A DNA stretch of 64,000 bases, from assembly GCA_020740775.1 (NCBI GenBank), contig JAHEWK010000004.1:620001-684000 (forward strand), written 5' to 3'. The notes beneath the pieces are model-generated. The model was not told where the DNA came from and ran no database searches. It was given only the letters and a program-made list of their open reading frames with translations. A program made the position numbers and the translations under genes. Below are positions 1 to 64,000 of this stretch, one piece after another (positions within the stretch are counted from its first letter, which is position 1; each line of letters begins with the position of its first letter). The stretch is from Ilyonectria destructans. Lineage: Eukaryota > Ascomycota > Sordariomycetes > Hypocreales > Nectriaceae.

Positions 1-79
1 AAACCGAAAGATCCCTATAGTTAACAGGCTTTCCCAGCCAGATTCCTCACTTCTACACAATCCCTTCAATTTTACCGAT

Positions 80-943
80 ATGATGGCTTCTCTCTTTAAC
101 ACGCTCAGAGGCTTCCAGATCCCAGCCTGGCTAAGCCTGCCATGTACTATTATTACGGATACATATGTCCGACTTTCAACCGCTGGAAAAACTTCCTATA
201 ACGCTCTGAAAAAACACCGTGTCTATATCGTCAAAGCTATTATCACCTTCCTCACAATCATGTTGGCTGCGGTTTCCGTATATGCGGCATTCATTGCAGC
301 ACATGATGCGCAGTGTCAGCTCCGTCTTGCGCAATGGCAGTACTGCGAGGTGTTTCCGGAATCTGGTAGAGATCAAGCTTGCCAAGCGATACTGGCTGGC
401 TCCTTGCCGATACGATCGGGGGGCTGCAGCGGATATGGAACGTATGCCGAGCTGATCATATCCATCACCGGGCCATACATACAACAATATAGTCGATGCG
501 GTGACTTGCTTGCATGGGGGACACCTTGGTGGCATAATCGAGGGGGCTTCTACACTATGGGTGCTATTCGCCCCATGTTCTGGCGATTCCCAGATTTGTA
601 TGTGATAGCTGATTACCAAAGGGGAATACCTGGAGTCATTTGCTTTCTTGCCGTTTCTTTATATTGGCTGCTTCGGAGGCCCAGCAGGGGCAGAAAACAT
701 GTATTGACCGGTACGGTGTGTCTGATAACATTCTCAGCTCTGGAAATCTTTTCCTGGTGGATTATCAAAGCGGAGGCTGATCTTGAGAAGACATGTTGGG
801 TTCATATCACCAAGGACCGCACGACTGGATGTCCTCGAGTTTGTGTAGAAGAGCATGGGTGGGTAGTGACGGCTTTGGAGAGGTTTCAGGAAGCTTCATT
901 TTGGGATGCATTTACACCTCCAACTCAAGACTTAGGTTGGTGA
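80..943 (+). CDS. Hypothetical membrane protein
   Basis: Single open frame of 287 codons. The protein has a hydrophobic segment near residues 50-72, after a basic stretch (KKHR), and two more near residues 185-198 and 208-228. Between them lies a loop of about 110 residues with several cysteines and aromatic residues, so it is probably an integral membrane protein with an exposed cysteine-bearing loop. I do not recognise the family. The second codon is also ATG, so either could be the start. It lies at the window edge and an upstream exon cannot be excluded. No related gene is adjacent; the next coding sequence is almost 3 kb away. Confidence 0.45.
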   Translation: MMASLFNTLRGFQIPAWLSLPCTIITDTYVRLSTAGKTSYNALKKHRVYIVKAIITFLTIMLAAVSVYAAFIAAHDAQCQLRLAQWQYCEVFPESGRDQACQAILAGSLPIRSGGCSGYGTYAELIISITGPYIQQYSRCGDLLAWGTPWWHNRGGFYTMGAIRPMFWRFPDLYVIADYQRGIPGVICFLAVSLYWLLRRPSRGRKHVLTGTVCLITFSALEIFSWWIIKAEADLEKTCWVHITKDRTTGCPRVCVEEHGWVVTALERFQEASFWDAFTPPTQDLGW

Positions 944-3746
944 TGTGTTGTTGGTATCCAGGGCCATTCTTGGCTCTTGCTTTTTCGAAGGATCAATAGC
1001 GAACGGCCTTCAATAGCAAGTTCGGCCTTATTAGGGACCATTAGCGCAACCTAGTTGGTCAGTATGTAAATTAGGTCCGTCAGATTGGTAGATATCAACG
1101 GACAAAGGGCCGTCACTAACACTCACCTTTATCATCCGTCAGAATCCATAATTGCCGGTTTTTCGGGCACAATGTTGTGGCATCTTTATATGAATCATTT
1201 GATTTGACAGTACCGGGTGTAGTAGCAATTTTTATGCGATATTGTATCGTCTTATAAGACAGTATGTAGGGCCAGTCTGGATCCAAAGGATAAACCGGCG
1301 TAAGGCTATGTTGGCAGATAGGTTGGAGTGTAATACTGACCGGTTGTGGTGGGTAGCAGTTGGTATTGATTAAGGTAATCAAGTTGTATCAATAGCTAAA
1401 ACATATAGTGTACTATGTACTGTCCTTGGTCCCCGGGCAGCAAGGTTATTTCCTATGGTTAAGAAGATTGGAGCCAGAAGGGTTGAATTGAAGGTTTGAG
1501 GCAAATGTGCAATATGCCTACTGGATAAGCTACTACCTTCGGGCACTGGGTGCAGTGCTACATGTGTGCACCTATTGTTTGCAACTACTTTATCTACCTG
1601 ACGATAATGAGTAAAGCTAAAAAGTCCACATACTGTCCTCGATACTTGCGCTCAGTGATGTTTGCTCACGTTTCCTCACTCTGGGCTCGGGTGTAAGTGA
1701 GCTCTCTGGTATTTGCTCGTGCAAACGTAATTAGGCCGCTTACTTCAAATCGGCAGCTCATGTAGCTGGGGACCTACCAAAGTTCCAACAGTTGCCGTGA
1801 GGATGGGATTCAGGGAGCTGCCCTTTCTCCGCGACGCTTGTCTCAACAACATCAGGCTTCGCGAGCTGTTGACCTCGCCTTAGAGTGCTCTTTCCTGTGT
1901 TATGCTTTCGGCTCCCTGAAGCCTCGACTTCCTGAACCTCACGCCCGCGACCTTACCTGCGGCTTTCAGCTGTTCTGACCGACCTTTGCCATTCCGGCTA
2001 CCCAGATGATACTCGCAGCCTCCTGCTTGACCTTCGGAGCCTCGCTGCCTCTGCCCCCCCGCAGCTCCAAGCTGCGTGACCGACCTCTGCAGCTGCGCGC
2101 TGCACAAAGAACTTGCTTTTCTTCTTCTTTCTGTTGTAGCTTCGGCTGCTGCCCGCCACATGGCTCGACAGGCAAGCCCCGCCGCGGGGTCTCACAACTT
2201 GTCTCACTGCCTCGAAACATCATGCACAACCCGCTGGCCAATATGGTACAAGCTTGCTTCGAGACCGTCTCTTGCGCAAGACAGAATTCCAGTCGCCTTA
2301 TAGTTTGCTTTGTGAGAGTTTTCCCAACGATTGGTGAGGCCTTGACTACTTTGAGATATCTTAGTTCAATATCGTGTGCTCGAATCATAAGCGACATGGT
2401 CCTCACCCGATCAAGGGATGCACTCTCAGCCTATCGATAAGAAAGTCAACATATTGGAGAATAATCACATGTGATCGATCCAGATGCGAAAAAGATGCGA
2501 TTGCAAAGGCAAGGCGGGGAGATGCTGTCGTTATTGGGCCAGCTCCATGCAGTTCACCAAAGCGAGGAGTGATCGGCATTGCTCAGTTGGGAAATGTGCC
2601 TCGGACATGCAACCGGATCAGCATTGGGCACACCCTCAGCGTCCATGTCCATACGCGTGTTGTGGTGTTGGCGGGTGTCAATCTCCAAGGGGCCGTCTCA
2701 GGGGTGTTATCTGGAAGCTCGATGTTGCAACCCTCTTATCAGCCTCACCGCGTCATCCCAGACCGACCCGGTGTTGACATTCTCGGTGGCGCAAATGACT
2801 CGGAGAGTGTTCAATGCTCGCCAATACGTGAAACCTGAGTGCGCGGCCATTGTCACCAGGCGGTCGGGGTTGGTCGGACATGCCGGGCGGTGAGACAGGT
2901 GGCGCTGCCCTGGAATTCGATCTTACTCCGGGCCGTCTCCCTTGAATTCTAAGCATCCCACTGTCGATCCCCCTGGCCCATTGACACTCCATCCTCGGCA
3001 ATGCGTCCAGCAAAGTGCCGTGGTGTGGCGGTTCACACCCGAATGCTTCCCCCGGGCGGTGAAAGCATGGGAAGAAGCGTCGATGCTGTGGCTGGGTTGC
3101 ACATGTCACCGCAGTGACACGTTGAGTTGATGGCATCTCAGACAAGAATCACAGAATAGCATGTGAAAATATGCAGGGAGCGAAACTGGTGAGCTCCCTC
3201 TTGACCCAATCTCCACGAGACACGCTGCCGATCTTTTGCTTCATTCGGCTTAACCTCCAGCGCCTCCTCAGCCATCCGCGACAAGGTCGGCAGAAAATCC
3301 GAGAGGCCAGATCGCACCTGCGTCGAGAATTGCTTCTGTGATGTCTCTGAAACTAGGCTAAATATGCTTGGCTCTTCAACTCAGGGTTCAAGAGTGGATT
3401 CAAGCGACTGATGTTTTGCATACGGCCTCGCAAGGGGAGTTGGCGATGGCCTCTAGTCGGTGAAGGAATACGAAGTACGAGCGAATTTCACGTGCCTGCA
3501 AGCTCCACAGCCAATGGGGTAGACAGGCTTTATCAATCTTTGCTCAATCTGGGCCGTAGGATTTTAGGTCGGCCGCGGCGTTTTTGGCGTTGAACTCACA
3601 CACACACGCGCATCAATTCGGGGCAATGAGTGGGCAGAGAAAATGTCGCTTCATAGATCTCTAGGTCTTCTCTATTCTAGTTCTATCACGTTCTATCAAA
3701 GTTCGTCTAAATCTTTTCTCCGGTTTAGGACTCGTCTATGAGCCCT
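944..3746. other. Gene-poor stretch with short imperfect repeats
   Basis: About 2.8 kb without a convincing gene. Between about 1,740 and 2,170 there are imperfect short repeats built on motifs such as tgaccgacct and cggagcctcg. The ORFs here overlap on both strands, show no recognisable domain and look like by-products of local GC-rich composition. Confidence 0.4.
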
Positions 3747-5125
3747 TTACTTGGCCCAGCGCATGGCACCCGGGCGAGCGGGGTCAAGCTCAACATACTT
3801 GAGCGAGCCGAAGACGGACCAGAGCTGGCCGAGGAAGTTACGGTCGTCTCGGACGTAGTGCTTGCCAATCACGGGCATGACAGCCTCGGTAGCCTCATCA
3901 GCCTTGTAGAAGGGAATGCGACTGGAACCGGGTTAGCGTGTGAGATTTGTTGGGGCAGATCTGGGATACTTACGGGAAGAGGTGGTGGATGACGTGCTTC
4001 TCGATAATGCCGTGGAAGAGGTGCTTGCCAATGAAGCCGAACTCCCGGTCAACGGTAGCAAGGGCACCCTTGACGTAGGACCAGCCCTCGGGAGTGTAGT
4101 GAGGGACCTCGGAGTGGTGGTGGTGCAGATAAGTGATGGCCACTAAGAGTCGAGTAAGTAATCGCGCAAAGCCAGAAAGCTAGACCAACGGGTCGATTTA
4201 AAGTTGGACATTGAGACTTACCGAGCCAATGGTGAACCCAGATGTAAGGCACGCCGTAGAGGAGGAACGTGTTGAGGCCGCCAATCTTCTGGGCGACAAA
4301 GTACAGCACGGTGCCCATGATGGCCAGGCCGACGTCGGAGAGGAAGATGAAGATGGCCTCACTGGGACGGAACACGGCGCTGGTGGGGTCGAAGTGGCTG
4401 ACACGGAACCACTTGGCGAGGCCCGTGGTCTCGCGCTGCTGGGAGCCCTTGCCAGAAGTGGCGTTGAAGAGCAGGTAGATTTGCCATCCGAAGAGCTGGT
4501 GGCCGATGAGGCGCAGCATCTGCGAGATGGGCGTGTCGTCAAAGAGCTCCTCGAGGCCAATGCCGGCGAACAGGGTCTGGCGGGACGTCTTGGGGGCGGT
4601 GGCGGGGACAAAGGCCATGTCCTTCTCCATGTGGCCGTGGTAGAGGTGGTGGCGGTGGTGCGAGAACTTCCACGAGAAGAAGGGCACCAGGAGGAAGCTG
4701 TGCAGGGCCCAGCCGGTGATGTTGTTGACCTTGTTGTGCAGGGAGAAGGCGCCGTGGCCGCACTCGTGGCCCAGGATCCAGATGCCGGTGCAGATGAGGC
4801 CCTGAACGAAGCCGTAGACCATCCAGGCGGTGACGCGCAGGTACGGGTCGGGGATGGAGGGGATGAAGGTGAGGGCAGCCCAGACGAGGGCGGAGACCAT
4901 GGTCAGGTCGCGGACGACGTAGTAGTACGAGGTGACCAGCGACGGCTGGAAGCAATGGGCGGGAATAGCATCCTTGATGGTCTTGATGTCGGGGAAAACG
5001 GGTTCTGAGGTTGTGAACTGGCAGCAATTAGCAGGCGGTTCAACATTTCAGTAAGTAAAGCTCACCTCGGGCTTCTCGACCACCATGGTGGCGGTGGTCG
5101 AGTAGGTGCGCTGCCGGACCGCCAT
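3747..5125 (-). CDS. Delta-12/omega-3 fatty acid desaturase
   Basis: Four exons (5125-5066, 5017-4222, 4142-3974, 3921-3747) give a 399-residue protein. It is a membrane fatty acid desaturase that introduces double bonds into oleoyl and probably linoleoyl chains in the ER, using cytochrome b5 electrons. The three di-iron histidine boxes are present: HECGH at 104-108, HHRHH at 140-144 and HVIHH at 335-339. Four hydrophobic spans flank them. Length and overall sequence fit the fungal bifunctional delta-12/delta-15 group known from Fusarium better than the longer delta-12-only enzymes; that assignment rests on remembered family features, not on a search. The start is the first ATG, followed 20 codons later by a 48 bp intron. 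Introns use GTGAGC, GTAAGT and GTAAGT donors. No cluster partner is nearby. Confidence 0.92.
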
Positions 5126-6580
5126 GATGGATCCTAGCTGTGTGCAAGAAAGAAATGAGATCTAGAGAAGCTGACAATGGGCTCCAATGGCGGAATCGAC
5201 ACTGGTTAAAGCTGTGAAGAAGAAGAGAAGTGGAAAAATCTTCGGCCTCTGGGGGACAGATTTAACTTGGTAGGGTCCGTTGTCTTGGCCTAATCAAGCC
5301 ATAGCACCAAACGAGGCTCCGCTGTCCCAACGCCAATCTCGAAAATAGGGGTCCAGACTCCCGACACTTTAGCAGCGGCCAATGGGACGGCGGCCGTTTG
5401 GCCACGCAGCGTGTATGCCGGGTCCACAATGCGGGAAATCCTGGAGAGGGAGGAGGAGGAAGAAGAAGCATTGAGGAGGAGGGATAGGGTTGGGGTGAGA
5501 GAGTCAAGGCGCGAGAGTCAAGGGAAGGGAGCCAAGAGCGCCAAGAGAGCCAAGAGAGCGAAACCGAGCAGCGAGAAGCAGGGAAGCGAAGGGCACGGCC
5601 AACTGCGGCGCCGCATCTGAGCATCGTGGCCCTAGATGGAGCCACTTGAACTCCCGAGAAGAGGAGTAACATGGAGAGATGGAGCCAGATAGACCCAGAT
5701 ACAGTGGAGCGAGCCGGGTCGTACAGGGACGCGCCGGGTTTGGTTGAGGAAGCTCGGCCGGACTGAAGCCTCACAAGCTCCAAAAAGCTCCAAAAATGCC
5801 TGTGACACGGCCGAACCATGTGCCTGGATTGCACACTTGGATCTGCATGAAGACACGGAATCGCCTTATTTAGCGTCGGCCCTGGCAGCCCAAGAACCCA
5901 TCATACGTGCGCATTCCGTCCCATCTCCACCGGCTTGCAGGCGAGGTGTCTCACCGCTCGCTCGCTCACAAGGAAGAAAGAGAAGAAGAAAAAAATATGC
6001 GAGAATGCGAGAGGCAGCCAGAAAATTCAACAAACATTTCCTCCTCGTCTTAATCCCTGTCGCCCGCCGCCTGCACGGATTACACGGTGCCAATCGTTCT
6101 CGCCTGTCCTGTCAGCGGGCCTTTCGGGTTATATCTGCATGTCCCCCTGTCGCAAGCCACACCGTGTGGACGCCTGCAGAGGTCGCCGAGGTCCCTGTGC
6201 GATCCCTGTGGGCTCCCTGTGCGCAACTCTATCCGATTCCGAGGCATTCATGCGGGCGGAGAGGAAGTGTCAAAGCCGCCTTTTTGAAGGGAGGCGGTCA
6301 CGGCGGCGGCATTGCGGGCTAGTCGAAAGCATTCCCTTGATAAAGCAGACAGACTCCCCGTCGTTCGTTTCAATTATCCAATTCATGCTAATTATCTGCG
6401 TCTGTGTATTGTTTGATGTTCGATGTTCGATGTTCTCGCGTCTCCCGTCTAGGGCGACCTCTATCTATTGGCTACGTACAGTAGTGTGTTGTTGCTGGTG
6501 TGTTTGTCTAATTGCTGCGGAATTCTCCGGGGCTCCGCCTCGCCCCCTCGTACATTATCGTGACAGGTCATTAATAGGGT
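5126..6580. other. Desaturase 5' region and GT2 3' region
   Basis: Intergenic. It holds the upstream region of the desaturase and the downstream region of the GT2 gene. A purine-rich tract at about 5,440-5,580 (pyrimidine-rich on the desaturase sense strand) is typical of promoters of strongly expressed fungal genes. No convincing coding sequence. Confidence 0.4.
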
Positions 6581-9234
6581 TTAGGAGGATTTGTAAAAAA
6601 TGAAAGAGCACACGAAGATGAGGATCGTGTAGAGCGTGGTAAAGGTGAGCTCGAACTCGAACCACGCCGCCTGGCCGCCAAAGGCAATCTTCTTGCTAGT
6701 GCGCGTCGGGTGCGCGACCCGCGTCTTGGGATCGCGGTCCAGCAGCTCCTCGCGGTCCGGCATCGTCGGCGGGTCGATGGCGTACGAGATGGGCGTCCAC
6801 AGCGAGCTGCACAGGAACACAAAGGTGAGCGGCGGCCAGAAGGCGTGCGTGAGCAGGCTGATGAGCGTGTCGTAGAGGTCCGAGTTGCGCTCGCGGTAGA
6901 AGCAGCGGTACGTGGTCATGACCAGGCCGATGAGCGTGAGATACACAAACGCCAGGTGGAAGAATGCCATAAAGTTGAACAGGATACCCCAGAGACGGCG
7001 GAACATGCCCTTGCGGAGCTTCGCGTCACGCTCGTTGAGCGCCGAACCCAGTGAACCGGTGGGCTTGAAGGCCTGCGTCTGGCCGCCGAGCCAGGTGGGG
7101 AGGATGAAGGAGCGGATGATGCACAGCGCAATGTACGGCGACATCCAGAGCTGGTATCGGGAACCGCGCTGGCCGGTGTGGTATCCGGCAGGGATGAAGA
7201 GCACAAACTCGCACAGGCGGTTGCTGATGACGGACGCGAAGCAGCCCCAGATGAGCCATCGCAGCTGCTCGTTGTTGGCGTAGGCCACCAGCGGCTTGCC
7301 CATGACCAGGATGATGGGGATGGCGAAGAGCGAAATGGTGAGCAGGATGGTGTACATGCTGAGCGACGCGTACAGGAAGCCGGAGAAGCGCTGGGCGAAT
7401 GTCATCTCCTTGACCTGTTCGCCGTACAGACAAAACTTGAGCTTGAACGACGTGTCCACGGTTCCAATAGCCCATCGGGTTCGCTGCTTGAGATGGCCGC
7501 CGTAATCTTCGGGAACGGTTCCAAACTGAAGCGGCTCGTGAACATAGGCAGTCTTCCAGCCCTTTCCGAGCATCAGCGTCGATGTAGCGACATCTTCGGC
7601 GAGCGAACCAAGCGGGAAGTTGCCAATCTGGTCGAGGGCCTCGCGACGCACAACGTAGCCGGATCCAGTGCACCAGGCAACGCCGAGGGCGTCCTTGATG
7701 GGCTCAATGACGTGGACGAAGAAGTCGAGACTCTGGGCGAGGGGATCCGAAGCCGGGGTGTTGTAGAAGAGCTGGGGAGGACAGGCGAGGGCCATCTTGG
7801 GGTCGACGAGCAGATGAGGGAGGACAGCACGAAGCCAGTCTCGCTCGGGAATCTATAACAGTTAGAATCTGGACTTCATTTCAAGCCATTGAGGGTAATT
7901 ACCATATCGGCGTCCAGCGCAGCCATGAACTGTCCAGCGCCGCCGGGAAGATGATGCATCTGATCCAGACCGTTGTTGAGGTTACCAGCCTTGAAGTGAT
8001 GCGGCACACCGGGGACCTTGAGACGCGCAATGTAGTGAATGTTGGGAAACTGGTGAGACAGAGACTGCAGGGCGCTCTCGAGACCGGCCGACTTTCCGTC
8101 GTCCAAGATGACTATGCGGAATCGATCACTGGGATAGTCCAGGTCGGCGGCGGCTCGCACCGTGTCCATGACGAGGTCATCCTCCTCGCCGCAGCAGGTG
8201 ATGAAGACGTCGACGGTCGGGCAGTCGTTGCCAGTCAGTCTCAACTTCGGGCGCTGGCGCTTCTTCATCGACCACATGGTCCAGGTGTTGTGCATGAGCG
8301 AGGGGATCGCGGTAGCCACTTCGACACCAATGAAGATCCAAGCAGTGGCGTAGACGGCGTTCTGGGCATTCTGCGCCCAGATGACGCACATGATGCGAAG
8401 AGCAAGATATCCGATGTACAAAATCGTGTTCATGATGGTCAGGAACGGCACCATGGTGTACACATGGCGCTTCCAGCCCTTCCAGATCTCCACATCGTCA
8501 CGGTTGTGCACCTGCTGGATCGAGTGGTGCTCGCCAAAGTCCTTGGAGGCATTGGGCGGCGAAGACGACCCCGGCGTCGACCCCGGCAGCAGAGCCGCGA
8601 GACTGAGGTGGCTCTGATTCTGCTTGTCGGAATCGTGGTCAGCGAGCGTGGTCGTGTCGGAGGGGGCGGACGGGGCGGAGGGTGCGGGAGTAGTTACCAT
8701 GAGGCTGGATGGTCTCCAATCGACCGACGAGTGCGGGTGACGATGCGGCGCGTCGAGGGGAGTCGCCCGGCCGCTCCTCAGCGACGGCGTGCCCGAGCGA
8801 GAGCCGCCGGGCGTATCAGCAAAGTACTGGGGGTTGGGGCTCCCACCGGCCGACAGAGGCCATTCCGGAGACACGTAGGAGTAGTCCTCGACGTGGGCTG
8901 GCGTGGGCCTCATTGGCCGTTGCTGCGACTGCTGAGGATACTGCTGGGGATACTGCTGGTCGCCGGAGCGTCCCTGGGGGTCGTCGTACGGCTGCTGCTC
9001 GTAGGGCTGCTCGTAGTGTTGATACGCAGGGGCAGGCTGCTGCTGGTGTTGCTGGTAGTGTTGGTCCTGGAAGTACTGCGGCTGCTGCTGCTGGGGGTGC
9101 TGCTGCTGTTGGTGTTGTTGCGGATGGTGTTGCTGGACGTCGATCTCGACCATTTCTCTATATTCCCTTTCCTGGTCCCCCTCTCGGTATCCCTGATACC
9201 CGTTCATACTGCCGGCTTCGTAGTCCTGCCGCAT
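6581..9234 (-). CDS. Cellulose-synthase-like glycosyltransferase family 2
   Basis: Two exons (9234-7903, 7852-6581) encode 867 residues. Residues 33-110 form a Gln/His/Pro-rich, probably disordered tail, followed by a Ser/Pro region to about 230. Transmembrane spans lie near 258-286 and 294-311. The GT-A domain then shows the processive GT2 signature: DDG at 378-380, DAD at 441-443, ED at 530-531 and QRTRW at 567-571. Several C-terminal membrane spans follow. This is the architecture of cellulose-synthase-like enzymes that polymerise a beta-glucan from UDP-glucose and extrude it through the plasma membrane; in Aspergillus a member makes mixed-linkage glucan. The product here cannot be read from sequence. 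The single 50 bp intron falls exactly after DADM. It is head to head with a GH12 glucanase, which supports a beta-1,4-glucan role. Confidence 0.9.
9061..9140 (-). repeat. Gln-codon-rich repeat in GT2 N terminus
   Basis: Imperfect CAG/CAA triplet runs (ctg/ttg on the plus strand) encode the Gln/His tail of the GT2 protein. Such tracts change length easily and are not part of the catalytic core. Confidence 0.75.
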
Positions 9235-9420
9235 GCGTCGGGGCGAGTGGAACTGCAGACGGACGGGCGGTAGGTAGGTTCAGGGTGGAATGATGCAAGC
9301 ACAAAGCGGCGCGTGCTTGCCTCGGCAGGAAGGCTTGTCTCTCTTGTTCCGGATTTTAACGAACGACGGAAACGATCTCAGGAGACGAGGTGTGGGAGTG
9401 AGAGAGTGTGATGGGTTGGA

Positions 9421-9472
9421 GGAGGTGTGTGTGGTAGTGTGCGTGTGAGTGTGTATGTGTGTGTGTAGTTGA
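9421..9472. repeat. GT-rich microsatellite
   Basis: Degenerate (gt)n run in the 5' leader or promoter of the GT2 gene, interrupted by single bases. Confidence 0.8.
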
Positions 9473-10589
9473 ACGACCGACTGTGTGAAGAATCGTGTGT
9501 CACCGCGCAGATGAGATATGAACGGATGGTAAATACCAAGCCCACGGTTCGACAGGTCGACAGGAAAGAAAGGAAAAAATAGAGCCAAGCCAGCAACACG
9601 AGGGATGATGGGATTGGGGATGGGCATGAGATGGGACGGGATGGATGCGGACGAAACGCCGGCCTGGGTCCCTGTGGCATGGATCCCCCCCCTAGGGCCA
9701 GCCTCCTATGTCTCCAGTCGGAGCGCGCGGAGCTGTCACAAATAACCACAAAAATACGACCCGGTGGCCAACGAGAGTACGGCCAACGGGCGCCCTGACG
9801 TGCGTGAAATTAGAGGTACCGGCCGGGGGGGGGCCCTAAGTTCGACGACTCAGCTGGACCGGCTGCTTCTGCTCTGGCTCGATTCCCGGCCTGCTTCAGG
9901 CGTGCTCGGGTGTGATTTGACTGTGCTTGGCTCGCGATGGCGGCTCCGGTGGGCTCGTAGTGGGTTCTAGTGGACTTCAATTCAGCTTTGTTCTCAGACA
10001 TTTACGAATACACCTCAGCCATTGTCCGGCGTGGATCTAGGCGAGCTCTACCAGGTGCGGGACAAGCGACGAACGCAATGCGTAGTATGACATAGCATGA
10101 CATCCCCTCTCCCTCATCCCCCTCTCCCCCTCTCTCCCTCCCCTACGCAAACAGGGCTGTAGAGTGTCCAGGGCATCGATACGGGCTCACGGGGCACGCG
10201 CGAGGGGGGGTATAGCACTGGCAATGACTACGCGCACACGGACTCTACGGACATGTCCTACATTTTTTTGCCCCCCAAGGCTCCAGTAGCATTCCCTCCT
10301 CGTATCGCGGAGATCGGCCAGGAGGCAGCGGCCCCGCCGGCGGAAGCAAAAATACGATGTTCCTGCAGGGGTGGAACCCCCCTCCCCGTCTTGTTCAGGG
10401 GGGGCTCCCAACTAGGCCTTCAGCTGCCCGAGGACTTGGTGGTTTGGCCATGCTCTTCTCGACTAGCCCCGGTCGTGGCATAGCACAGCTCCAGACCAAA
10501 CTTAATTGGATCTGTTATCTGACAGCATGGCCCGAACGGTTCTAGACGCGTGGGGCTCGGTTGCATCTTCGGCATATCGGCATTGGACG

Positions 10590-10642
10590 AAGCCGTCGAC
10601 AAGCCTCGACAAGCCTTGGACAAGCCCAGACAAGCCTTGCCA
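10590..10642. repeat. Short tandem repeat, unit about 10-12 bp
   Basis: Imperfect copies of a unit containing gacaagcc occur four times in a row in the GT2/GH12 intergenic region. No function is apparent. Confidence 0.6.
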
Positions 10643-11617
10643 GGGCAACCAGGGGTCCCGGTTAACCCCCTGGCCGAAGCGTGAGGCCCTGGAAGCTCTG
10701 CGGGCTCTGCGGGCTCCTCGTGTGGACCGTTTTCGTGTGGGTGGAGCGGGACAAACTATGCGTCTGACATCAGTAATCGCCGCTGCTTGTCCCATCGCAG
10801 CCCATGATCCATCCATCAGACGATTCCCTGTTAGTACCCCACCAGTCCACCAGGCATTCGACCAACAATGAGCTTGCGTAGGGGCAGCGGACTGGTACGC
10901 GGTACGAGGTACTTCGTACTTTGGAGGCACCACCACGCCTCGCAATGGGTTGGGTTTGCCGCCCGGGCGTTTCCAGGGGGAGGCGAAGGCGAGGAATAAA
11001 GTGGAAAAGAGAAGTGACGGACTCGCGGAGCCAGGACGCCTGGACGGAGGAAAACAGGGGGAGGGCGTCAAAGACATGAAAGAAGAAAACAAGGCATCCC
11101 TCTGTTCACCAACTGAATTGAACAGCACCACGCATTGGACTGATCCGGTCTGGACCTGCGCTGAACTGCCGGAAAGGGTCCATCACATCGTCTCGCCTCG
11201 TCTCGTCGCAGTGGGTATCCCATCGTCTTTGTACTATTCCTGCGACGGCCGCTTCTATCTCAATTCCCCATTTTTCTTCTCTCCCTCCCCTTTGATACTG
11301 CACTCACTTGCGCACCCGCTGCAGCCCCCTTGCCGCGCGCTCTCGCCTTTGATTGCTTTTTTTTGTGCCTTGGTTTTGCTGTTCCATCCTGCTATCTACA
11401 ACCGTCCGCTGCTATCTGCTGCCTGCTGCTGGTCCCCCGGATCACAGTCCTCACACTCGTTTCTTTCGCCCATCGCTCGCTTCGGGAACGGGAACGGCAA
11501 ACAAACAACAAGGACAAAGGAGACAAAGAAAACTGGTCGGCTGTTTTCTAGGAATCACCTAATCCCTTGGCTTTTTTTTTTCTTTCGCCATCCCTCTCTC
11601 TCCCGCCCGCTTCCGCC

Positions 11618-13406
11618 ATGGGCGTCCGATTCCTCGTCAACTTCGTCCTCTTGGCCCTGCCCATCGGCATCACCTTGGGCGTCTTGCTCGGCCTCCAGCA
11701 GCACCGGGACGCCACAGGCGGAGGGCCCATCTTCGGCGGCGACGATGACCAGCCCGGCAAAACGCCCAGCAACAACAAGCTCACTCATGTTCAGAACTGC
11801 GACAAGTCGTTTGGTATTCACCCAGACTCCAAGGGCCAAAACTACACTCGTAAGTACCATTTCTTTTAAGTCGCACAGCACATGCGGGCTTCGTCTATCA
11901 AGCCTTGTCAATCAAGCCTTGTCTATCAAGCCTTGTCCATTGTCGTCCGCCCACCCGGGCCTGACAGGACACTCGTCACACCACAACGCCGTTGTCCCGC
12001 GTCTGCCGTTGTTGTGCTACACGCCGGCGATAGCGTCGCGGGGTCGTCGGGGTGACTGGCTTTGGCTTTACCGGCTTACTGGCTGGCCGGCTTGATTACT
12101 TGTCTGACTGGCTTGATTGTCCGGCCGTCTGACTGGGTTGTCTCTGTCTCTGCCTGACCGACTGTCTGTGTGCCTCCATTCCCCTCCTCTTCCCCATGTT
12201 CGTTTGTTGTCCCATCCACCTGGACATGCACCTCGACATGCACAGTTGTACACGAGACACCTGCATTCTCTCCCTCCCCGTGGCTTGCCCAACACAGAAC
12301 ATTGGCTGACAGCGCATCTTGCAGTGAACCCCAACCAGTGGGGATGGGACGGCAAAAGCGGTGGTCTTTGCATGGACGTAAGTTGCAAACCTCTCTTTTC
12401 ATCTACCCATTTTTACTCCGTTTTTTTGCTGCCCAAATCCACCTAATAACAAATTAACCCTTCACTTCCCTCTCCTCTTGCCCCCTTACGTCCCCGCCTT
12501 TTCCGGATCTCAGCCGTCTCCACCGCGGCTTGATGATCGCCCGCCCTGTCAGCTCGCTGGCATCATGTCACTCATGCCGGTTACCGGGCTCTGCACGCGA
12601 GCGCATCCACACTGGCAAATCACCCGTTCGCTAACATGCCACCGCGATCCAGGTCTGGACGAGGAACAACAACACTTATCCCACCAAGACCACGGCGCCC
12701 GAATGGTCCGTGACATGGCAGTATCCCCAGGGCGATACCGCGCTGCCTGTGCACGCCTTCCCCAACATCAAGGTGGAAGATGTCTTCCCCCTCAAGATCA
12801 ATGCGATTGACAGCATGACCATTGACTTTGAGTGGACGTATGGCGTCGGCAACAATGCGTCGGACAAGGTCGACATCGATAAGCTCGATGCGGTAACCCT
12901 CAACGCCAACGTCGCCATGGATATGTTCTTGGACCCCGACAGCACCAAGGCCGGAAACAGTACTGAGGCGTCCCACGAACTGATGGTGTGGTTTGCCGCC
13001 ATCGGAACCGCCACCCAACCCCTTGGCATGACGAAAGACACAGTCGCAGTCGCATCCGCAAAAAACGTTACCATCGACAACGTCAAGTTGTAAGTCTTTT
13101 ATCCGTTCCGACTTGATCTCTGTTACTGATTCATTCCGCAGTGGTCTGTTTTTTGATGAAAACGAGAGCAAACAGTTCGTCATCACGTGGTACTGCTTCG
13201 ACGTTGTCGACACCTTCACGGGAGATTTATATCCCCTTGTTGAAGAGGTCATGACCTTGGGCAAGAGCGGCAACGCCGACTATGCTGACTTTCCGTCCTC
13301 CTCCGACTACATTGGATACATGAGTTGGGGCTCTGAGGCCTACTACTCGACCAAGAATGTCACATTTAATGTCCCCCATCTGTCAATAGATGTTGGTTCA
13401 AAGTAA
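11618..13406 (+). CDS. Membrane-anchored GH12 endo-beta-1,4-glucanase
   Basis: Four exons (11618-11849, 12325-12377, 12653-13089, 13142-13406) give 328 residues. Residues 6-27 form a long hydrophobic stretch without a clear cleavage motif, so a type II membrane anchor is more likely than secretion. The rest matches glycoside hydrolase family 12: WGWDGKSGG and the WSVTWQYPQG strand, the nucleophile Glu204 in HELMVW, and the acid/base Glu306 in WGSEAYYS. GH12 enzymes cleave beta-1,4-glucan or xyloglucan with retention. The first two introns are unusually long (475 and 275 bp) and the third is 52 bp. The phases agree and the frame is open throughout. It is divergent from the cellulose-synthase-like gene, echoing bacterial cellulose loci that pair a synthase with an endoglucanase. 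Confidence 0.88.
11893..11943. repeat. Tandem repeat inside intron 1 of GH12 gene
   Basis: Three to four imperfect copies of a 16-17 bp unit containing tcaagccttgtc lie within the first intron of the GH12 gene. Intronic placement makes a coding role impossible. Confidence 0.75.
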
Positions 13407-13542
13407 GAGTAAGAATAATGTAAGAAGTACTGGTACTATAGACGAATTAGAATAATGACGATCAATCGATAAATCCTTTTTACATCATGCCCTGTCATTC
13501 AATCGTCTAGGTTTCACAAGACGTCACTGCCCACGCGTAACA

Positions 13543-13632
13543 TGTCAAATGTCAGCCCCAAGTGTCATGCCAAATGTCACACCAAATGCACTCCATATGT
13601 CACTCCAAATGTCACTTCTCGCTCCCAATACG
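13543..13632. repeat. Degenerate tandem repeat, unit about 14-16 bp
   Basis: Repeats of a unit like ccaaatgtcac (at least six copies, diverged) start about 135 bp downstream of the GH12 stop codon. The surrounding 13,407-14,203 stretch has no convincing gene. Confidence 0.7.
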
Positions 13633-14203
13633 TCACTGCTGCATGCGGCGAAACTTCCGCGCCAGAACAACCCACGTTTGAGACAGACCTTTGCACGGAA
13701 GCGACAGGGTGGCTTGCCAGCCCGCCCGAGATAAACACCGGGCTAGCGGGAGGGGGGGGAATTTGCGCGGAGGCTATTTATTTTTATTTTTGCCATCTTT
13801 ACCTCAATCGGGTCTCGTCTGGTGGATTGCCCAGAGAAAAAAAACTCTTCTATTCGGCCGAACTTCCATGTCCAAAACACGAGCCCAATTGCCCCCCCGA
13901 TTGCGTGCGTGGGGCACATGTTTGGAATCACGGGACCTCATTTCACGAACAGCTTCGCGTAAAATAGCTGATCCCTGAAAGAACTTCTTTTCCTTGGCAG
14001 AGATCATCGCCCCGGCGGTAATACGAAGTACCGCATGGTGGTGTGCAACCAGGACCAAGTGGGGGTGGGGAGACAAATGCAGTGTGACGATCCGTTCGTC
14101 GTATCTGTAGTAACGAACGATAAGCATCTATAATCTTACTATGTACGCAGGTACAGGTACTTCTGTCCACGTAGCTAGAACCGTCATCTTGGCAGTATCT
14201 AGA

Positions 14204-15120
14204 CTACACAACATTGGCCGTCCGCGTCCGGCCCTTGAGCTCTGAATCATGCGCTTGCGGACCCCGACCAGCCTCCGCTTTTGATGCACCCCAGACATTT
14301 CGAGTGGAAGCGCCGACAGCGACGAAAGTCAGGGCTGCGATAAGCTCGGGCAGCAACTGTAACAGGACCTGAACTGCGAGCGAGGCTGTGCTTGGGTTGA
14401 TGCTCGCAGCGCCTGACGTCATTGTGACCAGGGAGTAGATGACGCGAATGCCGATGAAGATGGCGGAGAAGAGCACCGAGAAGAGTAGCTAAAAGTGTTA
14501 GCCGGAACCATTACCTGGAACCATTCCCTGGAACCATCGTCTCGGAATACATACCATTGTTCCAGCCCGCTGGGGGTTGGGCACATTCAAGCTTGCGAGA
14601 GGGCGTAGCGAGACACCTGCCCAACCTGCGAGAACAACCCAGGCCACAGTCAGGATAGCCAGCCCGACTTTGACGAGCGTCATGTCGCTCGGCGCTGGGT
14701 CGCTGCCTTGGAGGCGCGATGCCCCAATTGCGAGCAGGGCTACTCCGCCGGTGACATGGAAGTGATACAGCAGCACCTTGATCCACTCTATCTTGGGGTC
14801 GAGGTCTCGGTTTCGATAGACTCTCCTGGTGAAAGCTGTTAGCATTGATGGTTATTTGTAAGCTTGACGCCTGGGACTTGCGCTTCGTGGAGGATACCGG
14901 CAGCCGCCAACAAGAGAGGAGATATTCCAATGTTGGAAACAATGCTGGCAGCCGAGTTGCCAGTCAAAGATAGTACTCCTCCTATAATCCGAAGCGAAAA
15001 GAAGGTGATCAGATAAAGCCACCCCAAGTATCCCGGTGGGCCATGCTTGACGAGAATGTAAAGTGTAGGGATGCTGAGAGTCGCATAGATGGCAAGTTCG
15101 GCTGTAGAAACGTTGCCCAT
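14204..15120 (-). CDS. Fungal multi-spanning membrane protein (DUF7702-like)
   Basis: Three exons (15120-14882, 14825-14555, 14488-14204) give 264 residues that are mostly hydrophobic, with about seven predicted membrane spans and a short polar C terminus. Its pattern of spans, a conserved HEAR turn between spans 3 and 4, and its length recall a family of uncharacterised fungal membrane proteins (DUF7702, from memory). The first intron needs a GC donor: GCAAGT at 14881 joined to CAG at 14826 restores HEARVYRNRD, and no GT donor gives an open frame. The second intron (14554-14489) carries three imperfect copies of ggttccagg. No substrate or function can be inferred. Confidence 0.7.
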
Positions 15121-15731
15121 GGTGTTAACGAGCTTGAAGAGTTGGTCGAGTCTAGGGTAGGTAGCTGGCTGGAGGAGGAGGTATTCACGGATGGAAAACT
15201 CGACAAAGTCTTCGTATTTTAATGCAAAAAGACGGGGATGAAAGTCTAAAGCTCGGTTTATTGATGATTCTAATTAACGCGAGCTTGGTTGGTTTGTATC
15301 CCCTTTATATTAAAGATGATACATAGCCATGACAGCCATGGAGGCCTTTGATGATTCCACCACCACCTAAACGATACCGAGCGGGAGGCAGTTTCAAGGG
15401 TAGATTGTTCCATTGTCTAACTTATCTGGCAGTCTATTGGCTGTTCTGAGTCTCAGACCGCGTCTTGGTGGAGGCTGTCTGCGAGTGAGATCCTTCCATC
15501 TAGAAAAGTGGGTACTAAACGATAGCGAGCCGATGAACGAGCGAGTGAGGCAGCGAGACGCTTTGGCGATGCGTAATCTGGGGTTGTATTGGAGATTTTT
15601 ACGTGCCGCTCTTCCGTCTCTCTCTCATAGATTAAATAATTTAAGGGACTCCGCCACATAAAGCTGACGCAGGTGTTTTTGCATATCCTTCCTCCACTTG
15701 GTGCTCTTGGCTTCATCTTGGCCTCTTGGCC
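15121..15731. other. Intergenic
   Basis: Upstream region of the membrane protein and 3' region of the Zn2Cys6 gene. I see no gene here. Confidence 0.4.
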
Positions 15732-16996
15732 TTATCGTGAGAGCCCTTGCTCAGCCCTACCGGGCGCATGTGCTTGGACTGCTTGAACGGGCTCTGCAGC
15801 CATTCCCTGCCATTCAGGGCTGAGGTGGCCCTGGATAGCGCAGATCTCCCTGTATGGAACCTCACCGATCCACCAAAACTCGGTTGCGTACGACGCCAGC
15901 GCGAAGAAGTGCGCCAGCAACACCAATGCCCGTGGATCTTGCCGCTCTAGCAGCGTGATGAAATGGTCGGGAAGCAGGACAGGGAACGTTGTCAGCCGGC
16001 GGCAGTACATCTTGAGGTTCTCGCCCGATTTGTGGCCCGCGAGGATCCAGCCGAGAAGACTGGCCGTGGTCTCGTAGGCTTGCATGTTGTCTGCATCCAT
16101 CATCTCCCCGTCCTGGGGAACAAGCAGATGCGCAAATACCGCGATATTTTCTTTCCGATTCGAATGGTACATTCCGATAAAGGGCATCATCGTGTCAATG
16201 AGCGGCCGGATCATGGCGTCGTCGTCGTCTTTGATGAGGTCCAGGGCTAACTTGCAGACGCTCCCGACGCCTCTGGAGATCTGAATCCACTGGGTCGGAG
16301 GCTCATACGGCTCCAACTGTCGCTCTCGCAAGTTTGCAAACGCGTCGATTGTGAGTATCACCGTCGTGAAGCTTACCGCATCTGCATTCTCCCTGCTCAA
16401 GTCCCCTACTGCTTGGCGATGTTTGTGGAGTGTTGATTCTAGGTATAACGATCGCAGAGTCAAGTACTCTTCCCTCTTTTCCTGCGTCTTGGCTATACGT
16501 GCCATATGATGGCTCGAAAAGGCCATGATGGCATCGAGTAGAGGATCATAGCTGAGTGCCAACCTTGGTACCTCCACCGACCAGGTCTCAAGTAGTTCCG
16601 GAAGATGAGTGCTTGAGAGTGTGCGAGTTGTTTGGACTGTAAAGAAATGCAGCAGCTCGAGCTCTCGATGACGGCGTTCACGGCTCTCTGTAATTGACGG
16701 GCTGTGATTCCGGCGACTTGTTCCGTTCGCATGTGTTGCATTGCCAGATTCTTCTCGATCGTATGTGCACTCTACCTTGTGGCGACGACAACTACCCTGT
16801 AGCGACATGTTAGATAGGGCTTGGCAAGATCTATATGAACCTACACAAGTCGGCCGAGACTCATCACACTGTAAGACAATATATTGGTTAGCATTCCCCT
16901 GCCAAGTAAAGAGTGCATCATCTACTCCACCTTTACCCGCCGCGCTCGGCAACGCTTGCATCCCGTCTTGGACTTGGTATGATACAGACGAGGCAT
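15732..16996 (-). CDS. Zn2Cys6 transcription factor, Upc2-like
   Basis: Three exons (16996-16931, 16868-16845, 16796-15732) give 384 residues. The first two tiny exons and the start of the third build a complete binuclear zinc cluster with spacing C-x2-C-x6-C-x6-C-x2-C-x6-C, starting at Cys13 and preceded by the basic YHTKSKTG leader. The rest is a helical regulatory domain of the kind seen in sterol-uptake-control-type and many uncharacterised fungal C6 regulators. The donor of intron 1 (GTGGAG) is weak, but it keeps the VK pair that the zinc cluster needs; using GTAAAG instead would remove it. It is a DNA-binding activator or repressor; its targets cannot be told. It sits tail to head behind the membrane protein gene. 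Confidence 0.87.
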
Positions 16997-17399
16997 GCCA
17001 AGCTCGGAATCCGACTCAGAAGCGGTGGGGAAGACGAGATACTCTCAGTTCAATGGCAATGTGAGGCTGACAAAGGGATTGAGTCCATTCATGCGGTGGA
17101 TCTGACCGTGATGTCATGAGCAGCACTAGCCAGACAGAAGACGATCTGGAACACGACGCGTCGGCGGCCTCCACACTCGTCAGGTGATGTTCCTCGTGAC
17201 AGAAATTGATTGAATGCGTTTCAACAATGCATTGATCTTATACCCCAGCCTACTTTTCCGGTTGCCCAAGTATATCCATGACCGTTTCTCGTGTTGATAC
17301 AAATACAATATATAACAGAAACGCCTTACTCCATGCCCAATTGAACCAAACACCTTGCTATGCATGTAATCAGTCGTTGAACTCGCGCACCAAGACGCG
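16997..17399. other. Intergenic
   Basis: Region between the Zn2Cys6 start and the BTB gene stop. No gene seen. Confidence 0.4.
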
Positions 17400-18535
17400 T
17401 CATTGATGCAACCTTTGAACCTGCTCCTCCATCAGTTTTCGGTGGATTTCCGTCACCGGGCGTTCGATGTCGTTGATGATTTTGCTGACTTGACCCAAGA
17501 GGAAGGGCCCGGGATTGCACTGGCGATGATCGATGAGTGGCTTCTCGCCCGCCTTGCCAATGTCGTGGATAATCAGGCTCGTCAGTTTCCGATACAGCCC
17601 TATGATGCTGACTTCGACGTCTTCTGGATGCGGAAGTGGCCAAAGACCTGCGCGGGCAAGGCAGAATGTCATTGAGCCGAGGATCATGGATTCGCATCGG
17701 TGGTGGCCCATCCACTCTGCGTGACGACACCACCTGGGTTTCTCGTCGACCACGATGAGATGATCTACCATGTCCTGGAGGACGTCGAGAAGTTCCTGAA
17801 TCGTATCAAGACGGATCGCATCGATCCTCTCTGTTCAGAGTTAGCTTCTGCCTCTTTGAGCCCGTAACGCTACATACCGATGATCTCTGGGGGCATGCTC
17901 AAGTCTTGAAAAGTAGGGTCGTCGGCGCCAATAGGTCCATCGGCCTCCATCAACATCTTGTGCGCGATTCTTTCAAACAAATCCCGATGGCCAAACTCCC
18001 ATGAAACCCAGAGCGCCTTTACCATGGATGTCCGAGAGTCCCTGACATCCTCTTCGACTGACTCCATCCAGGTATGCACCCAAGGCCCCAATATCCGGGT
18101 GCTGTCGTAGTAATTGGTCAACGTCGTGAGGTCGTACAGCTCGTCGATGGGCAGCGTCTTTGGCACTCGGTGAAGGTGGCCGTGGGAAATGTACATAAAC
18201 ACCGCAAGCGGAACAGCTTTGTCTGCGGGCAGCTTGACAATCCACTCCTTCTTGCCAGACGTGGTATTCGGCTTCGACTCTGCAAAGTTGCCAAATAGCA
18301 TGCGTTCAAACACCGGAGAGACCCGAGCCAGAGTTCGAGAACACGCGGTGAATATGATTTGGCCTGACTCCTCCCGTCGACCAACTTGTAGCTTGACGTC
18401 GCCGTGAGGGTCAAACTTGATGGGCGCCGTAGACATCGCCGTCGTTTCTCGTGAATGCGTTATTGGCGACATTGAAGCTGTTGAACAAGGGTCTAATTTC
18501 GCCTGCTGCTTTCCTTCAATCATCCCCCGCCGCAA
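17400..18535 (-). CDS. BTB/POZ domain protein
   Basis: Two exons (18535-17878, 17830-17400) give 362 residues if the first ATG is used; ATGs at about codons 23 and 34 are alternatives. Residues 43-160 read as a fungal BTB fold: GDVKLQVG, then ACSRTLARVSPVFERMLFG, then a LPADKAVPLAVFMYISHG core and LYDLTTLTNYYDSTRILGPW. BTB domains dimerise and often recruit cullin-3 ligases, but no Kelch, MATH or other partner domain is visible here. The C-terminal half is helical and unassigned; such BTB-only proteins are abundant in filamentous fungi. The intron is 47 bp (GTATGT..CAG). Confidence 0.85.
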
Positions 18536-19706
18536 TGTTATATTATCGTTCGGTAGACGTCCGGCTGATCTGGAGTAGAGCCGCAGCCTCTCGTCCTAAT
18601 AATAGAAAGCCAAGACACGCCGTTTGATGAGGAAGCTTTGACGTGGCTCAGTTTTTCCAATCGCCCATGCCACTTCTCGGAACTGGGATGTTACCCATTG
18701 ACAAGAGTCTCCGCAGACACCGATTGGCTAGGCCTAGCCTTGAACGAGCCACCGAGGATACAAGATGTCACGGCGTGGCCCCATGCGAGAGAATCCTTAG
18801 CACAGGCAGACTCTGATTGAAGGCCCTGATTGAAGACCAACACGCTTGGAATTAAAGCAGGCGCTATTATTAGAGACGACCCAGTTTTTCGGAAAATTAG
18901 CCATATAGCTGGTCGATTCTCGTTGGACCGTGTCGTACTCGCCAGGCGAGATCCGGGTAAGGCCTGACGCTCCTTTACCTTTTACGCACTTGTCGTGGCG
19001 GATCAGGAGCTTAATGCGACATTTGTTTGAGACCATCCGATTATTTTGCCTCGCGGATTTCTTGGCAATAAAGCGCAGTGGATTTCCCAGCTCAGCCTCC
19101 ATTCACAACACTCAATCGCCCCGGCCACGGAATCCACGGACCCCGGATTTGTAATGGAGCGTGATTTCCATGACGAATTTTAAGCACACGTCATTTTGTG
19201 AAACTTTTTTCTTAGAAACAGGGGAATGGAGCCCGGACTTTTGTCTGCCACGCCGGGCTTGACGGGGGTCCGGTCTATTTTAAAAGAGATCCAGCCTAAG
19301 CGGTGATTTTCCCACGTGTGGAGGTGGAGTTTGGCTACCAGTCGTGATTCCCATCTACGCTGACATCGGATGAACCGGTATGAGGCGTTTGCGGGGGTCT
19401 TTGACGCGACGGGCTGGTCTAGGGTGATTTACGGATAGCCGGTTTAGGACGATTGTCCGTTACATATTAGCAGGTGATTGCCACTGGCGGGATTACGGAT
19501 GTGTCTACAGCTGGAAATAAACTATCAGCTTGAAGAAGAGTGGTTGCGATCGCTTTGACGGCAATGGCTCATATGGGCGTTGACCGTGTACCGGGCATGG
19601 GCTTGTTGACTGGAAGGAAGGGGAATGCGGCTTTATAATAACCTAAAGATGAAGACTCGATGAATGGAGAAATGCGACGTGGTCATGATGTGCACACATG
19701 CAAATG
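18536..19706. other. Intergenic
   Basis: About 1.2 kb containing the BTB promoter and the 3' flank of the next gene. No recognisable coding sequence. Confidence 0.4.
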
Positions 19707-20333
19707 TCATGTCTTAAGGAGAAGTCCACGTACCCATCCATCTCGTTCATTTGACAATCTATAGATACATCCATCGGGGACATAATAGCCACTGAGTCCC
19801 AGTTTGAGTGATTCTCCTAGTTGGTTCTCTGGAATATTAGGGAGGAAATTCATGCTCATGTCCATCAGTCCTCCTTGGGAATGAGTTTTCATGCATCGCC
19901 GATCAAGCGTCATCCAAAGATTGGCAGTGGATCGAATCTGAGATTTGCGAGACCTCTGCATAACTTGATTGGAAATTTCCTCACATGCAGTATGTATGCT
20001 AAAAAACCATTCCTGGCGAGGGATCGGGTCAGTGTTAAGAGGCCGATCAAGGTCGTACTCAAGTTGGGGGGTGACAATTCGACCACTGGGTATTAATTGC
20101 AGTTTTGACGAGTATGTCGCAACAGCAACATAACGAGTGATGATATCATCTGGTATTTCCATCGAGCTAGGTCCCTTTTCGTTATGCCGCCAGCAAGGGC
20201 CTGAGAGAGCAGTGACGTTTGACATCCAATTGGAGTCGGCTTGGCCATTGAGTCTGTCTAGGAAGAACCCTTCTTCAAGCATCATCATCATACCGCATAT
20301 GGTGCAAGTGGGGAGCTCCACGCTGCAAGCCAT
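19707..20333 (-). CDS. Small hypothetical protein, possibly F-box-family related
   Basis: An open frame of 208 residues begins MACSVELPTCTICG. The opening Cys-x2-Cys pair followed by a segment with EWFFSIHTACEEI resembles the N-terminal part of a widespread family of fungal hypothetical proteins that later carry an F-box, but no F-box is visible here. The frame remains open upstream to about 20,648, and an earlier start or a 5' exon is possible. The gene may be a truncated member of that family. No function can be assigned. Confidence 0.45.
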   Translation of the reverse strand: MACSVELPTCTICGMMMMLEEGFFLDRLNGQADSNWMSNVTALSGPCWRHNEKGPSSMEIPDDIITRYVAVATYSSKLQLIPSGRIVTPQLEYDLDRPLNTDPIPRQEWFFSIHTACEEISNQVMQRSRKSQIRSTANLWMTLDRRCMKTHSQGGLMDMSMNFLPNIPENQLGESLKLGLSGYYVPDGCIYRLSNERDGWVRGLLLKT

Positions 20334-22173
20334 GTTGTCTGTGGAGATTAGAGACCAACGATAAAACAGCGAGAGAAAGAGGAATGAGATAATGAGACGT
20401 CTTGGGCGTGTGTTGTGGACTTGCCCTACTGCATCAATCAGAGTATGTACAATGGAGCTGACTAGTAATTTACGTACCAGATTCATTCGTTGTTGCGAGA
20501 GATGTTCAGAGTTGTGATTTAGATCTGGGGGATCGTGATCACGTTGGAATTTCCGAGGTTGTGTGTGTCGGAGTGGGCATGATCGATAAATGAGGAGTGG
20601 TCGAAATGTCTGACTGACCGTGTTGAAACGTCCAAGCTTATGTAACAAGGGCTTGACATTACATCTTGCATGTTGTTAACAACGCATATTATTCGTTGTC
20701 GTGCACGCTAAACCCAGGGCTGAAGAGGCTGAGCGTCATTGGGCTTTGAGCTGGGGAACACTGCGCTCCTCCTTTTGCCCCGCAATTTCCCTAGCTTCGA
20801 GTGTGAAAGGCTTTTACATCACTCGGTCTTCAAAACTTCGTATCTTTAATATGTAGAGAACCCCGTATTCTCTCAAATTTGTACCATGATAGGCTGACTG
20901 TGTTTCTTGAAACAAGCTAAAACCGTGACTTCTATCTGCATTATCACAGACCCTCTTGCGCAGGACTAAGAATTAACAACTTGCATAATCAATATCACCT
21001 TCGAAATATGCCGACACCTGCGCCTCATGCCATATCTACAACCGCAGAATTTCTGAGTTCGTAAGCTAATGAATGGGGTAAATGAAAGCATGGTAGATAT
21101 TATAAAGGTAATCAGGACTGTGTTGGCCTTCGTCACAAGAGCTTGCGGAATTCGTTAAAAATTGGCCAGATTGGTAAGAGAATGGACTGTCAAATGTCAA
21201 AATAGCCACTCAAGATCGCTGCCTGTTACTCTCGCTGCACGAAATAGAGGACACATGGTTTATAGAGAAAGAAAGCTCACCTTTGAACCCGTTGCGTGGA
21301 TCGCAAGGGTTCGTGACGTCGTGAAGGCTCGGGCGTGAATTTTGGACGTACTAGGCACTTCGAAAATAGGCTAATTTTTTTTTTGGTTACTTGGGTCCTA
21401 ACATGCACTTGAGAGTAGACAGACTCTCTGTTCCTTTCCTTCTTGGGCTATAGATGCTTTATGCAAGAAGTGGACAATTTTAAATAAATACAGCCTGGAG
21501 CCCCCATCAAAATTTACCCCTAGCTTTTGGGTTATCTAAGTCTAAATGCTCTATAATATATAATATATGGGCTAATGTATTTATTGTAGTGCTAATGGCG
21601 TCGTTACTATGGACTCTTGATAATTCTTTACTAAAAATCCAACCCCTAAAAGTCACTTCAAATCTGAGTTAGTTGAGTAGTCGCAAGGGAAGCGGACCAC
21701 TGCACATACTTGCCAAGATTATGCTCATATGTCACTCATCCATCTATTTTTATCATCGATAGGCTTAAGGAGTCATCTTCGGTAGATGTTTCACTCGGGG
21801 AAATTGCTTGTGAGCAATAAGTCCTAAGATATAATTAGCAGCCTTCACTTTTGTCATGAGGTTTCCTTAAGAAATCAGAGGTTACTGGAATACAAAATTT
21901 CCCAGGAGATGCTATATTGGACTTATTTATCAGAACCAAGAGTCGGTAGACACTTTAGGAAGCTTCTAGTAAACGAGTCTGCCCTCTGATATGTTGACTT
22001 CATCACTGTGAGTATATTTGGTTGCAATTTCTCTAGGCAAACCAGTCTCAATGGTATTGTGAACAATAAACTCACAGAGCCGAGAGACTCCAGAAGCGCT
22101 TTGAAATGATACAATAATTGATTCTTTCCCGTATACAGTCAACCCTAGTATCCTAGACATTTCAAATGAATCC
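20334..22173. other. AT-rich intergenic region
   Basis: About 1.8 kb, notably AT-rich around 21,360-21,920. No gene is supported. Short minus-strand frames at 21,923-22,160, just past the HET stop codon, could be an unspliced 3' extension of that gene but show no known domain. Confidence 0.4.
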
Positions 22174-24414
22174 CTATGTCAGGCGAATGGTGTGCTCAAC
22201 AAGTGCAAAATCGTCCTTGAACTTGTTCCAATTTTCCCTGATGTTCAAAATACCCATTCGATTGAAGTCAGACCCGTTTTGTTTGAGTATCATGAAATAA
22301 ATGTTGGGTTGGTTTTCCGTTTTTTTCAATGGCGCAGTTCCGAGTAGCAGCAGCTTGGGACGACCTGAAGCAAAAAGTCGCCTCAATCCTGGTCTATCAT
22401 ATGGTTCGCCATCTAGTACACCATCTCGTCCTTCAGATAGGTATAGCTCTGCTTTCAAACCAAGGTATTTCGTGATCGTTCCCGATTTTCTTCCGATGCG
22501 CACATGGCAAGGATAGAGGACTATTTTTCGATCCGCAGGAGGGGGATTTATCGTGCTGGTAATACAGCAGTGCGTAAAAAGAAGGTGAGAACTAGAATTG
22601 ACTCGAAAAATGTAACTCTCAGGATCAAGAACCATGCCTCTGAGTATTAGGGCGGTTGGAGTTGAAGGGATTGGCTTATCAGGACTGAAATTATTGACAA
22701 GTGTGTTGAAGCCGATGTAGGTGCCCCTCTCCAATTCAATTTGCAGCTCTAGCACCTTCGCCTCGAAACCGGGGTATTGAGTTTCACATTGCATGACGGG
22801 CTGTGCTTCCCCATGCCATCCGGCCCAGGTCCAGGAGGGAAATCCAAGGCGTCGTTTTGGATGTCTTGAGGTTGACGTGAGGCCGTGCTTGTGTACCCAC
22901 AACAAGCTAATGAGCAAGGACTCGAAGCCCTCATGCAACTTGTCTGGAGAAAACAAAAATGGAACTCCCCATAGCTGAAAATGAGGAAATTTCCCTTTCT
23001 CAAGATGCTTTATAATCCCTGTAAATGATACGAGGATTTCTTGGGGATATCTTAAGCCATCTAAGCATCTCCTTGTATGCTGCTGTATCAAGTCGTGGTA
23101 CCTTAAAAGGCTTTTGTACTGCGAACGGATGTAAGAAGAAGTCGAGGAAGATTTCCCTAGGTAGAGGCCTGAGTTTAACGCTGCATAGAGTTTGCCTTGC
23201 TTGCAATGAAGCCGGTCCCATTTGGCTTCCATGGTCTCACGGCATTGCATCGAATGGCACTCGAAGTACACCTCATGTTCGGTGAAAAAAAGCAACCGAG
23301 AGGACAGAAGACCTTCTTGGAATGTCCATGCCCTTTTTGACCACATTGAATTTTGGATAGAGCGCTGTGGGTGTTCAACGCTAGAAATCAGCGTAATGTC
23401 CTTCACTTGCATCATTGGTTGCGGTTCGCGAAGTGTTGTTCCTACACCAGGCAACCCAAAACTGCTGTCCGTTCCAGCGACTGCAACAATCGTGAATTCT
23501 GCCCCACGATAAATGGATTCCATGAGTTTGATCTGCCTCTCCTTCTCCGCATGATTGTTTTGGTCGATGCAATGACGATCCACCCATAGATATTGATATC
23601 CCAGATTTCTAACCACTTCGATAGCATCGATAACCACCCTCAGGAGGTGCATTGGGGTCTGTGACTGCGATCTTGTGGCATATGCGCAAGGAAGATAGTC
23701 TTGGGCCTTCGAGTCGCCCCAAACGTAGCTCAGCGCTATATAGGGAGTGTCCGGTGGAGCACTGACAACACGAACTGAGGAAGAGCTTATTTCCATCAGC
23801 TTCATACCAGGAACCTGTTCCCGACTGCTTTTGCACAAGGATGTGTGTTTTAAATTGCAGTATTTCACCCATGAACCAATGGCGCGATAGTCAACCTGGG
23901 GTGTAATAGCTCTCGGCATAAAGACTGTGTCGATCCCTAGAGCTTTCGAGTCGAGGTGAAAGGCTGGTTCCTGAGCGTACGACCAACCTCTAGGTATCGC
24001 TGAGTCGGATGGCGTGACAACAAAGTGGGGAAGGTCTTTTGATTGCACATCGGGTGGTAGTCTCTGAGTAGAAAGCGGCTGTTGGTGACGAAATGAAGTA
24101 TGAACAAGAAGTTGAAAGTTTTCAGCAGGTAATCCAGGGCGGGCCTTCAATGATGATAAAAAGCGACACATGGCGCACGAGCTTTCTTCTCTAAGCCTCT
24201 TGCCAAGTGAAGCAATCAAATAGCCCTTCATTCTGTGCTTTTGAAGGGTCTTGTCGTTTGCCATGAGGATCGCCTTCTTGAAGTCGATATGTTGGCAGTC
24301 GTAACAAAGTGCTTGCTTCCGAGACGTTGAAACAGAGCATCTTTCCGTCGCGGATATAGGATGATATCTTCTCTTGGATGCGCGTCTTTTTCGGGGGGCT
24401 GCGGAGGACGTCAT
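22174..24414 (-). CDS. Heterokaryon incompatibility (HET) domain protein
   Basis: A single exon of 746 residues. The N terminus is basic and carries Cys37-x2-Cys40 and Cys80-x2-Cys83, which may bind a metal. The HET domain follows with its usual motifs: YIALSYVWGD (225-234), YLWVDRHCIDQ (275-285, with His where Tyr is most common), then ESIYRGAEFTIVAVAG and KRAWTFQEGLL (360-370). HET domains trigger cell death on non-self recognition in fungal fusions or act as death effectors; this role is inferred from the family. The C-terminal 350 residues have no recognised domain. It is flanked by long intergenic stretches, and no NLR or other partner gene is adjacent. Confidence 0.9.
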   Translation of the reverse strand: MTSSAAPRKRRASKRRYHPISATERCSVSTSRKQALCYDCQHIDFKKAILMANDKTLQKHRMKGYLIASLGKRLREESSCAMCRFLSSLKARPGLPAENFQLLVHTSFRHQQPLSTQRLPPDVQSKDLPHFVVTPSDSAIPRGWSYAQEPAFHLDSKALGIDTVFMPRAITPQVDYRAIGSWVKYCNLKHTSLCKSSREQVPGMKLMEISSSSVRVVSAPPDTPYIALSYVWGDSKAQDYLPCAYATRSQSQTPMHLLRVVIDAIEVVRNLGYQYLWVDRHCIDQNNHAEKERQIKLMESIYRGAEFTIVAVAGTDSSFGLPGVGTTLREPQPMMQVKDITLISSVEHPQRSIQNSMWSKRAWTFQEGLLSSRLLFFTEHEVYFECHSMQCRETMEAKWDRLHCKQGKLYAALNSGLYLGKSSSTSSYIRSQYKSLLRYHDLIQQHTRRCLDGLRYPQEILVSFTGIIKHLEKGKFPHFQLWGVPFLFSPDKLHEGFESLLISLLWVHKHGLTSTSRHPKRRLGFPSWTWAGWHGEAQPVMQCETQYPGFEAKVLELQIELERGTYIGFNTLVNNFSPDKPIPSTPTALILRGMVLDPESYIFRVNSSSHLLFTHCCITSTINPPPADRKIVLYPCHVRIGRKSGTITKYLGLKAELYLSEGRDGVLDGEPYDRPGLRRLFASGRPKLLLLGTAPLKKTENQPNIYFMILKQNGSDFNRMGILNIRENWNKFKDDFALVEHTIRLT

Positions 24415-26333
24415 GGTAGGTTTAATGGGAGAGAAGCAGTCGAGTCGCTGATGAGTACCTCGAAAACCAAATATTACCAGCGTGGCAAAGCATGGTATTA
24501 ATAAAAAAAGCCAGGCCAGTCAAAGCTTGCCCTGGATTGGTTTCTTGACCGACATTTAAGTCTGCCTTACCACGCCTTGTCTTGCCTTGCCTTCCGCAGG
24601 CGCTTCTTAAGATGCGGTAAGCTGCAGGTGCCACGTCAACTAATTGCAAATTACAAATACCAGGGGGGAAGGAAATAAAAGAGCGGGGCAAGCTAAAAGT
24701 GCATTCTGTTGGCCTCAAATTAGGTCGATGAGTTGTCAACTACAGCCAGCATAATGCATGTCTGTTGCATTGCTTGACCGGTTGCGGCGGGAATCTGCGG
24801 CATCGTATTGGCCACAAGGCATCCCCAAAACTCACCACATCTTTAGAAAAGCCCGGACAAGGCCAAACTGAGCGGGGTAAGGCAGAATTATTAAGTGCCG
24901 GTCCAAAAAAATAAGGTAAGGCTGCTCCAACAGTGTCGCCTCAACCGTACGAAATACCTTGTTTTATCCGCCTCAATTACCCTGCATATGGACGCAGGAG
25001 TTAAAGTATTCTCCCTGCAGACACCGTCCCAACAAGCGTTACGGAATGCGAGTGTTTAACTTAGTTGTACACAGCTCCTCTACATTCGCCGCTTTTCCTC
25101 CTACTATTTCCCTTACAATAGTTATTCTTTAAAGAAGCAATTACCCTGGTGTGGCTCTTATACTATTGCAATCCGGGGCACTGCCGGACAGAGCAGAGAG
25201 AAGACCTTCCGGATCTATGATCCCATCTTTCGAGACACGCCGCTGCACCTCGCTCGGGGAGAAGTCAGCCGGATTTGGCCGACGCCCAGACAAGCCGACA
25301 TTTACCCAATATAAAGGGCCACACTCGCGGCTGACAGCGGATTGCTTGATACCGATAGCCCCGGTACAGGGCCAGGAATGTTGCTCTTGTCTGGTTCCTC
25401 TCGCTGAAGTAGACGCTAGAGAGTATAATGTGACGTCTTTAGAGCATCACATTGGGTTTCATAGCGTCTGAACACTATCGATAGGTTCATACCAATCAGC
25501 GGTTGCACACAATAGGGGCATACACTTGATATCATGCTTAATCTCGGAGGATCTGACAACTACACATTCACCTTTGCCTCGGGTCCTCAATCCAACCATT
25601 CTGTTCACACACCCTGAGTGCACTGTTAGGATGACTGGGACGAACCCGCATGAGTCATGTACGGGGCGGCCCACTATTCCCAATTCGAGATTATCTTTCT
25701 CATCTTCAGAGATCAATTGCCAGCTTGATTACAGAGCGCCTCGAAACCCTCATCAACCCATGGGCGTAGACATCTTTCGCCTTCTTATCCATTGCACTGA
25801 CGGGTGATCAGCGGTTAGTGCGGAGGCTCAACGGTTAGCGATCCTCGAGGCGTCGGCAACGCCAAGGCCCGAAGCGGACTTTGACGGGCATTCGGAGTTA
25901 TTGACGCGGGAGTTCGCACTAGCATCGCGATCAACTAGGTCGGTTTTGGCAAGTTTTGCCGACTCGCCACACTCCATGGGTGAGGATGTGCTCTGGTAAC
26001 TGGATTTTACGAGATCAAGTCGCATTGTCGTCTCTGCAGCTCACCGCTTGCTCTCCGGAACGATGGGCGTAGCGTAAGCTTAAACACGAATTGACATTAT
26101 CTCCGATTCGGGAATATTTTACCGCCAGATGTAGATATCCCTCGGCTAAACTCAATCTTCACGTAATCAATCCATCGTCTTGGCGATCACCACGTTGTCT
26201 CCACCATGCCACACCCTGCTGGATCCCCCCACCCTATACCTAGTTCATCGAGGGGCGCGGGGACAGTCAAAAGAATGCAAGGCGAGTTGAAAACTCTCTC
26301 TTGAGCATCGATTCCGCAAGGTGAGCTGCGAAG
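24415..26333. other. Intergenic with an inverted-repeat element
   Basis: About 1.9 kb between divergent HET and MFS genes. It contains the MITE-like element listed separately. ORFs in the rest show no known domain. Confidence 0.4.
24546..24904. mobile_element. Possible MITE-like element with imperfect inverted ends
   Basis: The left end (24,546-24,576) contains gaccgacatttaa and tctgccttaccacgcc. The right end (24,873-24,904), read on the minus strand, contains gaccggcacttaa and tctgccttaccccgc. The two arms agree at about 80 percent over 30 bp, with a small gap. The interval is about 360 bp and has no coding capacity, as expected for a non-autonomous inverted-repeat element. Target-site duplication was not clear. 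Confidence 0.4.
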
Positions 26334-27994
26334 ATGACGATGGTTCAGTCGGTTGCTAAGGACCACGGCGTGCTCGCGCAGGACACGGAGCAATCCCGCG
26401 ACAATGACTTTGACATGCTGGACCAGAAACAAATCGAGATACTCGGCCGCCAACGCCCCGCCGTCTTTTCGTCATGGCTCGTCGAGTCCGGTTTCGTCCT
26501 TGCCGTCGTCGGATCGTTGATGATGAGCGAGTACACCATCAGCGGCTTCAACATTGCGCTGCCAGCCCTGGCCGAAACGCTCAACATCCCGGAATCAGCC
26601 CGGACGTGGCCGGCCGCAGTGCCAAACCTGACAACGGCCGCGCTGCTGCTCCCGTTTGCGCGGCTCTCGGAGCGGTACGGCGGACGGGTTGTCTTCCTCG
26701 GCGGACACATGTGGCTGATGGTCTGGTCGCTGGTGTGCGGCTTCAGCCAGAACCCAACGATGTTGATTGTGTGCCGGGCGATGCAAGGCATTGGGTCCTC
26801 GGCCTTCCTCCCCGCGAGTCTAGCTGTCATGGGCCAGATATACCGACCGGGCCCGCGGAAGAACCTCGTGTTTAGCGCATACGGAGCGTTTGGATGTATT
26901 GGGTTCTTCTTCGGCATCGTCATGGGCGCCGTGGCCGCTGAGAGTCTTGGATGGAGATGGTACTTTTGGATGGGCGCCATCTTTGTGTTTCTCATCGGTG
27001 CCACAGGCTTTCTCACGATCCCATCGAATCTCGGCGACGCCAACCCGGACGTTCGCATGGACTGGTGGGGACTATGTACTATCGTGCCGGGACTGGCGTT
27101 GGTTGTGTTTGCCCTGACGGATGGAGGCCATGCGCCGTCGGGTTGGCGCACGCCGTACATATACGTCACGTTCGTCTTTGGGATCCTCTTTCTTTGCGCG
27201 GCCGTCTACGTGGAAGGCTGGGTTTCGGCGCAGCCGCTCCTCCCAGTTGAGTTGTTCCGTCCCAAGTACATGAAGCGACTGGTTGCGTCTCTCTTCATGT
27301 CGTACGGCATATTCGGACTATACATGTTCTATGCCAGTTTTTAGTAAGCTGAGCCACTCCCCTCTCACTCCCCCCTCACTCTAGAGAAACCCAGGCTGAC
27401 CAATCCAGTATCGAATCGGTACTCGAAGTGTCACCCTTGCAGACTGCCGCGTGGTTCGCTCCACTGGCAGTTGGAGGGCTTATCTTGGCCCTGGTGGGCG
27501 GGTTCGTGCTGCATATCTTGCCCGGGCGGATACTCCTGATTATTTCCGGGCTTGGGTTCTTGGCCTCGGTTCTGTTGTTCGCGCTCATCCCCGAGAACCC
27601 TCCGTCGAGGAACTACCTGTTCTGGGCATATATTTTCCCTGCCATGGTGTGCGGGACTATTGGCGTGGACATTGCGTTTAATGTGACTAATATTTTTATT
27701 ACAACTGCCATGCCCAGGCGGCTGCAGGCGGTTGCTGGAGCCTTGTGCAGCAGTCTGCTGTATCTCGGCATGGCGTTTTGGTTGGGCGTGGGCGAACTGG
27801 CAGTCACAGCTACGATAGACCATCGCGGAAAGGAACACGTGAGCCAGCGCGAACAATACCAGATTGGGTTCTGGACGGGCGTCGGGCTGGCCGCGGCGTC
27901 GCTGTGCTTGGTGGTGACGATCAACCTGGGCCAGGCGTCGGCGTCATTAACGGCAGACGAGCAGGCGGAACTGAAGCGACGAGAGAATTCCTGA
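26334..27994 (+). CDS. MFS transporter, 14-TM drug:H+ antiporter type (DHA2)
   Basis: Two exons (26334-27343, 27409-27994) give 531 residues. Membrane spans begin near residue 45. The loop 2-3 motif is LPFARLSERYGGR, and the span 4 region is CRAMQGIGSSAFLPAS. The length and about fourteen hydrophobic spans fit the DHA2 group of drug or toxin exporters. The 65 bp intron splits Tyr337 (GTAAGC..CAG). Proton-driven efflux of small molecules across the plasma membrane is the family role; the substrate is unknown. A second ATG is two codons downstream of the first. No biosynthetic enzyme cluster surrounds it. Confidence 0.88.
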
Positions 27995-28253
27995 CATGGG
28001 AACACGTGGGGAAAGGACTCGAATCTATACTCCGTAGCTCCAAGTGGGATGCCGGATGAAAGGACGGCCTTATCTTGAAGGCTGGAATGTGACAGGCACT
28101 ATACCTGAGGATTAAACGGAAACTATGTTGGAACAATGATATAAGAGGCGGCGCCTGGTTGTGATTAGGGTGTGCCACAGGCTCTCCTGTGACGCTATTA
28201 ACGCGGTTGTACCGCTCAAGTCGCAAGCCATCTTATCCCGAAATGCAACTGTT

Positions 28254-29015
28254 TTAGTGCTGACTTGACTCCCCCTCCACCTCTTTCACGGCAGATGCCA
28301 ATGCTCTGACAGCTTGGGCTTGCCGACTGACGAAGGGGCCGTTGAACATGTCGTACAGGGCGACGTTGCTGTGGACGTGGTCGGTGGCGAACTCGACGGC
28401 GCAATTGGAGCCGTGGGCTTGCTTGGCGGCCTTGACGGCTTCGCGGAGCATGTCGCCTCCGAGGCCGCGACGGCGGTAGCGGATCTTGGTCGTCCAGGCG
28501 CGGATGGTGGCTTTGGGCTGGGACTTTGCGCGGGTGTTGCGCTTGGGGAGGTCGAGGACGACAGCGGCGATCAGCTCAGTTCCGTACCGCGCGCCGAGCA
28601 CGACGGCCTCACCACCGTCTTGGTTCTTCAGCCAGGCGTGCCAATCCGTCTCCTCGGCGATGCGGATGTACGTGCTGGCAGCGTAGCGAATGGTGCTGAG
28701 GTAGATGAGCACAATGCCGGAGTACGTGATGAGCATGGCGCTGAAGTCGTGGCCCATGGCCCTCATGCCGAAGTGGGCGACGGCGAGCACGGCGACGAGC
28801 ACGGAGACGCAGACCGGGTTGAAGACGACATCGCGCGAGGCGACCTGGCGCTGCTGGGCGACGCTGTCGACGACGAGCTTGAGGGCGTCTGCGCGGTCGC
28901 GGGGAGTGGCGAGGATTTGGAATGCGAGTTTGCGGTCGTCTTCTTGGGTGGTGGGCATGGGGACGGCGGGGGAGGAGGGAGCTTGAAGCTGTGTTGGGGT
29001 TGAAGTGCGAGACAT
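28254..29015 (-). CDS. Membrane-associated GNAT N-acetyltransferase
   Basis: A single exon of 253 residues. Residues 60-100 hold one or two hydrophobic spans (VCVSVLVAVLAVAHFGMRA and AMLITYSGIVLIYLS). They are followed by a GNAT fold with AVVLGARYG and the acetyl-CoA pyrophosphate-binding loop RRRGLGGDML (motif A). A membrane hairpin inserted before a GNAT core resembles NAT8-type ER N-acetyltransferases. The start chosen is the ATG after which the frame is polar and proline-rich; the open frame continues upstream to 29,435 without domain signal. The substrate is unknown. It is convergent with the MFS gene, with about 260 bp between their stops. Confidence 0.75.
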   Translation of the reverse strand: MSRTSTPTQLQAPSSPAVPMPTTQEDDRKLAFQILATPRDRADALKLVVDSVAQQRQVASRDVVFNPVCVSVLVAVLAVAHFGMRAMGHDFSAMLITYSGIVLIYLSTIRYAASTYIRIAEETDWHAWLKNQDGGEAVVLGARYGTELIAAVVLDLPKRNTRAKSQPKATIRAWTTKIRYRRRGLGGDMLREAVKAAKQAHGSNCAVEFATDHVHSNVALYDMFNGPFVSRQAQAVRALASAVKEVEGESSQH

Positions 29016-30144
29016 GATGGGTGAGGATGAAGGAGGGCAGAAGCAGTAGATGCAGTGGAGATCCAGAAGCAAACCCAGAGCAACAGAGCAATCCCAGCTA
29101 GACGACGCGCAAATACGGTTAAGGAACAAGCTTGCCTCGAGGATTACACGCAGGCAATAAGCATTAAAGAAGCCAACCCACGAACCAATCTCAGCTTCCA
29201 GAACTCGGCTCGTCTTCACCATCTGGTCTGATCCGCCCTCAATCGGCAAAATCGTGCCGTCCACGCTGCTCCCAGGCGACCAACGAGAGCAGCGGCGCGG
29301 CCAACGCCTCCAGCCCAGAGGCCGTCGGTGACCCAAAACGGACACCAACTCAATCAGCAACAAGCTTAGTTCGCAGCCGCTCCACCCATCCCACGAGCTC
29401 GGTGATTGTTTCCAGGCGTGCGCGGCGTGGGACAACTCCCACAGCGGATTGTCCCCAAGACCACGCGCTACAGAGCCTCATCTGGAACCCTGTGGACCTG
29501 CACACTGCGTGCCGTCAGACCCGGGCTGCGGGTACGCGGCTATCGACGATGCCAAGGGCTTAGCCAAGAGACTTGGCGCGCGAGAACACGGGGTGGCATG
29601 CGGCGCGCTGATTGGCTGATAAGGCGTGCGAGGGAAGTTGTCTCGTGCCAGAATGCTATACCGAGACGGGCCATGCTAGGCTTCATCTCCAACACGGCCA
29701 TGCAAGAACTTTTTGCAGCGGGCTATTCCACTGAGGCAGCGCCGGATCCTCGGCTCCTTTGCCTTGTCTGGTCGGGGCTTTTCGCAAGTGACGTCTCCAA
29801 TCGAGTCTACTGAATCTCCTCGGTCGCCGTTCCCATCGTAGTTCCCATCGTAGCCACGCCATCGGGCAACGCCATCGGGGCAACCAAGGGGACCCAGGCC
29901 AGTCCAGTCCAGTCCCTTGTCTTGAGCAATTCGTCCGTCTGTGTGTCAGCCAGAGCCAGAAACATCTGCTAATCCTGCCCTCGTCGCTTTCGTATTTAAT
30001 CAACTGTCGCTCCGTTGGCTGGTCCCCTTTTGCTCTCTCCCGTGCCACAGCAGAGGTCTAATACAAAGACTCACTCTTTCCCTCCCTTTCTTCTTCTGTC
30101 CTCCCCTCCCCTCCCCCCTTGTCTTCTACTAGATATCTCTCATA
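29016..30144. other. Divergent promoter region
   Basis: About 1.1 kb between the GNAT and the phosphate permease starts. No gene seen; it ends in a pyrimidine-rich tract listed separately. Confidence 0.4.
30073..30122 (+). promoter_or_regulatory. Pyrimidine-rich tract before phosphate permease
   Basis: Nearly uninterrupted C/T run ending about 20 bp before the start codon. CT tracts of this kind mark core promoters or leaders of strongly expressed filamentous-fungal genes. Confidence 0.5.
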
Positions 30145-32064
30145 ATGTCAGACAACACTGAGCCTCGCACCAGCGGCGGCGGCGTCGCCAAAACCGCCGG
30201 TGGCAACAATGCCTTCCACAACTTCCACAACGACTTCGCCCACATCGCCGACCCCAACGAGCGCCGCCGTCTGGCCCTCGCCGAGATCGACAAGGCGCCC
30301 TTCGGCTGGTACCACGTCCGCGCCTGCGTGGTCGCCGGTGTTGGTTTCTTCACGGATTCCTACGACATCTTCTGCGTGTCCATGTTGACCATCATGCTCG
30401 GCATCGTCTACTACCCCGGCGTCGGCGTCATGCCCACCACCTCTGATTCCGCCGTCAAGCTGTCCACGTCGGCCGGTACCGTCATTGGCCAGCTCGGCTT
30501 CGGTATGCTGGCTGATATCGTCGGCCGAAAGCGCATGTACGGCATGGAGCTGCTTGTCATCATCTTCGCCACCCTCGCCCAGTCGCTCACCAGCAACTCG
30601 CCCGCCTGCAACATTATCGGCGTCATCATCTTCTGGCGTGTGATTATGGGCATCGGTATCGGTGGAGACTACCCTCTCTCTTCCATCATCACCTCTGAGT
30701 ATGTTCCCCTTCTACAATTGAAGCCATCGCGAGTGCGCATTGTGCTAACCCGCCCCACAGGTTCGCTACCACCAAGTGGCGTGGCGCCATGATGGGTGCC
30801 GTCTTCGCCATGCAGGGCATTGGCCAGCTCGTCGCTGCTCTCGTCATGATGTTCCTCACTCTCGGCTTCAAGTCTGAGCTCGAGGGCGCCGCTGATGTTA
30901 GCAAGTGCACTGGAACCTGCCAGGTTGCCGTCGACAAGATGTGGCGTACCCTGATCGGCTTCGGCGCCGTTCCCGCCTGCATTGCCCTGTACTGTAAGTT
31001 CCCCTGTATACCTAAATCTCTTGGTAGCCTTGGCATACTTGGCATTCTCCAATTGCTCGCGTGACTCTCGACTAACATCACCCCAGACCGTCTTACCATC
31101 CCCGAGACCCCCCGTTACACCTTCGACGTCGCCCGCGATGTCGAAAAGGCCGACGACGACGCCAAGGCCTACATCGCCGGCAAGTCCAGCGGCAACACCG
31201 ACGAGGTCACCCGCGCCGAGGCCCAGAGGGCTGCCCAGTCCACCCTCGAGGTCCCCAAGGCCAGCTGGTCCGACTTCTGCCGCCACTACGCCAAGCTCAA
31301 GAACTTCAAGCTCCTCCTCGGAACTGCTGGTTCATGGTTCGCCCTCGATGTGGCCTTTTACGGTCTCTCTTTGAACAACGGTACCATTCTCAAGGTCATT
31401 GGCTACTCTACCAAGGATGCCACCAACGTTTACCAGTACCTCCACAACACTGCCGTCGGTAACATCATTATCGTCCTTGCTGGTGCCGTTCCCGGATACT
31501 GGGTTTCCGTCGCTACCATCGATACCATCGGCCGCAAGACTATCCAGCTTGGTGGTTTCTGCATCCTGACCATTCTCTTCATCGTCATGGGTTTCGCGTA
31601 CAAGCACCTTTCCTCCAACGGCCTCCTTGCCATTTACGTCCTCGCCCAGTTCTTCTTCAACTTCGGTAAGCCTCCCACACTCACATTCACTCTGAACCAT
31701 ACTAACTCGACCAGGCCCCAACACCACCACCTTCATTGTTCCCGGTGAGGTCTTCCCTACCCGATACCGTTCCACCTCCCACGGTATCTCTGCCGCCTCC
31801 GGCAAGATCGGCTCCATCATCGGCCAGGGTGCCATCGCTACTCTCCGCACTCGCGGCGCCACCAAGGACAACGCCGCTCCCTGGATGAACCACGTGCTTG
31901 AGATCTACGCTCTCTTCATGCTTCTCGGTTGCTTCACCACCCTGCTCATCCCCGAGACTGCCCGCAAGACCCTCGAGGAGCTCAGCGGCGAGGATGACTA
32001 CGCCACCAACTCCACCCAGTCGGTCGTCACCGACGAGGAGCGAGTCGCTGAGAAGACTGTCTAA
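30145..32064 (+). CDS. High-affinity phosphate:H+ symporter (PHO84-type)
   Basis: Four exons (30145-30698, 30761-30993, 31087-31665, 31715-32064) give 571 residues. The phosphate:H+ symporter signature GIGIGGDYPLSSIITSE ends exon 1, at residues 169-185. The first span, near GFFTDSYDIFC, and the twelve-span layout with a polar central loop (about 290-335) agree with fungal PHO84/PHO-5 carriers of the plasma membrane. Near the C terminus are the PGEVFPTRYRSTSHG turn and the PETARKTLEEL motif. Phase checks out at all three introns. It is expected to be induced on phosphate starvation by the NUC-1/PHO4 system, but I found no CACGTG within 300 bp upstream, so this is family knowledge only. Confidence 0.95.
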
Positions 32065-32411
32065 AGTGGGACAGTAAGGATTCCGCATGGGGCGCCGATC
32101 TGATGCCTCGACAACTTAAACTCATTTTATAAAAGGGGAGAATCCATTCTGTTACACTTTGTCTTGCTTCACACCATACCCATATCAGAATGCAAGTTCA
32201 TTTTATACTATACAATACATAATAATTACGTCGTGTCCCGTATCTTCGAGTTCCCACGCTGAGTGACTTTTTTTTTGACATCAGTGGGACTTATGTTGAC
32301 AATTGAAATGAGATGGTATTAAGATTGGGTATCCCTAATTTGCTCTCCATACCCTGAAAAAGACGTGTTTGAAAATCACCACCCAATAAATCATGTTCAA
32401 TCTCCCAACTC
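32065..32411. other. Convergent 3' flanks
   Basis: Shared downstream region of the phosphate permease and the small minus-strand gene; AT-rich, no gene. Confidence 0.4.
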
Positions 32412-32927
32412 TTAAGTATTCTTGTTTCCTCCCCCAAGTAGCCCGCCGACGTAGTCGCCAGCTCCCTTGATGCCATCTGTCGACTTTGTAGCGACGCCCT
32501 TTCCACCCTCCGCAAAAGCGCTGGCTGTGTCATTCGCCACCTTGGAGCCTGGCACTTGCGAGGGCGCGTAGCCGCCCTGGTCGTCCTTGCCCTGACGCTC
32601 CGATCGGTTGATTCCCTCTTTGGAGGCGAGATCGCCGGCTGGTTGTAGCAGGCCGCCTTGTCCAACCTGTCCCGCGGCGAAGTTGTGCACGCCGTCTTGG
32701 AGTGTGTCGACTTGCTTAACGCCCGTTACTTTCGACTTGCCGAGTGTGTCTGCATGACGTTAGCTTGGTGTTGCCGCTAGAAGCGCGATGCCGTGGATCG
32801 TCGAGATCGGACCTTTGGTGGCGTAGCTAGCCTTGTTGTCTTTGGTGAACCATCGCAGGTAGGTATCCTCCAGCCAAGGCACCCACTTCTCATATTGGTC
32901 GTTGTATGTCTTCTTGGTCCACTCCAT
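32412..32927 (-). CDS. Small conserved fungal protein, function unknown
   Basis: Two exons (32927-32813, 32749-32412) give 150 residues. The first exon reads MEWTKKTYNDQYEKW, an amphipathic, aromatic N terminus. The second is glycine- and glutamine-rich (GQVGQGGLLQPAGDL) and ends in a GGLLGGGNK tail. The sequence resembles a small protein conserved among Hypocreales that I know only as hypothetical. The 63 bp intron (GTCCGA..CAG) joins ATK to DTLGKSK in frame. The open frame extends upstream of MEW to 33,278, but that part looks non-coding. It is convergent with the phosphate permease. Confidence 0.65.
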
Positions 32928-33406
32928 GGTGATGTTGGTTTCCGATGCAAAACGATGGTAGATCTGTGGAGCGCAGTGATGTGCAGTTAGACAGCCGCAG
33001 ACTCGGGATTTATAGACGACATGGACAGGGCACACTAAGGTGTCATCAGTAGCACAATATATGCCATGTACGTCATTTCCGATCTCGATTGGCGCATTTG
33101 ACGGCCTCAATACCTCAGATGACTGCTTCAAGTGGCTGTGCCAAGTATGCATTGTGATGCCATGATGTATTGGCACCTGTGGCGCGTGTCGGATCCCTGT
33201 CAAAACCGGTTCTGATCGCAGATCGCCGATGCAAACGTCATCCCCTGCGAAGTGGGGGTCTTTAGAGGGTGTGGTCATTTCGCTCTCGGCTCACTGCATA
33301 TGCAGGATTTCTGAAACGGTCCTTGCCGATAGCAAATGCTATCATCGGCTATTGACGGCATCATCGGATTAAGGGCATCCAGCATCGGATCAAGGACATC
33401 TGGATC
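32928..33406. other. Intergenic
   Basis: Upstream region of the small gene, containing approximate 20 bp repeats of a gcatcggat-like motif at about 33,345-33,415. No gene. Confidence 0.4.
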
Positions 33407-33884
33407 AGTCAGATCCCTGGGTATAGCTGATATAGGGGAAAATAACACTGGGGCAGTTATTCTTATAGGTATCGATAAAGATACCTAGGCCCTCGAACTT
33501 ATTCAGGCTGCTAAAGATAGTTCCCGTCTGTACGCGCTGGCGGGTAATCTATACAGCGACACTATTGCCGTAGAGCTGGTTCTTGTCAGAGATCTTAAAC
33601 TCAACCTCTACCTGCCAGTTGGTTGCCGTCAGAGGTACTCGCGAGTACATCCAGCCCGATTGCGACGGGCGGTCTGAGGTCAGTCGGATGTATGAGTCGG
33701 TTCGAACGATGGTATCGCCGCCAAAGTCATACCATCGACTTTGCATGTCCGAGTCGAGGTAGGGCTGTTGGGGGGAGTGTGTCCTCAACGTTATGCTCTT
33801 AACATTGTCATCGTCAGAGCTTACGGCGTTCGCAGTCCAGGCGAACGCGCCCAGCAGCACAACTGGCAGCGAAGATAGCCGCAT
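33407..33884 (-). pseudogene. Broken 5' copy of an Emp47/ERGIC-53-type L-type lectin
   Basis: From the ATG at 33884 the frame reads a signal peptide (MRLSSLPVVLLGAFAWTANA) and then the start of a legume-type lectin domain, with SDMQSRWYDFGGDTIVRTD and GWMYSRVPLTATNW. A TAG at 33551-33549 follows YGNSVAV, where the family has a tryptophan codon after GDGFAM. Beyond it, the same frame still matches the lectin (ITRQRVQTG, then KFEGLGIFIDTYKNN) until a TGA at about 33,406. The rest of the gene is missing. A TGG to TAG change and nearby family-deviant residues fit C-to-T (G-to-A) damage of a duplicated copy. The parental gene is not in this window. It normally encodes a Golgi/ER cargo receptor. 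Confidence 0.75.
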
Positions 33885-35380
33885 GATGGCTCAAGTCCGT
33901 CGGTTCCAAGCTCTTGCGCACGGCGCACGCACAAAGGGGGCCCAATCGGGATCTCGGCTCGGTCTGTAAGTAGGTCGAGGTGCACGCCGTCTCGTAAGCG
34001 TGATCGTGGTTCGCGAGTTGGTTGTTGGAGGTGGACGTCGTTACAACTATCAGACAAAGGATGGATTGATTGAGATAGCTTTGGTGACAATGGATGACCT
34101 TGTCTTTTGGTCTAGGAAGGAAGAAAGCTAGCTATTTATACCTAGGGTCATCATATATTAGGGTTAGTCTTCAATTCACCTCGTTGAGCAACACAATGCT
34201 CGTTGATTGTATAGTCTCTGACCCTTCGGACCTCTGACCTTTCTGGAATCCAGATCCTAAATATATTGCTAGAGTTGTATCCGACCAGATATCCTATTTC
34301 TGTATGGGCATATGTCTTCAGGAACTATTTCTGAGTGCCCTGTAGGGCTTCCTTAGTCAGAGGATACAATCTACAGCTATAGGCTTTAAGATGCGTTAGG
34401 TCCGGCTGTTGGGAGTCATAGCTAGTGTCTCGGTTATTATCCTTGAGCCAGTCAAGCAGCCGTTGTCCCGGCTGATCCGGCTGATCTAGCTGATCTAACT
34501 GATCTTGCGGCTGCTGTTGGGGTGATCTGTTGTGCAGATAAACAGCTGTCTTCCAAGCCTCGGACTAGAGGTTATCTGGAAGATTAGCTCATATCATTAT
34601 AGTGCGAGCCTTCTGAGGTTAAATACCTGTAACTTCCACTGAAATTGCTATCGCAGCCTAAATGGGCTACCCTTACGCAACTAAGTGAGGTCGACCGTTC
34701 GAACCCTGCACATATCAAGCCAGGTACAGCCACACAATCACATAGAGCAACGCACACAGAGTACAGCCTGCCTCTCAACACTAGAAGATTCAGATCACCT
34801 CACGCCAACATTCGCTAATCTGGGGGGGGCATGTCACATATAATATAGGCCTCCGTTATACTACGCATTAGCGGAGTGTTCGTTCCACTTTTGCTGTAGC
34901 CGTCAATGCGATACCGTATCTGGGCCGAGGACTTAGATGGTGCACGTGGTACAGTTGCTGGCTCTGGATGTTCTGCGATGCTACGTAGAGTGTTTGTGCT
35001 TACAACTCAGGCTCGGTTATGGAGAACTGTTTCAAACAGAACTGACGGCTACGGTTTCGAAAACTCAACTGTGATTCACGGTTACACCTTTATCCCTAAA
35101 TTTCAAGGCCGCAAGAATAACCTGGGAGATGCGCATCTGGTGCGACTTCTGAGTTCAGGCTTCCTCCACCTAACGGGGTTATCCTGCACGACATAATAAG
35201 CGGGCCGGGTTTCAACCAATCAAATTGCGAAAGCGCCTGCATATGCACACCGGTTCTGGCATATACTGCTTAGGCCGATTTGCCTTCCATACCTCTCACA
35301 ATTCCTTCACTTCCTCACACTTCAGAACTAGGATTGAACAACAATATTGACACCTGCCATCCAGAAAAATATCAACAAAA
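33885..35380. other. Decayed, repeat-bearing intergenic region
   Basis: About 1.5 kb with no supported gene. The part nearest the lectin fragment may be its copied 5' leader. Past 34,130 the DNA is AT-rich with a tetrad of ~10 bp repeats at 34,471-34,506. A B-box-like ttcgaaccc at about 34,699 does not sit in a tRNA fold. Confidence 0.4.
34471..34506. repeat. Tandem repeat, unit about 10 bp (gctgatc core)
   Basis: Four consecutive diverged copies of a gctgatcygg-like unit in the AT-rich stretch before the histone-like gene. Confidence 0.7.
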
Positions 35381-35858
35381 ATGGCGAGATTTGTGGCTTA
35401 TCGCGAGACTGTTAACGGCCGAACCAAGGTCACTATTGGCGGAGCCAAGATCATGAGGCGTTAGAAGCCCGGCAGTACGTTTTCTACATCATGCACGAGG
35501 AACTCATGCTAATCTTCATAGTGGATTTGGCTCCTCCCAAGTCTCAGCTCCAGATTCGTGAGGAGAAGTTGAAGCGCGATCTGGATGCCCTTTTCAAGCT
35601 TATCATCAATGAAATCGCCGACAAGCTGCTGCCTGGTGCTCGCCTGGACCCTGAAGCGCTCGCTACTCTGAGAGAATCCGCCGATGACTTTGTGTGGCGC
35701 CTTTTTGGTTGTAAGTGGATCTTTCTGGCAATGAATTCTTGAATTAATCAATCGAAGCTGCCAAAATGGTGGCCGAGAGTAATGGGCATACCAATCTTAT
35801 GCCCGGAGATGTCGATCATGTCTGGAGAATCTGCATGATTTGGGGGCTCTACAAGTAG
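35381..35858 (+). CDS. Divergent histone H3-fold protein
   Basis: Exons 35381-35459, 35522-35710 and 35758-35858 encode 122 residues. From LFKLIINEIADKLLPGARLD through LATLRESADDFVWRLFG and on to the last helix, the product lines up with histone H3 helices alpha1-alpha3 without gaps, sharing the F, EIA, R, A, L, ES and LF positions. The H3 loop 2 and alpha3 (VTIQSKDIQLARRL) are matched by TNLMPGDVDHVWRI. The protein ends at almost the same place as H3. The N-terminal tail (MARFVAYRETVNGRTK) is not an H3 tail. Intron 1 uses GTTAGA (62 bp) to avoid an in-frame TAG at 35462; a stronger donor, GTACGT at 35475, would keep that TAG as codon 28, making the gene a pseudogene. Intron 2 ends in an unusual AAG. 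It could be a CENP-A-like or a specialised H3 variant, or another histone-fold partner. Confidence 0.6.
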
Positions 35859-36167
35859 TGGTTCACTCCTTTGAGGCTGTGAGTGACATATGCTTTCTAT
35901 CTTATCTTCTTTTGTTAATAAATGAGGCAGATACCCCAAATGCCATGAGTGCATCGCTTTGGACTGGAAGTAGGAGGTCTCGAATCCTACCGGATACATT
36001 GTCTGATAGGAACCGGCCAATTCGGCGATTAGTACATTTGATTGGTACAACCTTGGCGTATGGACGCACATTTTCACACCATGCAATTCATAGGTGGGAG
36101 CTTAACTCGAGTAGTTACGACAGCAATTTGAGATACTCCTCTCAATAAATCCATGTCTGTCTTATAA
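35859..36167. other. Intergenic
   Basis: Short convergent interval between the histone-like gene and the MFS gene. No gene seen. Confidence 0.4.
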
Positions 36168-38027
36168 TTACTTTTGAACAAAGTTCGCCGTGGCAATCCT
36201 CATTCGCTTGCCCAGCAACCACACCGGAATAGTAAGCAACGAGAAGATGCCCATCAACATGCCAAATATCCCAAAAGGCTCAGCCGCTCCGCGCTTTGTG
36301 ATCCAGTCACTGATAAAGAAGGTCCAGGCGAAGGCAATAATAGCTCGTAGAATTGTAACCACGACAAAACAATCGGCTGCAAGATGGCCGTAGCAGTCGA
36401 TGAGCTATTAGAGAATTTCGTTAGCGTCCATATAAAGTCTGGCATTAGATTACTCACGTAATTGAACCCTACTGAAGGAACTTGCATCAAGCCCATCGCT
36501 ATCATCGCATACCCAACTTGCAGACCAACCCACGTATTCTTGGAAGGATGTTCAGCACAGAAGCCGAAAATAAAGAAGCCACCTGTTGCGATCGCCAGGG
36601 TTGGGAACATGGTCGGCAGTCGACTCTCAGGCTCAGCAGCACCGTGCTCGCGCCTGGCGGATCTTTTCAACCTCGAGTCCACGACGGCGTACGCGTACAA
36701 AGCGCCGATGATCGACCCGATAAGGCCACCGATGTTAATAAGACCCGCGTTGCTCCCCCAGAGATATGGCGGCGCAGCGACCAGCTGAGGCCCAATCGTG
36801 GATACCGAAACGATTCCGCCGACGAGCCCTGCATAGTGCAGCGTCACCAACCAAGTCCCCGGGAGGAGGGCAGTGCGCCAGGGTTGGAGAAACTTCCCAA
36901 GGCAGTCTCCACGCGGCCGAGCGAATCCTAATGACTTGACATATGTGAATGGTTCGTACGTCTCAGCCGATTGTGTGGTTTCGATTTGAGTCAAGCCCGG
37001 CTTGTCCTCGCCGAGTGTCTCGTTGGCAGCAAAGGGTGATACAAACTCCCTGTCGTAAAGCGTCTCGGGAACTAAAAATAGAACTCCAAAGAAGCATGTC
37101 CCGGATAACGCGATGCCGACCCAAAAGATGTACTGCCACCCGAGGTTGAACCCGATGTATCCGCCGGCTATTCCGCCTATGAGCGGGCCTCCAGCTAGAA
37201 AGACTGTATAAATTGCCTTTTAGCCGTTAGCACCCAGAACTCACTTCAAAGATAAACGTGACGAAGGAGACTTACCATTGCTCGGCCGCGCTCATGCATG
37301 AAGAAGATCTCGCCGACCAGGGTTGGAGAAACAGTTTCGGACGCACCAGCACCGATGGCCTGGAAGACTCGCGCGGCTAACAGCGAGTTATAAGACGTCG
37401 CCAACCCGCACCATAGAGTGCAAAATGTCATTAGAAGTGTGGCGACGAGGAGAACCGGTCTTCGCCCAATAATGTTGGACAAAGGGACCCAAAGGATGTT
37501 GGAGGCTCCAAGAAACAAGGTGCTCGTCTATTCAGATATCTGGCGTTAGAGCTTGGACTATCTCTACCCTCCTGGACTCGGTATGTCATGAAAAATACGG
37601 GATTACTTGCCGAAATGAGGTATGTAAGCTCGGAAAACGGCCGGGTCGGAGGAACAATGCCATGGTATAGAAGCTGGAGGGCCGGGGCGATACTGGCGCT
37701 GAGAAAGTTTCCAGTAAAGGCAAAAAGAGAGGCAACGAGAAGTGCTGTAAACTTTCGCCAGGTCGGCCAATTCAGAGGATCTGCTGGGTCATTGGAGGGT
37801 TGGGGGAACTTGATCAACTCGGTCGATGATCCCACGTTCCGTTCATGCTCGCCTGATCTCGTAAGCTACGGTGATACACGAAGGAAGTCACGGTTTGCAC
37901 CGCCAGTGTTGAGATAAGAGAGAGTGGCAGGAAGGGTGGCCTTACGGATGATGAGGGCTGTCCCAGGTGGCTTCGCTTCATGAACTTCCGCCTTGCTCAG
38001 AGAGAAGGCAAATTTCCACGCGGACAT
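36168..38027 (-). CDS. MFS transporter, 12-TM fungal DHA1-like
   Basis: Five exons (38027-37946, 37852-37611, 37527-37276, 37216-36458, 36404-36168) give 523 residues. The N terminus (MSAWKFAFSLSKAEVHEAKPPG) and the NDPADPLNWPTWRK motif before span 1 are typical of fungal DHA1/HOL1-like carriers. Other visible elements are the loop 2-3 motif NIIGRRPVLL and RVFQAIGAGASETVSPT. Intron 2 has a GC donor (GCAAGT at 37610, after TCG) joined to TAG; only this keeps LTYLIS-TSTLFLGASN in frame. The others are GTAAGG, GTAAGT and GTGAGT. The family moves small molecules with protons across the plasma membrane; the substrate is unknown. Confidence 0.85.
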
Positions 38028-39983
38028 GATGGCGACGCGTATTGAATTCGGGGTGTGCGGCTCGGTGGAATGGTCAGAAGAGTTGAGGACCTTGAGGGCA
38101 AAGCATGGAGGCAAGGGCCAGGCAAAGGGGATTTTATCATGCTCTCGGCAATTCCCAACATCTGTCTACAGGGGGTATTGTCATGTGCACTAGAGAATAA
38201 ACTATTGATGGCGTGGAATACAATCCCCTCATTGGTTTCTGGGGAAGGCCAAGATCCCCCCACCGGAAGGGAAGTCGCTCAGCACGGGGAAGCTGAATCT
38301 GGGGAACCGGCAACCCTTCATCTGGTCTTGCAGACTTGGACGGATGTGGTTACATCTACCCCACAATTCCGGATGGAATAGCTCCCTGGTCTCAAAAATA
38401 CACAAGAGGTTATGGAGATGCCAATGGCGCCACGACACATTGGCTAGGGTGGCAGTTGGTTTCGGCAATTTCTGCACGTCTTATCGTTGGGATTGCTGCA
38501 AGAATAAAGCCTAACTGGTATTGCTGCCCCTACGAGAATCCTTTTCGGGAGGTTTGTCCCTTTTCCGTAATATTTGCTACCTCGGTTACGAATGATGACC
38601 GGAACCGCGGTCTGCGACATGTATTCGCGAATGCGGGTTGTCACAGCAGTGATACCTTTTTGCTCCTCCCCGGATATTCGGGAAATCCGAGCTTATTACA
38701 TAGTTACCATTATCTTCGTGTTATCGCTGGAATACTACCTGGTCCTTAGAATACCGTGAGAATAATACTGTCATGTAGATGGGCTGATCCTTGATTTGTC
38801 AATCACATGTGAGGCCCAGGCCCGACTCAGCCAGTTCGGTAGACCCGGCAAGGGAAGCTACTAAACGACAAATACCCGAAGATAGCCCTGGCCCGCTGTT
38901 ACTTTGTGATCAATCTGAGCACACGTTCGAATCTCATTTACCCCAGATGAGGCGCACGCTGGCCCGGTGGGCGGGACAATGGGCGGCACAACGCGGGGGT
39001 GGGGCCGTACACTAACAGCCACCTACCGCAAGGCCGTCATCTCTAACCGCGGCTGAGATGGACTTGGACTTGTTCATGTTCAGCTGGGCGCTAGGAAGCT
39101 GTCGCCTATTAGAAGCTGAGAATGCCACGTGGGTGACACTTGACGGTTCCCGTCGGTAATTCGCTTGCTTGACTGGGTGAACCGGCGATTCTCTACTTCA
39201 CGTGTGTGCCACCATGAGAGTGTTGCTGGGATATTTGAGGAGACTGGTCTTGTTAGTGTCTTAGTCATAATGACCCTGGTTGAGCATCTAGTTCTGGATG
39301 GTCGGTATGGAAGTTGATGAATTCGCTGTCGGCTTCCAAACCCTTGTCCTCCATCCATGTGACGTTGATTGACTCCTCCGGAAGACGTGGGGCCGGATCC
39401 AGGAGCTCAGGCTTGGCACAGCAATTTGCGGCCAAGGGGCAGCCACATAGAGTTTCCAGGCGTTCCGCTATGATTGAACCTGCAGCATGGAATATTAATG
39501 CCAAAAGCATTTGCATAGAGCGAAGCCTCAAATATGGATTCTTGGATTCACGACGTCCTTTCGAAGCTCGTCTCTTCACGGAATCCGTTCGCCGGGAGAT
39601 GGGCCGATAAGAACGGGGCGCTAATCCTCTTGGGGCTTTAGTCCTGAAAATCCAACCATGGATCGCTTGAGGCTCGCTCTCGCTCCGCTCCTTTTGTCAA
39701 CCAATTATGCATGGCTGCTCGTCCCTGAACATCTCGACAATCGACTGACGAGGCTGACTTTTCCTCATATCAAGCACCACGCACTGAGACAGCCAGCGCC
39801 TTGGAGATTGCCCGGGACTTGGTGTCTCTCATGCCGCACTGAAACGCAGGACGACGGACAGTTTCACAGGCATTGACGCTATGATATTACTAATGCCACA
39901 GCCGCCGACGAAGATATCGCCGCTGCTGATCTCCCTCCTCCCTCGCACCAGAGTCTGAGGCTCAGCGCCAAGATCTCGCCCAG
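38028..39983. other. Intergenic
   Basis: About 2 kb between divergent MFS and Zn2Cys6 genes. A minus-strand frame at 39,265-39,579 has several cysteines but no recognised domain. No gene is supported. Confidence 0.4.
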
Positions 39984-41399
39984 ATGCCCCCGCGCCAGTC
40001 CGCCGGCGAAGGCAATGGCTCGGGCGTATCATCCACCGCCGCCAAGCTGCGCCGCGCCCATCGAAAGTCGCGCAAGGGCTGCCTGGAGTGCAAGCGGCGA
40101 CACATCAAGTGCGATGAGACGCGCCCCGCGTGCAACAACTGCCTCGTGAGCGAGCGGGCATGCTCGTTCCTGGCGCCGGTCGGAGCCGCGCCCGAGGCCG
40201 CATCTTCGACCCAGCGCCAGCAACCTCCGGTGCCGGTCCGGCCCGCCTCCGCCTTGAGTCCGACCGGGAGCAGCTCTAGCTCCGGCGCCGTCCGTCCGCC
40301 CCCGGCCCTGAGCCAGCCACCTCCGATGCCGGTCCGGCCCGCCTCCACCCTGAGTCCGGCCGGGAGTAGCTCCAGCTCCGGTGCCGTCCGCCCGCCCCCG
40401 CCCCCGTCTGAGGGTCCATGGGCCGCCTTGTCCAAGATCCTCGAACACGCCAGGCCGCCTACGTTGCCGCCCATCAGGTCCTTTGCCTCCCCTCCCATGG
40501 CCATCTTCACCTCCAAGCACCTCATCCTCCTACACCACGCCAAGACGGGCATGGTTTTCAAACAGGAAATGATGGATACCCTCCTTGAAATTGCCATCAC
40601 TTGGGCCATCGAGGCTCCATACGTCCTTGACCAACTTCTCGCCATTTGCGCCGAGCACTACGCGCTATCCTCCCCAGAGAGCGCCGAAGTCTATCGCAGT
40701 ACCTCCCAAGAGCTCCAGACTCGCTCTCTAACATCCTTCAACCTCAGAACCCAAGGCCAGACACCCGAGGAGTCTAGCACGACGTATCTTCCCCGGTTCA
40801 TCTTTGCCTCCTTCGTCAGTATGAACATGATGTACCAGACGTTTGCTCAATACCGCAGCAGCTATCATGTCTTTATCGGACGATTCCTTGAGTGTATCCA
40901 TCTGCACCAGGGCGTGCGCACAGTCGTCCGCTCGGGGTTCCACACCTACCATGGCTCCGTTGCTCTGCATCCGTTTCTCTCCCAGTTCCAGGCAGCCACA
41001 GACGGGGTCAGCGGCAACGAGTGTGATGAACTTATCAAAGCCATTGATTCTTCCGATCTGAGCCCGACCACCGTAGCTGCCTGCAAAAGCGCAGCTGACA
41101 GTCTGCAATCTACCTTCAACATGTACGCCAACCTACCCAAAGACGACAACATCACCCACGCGGCGACAGCGTTTCCAGTCTTGTTGACCCCCGAATTCAT
41201 CGATGTGTTACGGAAGCACCGGCCAGAGGCCGTGCTCGTCTTGGCGTACTACGGCGTGTTGCTCCATCGACATCGCCGGTCTTGGATCATTGGCGATGCC
41301 GGTCAATTCTTAGTCCACCTCATTGCCGATCACCTGGGTAGTTTTTGGCAAGGGCCGATGCAGTGGCCTTTACAAGCACTAAGAGACGACGTGGACTGA
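39984..41399 (+). CDS. Zn2Cys6 transcription factor
   Basis: A single exon of 471 residues. After a basic stretch (RRAHRKSRKG), the zinc cluster CLECKRRHIKCDETRPACNNC and a final Cys occupies residues 33-60 with correct spacing. Residues 75-150 are a Pro/Ser linker made of two direct 32-residue repeats. The C-terminal two thirds is helical and ends in HRRSWIIGDAGQFLVHLIADHLG, a pattern seen in Upc2-like fungal C6 regulators. It is a nuclear DNA-binding regulator; targets are unknown. Its head-to-head position with the MFS carrier, about 2 kb apart, makes control of that carrier possible but unproven. Confidence 0.9.
   Translation: MPPRQSAGEGNGSGVSSTAAKLRRAHRKSRKGCLECKRRHIKCDETRPACNNCLVSERACSFLAPVGAAPEAASSTQRQQPPVPVRPASALSPTGSSSSSGAVRPPPALSQPPPMPVRPASTLSPAGSSSSSGAVRPPPPPSEGPWAALSKILEHARPPTLPPIRSFASPPMAIFTSKHLILLHHAKTGMVFKQEMMDTLLEIAITWAIEAPYVLDQLLAICAEHYALSSPESAEVYRSTSQELQTRSLTSFNLRTQGQTPEESSTTYLPRFIFASFVSMNMMYQTFAQYRSSYHVFIGRFLECIHLHQGVRTVVRSGFHTYHGSVALHPFLSQFQAATDGVSGNECDELIKAIDSSDLSPTTVAACKSAADSLQSTFNMYANLPKDDNITHAATAFPVLLTPEFIDVLRKHRPEAVLVLAYYGVLLHRHRRSWIIGDAGQFLVHLIADHLGSFWQGPMQWPLQALRDDVD
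40232..40405 (+). repeat. In-frame 96 bp tandem duplication in Zn2Cys6 gene
   Basis: The segment from 40,232 to 40,327 is repeated from 40,328 with few changes. It encodes two copies of PVRPAS-LSP-GSSSSSGAVRPPP (dashes mark variable residues). The unit is 32 codons, so the frame is kept. Confidence 0.85.
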
Positions 41400-42382
41400 A
41401 TAAGTAGCCGCTGAAGGCTATATCAACTATTATTGTCGTGGTCATAACCTGTCTAACAAGTTTAAACCGGACGCACTTGGGGGGATACTAAACCCGATTT
41501 GTACACGTTCCCCCCACATGTATCATGCCTGGAGTAACATGGTCCGATTCTGATATTTCGACCGGGCGCTTGCACTACTGCTGGGACTGAGGGCGGTTCA
41601 AGGACTGGGAACAAAGTTAAAGCTGTATGGCAACTGAAGTTCATTCATCCACTCTGATATGAAGGGCCGCAGCTGTGTGAGAGCTTCGCGGCCAGGGAAA
41701 TGGCGGAATCTCGCTCAAGTTGGCATGACCCGTCACAACCTCACGCCGTCTGAGAGCAAATTAACAGACAAGATGAAGAGTGGCGTTTATTTGGAACCAC
41801 CGTGTAAAAACTACTTAATTATGCACTACGTAATTGTCGTTTATCTTGCTGATAAATCGTTTAAAATGCGCTAGCTCTACCTACCATTGCGAGTTTTCCG
41901 TGACCTTGCGTTAAGTCAACCACATGGCCAACCGGGCTTCTAGTAGTTTCGAGATTGGAAATCATTTGTTTTCTTGCTCCCTCTGCATAGCAACTCGCTT
42001 TATGGCAGTTTGAGTTTAGTAAAATCTCCAAGCTTGAGGGCGGGGTTTTCTGGGGTGACTGGGATAGAGACTGGGGTAGAGCATTCCGACTAGCTCTTGG
42101 ATACTGAATCCTGCGAGCACTTTCGTATATGGGAGGTCGTTTTAGTACCTAGCTTTAGGGCGACACTTACCGAAGCTGGATATAACAAGGTCGCCTCGAA
42201 ATATACCGAAACTCAGCTACACAGGGTAATTGTTCCGCAAAAAACTAGTTGAATTATGTACTTGCCAAGGCCAAGTATACGGTTAATATGGCGCTAAATG
42301 GTACTTGGCCAGGATGGGTGGGGAGGAGGGCGCCTGCCAATCTATCAGACTACAGGTGGCAAAAATTAGATAAAGGCGAAGG
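41400..42382. other. Intergenic
   Basis: About 1 kb, moderately AT-rich; no gene supported. Confidence 0.4.
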
Positions 42383-42660
42383 TTGGGAAGCCAGTTACCT
42401 TTCAGGTTCACATCGAGGCGCCTCCGAAAACAGGCTTCATTGTGTCAACAGAATGGGACCTTTACGAGGTTGGAGAATTCACCCAGAAGAGCTTTGGCAA
42501 GATACGCCGGGTCGTCAATACTGAGATGACTTTTACCTGCAACGAGCCCGGCGTATACATTCTGGTTGTCAGGGTGGCATCCCAAAGGGACGGAGATGCG
42601 AAAACACAATTTGCTCAAGCGTTCAACCTTGGTAGAACTCGTGTTATAGTCACCGGTTAA
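42383..42660 (+). pseudogene. C-terminal fragment with PKD-like beta-sandwich
   Basis: An open frame preceded by a TAG reads KAKVGKPVTFQVHIEAPPKTG, then FIVSTEWDLYEVGEFTQ and EPGVYILVVRVASQRDGD, and ends after NLGRTRVIVTG. This resembles the PKD-like C-terminal module attached to some bacterial and fungal hydrolases. No N-terminal catalytic part is visible upstream, so it looks like a gene remnant. The identification rests on motif memory and is tentative. Confidence 0.45.
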
Positions 42661-44252
42661 AACAGGTGGAGGAAGCTAAAAGTCTGACTTTACTCTCCAG
42701 GTCCTTTGAGTAGCACCACAACACAGAAGGCACGTGGCTAGGCAATGGTGTACTTGGTGTCCTATTACCCACCCGGTGTCTGTCCGAATACCAGAGATTA
42801 TGAACACGCTGGATTACACGATTACGATGTATTTGGTAGTTGATAGTGTTGTTAGACTTCAATTTGTAGCTTGTTAACCATGTGCTGTAGTATTCGCGTT
42901 TCCACCGTACATGTTCAGCTGTTACTTATTACGTATGGATAGTTACCAAGAACGGATCATATTCGAACCAATAGCGCTGAAAGAGGGGGATCTAGAATAA
43001 ATAGATACTCAGTGCCATTCACGAATAATGCCATGACCGGCTACTTATTGGTAAATTGTGTACGTGTAGGTTTGACAAGGGCTCACCATCCATTTGCTAC
43101 TGTGGGGCTCCATACCCGTCCTCGCAGGGGTCGAACCGAAAAATGCTCAATTCAACAATGAAAATTTTGTCAGTATTACGGAGTTGTGACTAAAGCGACG
43201 GCCCAAGTTCAAGCACAATATCCATTGGTTCCTGCATGAAAGCAGGGATGCTTCAAGGGGTGGGGTGCACGCATCTATACGCGTATACACCGTCTAGACG
43301 CATACTTCATTGGTTCACTCTCTGGCTAATTAGCCCCGGAACGAGTGATGATGGTGGCGAGGGGAGTTTATAGTCTTATGAAGGGAAGACTACGAGTCGG
43401 GGCCTAACGGATAATAACGCCGGGGAATGTCGCTTCTCGGTCCGACCGGGATGGCCGCTAACCACGGATTCTCGCCCATCAACTCCACTTGCAACAATCC
43501 CCACGATCCCCAGACGAAGTTTTGTACCTACCCGAGTCCCTGCCAGCTTCGGCGAAGAACCCAGCTGTTTCTCAACTGATACGTCTTTTTCAGGCAAATT
43601 GATTGCAAGGCGGAGAGAGGCAACATTGGACAATGCGGCATTGTATGAACTATACACTGAGGAATTGCCCAACCTGAATCATCTTGCATCCGGAGTCCAA
43701 ACTCACTTTCCTGTGCAACCGTAAATGAAGGTAATCAACATCACCATCTAAAAGCATTTACGCTTTGCAAGTTTCTTCATCATATATTAAAACCTACAGT
43801 TTCAGCACTAGGAGGCCTTCTATTCCCTTTACCGAAGGGAAAGATCGCCATCCCTTGGAGGCCGGGGCTGGTGGCATTGAAGATGAAGACGTCAAGACCG
43901 AGGCCATCGTAGCAGACCGTCAAGCTGAACATAACCTCACCTTAAGCCAAATCGCTCCTTAGCATCCTATTCTGAGCTAGCGTTCTTTTTCATGGACCAT
44001 CGTAGTTTGCTCAACTTCAATTAACCGTACCTACGCTCTTGTGCAGGATGTAGTTCTGCCACCAACGCTTCACAATGTGTTCTTTCGTTCCATTTGCGGC
44101 CTTAGCCTCCTCGGGTACCTCCGATCTCGCCAGTGGACAATAATGCTTGTCTCATCAGTTTATTTCATGCGCTAAGTCTAAACAAATAATTGGCTAGGTG
44201 CTATGCTAAGTGTCACGAAACAATTCTTCGTCCACCAAGAGGTAAGAAACAG
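42661..44252. other. Intergenic
   Basis: About 1.6 kb; ORFs are short and without domain signal. A ggttcgacccctg motif on the minus strand near 43,125 is B-box-like but not part of a tRNA fold. Confidence 0.4.
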
Positions 44253-45730
44253 CTACTCCGGCTTTCGACCCCAAACAGCCTTCAACCGAATGTAGGTATG
44301 GATATTGAGGTTGCGGACTTCCCGTCGGAAGTGAGCAATGTAGACCTGGACCTCCTCCACTGACCACCCAAGCGTACTGGTGACAAATGTGATGAATCCT
44401 TCCGTGTCTTGTGTGGCGAAGAGCGAGCAAAACTGTCCAACCTCTTTATACTTGGGATCCTTAGCCCAAGGACTCAAGGGACACTGGACATATGTGAGCA
44501 AATAATTCAGAAGGTTGGCCGGGAGGGAATGATTACGAACCTTGAATTCCCATTCCTGGATGTCGACAAAGCCAGCTTCTTCCATGGCCTTCCTTTGAAG
44601 TCCTTCCTCAATAACTGTAAAGGTTCGACCAATAACCTTAGAAGCTTCAATAAAGGTTGGCCCCCAACGAGCACACGCCGAATCGGGTTTCATGGTCCCG
44701 TCATCGCTTTCAATATTGGGCGTGGTTTCGAACGTCTCGAGGTAACCACCCGGCTTGATGGCCTTGAAAGCCTCTTTGAAGAGTTCTGTCCAGTCCGGAA
44801 TACATCCAATGAGGTATCTCATGTGAACATAGTCAAACAGTCCGGGTGTGAACGTCCATTCTTGTGTGGCATCCTCAATTTCGCTATAGTTGTGAGAAGG
44901 TGATATAGTCGACTTGAGAATTTAAACAACTTACAACTTGACGTTTGGTGGGATCCAGGAAGGCTGAATGGGCGAGATGTCCGTTCCGACAACCTGGCAG
45001 CTGGGATATTCATCCGCGAAGTCACTGTGAGAGTGTGTTAGCTTGATGCGGAGCAAGGAAACCTTAGTAAACATACACGGCCCAAATGCCTAATTAGATG
45101 TCATGAATGGTCAGCGAATCCTAGGTTAATGTTTGAGAATGGGCCATACCAGTTCCGCAGCCAATGTCGAGCACATTCTAGTACAAGCCGGTTAGTATGC
45201 TATCAATCCATATCAGGTAGAACGTACTTGAATGTCTTTTGCAAGAGGGGCAAAATGCAATCTCCCATCCTGGGCAAGCGTGAACATGTGATGTCTACAT
45301 GCTGGTTAGGAAATTATCCTGGAGTTGCAATGGCTGGCTCACGCTATGTCCATTGCTTCACTTTGAGCCTCATCGTTAGATCCCCTACGCAGCATCAAGA
45401 TCAGTAGACTGTCGCATGGTAAAGTAACACATGAGTGACGGATTTCATCGAAGCCTCTTACCAATACACTGCATTTCCCCTGTCGCTATGGAACGTTCTG
45501 CCATTAATAGTCCTGTAATGGAGGATACTGGATGTGATAGAAGCAGTAGAGCTCTCGCCTTCTGCCCCTAGGGCCGAATCTGAATCCTCATCTTCAGGCA
45601 AATTGTCGTCGGCTTCGATAGTATGCTCCTGGGGGGGAGGCGAAGGCGTCTTGGGACTGCTGCCACGCTGCCTTGGACTGCTTGCTTGCCTGGGGCCGCT
45701 TCCCTGCGATCTCGGACTGGTTCCAGGCAT
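44253..45730 (-). CDS. SAM-dependent methyltransferase, LaeA/UMTA-like
   Basis: Seven exons (45730-45462, 45384-45343, 45294-45228, 45177-45150, 45089-45077, 45024-44935, 44883-44253) give 379 residues. The N-terminal 85 residues are Ser/Pro/acid-rich. The SAM-binding motif [21 protein letters not shown], starts at residue 128 and is built from three exons, one of only 13 nt. It is followed by [17 protein letters not shown] and a post-motif [10 protein letters not shown]. This is the layout of LaeA-related fungal methyltransferases; the velvet-associated global regulator is one member, but many paralogues such as this one have unknown substrates. All phases agree. The high density of small introns and the accessory surroundings suggest a lineage-expanded paralogue and not laeA itself. 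Confidence 0.9.
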
Positions 45731-47039
45731 GACGGCGACGGTTTGACTGAAATGCAGTGTGCATAGGACAGATGCGAACGGCTCAAAGAGGGGGTTGAGG
45801 GGTTTAACTTAAGGGACTCGCGGCCCTGACATGGGGGATACGAAGCGAATGCAACCTTTGTTGTCAATTTTTGATTGGACAGGATTGTCACCTGTTGTGT
45901 GAGCAGGGGTTATAGTGGTGCGAGAAGAGTTCTTCAGGTAGCCAGTGACAGCCAGGGATCCAGTATGTCATATATGACAAGATGATCTGTATTGTTGACA
46001 AGTGTTATATAATTGGGCTCTTGGCAGTTGACAGGCAATGGAGTGGAGCAACCGGGCACGCTTATCAGAAAGCTGAATATATAGAATAGGCCTAGTGAAT
46101 GACCTTCTCGGTTTAGATGTATGGGGCACTAATTAGCATGATGTCATTAAAAGAATGACCTACCCTCGATAAGTGTCATTGACAGAAAACCATTATTAAA
46201 CACCATCATCAGATACAGTGGGAAGCACAAAGTCCTAACCAAAAGGATTGTACTGGGTTATACACCGCTAATCTGCATGAGGATATAATATATTGCCATC
46301 TTAAGGGTTAGGGTTAAAGTGAATATAAAGATCTTAAGCTGGATCCGAAAGTAAATAAAAGGGCTTAGTGTATATAAAGTGATGAAATATATACTTTATC
46401 TTTTTCTTAGATTAAATATAACTTTTGTTATAATTTTATTCTACTATTTGGTTTTTTTAGCTTTACTCAATATCATCAGATAGATCAAAGCCATGCAGTA
46501 TTCTCAAACAGTAGAGATAACAGTAAGTGCTACACCCAGCACCAGAAGAAACAGTAGCTGAACAATAAGGTATTTCATTCTACTATTAAAATAGAGTACA
46601 GAGTAAAGCGATAAAGTGCGCTAGCTATATTAAGTAAGCAAGCAATGCAGTACATTATTTTGGATCAGGACTTTATGCTTCCCACTGTACGATCCATCTT
46701 CTACGGCACATTATCCTTCTCGGTCATTTTCCCTCTATTGAATCTGTTCCTCTTTCCCTCTGCCGATCCTTGTATCTAGTGCCCCGTCCCAGAGTCCCTC
46801 CGGCTCTGGCCACCTAGCATCTTTTCAAATCCAGGACCTCAACACCTGGCTGGTAGGTGGAACAGAAGCCACACAATGGCTGGAAGGGGTATCTGGTAAT
46901 TTATGAGAAACCCTATCTTCAACTGATGGCTGCGCCTGATCAGACGAGCTTAAATTGATAAAGTTGAGTCTCGCAGCTAGAACCCTGTCCTGAGTATAAG
47001 GTGCCCCGTGTTCCCTCTTCTGAAAGAGTCAATTCCTTC
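45731..47039. other. AT-rich island with telomere-like motif
   Basis: Between about 45,960 and 46,680 the DNA is strongly AT-rich with no coding capacity, as in repeat DNA hit by repeat-induced point mutation. A short gggttagggtta run occurs at about 46,306-46,317. No gene is supported. Confidence 0.45.
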
Positions 47040-48664
47040 GATCTCTTCCACCCAAGTGCCCTACCAACACGGCTGTCCATATTCACACCCTCCCGCCGGA
47101 GTTGTTAGTCATGATCATGTCATTTTCCGAGTCACTAGATGATCTCTAGTCACTGATCCAAGCATCTCCCGCCGTTCTGGCTTGCTTCAATGCGAACAGA
47201 CAACGTCTTCTCTGACCCCATATACCTAGTCTGACTGCTTCTTCGGAGGCGACGTCCCCGTTCAGCCCTCTTGACCGTTCACCTTCGGTATATTCGGAGT
47301 TGGTGGCCTTCTGGCGGCAGTATCGAGAACTTGCAGCACCATATTAAATCAGTTCTGTAAACCTCCTTGCCCTTGGAAAAGGTCAAAGCACGTTGGCCTA
47401 CCAGGATCCCTATTCTTTCTGTCCTTTTGGAACTGGTGCTCGAGGTAGACTGGATTATATCTGAGTACTCATCTCAGGCATGGGAAAAGATGCAAGATAG
47501 TCTCGAGACTCGAGATCGCCGATGGATTCTTGAACCATTCCCGAGAAAGCCCCTGAAGCTCCTTATCATAGAGCGACGCCAATTTCAGGACGCACTCTTT
47601 CGCTATGAGAGCTATTGTCAAGTCTTCTTCCGCAACCAGGACTTCCTTTTCGAAGGAGACGAGACTCTCTGTTCGTTCTTGGTGTCTCAGTCGCCTTGTC
47701 TGAACATGTTATATGCACCTACCATGGCAAAGAGGTTCTAACTATTGTTCACTACATCTACGACTAACACTGCTCGATGGTGCGCAATGTGGTAAACAGC
47801 CTCGGTTCTCTGGCTATCCCACCGCCCGACCGGACTGAAGTCGCCGAGGCTACAGGTATCAAACGGGCTGCGAGGAGACCTCTCGGCAACGACACTCTGT
47901 TCCAACTTCACATTTGTCGATTCAGGCACCGTTCGACACTAGAAACACACAACTACGTCCATTATCTCACTTCTTAAGGTTTTGGCATGCTCCTGGCTTT
48001 GCAAAGCATGAACATTCATCCTCAACGAGATTTCACTTTGGCGACATTCTTCCAGGTTTCTCAGAGTGGAAATCCGGTCGTCTTACTGGTGAATCACGTA
48101 GATGGATATCGAGCGGGCATTGTTGGATGCGATAGGTGGATGCCATGAGTTCATTCTGAGTACAATATTCGCGATATGTGGCAACTTGCCAACTACTTCT
48201 GGTCGCCGGAGCGTCTCAGTATTGGCAGCCAGGCCGTAGATACTCTCGATTGACTCCCCTGGCAGAGGCGTTTTAAGGCGCGTTGTCAGAACGGTATTTG
48301 CATTAGTATGGGCTTGCAAGCGACTGGCGACGTGAGCTGGGACTGGGGCATCGAAGAGGGCCGCCACCTCCACGACGTCCGCTTTCAAAGGTATGTCGAG
48401 ATGGCCACGAGCCACCTCGTTTACATCAACTACCTGCTCGCCATGCTCTGGGTGCACCTGGCCTGGTGGTTGCACAAGAACATCCGCAGCGGCAACGTCG
48501 TCTTCTGCGCCGAGGAGCTCGGGAGTCTCGTCCCTCGCATAGGAGAGATCTACACGGATGCCGTGAGGGTCTGTCTGAAGGGGCTGAAGAGAGACAATGG
48601 ACGCAGCTTCCAGGAGACGTTTTTTGACAAGGTCGTCAAGAAGATGGATTTGTGCATAGCCTGA
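47040..48664 (+). pseudogene. Decayed F-box-type hypothetical gene
   Basis: Frame 47,087 onward reads TLPPELLVMIMSFSESLDDL, an F-box-like helix pair, then a TAG, then SLIQASPAVLACFNANRQRLL and another stop. Fragments of one long protein continue in changing frames. One runs at 47,367-47,741 (RRQFQDALFRYESYCQVFF). Another at about 47,980-48,260 includes ATFFQVSQSG and MWQLANYFWSPERL. The last is 48,308-48,664, with VSWDWGIEEGRHLHDVRF and a natural stop. This order matches a common family of fungal F-box proteins of about 500 residues. Several stops and at least two frame changes show that it is dead. The family would act as an SCF-ligase adaptor. Confidence 0.6.
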
Positions 48665-49117
48665 TCAGACAGCAATTAACGGATTAATAGCTCAAGCCTG
48701 ACCATCCCTATGCGAACTCGGTTATTTAGGGGATGTCAATGTGCCTGTATCTATAGAGGCAGACAATGAGCCACTCACCACTGCTTTGAGTGCCATCAGC
48801 TGGCAAGGAATGCCCCGTGAAGATCCTGTCAGGCGGACGAATATTAGTCAGTCTAGGCCGTACACTCGCGGAGGTCTCCCTGAGCATGCTCTAAACTCCT
48901 ACATAGAGCTAAGATAAGCTTACTGAAGTTCCTAATCACCTCCACTTCCCACACTCACAAGTCTTCGGAATTTTGCAAGCTCCGGTCACCGGTTCTTGCG
49001 CCAAAATGGGTTCAACTGGCTACGAATTCAAAGCCATTGCGATTACCTTACATGGAAGTACGAATTGTTATTCATCCCGTCTCAAACCCCAGAAAGACTA
49101 AAACAAGAACATGGAGC
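48665..49117. other. Intergenic
   Basis: Short stretch between the F-box relic and the Hsp70-like gene; no gene seen. Confidence 0.4.
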
Positions 49118-51352
49118 CTACTCAAAACGGACATTAGCGTTCTTCCTTCCGAGGTTCCTCCCATCAATGGACACGGCAAACTCCATACTTGCTCCAGAAG
49201 GAACCATTTTGACGCTATACTCCATCTTTTTCATCTTCTCACCGGCTGAGTTCTCATAATCTGCTAATGCCTGGAACGGGATATCGAGGGAACACTCAAT
49301 TGTGCTCAAGTGGTTCACACTTGAGATCTTCCGACTGGGAGGTTCCGCATCTGCACATTGGTAAATAATTTCCTCCCAAGTGCCGCCAAAGTCTTTTCTG
49401 AAGAGCCGGTAATACTCCTTCGTCACCGGATCTTTCTTTGAGACATTTTCTCCCTAGATAAGGTGTAAGCACAGCTTCTAGCAACTGGGGAATACGAGTA
49501 CCAACCCTCTTCAAGAACCATGCCATCTGGTTGTCCGCCCTCCATTCGCATTGGTCTGGGCTCCAAACCTTGTCTTCCTTGAGATGCTGATTAAAATCAA
49601 ATTTGTCACGATACCTGACGCCGTAGCTCGCCCTTGATACAGTGGATGTTACGCGAATAGGTGCCACAATGTTGGCTACACCTTCGTTGCCGTTGGCTCC
49701 GGTGACCTTGCCGTCCAGGAAGCCCTTGTATACAGCACCACGACAGATTGCAGTGCGCCTGACGAATCGATGGTAAGCATATTTACATAGAAGGGATCAT
49801 GAAGTGAGGTGCATACGGCTTTATCCCCTCGGATTGCAGGATGCTAATACCTGCTGGTTTATGTCGGCTCTGCAAGTGAGTGTAAAGATATGGGCTTGCG
49901 CCGAAACCCCCAACGAGGATTATTGCCTAAGGTTCTTCAGTCGAGATCAAGATTTTCCAAGTAATTCAATCTCACCGTTACGGATAGGCCTTGATCCTTT
50001 GCCTTGTGAATTTGCGCATCGATCAATTTGTCAATGTCGTCGAAAACTCCAGTGAAGGCACCCTCGATTTGTGGCCTATTATAGCACAAATCAGACAAAT
50101 AATTCAGACATATCAAAGGAGTCCGCATATGTACCCGTTGAAATGTATCCGGCCTTTTTTTATGAACGGCTCTCTGCTCATGTCCTCAAGGGACTGTTTC
50201 CTAAACGCCTCGGCCGGAATGGAAACGATGTATTCTTTTCTGGCGTTTGTCGGTTTGAACTGCGGTTTGATCGACTGTTCCCATTCCCCCCTCATGATGT
50301 CTTTGATACTTGCCCTACTGAGTTGGTCCCACCCACGACCTAGCCGGCTTTTGACTATGCGCTCAAAAACTTCATCAATGAAAATGCCACCACAGAGGCC
50401 ACCTAAATTTTGAAAGGTGTTAGTCATTTTGGAAAAGGATCTTGACATAACTCAACTAACCTGTCCCTTCCACTGCTTCGTCCATGTGGATTGGATTTGT
50501 TGAGTTGATTTTGTAGCTAATAAGATCCTGATCCTCTTAGTAACGTTTCATAATCGGATCTTGAGCACACTTACAACCGTGCCTCCTCCAGCGTCGCAGA
50601 CGAGATACACATCTCCTCTCTTGACATTCTTACTTTTATTTGGCTCACACAGGGTCGCTAAAGCAGCTGCTTCGGGTTCAGGCGCAAAGGTCAAATTGGT
50701 TGGTCCAGCACGTCGACGATCCAGTATTCCCGACTTTTTGGCGGCTTCCTGCATCTGCTGTCGTGCGTAATCCTTCCATATGGCAGGGACCGTAATGACA
50801 ACGTGAAATTGAAGAGCGTCTAGAACATTCAGACCACGATCCCTGGAGATCGTGTCCATGATATGCTTCCACAGCATCCGCAGGTAATCAGAGATCAGAT
50901 CCATTGCAGTCTTCCCGTTTTCCTTCATCATCTTGCGGGCGCGAAGAAGAAACTCGGAGGATCGCAGCTCAGGAGATATATCCTCCTCTTTCAGAAGGAG
51001 AAGCTTGAACCAACGGATTGGGTCTACATCGCTGTCCATTTCGTATCCCCACATAATCTGGTCATGCTCGTAGTACAGCTCAGTCGGAGCCTTGCCTTCC
51101 TCTCGACCGTTGCCGGGCCAAGTAGTGATCACATTGATTTGCTCGCTTTCAAAGTCGACCTTCGTGGCCCATGCAACCCCAGAGTACCTAGTGATAGCGA
51201 ATAAGCAAATCAATCAATATGCTAGTTTTGATGAACACTCACGTAGTCCCAAAGTCAATTCCAATAATCAAAAGATCGTCATCCTCCCCCAGCTCGGAGT
51301 CAGACTCAGACTCAAATGGAAACAATTTCGGCCGATAACTGAGTTCGGTCAT
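49118..51352 (-). CDS. Hsp70-like ATPase, divergent fungal family
   Basis: Eight exons (51352-51243, 51187-50575, 50533-50461, 50402-50135, 50075-49976, 49926-49817, 49758-49506, 49453-49118) give 620 residues. The actin-like ATPase core shows phosphate 1 IDFGTTYSG (32-40), phosphate 2 LVCDAGGGTVD (about 232-242) and the adenosine motif AIILVGGFGASPYL (389-402). The classical Hsp70 peptide-binding domain and EEVD tail are missing; the C-terminal 180 residues are unlike canonical chaperones. Such Hsp70-related ATPases are expanded in filamentous fungi and have no settled function. Intron 2 is only 41 bp (50574-50534). It is divergent from a coiled-coil gene across 1.4 kb of diverged direct repeats. 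Confidence 0.87.
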
Positions 51353-52741
51353 GTTCGGTATCTTGGTAAAGGTGGTGGTGACTGCGACTTTGAAGAAGCG
51401 GTATTTTGAGCGTAGTTCAAGTCTGGTATCTTTCGAACCGTGAGTTGAATAAGGTATTATGTATGTCTAGATGGCCACGAAGGTGGACCATAGATGGAAA
51501 TTAATGGTCTTAAATGGAAAGTAATGAATTCATGAGTCCTCACCCGCCAAACGAGCCAACAAACAAGAATGCACTAGATCGCCATATTCGTTCCAGACTG
51601 ATCCCTTAACCGCACCAGACACGCTATCAAAGTATATTAGCTCAGCTCTTGTCTTTCGCTCAAGCCATCTCGGAAGCTTCCGGGATGCCTTTGATGAGGC
51701 CACGAATAGGAGGCCAAAAATGAAAACAGTGGCACGGCTAGTTGTCTCGAGTGGACCACAAATAAGCAGCCACTTTTAACCACATTCCCAAGATGGCAAC
51801 AAATCACCTGAGATGTCATTTCAGCTGGGAAGGAGGGCTGATTCTTAGAGGCATTTATCTCTCCAAGGTCAAGTTAGAATAAGGCCATTTCTGACACATT
51901 ATGGGACCAAGTGCGCTTCGGGAACCAAAAAGCAACATCGCTGTGTAGCGTTATGGCATGTTGTCTCAAGCTAATCACAGCTGGCAAGCCACTTCAAAAG
52001 CCGACCCAAGATTGAGAGACTAGGATATCCTTTGATCCGGCGGCCCTAGCCGGGGCCGTATGCCTAGCAACAATTGTATTTCGTATTGGAAAACAAGGTT
52101 AATTCTTAAAGGAATTTATGACTTAAAGGTAAACTTAGAGTAAATTTAGCTCTAACTTATTACAGAACAAAGTGCACATGGGGAATAAAAAAGTAACACC
52201 GGTATGGCCCTAGGCCTTGCTGTCTCAAGTTGACCACAGCTGGCAAGCCACGTCATAAACCTTCCTAAGAATGCCGCGAATCAGACATCAAGATGCCCCA
52301 CAGGGCTGTATCATATCTCAGATTAATAAAAGGAGTCGAGTCAAGGCACAGCCAAAACAAGTTCAGCTGTGGACCTTTTGCGGAACACGCGGCACATGAT
52401 GCACCAGCTAAGTGATATGGTGGCGGTAGGAGTTTTATCAAAGGATAATACGACGAGTCAGACCTGAAAGCAACACCCTGATGTAGATTGCCCATTCACT
52501 ATGCCGTTGAATTACCCTCGATACTTTGTTATGACCAAAATCGCCCAGGCTTACACCGCAACCAAAAATTCTCCCCTCTATTGCACGACGGGCGACTACC
52601 GACGTACATCTGTAAGGATATCTCTATTCACCATTTTCCCCCATAGAGCACGAGCTACCGGGATTTAAGTATGTCTTCTTTATATTGTTGACCATTGACT
52701 TGAGCCCGGACTAAATCTAGTTTGCAAAGCAAGTGCCGCTC
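51353..52741. other. Divergent intergenic region with direct repeats
   Basis: About 1.4 kb between two divergent starts. Most of it is made of the repeat copies listed separately; no gene. Confidence 0.5.
51743..52276. repeat. Diverged direct repeat, period about 260 bp
   Basis: Copy A (about 51,836-52,020) and copy B (about 52,096-52,276) share a left block (attcttaragg..atttat) and a right block (tgtctcaag..cacagctggcaagccac) at a constant offset of 259-261 bp. A third, shorter copy of the right block lies at about 51,743-51,795. Many differences between copies are C/T or G/A changes. Confidence 0.65.
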
Positions 52742-54084
52742 ATGCCTACAATCCTAACTCACGACCCGTTCGACAGCGATACCACGATGTGCGACACAGG
52801 CGGCGCTGTGATCAATGACGATCAAGCAGGTACCCATGGTCTAGAACCTGCGCCGGCCTCTCTACCATCCGACGGGGATGACCGATTTCTCTCAGAGCCA
52901 TCTTCTACTCCTGTTGGAATGGAGCATTTCGCGCAGTTAGAGCAGCTCAAGAATGCGCTCCATGAAGAGATTGCGCGTCGGGAAGAGGCAGAAAGCAAGG
53001 TGAAGGACTTGGATAATGCTTTGGCCGAGAAGGAGGCGGAACGGATAGACGTCCGAAAATCTTGGAAGAAAGCGGCATTAGAGGTTGATAAACTTCGAAA
53101 AACAGGTCAAGGATTCTACAAACTGACAGACGAATATCTGGTAGACCTCGTTACGCAGCTGAGATACACTATTCGAGATTTTGCTCTACAATATTTCGAC
53201 GGGAATCTCCACGACGCGACGGGAGTAGAGCCCCCGGTAAGGGTTACACGCTTTTCTCGGATCCGTGACGAAATTTATAGGGATCGTTCCCTCTCCCGCG
53301 ACCAAAGTTTATCCAACCCTTCGCGCAAAATATATCTCGAATACCTGGAACAAACCACCCCGGTCGAATGTTCATACAAGCACTATCTGAGATCTGGGAA
53401 ATTCTACAAAATTATCCAGGCCTTTTTGTGGAATGTCCTCGACGGCAAAATCCTCGGCGAGTTTCTCTGGATGAATAGAAAGACCGCAGTAGACTTTTGG
53501 AACCTGAGGCGTTTATTGAGCCCAGGCAAGTAATGCTATTAGATATTATTGTTCTACCATCGCTAACATTGGCTTTAATAGAGAACCAATTCGACTCAAC
53601 CGGCAGCGGCCGTCCAGATCCGGAGGCTGAACGCAAGTTCCAAATGTGGAGTGCAACCACAACGGGATTGATTTTGGACGCGGTGGTGGTGAACTCCAAG
53701 AAAGAACACGACGACCTCTTGACTTTGGAGGATAAGAAGGCGCGTATTGTCGGGAATATCAGGGAGACCATTGGCCACTGGTCAAACCCCGACAATGGCG
53801 GCTTTAACGAGCAGCTTTCCGCAATTCTAGACAAAGCACTGGTACTTGACCAGGAGATCAGCAGACAGGTTTCTAAAGTAGAATGGACGTTTGACTGGGA
53901 CCATTCCGCAACTAATGAGTTCGACCCCGACAACATGGATTTGGAGAAGGGGGATACGATTTCGCACGAGGGCGCAGAAGTGCGGTTTGTGGTCGCTCCT
54001 GGTGTGCTGAAACGTGGCAAGTCTACTGGGGAGGGTTTCAGGAAGGCGATGTGTCTTCTCAGGCCGATGGTGCACTGTGATTGA
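52742..54084 (+). CDS. Coiled-coil protein, function unknown
   Basis: Two exons (52742-53525, 53582-54084) give 428 residues. An acidic, Ser/Pro-rich N terminus is followed by a predicted coiled coil at about 65-125 (LEQLKNALHEEIARREEAE onward). A globular region then shows FYKLTDEYLVDLVTQLRYTIRDFA and, later, YLRSGKFYKIIQAFLWNVLDG. I recognise no named domain; the pattern is common in fungal hypothetical proteins. The intron uses a GC donor (AG|GCAAGT) with branch gctaac and acceptor TAG; the GT three bases later gives a frame that stops. It ends 46 bp from the stop of the convergent acetyltransferase gene. Confidence 0.7.
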
Positions 54085-54130
54085 TAGCTGGCAGGGATAC
54101 ATGGAAACGTTTCATTTTGTGCTTAACATC

Positions 54131-55540
54131 CTATCCGATGTATCTTCCATACTTGGTAAATTCCTCATCATTCTTCAATCTCTCCATGTCTTCCTCTCTC
54201 AAAGAAATACCAAGACTAATTTCGCCGTCCGGCGCCTTGGGCATCAAATACATGAGGCACTCATATGGGTCAAACCGCGGTCGCTTTACAGATTCCGGTT
54301 TCCCAAGACCAAGATTGAAGTCAAGGTCATAACAGCTGACTTTGGCCCAGGAGCTGAGCATAACGTCAGCCGCCGGATCCACCGTCGCCGCAAAGTTGAA
54401 GTCGGACTTGTCGGGCAAGGCATTGACGTATGTTACCAGTGCGCGTGTACGTTGAAGCATTTCTGAATGGTCCAACTGTGAGCGGAGCTTCGATGCCACA
54501 GCGCCTAGCGGCTCGTCTACGAGTTGTTGAAACGTGCTCTTGTTGTAGGTCATATTCTGCAGCAATCCTGGATAGCCCTTGGGAGCGCCCACAAAGCCCC
54601 GTGCATCCACCGCACGGGCAAACTTGGTCTCGTCTGTGGGGTTGAGGCGAGGGAGACGCGCCCGAGTAACGGATTGCCAGATGAAGGCACTAAGGGCATC
54701 GTCAGTGGAGATGAAGTTCGTAGATGCATCCCTTGACCTTTCCGCGCATGACTTCAGAGCGGATAGTGATTCCGGGCTGAAAGAGAAGTAGGCCCAGGTA
54801 GCTTTCGGAGGAGCAGGTGGTGGTTCAGGTTTGCTGTCCGAGGGCGACGCCTGTGGAGGTCGAACTATTTGATTGGCAAGTTCTTTGTCAGGGTCGAAAG
54901 AGTCGTCCAGGAGGGGAACGACAGTCTTGCGAGGAAAGTTGCCAGTAGCTAGCTCTTCCTCCGTGAATGATTCACCCTTACAGGCCTTGGAGAGGAGTCG
55001 GATCACTTCGCCCTGGCCGGTCATGTCCATGGTGGCGTGTTGTGCATTCACTGTAAGAATGAAGCCGCCGTCGATGAGGTTGGCTTGCAGGATTAATACA
55101 GGTTCTGGGTCTGTCGGGTTGTAGTCGGGGCCTCCGGGTAGCGTCCTTCGAGGTGCAATGACGTCCTCATCGAGCATGCTAATGGGGAAGCCTGAATCCC
55201 TGAGACCCTTCATAGTTGGCGCTGAGGGATCATCTCGTAGATCCTTGACAACTAAGCGGGGCGTCTTGTCCAGCGCCGTGATCTTAAAGACGCCCGAATT
55301 GCCTTCACTTGCACCCTCGTTGACCACTTGCCCGGCAACCCAGGGGAAGCTCTCAGCGAGACGCTCCAGACCTTTTTCTAGTGTGCTGATAAAGGTGGGA
55401 TAGGCTGAGGAATCGGAGAGAGGGAAGCAGAAGCTGATTTGTGTGTAGATCCTGAGGAAAGGCTGCTGGCCAAGGATATCTAGATCGACCCCCAGCGCAC
55501 TGCCAGCCGTTGATGTTGTGCTTGTTGTGTTTGCAACCAT
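54131..55540 (-). CDS. Trichothecene 3-O-acetyltransferase-like (TRI101 family) acetyltransferase
   Basis: A single exon of 469 residues. It is a BAHD-type acyltransferase with the catalytic HxxxD at His168-Asp172 (HATMD) and the structural DFxxG-like motif DFNLG at 407-411. Several stretches (FPWVAGQV, VVKDLRDDPSAPT, LSKAC, STDDALSAFIW, LLQNMTY, VMLSSWAKV) agree with the TRI101/TRI201 group, which acetylates the C-3 hydroxyl of trichothecenes in the cytosol as a biosynthetic and self-protection step. A near-neutral difference is Thr in place of the usual small residue in HxxxD. No other trichothecene gene is in the window. TRI101 homologues also occur alone in species that do not make trichothecenes, so the natural substrate is uncertain. 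Confidence 0.87.
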   Translation of the reverse strand: MVANTTSTTSTAGSALGVDLDILGQQPFLRIYTQISFCFPLSDSSAYPTFISTLEKGLERLAESFPWVAGQVVNEGASEGNSGVFKITALDKTPRLVVKDLRDDPSAPTMKGLRDSGFPISMLDEDVIAPRRTLPGGPDYNPTDPEPVLILQANLIDGGFILTVNAQHATMDMTGQGEVIRLLSKACKGESFTEEELATGNFPRKTVVPLLDDSFDPDKELANQIVRPPQASPSDSKPEPPPAPPKATWAYFSFSPESLSALKSCAERSRDASTNFISTDDALSAFIWQSVTRARLPRLNPTDETKFARAVDARGFVGAPKGYPGLLQNMTYNKSTFQQLVDEPLGAVASKLRSQLDHSEMLQRTRALVTYVNALPDKSDFNFAATVDPAADVMLSSWAKVSCYDLDFNLGLGKPESVKRPRFDPYECLMYLMPKAPDGEISLGISLREEDMERLKNDEEFTKYGRYIG

Positions 55541-56155
55541 TTTTGAGTCGATTATGCTTGAAGATCGTAGATGAAGCTTCTGTGTTGATGATAACCAATA
55601 TTAAGTTCCCGGAGCCTAGGTATTTATATCCGGAGAGGCGGGGAAGTTGGCGCCTTTTAGCCCCACCCAACCAAGCCCCCCAGCCCTATCGGGCTGTCAT
55701 TGTGCATATCATTGTCTCTCTCATGATGAGTCGAAGCTCCACTCGCCTATTTTGGTGTGGTCAACTGGAGACCGAACAATTTGGTCCGGGTCGCGAACGC
55801 CGGTCGACCAGGCCGGCAGTCTGCAGGACTACAAACCAGTGGTAGATCAATTCGTTTGTACTGTTGTTGGCGATCTTGGCCGGCTTAAAGGGGAAAATGG
55901 GCAGTTGGGCCAACGAAAATTACAGAAAAGAACGCCTTCCCTTAGCATTTAAGCTTATCGATGGTGCGCGTAATTGCGTCGTAATTCGCTTAGACCACGT
56001 GACGACTTATCGCCCGCAAAACCCGACCCGTGAAATCGTGTGAAATCGTGTGCGCGACGCCTGATAAGTGCATTTGATAAGTCCCCCCATTTATCAGGTC
56101 TCCAGCCTACCAAGCCTAAGAAAAACACCACCTCGAAGGCCCCCGGTCGACCGAG
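55541..56155. other. Acetyltransferase promoter and left flank of Crypton
   Basis: No gene seen. The right part (from about 56,000) contains short repeats that may be the left end of the Crypton element. Confidence 0.4.
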
Positions 56156-58667
56156 ATGGCCGCCGACGACTCGTACACCGCCGCTGAGGAGCGCGCCCGT
56201 GCTGCCCGGAGGGCGGGCCTCCAGGCGAAGAAGGACGAACAGCCGGCGAACACGGCGCGGAGTTACGCGGCGAAGCAGCGGGAGTGGAAGGCGCGTCCCC
56301 CGGCCGGCCCCCCCTTCCCCCTCCTTTTAAGTAGGACCCCCTCGGCGGCTAACAGACGAATACCTATAGGCCTGGTGCCATATGCCTCGGGCTGCAGCTG
56401 ACGGCTCGCTCTATAGCTGGCCCGACGGCGAGCTCGTAACGCCGGACAAGCTGGCGGCGTGGCTCAAGGAGGATATCCTCTTACGACGCGTAGCGCCGCC
56501 GCAGAAGAAGCTACGGGCGCGGGGTAGGGGTAAGGGCAAAGGCGAGACCGTACAGCTACGGCAACAGCTCGAACAGGAGCAGCTTGAGGCCGCGGCCCTG
56601 GCAGAGGCCGAAAGCCTAGCCGAAGCCTTAGAGATCCCCCTGGCCGAGGCCGCCGAGCTGCTCGCGGACGACCGCGAGGGCTACGTGCCACCCACGGCCC
56701 TTGCGCCGGCTGCAGTAGACCTTACCGAAGGATCCCTGCTTACGAGGGGCACTATCGACGCCTATGTCGCGGCCGTTATCGAGCTCTGGCGGCTCCAGGT
56801 GGCCCACGGTAACGCGAATATGGAGAACCCCCGGGGCGCCGCCGTACGAGGCTTCCTTGAGCAACGGGGCCGGCAGCGGGGGAAGCACGACCGTGCCTCC
56901 TTTAAAGACCGCGGGACCGACGGGATCCAGGCCGGCTATTCCCCCAATGAATGGCTCCGGATCCAGGATCTCCTTCTCAGCGGGGCCGCATATACGCCGC
57001 AAAACCTCCGTACGCGAGTCGACCTCCTCTTCGGCCACTACTACCTCTTACGGGGGGAGAACCGCCGTAAGATGGAGCTTGCAGACCTATCCCTATTGGA
57101 CTATCCGCCTTCGGAAGGCCCGACCCTCTGTGGTTGTCTTGTAAGCCTTTTACGAGACGGCAAGCTAAATAAGACGGCGAGGAAGGAGTTTATGGGCGCC
57201 CTCCGGCATAAGGACCCCTTATTCTGTACGCAAGGGGCCCTAGCGCAGCTCTTCTTCTGGCGCTGGCACGTCGCCGGCGAACCGCCCCCGTCCTTCCGGC
57301 GCCGTCAGGACTGGTATCGGATCAAGGTCCTCGTCGGACGGGACCGCGAGCAGGAGCTCTCGTACCCGACGCAGCTACAAGAGACCTGGCGTATCTTCGG
57401 CGCCGCCGGCCTTATTGCGTCGAAGAAGACGCACCTCCCGCGCAGGGTAGGCGCTCAGGACGCGGAGACCCACGGCACGTCGCTCGCCCAGATCTCGCAG
57501 GCCGGCCGCTGGAACCAGAGCGTGCTCTGCCAGGCCTATCTTACACACCTACCGCGCCAGTTCATGCGTATCGTCGCCGGCTTCTCGGCGTCCCCGGGGG
57601 ACTACTTCCTCGCGCGTGCCGCCCACGAACCCCCTTACGTCTTACAAAAGCAGCTCTGGCCGTGGATCGAGGAGTGGGAGCCCCGCTTTGAGGCGCGCGC
57701 GCGCCGGCAATGCTGGGCAGAAGGCGGCCTCGATGACGATGATCTAGCTGCCGACGGCTTCCTTAAGCTTATGCGGCGGCTGCGTATAGTACTCTTGCAG
57801 GACTTGGCTGTCTTACAGCCCCGCTATCCGTCGCTACCCTTCTTCTCCTACGCCCCTTTTAACGGGCCCGAGTGGGACGAGTTCGCCGTCGTCGTGCGGT
57901 CCGACGCGGTAGGGGCTACGGAGCCGGTAAGCCTGCTCGTACAACGCGCGCTGCCAGAGCTAAGCGGCGTCTTAGAGAGCACGCGCGAGGCCCTCTTACA
58001 GAATAGCCAGCGGCTCGCCATCCGGCTAGAGGCCCGGCTAGAGGGGCTTCAGGGCGGCCTCGATGCCCTCCTCCAGGGCAAGGTCCCTATCACCTTTACC
58101 GGCTACTTCGGAGCCGGGCCAGCAGTGGCGCCGGCGCCGGCGCCGTCAACAGCTCCCCCCTTGAATCTCAATACGGCCCCGGCCCCAGAGCCTCTAGTAC
58201 CGGGTATGCCCGTCATTACAGCCCTGGCTAAGGTCTTTACGGTGCGGGACGTCTGGAAGGAGTGGGAAGAAGGGATTGCGGGCCAGCCGGCCGTACGGGT
58301 GCTGGAAGAGATGTGGGGAAGCCGCTGGCGCCCGGGGAATGGGGTTAGGGTGCAGTTCTGTCGCCGGAAGGTGATATGGGACGAGCTCTTGGCCCGCACG
58401 GCGTCCGGTAAGAGTGAGGAGGAGGCTGTTGCAGAGCTAGAGCTCTTACGCGCCGGCCGGAGCTTGAACCGGCTCGTTAACGAGCTGAAACAGCGCCGCC
58501 GGCGGGGCCAGGGTCAGGGCCAGGCCCAGCAGACACGAGTACAGGTAGGGACCCCCGTGCCCGATGACCCAGACCCAGGCCCGGGACCAGGTCCGACTCG
58601 GGGCCGGGGCCATCGGGGGCGCTGGACCCGGCTAGGGAGGAGGCGGACCGCCCCTCGTCGACGGTAA
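56156..58667 (+). CDS. Crypton tyrosine recombinase with GCR1_C domain
   Basis: Two exons (56156-56290, 56370-58667) give 810 residues. The first exon ends REWK and the second resumes AWCHMPRAAADG; the only phase-0 junction is a GC..AG intron (AAG|GCGCGT..TATAG). A long mid-region with LLRGENRRKMELADL matches the Ndc10/Crypton core. Catalytic tyrosine recombinase positions can be placed: Arg273, His400-x2-Arg403 (HLPR), Trp426 and Tyr435. The Arg-Trp-Tyr spacing (23 and 9) equals that of Cre. The region at about 665-720 (VWKEWEEGI..GSRWR) is a GCR1_C-type DNA-binding domain. A Pro/Ala spacer and a basic tail complete the protein. It would excise and integrate its own circularised element. Confidence 0.87.
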
Positions 58668-58821
58668 GCCGGCCATCTACTAGGGTCTTTATATATATAT
58701 ATATCTATTGAGAAGACGTATTTTTAAAGATTAAAGAGCCATAAGGTTAGTGTATTATTATCTCGTAGTCCTTGCAGTAGAGACGAGCCCCCCCTTATCC
58801 CTTCCCGACGCTACATACACA

Positions 58822-58940
58822 AATATCTCGACAGCCAGTAGCCTAAACAACGCCACTCCTGGACTAAACGCACCGCCGGAGTGTAGCAGTTCCCCAGGAT
58901 CCGGAACGGTCTTGATTGGGCCGCTGGCCGTCGAGATATT
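58822..58940. repeat. Imperfect palindrome downstream of Crypton recombinase
   Basis: A 17 bp arm at 58,822-58,838 (aatatctcgacagccag) pairs with 58,924-58,940 with one mismatch. Further inside, cactcctgg and ccggagtg can also pair. The stem-loop spans about 120 nt. Confidence 0.7.
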
Positions 58941-59023
58941 CGCGTGCGCGGCGCCGGGCACTTATCAGATGGTAGTTGTGTAATCGCATACGATTTCCCG
59001 AAATTACTCCGCAAAACGACCCC

Positions 59024-59971
59024 ACGATAAGTTCTGCTTCTCGCAGAAATGTAAGCGCCCCGCGAGGAGAGGAATCCCGTTAAAGCTGGTGTCTTCACGT
59101 CAAGTCTGTATATCTTTGTAATATTAAACAAAAGTGCAACATACCAATTTTTAATCAAGATGACATCTGGCGGCCATTTTTTTAGGCGCAGTGTGAATTG
59201 TCTGAGGTCCGTTTGGAGCTCGTGATCTCCGTGAGTCACTGACTCAAAACTGCGACACGCCAGCATGATCTGATTCGGGAACTCCGCCATTGGCATGCAC
59301 AGGGGGCATAAGCCTCAACAGCGTGACTCTTCAATGCGTGGCATAATGCGTGGCCAAGTCGCCGGCGATAGGCCCCAACTCACAAGGGTGGGAAATATCG
59401 ATCTAGTACGAAGGAAGCTAATACGCCGATATGCGTGATACTATGCCCGGTGACGAGCTCCGATGGTAGTCGGCTTTCAGCTATAGTCAGACTTTGGTGT
59501 ACTTTCTGCCCCATTTGACCTCAAGCCAAGCACTGGAGATCTTGTCAAGGATGGCTCAGATTTCAGAATGACTGCGACTGGGCTGAACTATAACGCCGAA
59601 TCAGGCAAAATGGCGAAATGCTGCACGCAACTAGATCGGTGGTGTTGCTGATCAAGACGCTTTGAGATGAACAATTAGCCCATCGATTCTTGCTCGTAAC
59701 AGGAATCTCAAAAAAGAAAAGAAACTGGTATTTCGACTCAAAGGTTTACGACTTCAATTTCTTTTGTTCGCCCACATATTTCCTCAAGATGATGACGGCG
59801 TAATCTTTTGTCCAGAGCGAACCCCACCTTCGGACCACGCCTCCGAAATCAACTTTCTGACTCATCAATGCGCCATATCTACTCTACTTCTGAGCGTTTC
59901 AGCGCTGACATTCACAAACCTCACGACATTTCTTAATCATTCCAAGTCAAACTTCAAAAACGTGTTTCGCC
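59024..59971. other. Intergenic
   Basis: Right flank of the Crypton and promoter of the dehydrogenase gene. No gene seen. Confidence 0.4.
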
Positions 59972-61035
59972 ATGGCAACTCCAAAGCTGGGATGGATTGG
60001 TAAATAATGCCGCTGTTTGTAATTTGTGCCTCATGCTAATCTGATCAGGGCTCGGGTCAATGGGACTGCCCATGGCAACCAACCTCCAAAGGCATCTATC
60101 TAAAATTGGTGGTCGAGATCTTCAGTTCTATAATCGCACAATGTCTCGCGGGGAGCCACTTCAAGGCCTTGGCGGTGTACCTGCCACGTCTATTAAAAGC
60201 ATGGTAGCAAACACTGACATCATCTTCATGTCTTTGAGTGACGACTCGGCCTTGAAATCGACATTGGATGCTGTCGTTGAAGCTGGAGATGCCCTCTCGG
60301 GAAAGATTGTCGTTGATACTTCTACAGTCCACCCCGACTCCTCGGCCAATGCTCAGGCCCGGCTTGCGGAGAAGGGCGCAAAATTCATCGCTTCTCCTGT
60401 CTTTGGTGCGAGTCCTGTTGCAGCCGAGGGAAAGCTTCTGTGGATTGTAGCCGGTCCTGATGATTCTGTCGAAGCAATCAGCCCATTTCTAGTTGGTGTT
60501 ATGGGTAGGGGAGTCATCCGAGTTGGTGAAGATGTTCGCCAGTCTAGCATGATGAAAACAGCAGGGTAAGCCTACCTAAACCTTCTGGGGTACTCTAAAC
60601 TGACAAAATCGCAGAAACTTCATCACTGCAGGAATGATGGAACTCGTCGCAGAGGCCCATGTCCTGGCAGAGAAGACAGGCCTAGGTAGTCAAAACCTAG
60701 AGGCTCTTATTGAGCAGCAATACGGCCCTCTAGCTCTTTCCATGTCCAAGAGGCTGACAACCGGAGCATACATGCCCGCACGTGGTGATAGACCATGGTC
60801 TGACCTAAACCTAGCCCTGAAGGATGTCGGTCACGGAATCACGTGTGCTGATCAAGCAGGACTGAAGCTTGAAGTTGCCGAAGTGGCGTTGAAGCATCTC
60901 AAAGAGGCCAGCGAGTTTTCTGAGGCCGAGGGAAGGCCTCTAGACTCGTCTTCTATGTACGGCGTGTTGAGGACCCAGGCAGGGCTGCCTTTTGAGACCG
61001 ACTTTGTGAAGGAAAGAGATGAGAAGAAGGATTGA
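59972..61035 (+). CDS. 3-hydroxyisobutyrate dehydrogenase-like NAD(P) oxidoreductase
   Basis: Three exons (59972-59999, 60049-60565, 60615-61035) give 321 residues. The first exon has nine codons plus one base and joins to form the Rossmann glycine loop LGWIGLGSMGLPMA at 6-19. Substrate and catalytic features of beta-hydroxyacid dehydrogenases follow: VDTSTVHP (about 117-124), the FGASPVAAEGKL turn, and MKTAGNFITAGMMEL, in which the family's catalytic lysine lies (Lys180). The family oxidises short beta-hydroxyacids such as 3-hydroxyisobutyrate in valine breakdown; the fungal group to which this belongs has untested substrates. Its stop is 114 bp from that of the convergent MFS gene. Confidence 0.88.
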
Positions 61036-61149
61036 CCCGAGTCCACCATTTAAATTAATGCAAACCAATATCACAACACGAATATGGTCTCGATGTTTAT
61101 CCGCCATCATAATTATCTCTTGTATTCTATGGATCGGAAACCGCACAGC

Positions 61150-62848
61150 TCACAGCGCTGCCTTCCCTCTCGACTCAAAAGGAAGCAGAAGGACGAGAAT
61201 CCCCGCTGTAATGAACAGTGCTCCGCTCGTGTACACTGGAGCAGAAGTCTCCAAGTTGGCGAATATTGCAATGAGAGGCTGCGACCAGTCAATTTTGCAT
61301 TCAATTAATGGCCAAAGGGTGTACTTACCGCCATAATGCCAAATATGCGGTTGCATGTCGCGGCTAGTGCATTCCCTGTTCCTCGCTGTGGAGTGGGAAA
61401 TAGCTCTGGCGTGAAACCGTAGAGGACCGCATACATGATGTTGCTGCAGAAACTAAAGGCGCAGTTCCATCCCAGCAATGACTCGCTATTATGGGCGGTC
61501 GTTGAACAGTAGAGAAACACACCGGTGAGAATAGTGCTCAGCGACAAGGTGCCTTTGCGTCCGAGCTGTGGTAATTCGACGAGGTACCCTCCCGTGAATG
61601 CTCCAGGAACACCAAGAACCGCAATGATGAGGCTGTTGCGATATGTTAAATATGTGCTGCCATCTCCAAAGTCTACCCCTCTGGTAGCTTGTATATATGG
61701 CAAGAAGGCGTTGTAAAGCGGGTATCCCAGGCCGATCAGAGCCCACACAGCCATGATAAGACCTGTACTGAGACCAAGCGATCTCGTAGAGAATAGCGGG
61801 CGAACATTGCTGAGCGCAAGTTTCTCGAGGTGTCTCTTCAACGCCACCGCGGCATTAGTCCGAGCAACGTATCCTTCAGGCTCGCAAGCCTTCAAATCGC
61901 CAACGGTCAAGTCACTCGTGGTCCCGTTCCGTTTGGCGACCTTGTGCACGACTTGAACGGCCTCTGCATCGCGCCCCTTGCTCATGAGATACTTGGGCGA
62001 CTCATGAATGGTAAAGAAACAGAAACGGATAATGAACATCATGAGGGTGAGGCCACCGACAGCAACCACGAAATATCGCCAGCCCATGTTCTTACCACGC
62101 GTGCAAGTTTCGTCTTGTTCACATGTGAGATTACCCAATAGCGGCCAAGCGATCAGCGTTGCAACCACTTGCGCGATGGCCCAGTCGATGGAAAGAATAG
62201 TAAGCAGGTACTGATGAGACGCTGGCAAGAATTCAAGAAAGATTGCCGAGTCCACGGGGAGATTCCCCCCAACGCCAAATGACCAGAGCGCGGCGAATGC
62301 TCCAATGGCGGCGAAACTTGGGGAACCAGCTGCGACCAGGCCCCAGACCGCCGTGAGGCCGAGGGTGAGGTTAAAGGCCAGTTTTCGACCAAAAATATCG
62401 CACCCAAATCCCCAGAACATGGCCCCGCCGAGAAGACCAATGTTTTGCGCCAGTGTGAGAAGCGGTGGGTGTGCGGGGGCGAACTCGTTGGCGATGGGCG
62501 TGAAGATGAGTGAGGTCACGATGGGCCAGAGATTGTCACTGGCCCACCCGAATCCAATGACGACAAATAGTTCCCATTGGTATCTTCCCATTCCAATATC
62601 TCGGATCTGGTTAAAAAGGCATGTTAAAGAAATAACCTATGCAAAGAAAAGACACTATTTGCACCTACAGCTCGGTTGAGGATTGTGGCCTTTGCCTCGT
62701 AGACGGGGTCCAGAGCGCCTGTGGGGATGATTGCGACATCATCGACCCAAGGCTCAGTACTGTACCGGCTGACTTCATTTATAACGGGTCTGTGGACTAT
62801 TTGCTCGGGGTCAATATCCAAGTCTTCGTCTTTGTATGCTGGTGTCAT
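61150..62848 (-). CDS. MFS transporter, SV2/sugar-porter-like
   Basis: Three exons (62848-62669, 62606-61329, 61278-61150) give 528 residues. The cytosolic N terminus of about 60 residues ends at the first intron. Then comes MGRYQWELFVVIGFGWASDNLWP, characteristic of a fungal group of SVOP-like major facilitators. Loop 2-3 has GCDIFGRKLAF; span 4 has FGVGGNLPVDSAIFLEFLP, similar to the organic-ion/carboxylate carriers. A large extracellular loop with two Cys (TCEQDETCTRG) follows span 5. Introns are GTAGGT..CAG and GTAAGT..CAG. The substrate is unknown, probably an organic anion or sugar-related solute. The convergent dehydrogenase next door could act on the imported compound, but that is a guess. 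Confidence 0.87.
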
Positions 62849-63399
62849 TTTGCTGGGAATTGGCGACGCTCGAGTGTCCGACTAGACATCGTCTTGTTCA
62901 CTTGTCACTGCAGCGCACGGGAGGTCCGCAGATATATACAGGGGATGCAAACGCGGGGATGAAGGTGGGGGTCAGTCACCCCTGTTACGTCGGCACGATG
63001 TGTAATGGCGCAATTTCTAGTGAACCATCTTGGGGATACTGATTGGATTTCAAAGCTGTTGGCCCCATGGGGATATGCAACGCAATGTCTTGCAGAGGCA
63101 AATGTACAACCCCACAACCGGCTGCCGCGGAATCGTGCTGACACGCCGCCACTTCACCCTGATTTGACATTTTCGTTACGTCATTCGGAGATGATGACAG
63201 GCATGCGAATACCGCCGTTCTTTCTTCCATGTCAGCAAACAACGGGCTCTGGAGACGTCAATCCGTGTAGAGATTGGCTATCGAGTTGGCTAAGATTCAA
63301 GCAACATCTTTAGGACCTGGATCCGGGGAAGGTCAGATATGTGACCTCAATAAGCAGCTATTTCACGACCCATCGTCCTTCGCCCTCATCGTCTTAGTC
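62849..63399. other. Intergenic
   Basis: Promoter region of the MFS gene and 3' flank of the gene at the window end. No gene seen. Confidence 0.4.
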
Positions 63400-64000
63400 C
63401 TACATAATTCTCGTGACGGGCCGATTGTCATCCAGCTCGAGGCCTCTCTTCATCCGTTGTCTCCTCTCATCTAGCCAGCGCCTCCACTGTCGATACCTCT
63501 GCTTCCGCTGTAGGACTTTAAGCCCTGTCCCTCTCCAGTGGGTAACTTCGTGCTCTCGCACTAATTTCTCCATGCTGATTCCTTTGTATTCCTCTCCGTT
63601 TACCAGGAAATCAATGGTTTCTACTACGCTTTCGTACAAGACCATCCCGTAGTTCATGGTGTGATAGGAAAGGGCCAGGAGATGATCCAGTTCTCTGGTC
63701 ATGTACAGCGCAAGACGCTCTTCCGGCGCAATCGAAACGTCGTGGAGGAACCTATCTACGAAAATGCGTGTTTCCTCCCCATCCTCTTCCTCTTTCAACA
63801 CAATGCTCCTGTGAGCAGCACCATCCGTCGGAGCGAGGACATCGACGACTACTTTCTTAACAACGTATCGAGGCCTCAAGTCCCCGGGTATTCCGATTGG
63901 TTCGGGCCCTAGATAACCCGGTCCATTTGTGAGCAGTGCTGTCAGCAGCCTGTAGAAAGACCAGACGGCGAGCGGTGGTCCGCCGGAACCACCCCGGAAG
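63400..64000 (-). CDS. Unknown protein, 3' part only (runs off the window)
   Basis: The frame is open from the right window edge to the stop at 63400, about 200 codons. Read from the edge it gives a Gly-rich start (FRGGSGGPPLAVWSFYRLL), then GPEPIGIPGDLRPRYVVKK and a mixed alpha/beta segment. It ends in a highly basic helix (QRKQRYRQWRRWLDERRQRMKR). No domain is recognised. The 5' end is outside the window. Confidence 0.55.
   Translation of the reverse strand, partial: FRGGSGGPPLAVWSFYRLLTALLTNGPGYLGPEPIGIPGDLRPRYVVKKVVVDVLAPTDGAAHRSIVLKEEEDGEETRIFVDRFLHDVSIAPEERLALYMTRELDHLLALSYHTMNYGMVLYESVVETIDFLVNGEEYKGISMEKLVREHEVTHWRGTGLKVLQRKQRYRQWRRWLDERRQRMKRGLELDDNRPVTRIM

Follow-up and report, generated by a model that had tools for sequence, protein, structure and literature searches.

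A strongly diverged gene of histone H3 ancestry in Ilyonectria destructans

What does the small spliced gene between a lectin copy and an MFS carrier of Ilyonectria destructans encode: an unrecognised H3 variant, a CENP-A-like protein, or a regulator built on the histone fold? The gene lies in a window of 64,000 nucleotides (the whole stretch of DNA analysed), which is part of contig C34 (3,664,193 bases) in a genome of 71.7 Mb and 74 contigs. An earlier note, made from the letters of this DNA, placed the gene in an accessory region, a placement that finds no support here: the same 3.66 Mb contig also bears H2A and H2B genes approximately 0.53 Mb away.

The gene extends from its ATG (35381-35383) to the last base of its stop codon (35858) and is composed as follows:

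35381..35474, plus strand: exon 1, reading MARFVAYRETVNGRTKVTIGGAKIMRR, then TAG (35462-35464) and KPG, with A35474 as the first base of a split ATG
35475..35521, plus strand: intron 1, 47 nt, GTACGT...CTAAT...ATAG
35522..35710, plus strand: exon 2, encoding an H3-type histone fold from its N-terminal helix through alpha1 and loop 1 into alpha2, most of which is included
35711..35757, plus strand: intron 2, 47 nt, GTAAGT...TTAAT...AAG
35758..35858, plus strand: exon 3, encoding the end of alpha2, loop 2, alpha3 and the C-terminus ...RICMIWGLYK, with stop codon TAG

The spliced gene that had been proposed for 35381-35858 agrees with a deposited model: splicing of both introns gives exactly the 96-aa hypothetical protein EDB80DRAFT_773399 deposited for I. 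destructans (hereafter P0001). Among proteins this is the top match, and it is recovered letter for letter from A35474, 35522-35710 and 35758-35858. The first Met of P0001 is a codon split by the intron 35475-35521, the sole GT-AG intron among those enumerated that yields this Met, and the presence of this intron and split start in a deposited model would be easier to understand if transcripts, rather than ab initio prediction, had guided the annotation. The frame of exon 2 runs from stop to stop over 35416-35742, and the counterpart in I. robusta (P0002) continues uninterrupted through the position of the P0001 intron 2 junction.

The ancestry of the gene is almost certainly of H3 type. In agreement with the gapless alignment to the H3 helices claimed beforehand, hhalign paired 64 columns without a gap, with a probability of 92.7 and an E-value of 4.4e-7 in a one-target comparison of alignment A1 with alignment A2, the latter made of H3, two CENP-A proteins and one H3 variant of the same genome, whose histones were named from their translations. 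Low overall identity to H3, also claimed, was found as well, with 14/64 residues of P0001 and 17/64 of P0002 in this block identical to those of the genome's own H3. The profile search that the earlier note had proposed, run with a profile of three relatives against PDB sequences (hmmsearch), matched H3-type chains with a best E-value of 3.9e-5, and the best 60 of 191 hmmsearch matches were to H3 or to an unnamed 'histone domain-containing protein'. A query spanning the exons, with X at the stop position, matched H3.Y with an E-value of 1.4e-4, and P0001 alone as a phmmer query reached only 0.015. The Pfam family Histone (PF00125) gave 15.3 bits for P0001 and 21.4 bits for P0002, both under the family cut-off of 26.4, and no match to P0003, the third relative. 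When P0001 and P0002 were compared with the own H3, the two CENP-A proteins and the H3 variant, z values of 8.3-12.4 were obtained and none of 1000 shuffles reached the score; against H2B and HAP5 z was 2.6-3.7, the score being reached by 5 to 20 of 1000 shuffles, and against the own H2A, CENP-T and human H4 it was -0.3 to 1.0, i.e., no similarity. Matches to H3 and CENP-A are thus stronger than those to other histones, and the earlier suggestion of an unrecognised H3 variant or histone-fold regulator stands, by the profile matches and the shuffle z values, as a statement of ancestry.

Structure prediction is less decisive. Two AlphaFold models, built with three aligned sequences, show three helices in the right order at low confidence (pLDDT 65.1 and 62.9; pTM 0.38 and 0.43). 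Among the best 50 of 276 and the best 50 of 488 Foldseek matches, all were nucleosome, tetrasome, CENP-A or UAF entries, none of them at an E-value of 0.001, and VIA-align did not rank H3 chains first. Given the low model confidence and the VIA-align result, the fold is supported by sequence more than by structure.

Exon 1 starts with MAR, as H3 does, and its stretch 35438-35473 reads GGAKIMRR*KPG, which scores 35 against H3 GGVKKPHRYKPG, a score equalled or exceeded by 2 of the 127,924 12-mers of the window, the motif itself included. The other high 12-mer, at 52179 (score 40), was judged a chance match. The tail had been called unrelated to that of H3, which is accurate for the part before GGAK, where there is little similarity to the H3 tail, but not for the last 12 codons of the exon, which are H3-like. 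A TAG stands at the position of the H3 Tyr41 codon, and because it replaces Tyr41 the deposited protein has no tail, and hence none of the lysine-rich N-terminal sequence of canonical H3. Exon 1 may accordingly have begun as the H3 tail junction, its Tyr41 codon since turned into TAG, a history that this arrangement suggests without proving it. Addition of exon 1 to P0001 increases the score against the own H3 from 57 to 77 and that against CENP-A1 from 77 to 80. Due to the in-frame TAG at 35462, a tailed product requires another splice, such as 35460-35521, which uses the alternative donor at 35460 (GTTAGA), stays in frame, removes the TAG and gives a 122-aa product; of the two donor sequences, GTACGT is the stronger. 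The deposited I. robusta protein begins MDEELMLIFMVNLAPP and keeps the region of intron 1 as coding, and the N-termini of the two annotations therefore differ.

Compared with the canonical H3 of its own genome (C6, L012), the gene shares the gapless 64-column fold, the length of loop 1 and the exon-1 pattern GG.K...R.KPG, but it differs in its low identity (14/64), in a tail that is lost or broken, in the loss of DNA-contact and tetramer residues, and in the placement of its introns. The hydrophobic core is kept at 18/20 sites in each of P0001 and P0002, with A and C scored as hydrophobic; the own H3 has Ser at one of these 20 sites. In both species a single DNA-contact residue (R83, 1/9) and a single residue of the H3-H3 four-helix bundle (D123, 1/9) are kept, so neither set is that of canonical H3. 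Of the 9 sites taken as DNA contacts, 8 have an identical residue in the two species, in 7 cases through a replacement common to both. The net charge is -2 in P0001 and -1 in P0002 (95 residues), as against +4 in the own H3 fold and +6 in the CENP-A1 fold, so the product is slightly acidic. As read from their sequences, the H3 gene of this genome, its two CENP-A genes and its diverged H3 copies are all interrupted by an intron at one shared place, after F(Q/A/S)R(L/I) and before (V/I)(R/K)EI; this intron is absent from the window gene, whose introns instead follow KPG and LFG.

The same genome holds further H3-type genes. Two are of CENP-A type, L016 (C4:45670-46036) and L017 (C39:119018-119376), the latter reading RRLRPGTKALREIRKWQ...RIRGIQWGLG on a contig of 203 kb, which is possibly, at a guess, a small or accessory chromosome. 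Three diverged H3 copies that read MARIKQTFQISSRGQAPRKDF... (L018/L024-L026; C9:1497461, C15:650017 and C20:511464) lie inside duplicated segments, which are 99.8% identical between C15 and C20 over 9.9 kb and 99.3% identical for C9 over 3.9 kb. These copies resemble the window gene as non-canonical H3-type genes, but they are much nearer to H3, retain the L|(V/I) intron, have lost the C-terminus and belong to long, near-identical duplications. Additionally, L019 (C23:1165794), which is short, H3-like and contains a stop, is probably an H3 pseudogene.

Only two homologues were found, P0002 in I. robusta and P0003 on a short contig. The search reached relatives that share exact 5-residue words with the query (22 and 40 candidates), and the restriction to Ilyonectria holds within that reach; DNA searches in this kingdom covered the own I. 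destructans genome. P0002 equals P0001 at 75/95 compared positions, and the neighbouring Zn-cluster protein has 92% identity to its best match, from Ilyonectria sp. MPI-CAGE-AT-0026, so that the H3-type gene may evolve faster, with the strains differing and the yardstick being a rough one. Neutral simulation from the codons of the window gene, applied to the protein comparison only, gave a mean BLOSUM62 score of about -0.55 per replacement. Replacements between P0001 and I. robusta (20/95) are more conservative than this, with a mean of 0.20 (P 0.021-0.026); the mean is 0.46 in the fold alone (13/83 replaced, P 0.014-0.016) and 1.17 for P0003 (6/62 replaced, P 0.006-0.011). In the last 12 residues, 7/12 are replaced and constraint is not evident (P 0.18-0.22). 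The stop-free frame is little informative, because the share of neutral runs that stay free of stops is 36-39% over the I. robusta distance and 78% over that of P0003. The conservative replacements hint weakly at function, and the gene may, with reasonable likelihood, encode a functional protein.

The gene is embedded in the following interval:

33260..36175, no strand assigned: interval between lectin and MFS genes, without counterpart at the paralogous C11:991335-994032; besides the H3-type gene it contains short repeats and a further lectin fragment

In the paralogous lectin and MFS pair on C11 the two matches are 316 bp apart, as against 2.9 kb of repeat-rich DNA in the window; the H3-type gene may have come in at the window locus or have disappeared from C11. 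The second lectin fragment is related to C1 (78-92%). The repeats have many copies in the genome, counted as minimum values with 40 of the 125 candidates scored. The stretch 35200-36100 matches itself alone in the own genome. The lectin fragment 33426-34047 lies between the two halves of a short repeat (33341-34148), of which at least 13 genome copies have the halves adjoining, one half being inverted; a MITE-like element may have captured part of a gene here. Elsewhere in the window, the ORF at 56382-58664 is intact and carries the domains NDC10_II and GCR1_C, as do Crypton-type mobile elements.

Since the tail and most of the DNA-gripping residues are apparently lost, the role of the product is probably other than normal DNA packaging. 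A tentative reading, with not quite an even chance of being right, is that the gene is a strongly diverged H3 descendant, restricted to Ilyonectria within the reach of the search, whose product would pair with H4 or another histone fold away from DNA. Such a product would fold by pairing its helices with those of H4 or another histone-fold partner and would be unable to form the H3-H4 tetramer or to grip DNA. It could then act off DNA: it might, e.g., hold H4, keep an H3-H4 chaperone occupied or form part of a complex other than the nucleosome.

The main rival, on the whole unlikely, is a decaying relic, i.e., a copy of H3 type, set among repeats, whose tail exon is already broken and which is drifting, with residual similarity at the slower positions. 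The TAG at the Tyr41 codon, the 75/95 positions shared with I. robusta against 92% for the Zn-cluster neighbour (a different strain, hence a rough yardstick), the unconstrained C-terminus, an open frame that is not unusual under neutrality at such a distance, and the repeats and second lectin fragment around the gene would all fit decay. Conversely, the conservative replacements in the fold and in P0003, the open fold frame of P0002 with an identical intron-2 junction, and a hydrophobic core kept at 18/20 sites argue against it. A functional tailed H3 variant, incorporated into some nucleosomes through use of donor 35460 under certain conditions, is improbable: the splice that removes the TAG is in frame, and exon 1 has an H3-like start and end, but only 1/9 residues are kept at each of the DNA-contact and bundle surfaces, and the weaker donor is not the one used in the deposited model.

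A CENP-A paralogue in extreme drift has a similarly low probability. CENP-A shares the H3-superfamily fold with the product, and its pairwise scores are slightly higher than those of H3 (CENP-A1 vs H3: 77 vs 57 for P0001, 68 vs 63 for P0002, and 80 vs 77 for P0001 with exon 1); furthermore, the C-terminal RI..IWG of P0001 resembles CENP-A RIRGVWG. However, this likeness is not kept in I. robusta (VLHNLGVYR). The own CENP-A proteins (C4 L016, C39 L017) have a loop 1 three residues longer than that of the own H3, and this insertion is absent from the product, which shows a 3-residue gap against both. The exon-1 motif scores 35 against H3 and 20 against CENP-A, being nearer to H3 than to RAKRR(Y/L)RPG, the intron common to H3 and CENP-A genes is missing, and two much better CENP-A genes are present. 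The earlier proposal of a CENP-A-like protein is thus favored by the scores and opposed by loop 1, the exon-1 motif and the two other genes, and scores leave it undecided. Transposon cargo is the most improbable of these explanations. The nearest published precedent found is H3L of Pyrenophora tritici-repentis, whose 26 nearly identical copies were amplified as cargo of a hAT element, the reference having 10 elements of the long and 16 of the short form; its fit to either H3 or CenH3 is incomplete, and its authors suggest that it has drifted (PMC3538342). By description, the two are alike as fungal H3-like proteins that misfit both H3 and CenH3, but H3L is multicopy, hAT-borne and tailed, whereas the window gene is single copy and tail-less as deposited, with no transposase in the scanned neighbours. 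The abundance of repeats nearby and a flanking inverted repeat, 22 nt long and imperfect (35204-35225 / 36036-36057), would suit a mobile origin; on the other side, 35200-36100 is single copy in the own genome, ten ORFs scanned over 22 to 45 kb held no transposase domain, and inverted repeats of such a kind are estimated to occur by chance in 3.2 kb.

Returning to the H3 descendant that acts off DNA, a more specific version, which is speculative and rather unlikely, is that the gene encodes a natural tail-less, DNA-blind H3, in which the H4-pairing face is kept and the tetramer and DNA contacts are lost, and which could serve as an H4 sink or as an H3-H4 chaperone decoy that tunes chromatin assembly. 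If this is true, the gene, as a single-copy H3 descendant without tail or DNA grip that nevertheless seems constrained in both species, would constitute a natural experiment on what the histone fold can do without nucleosomes.
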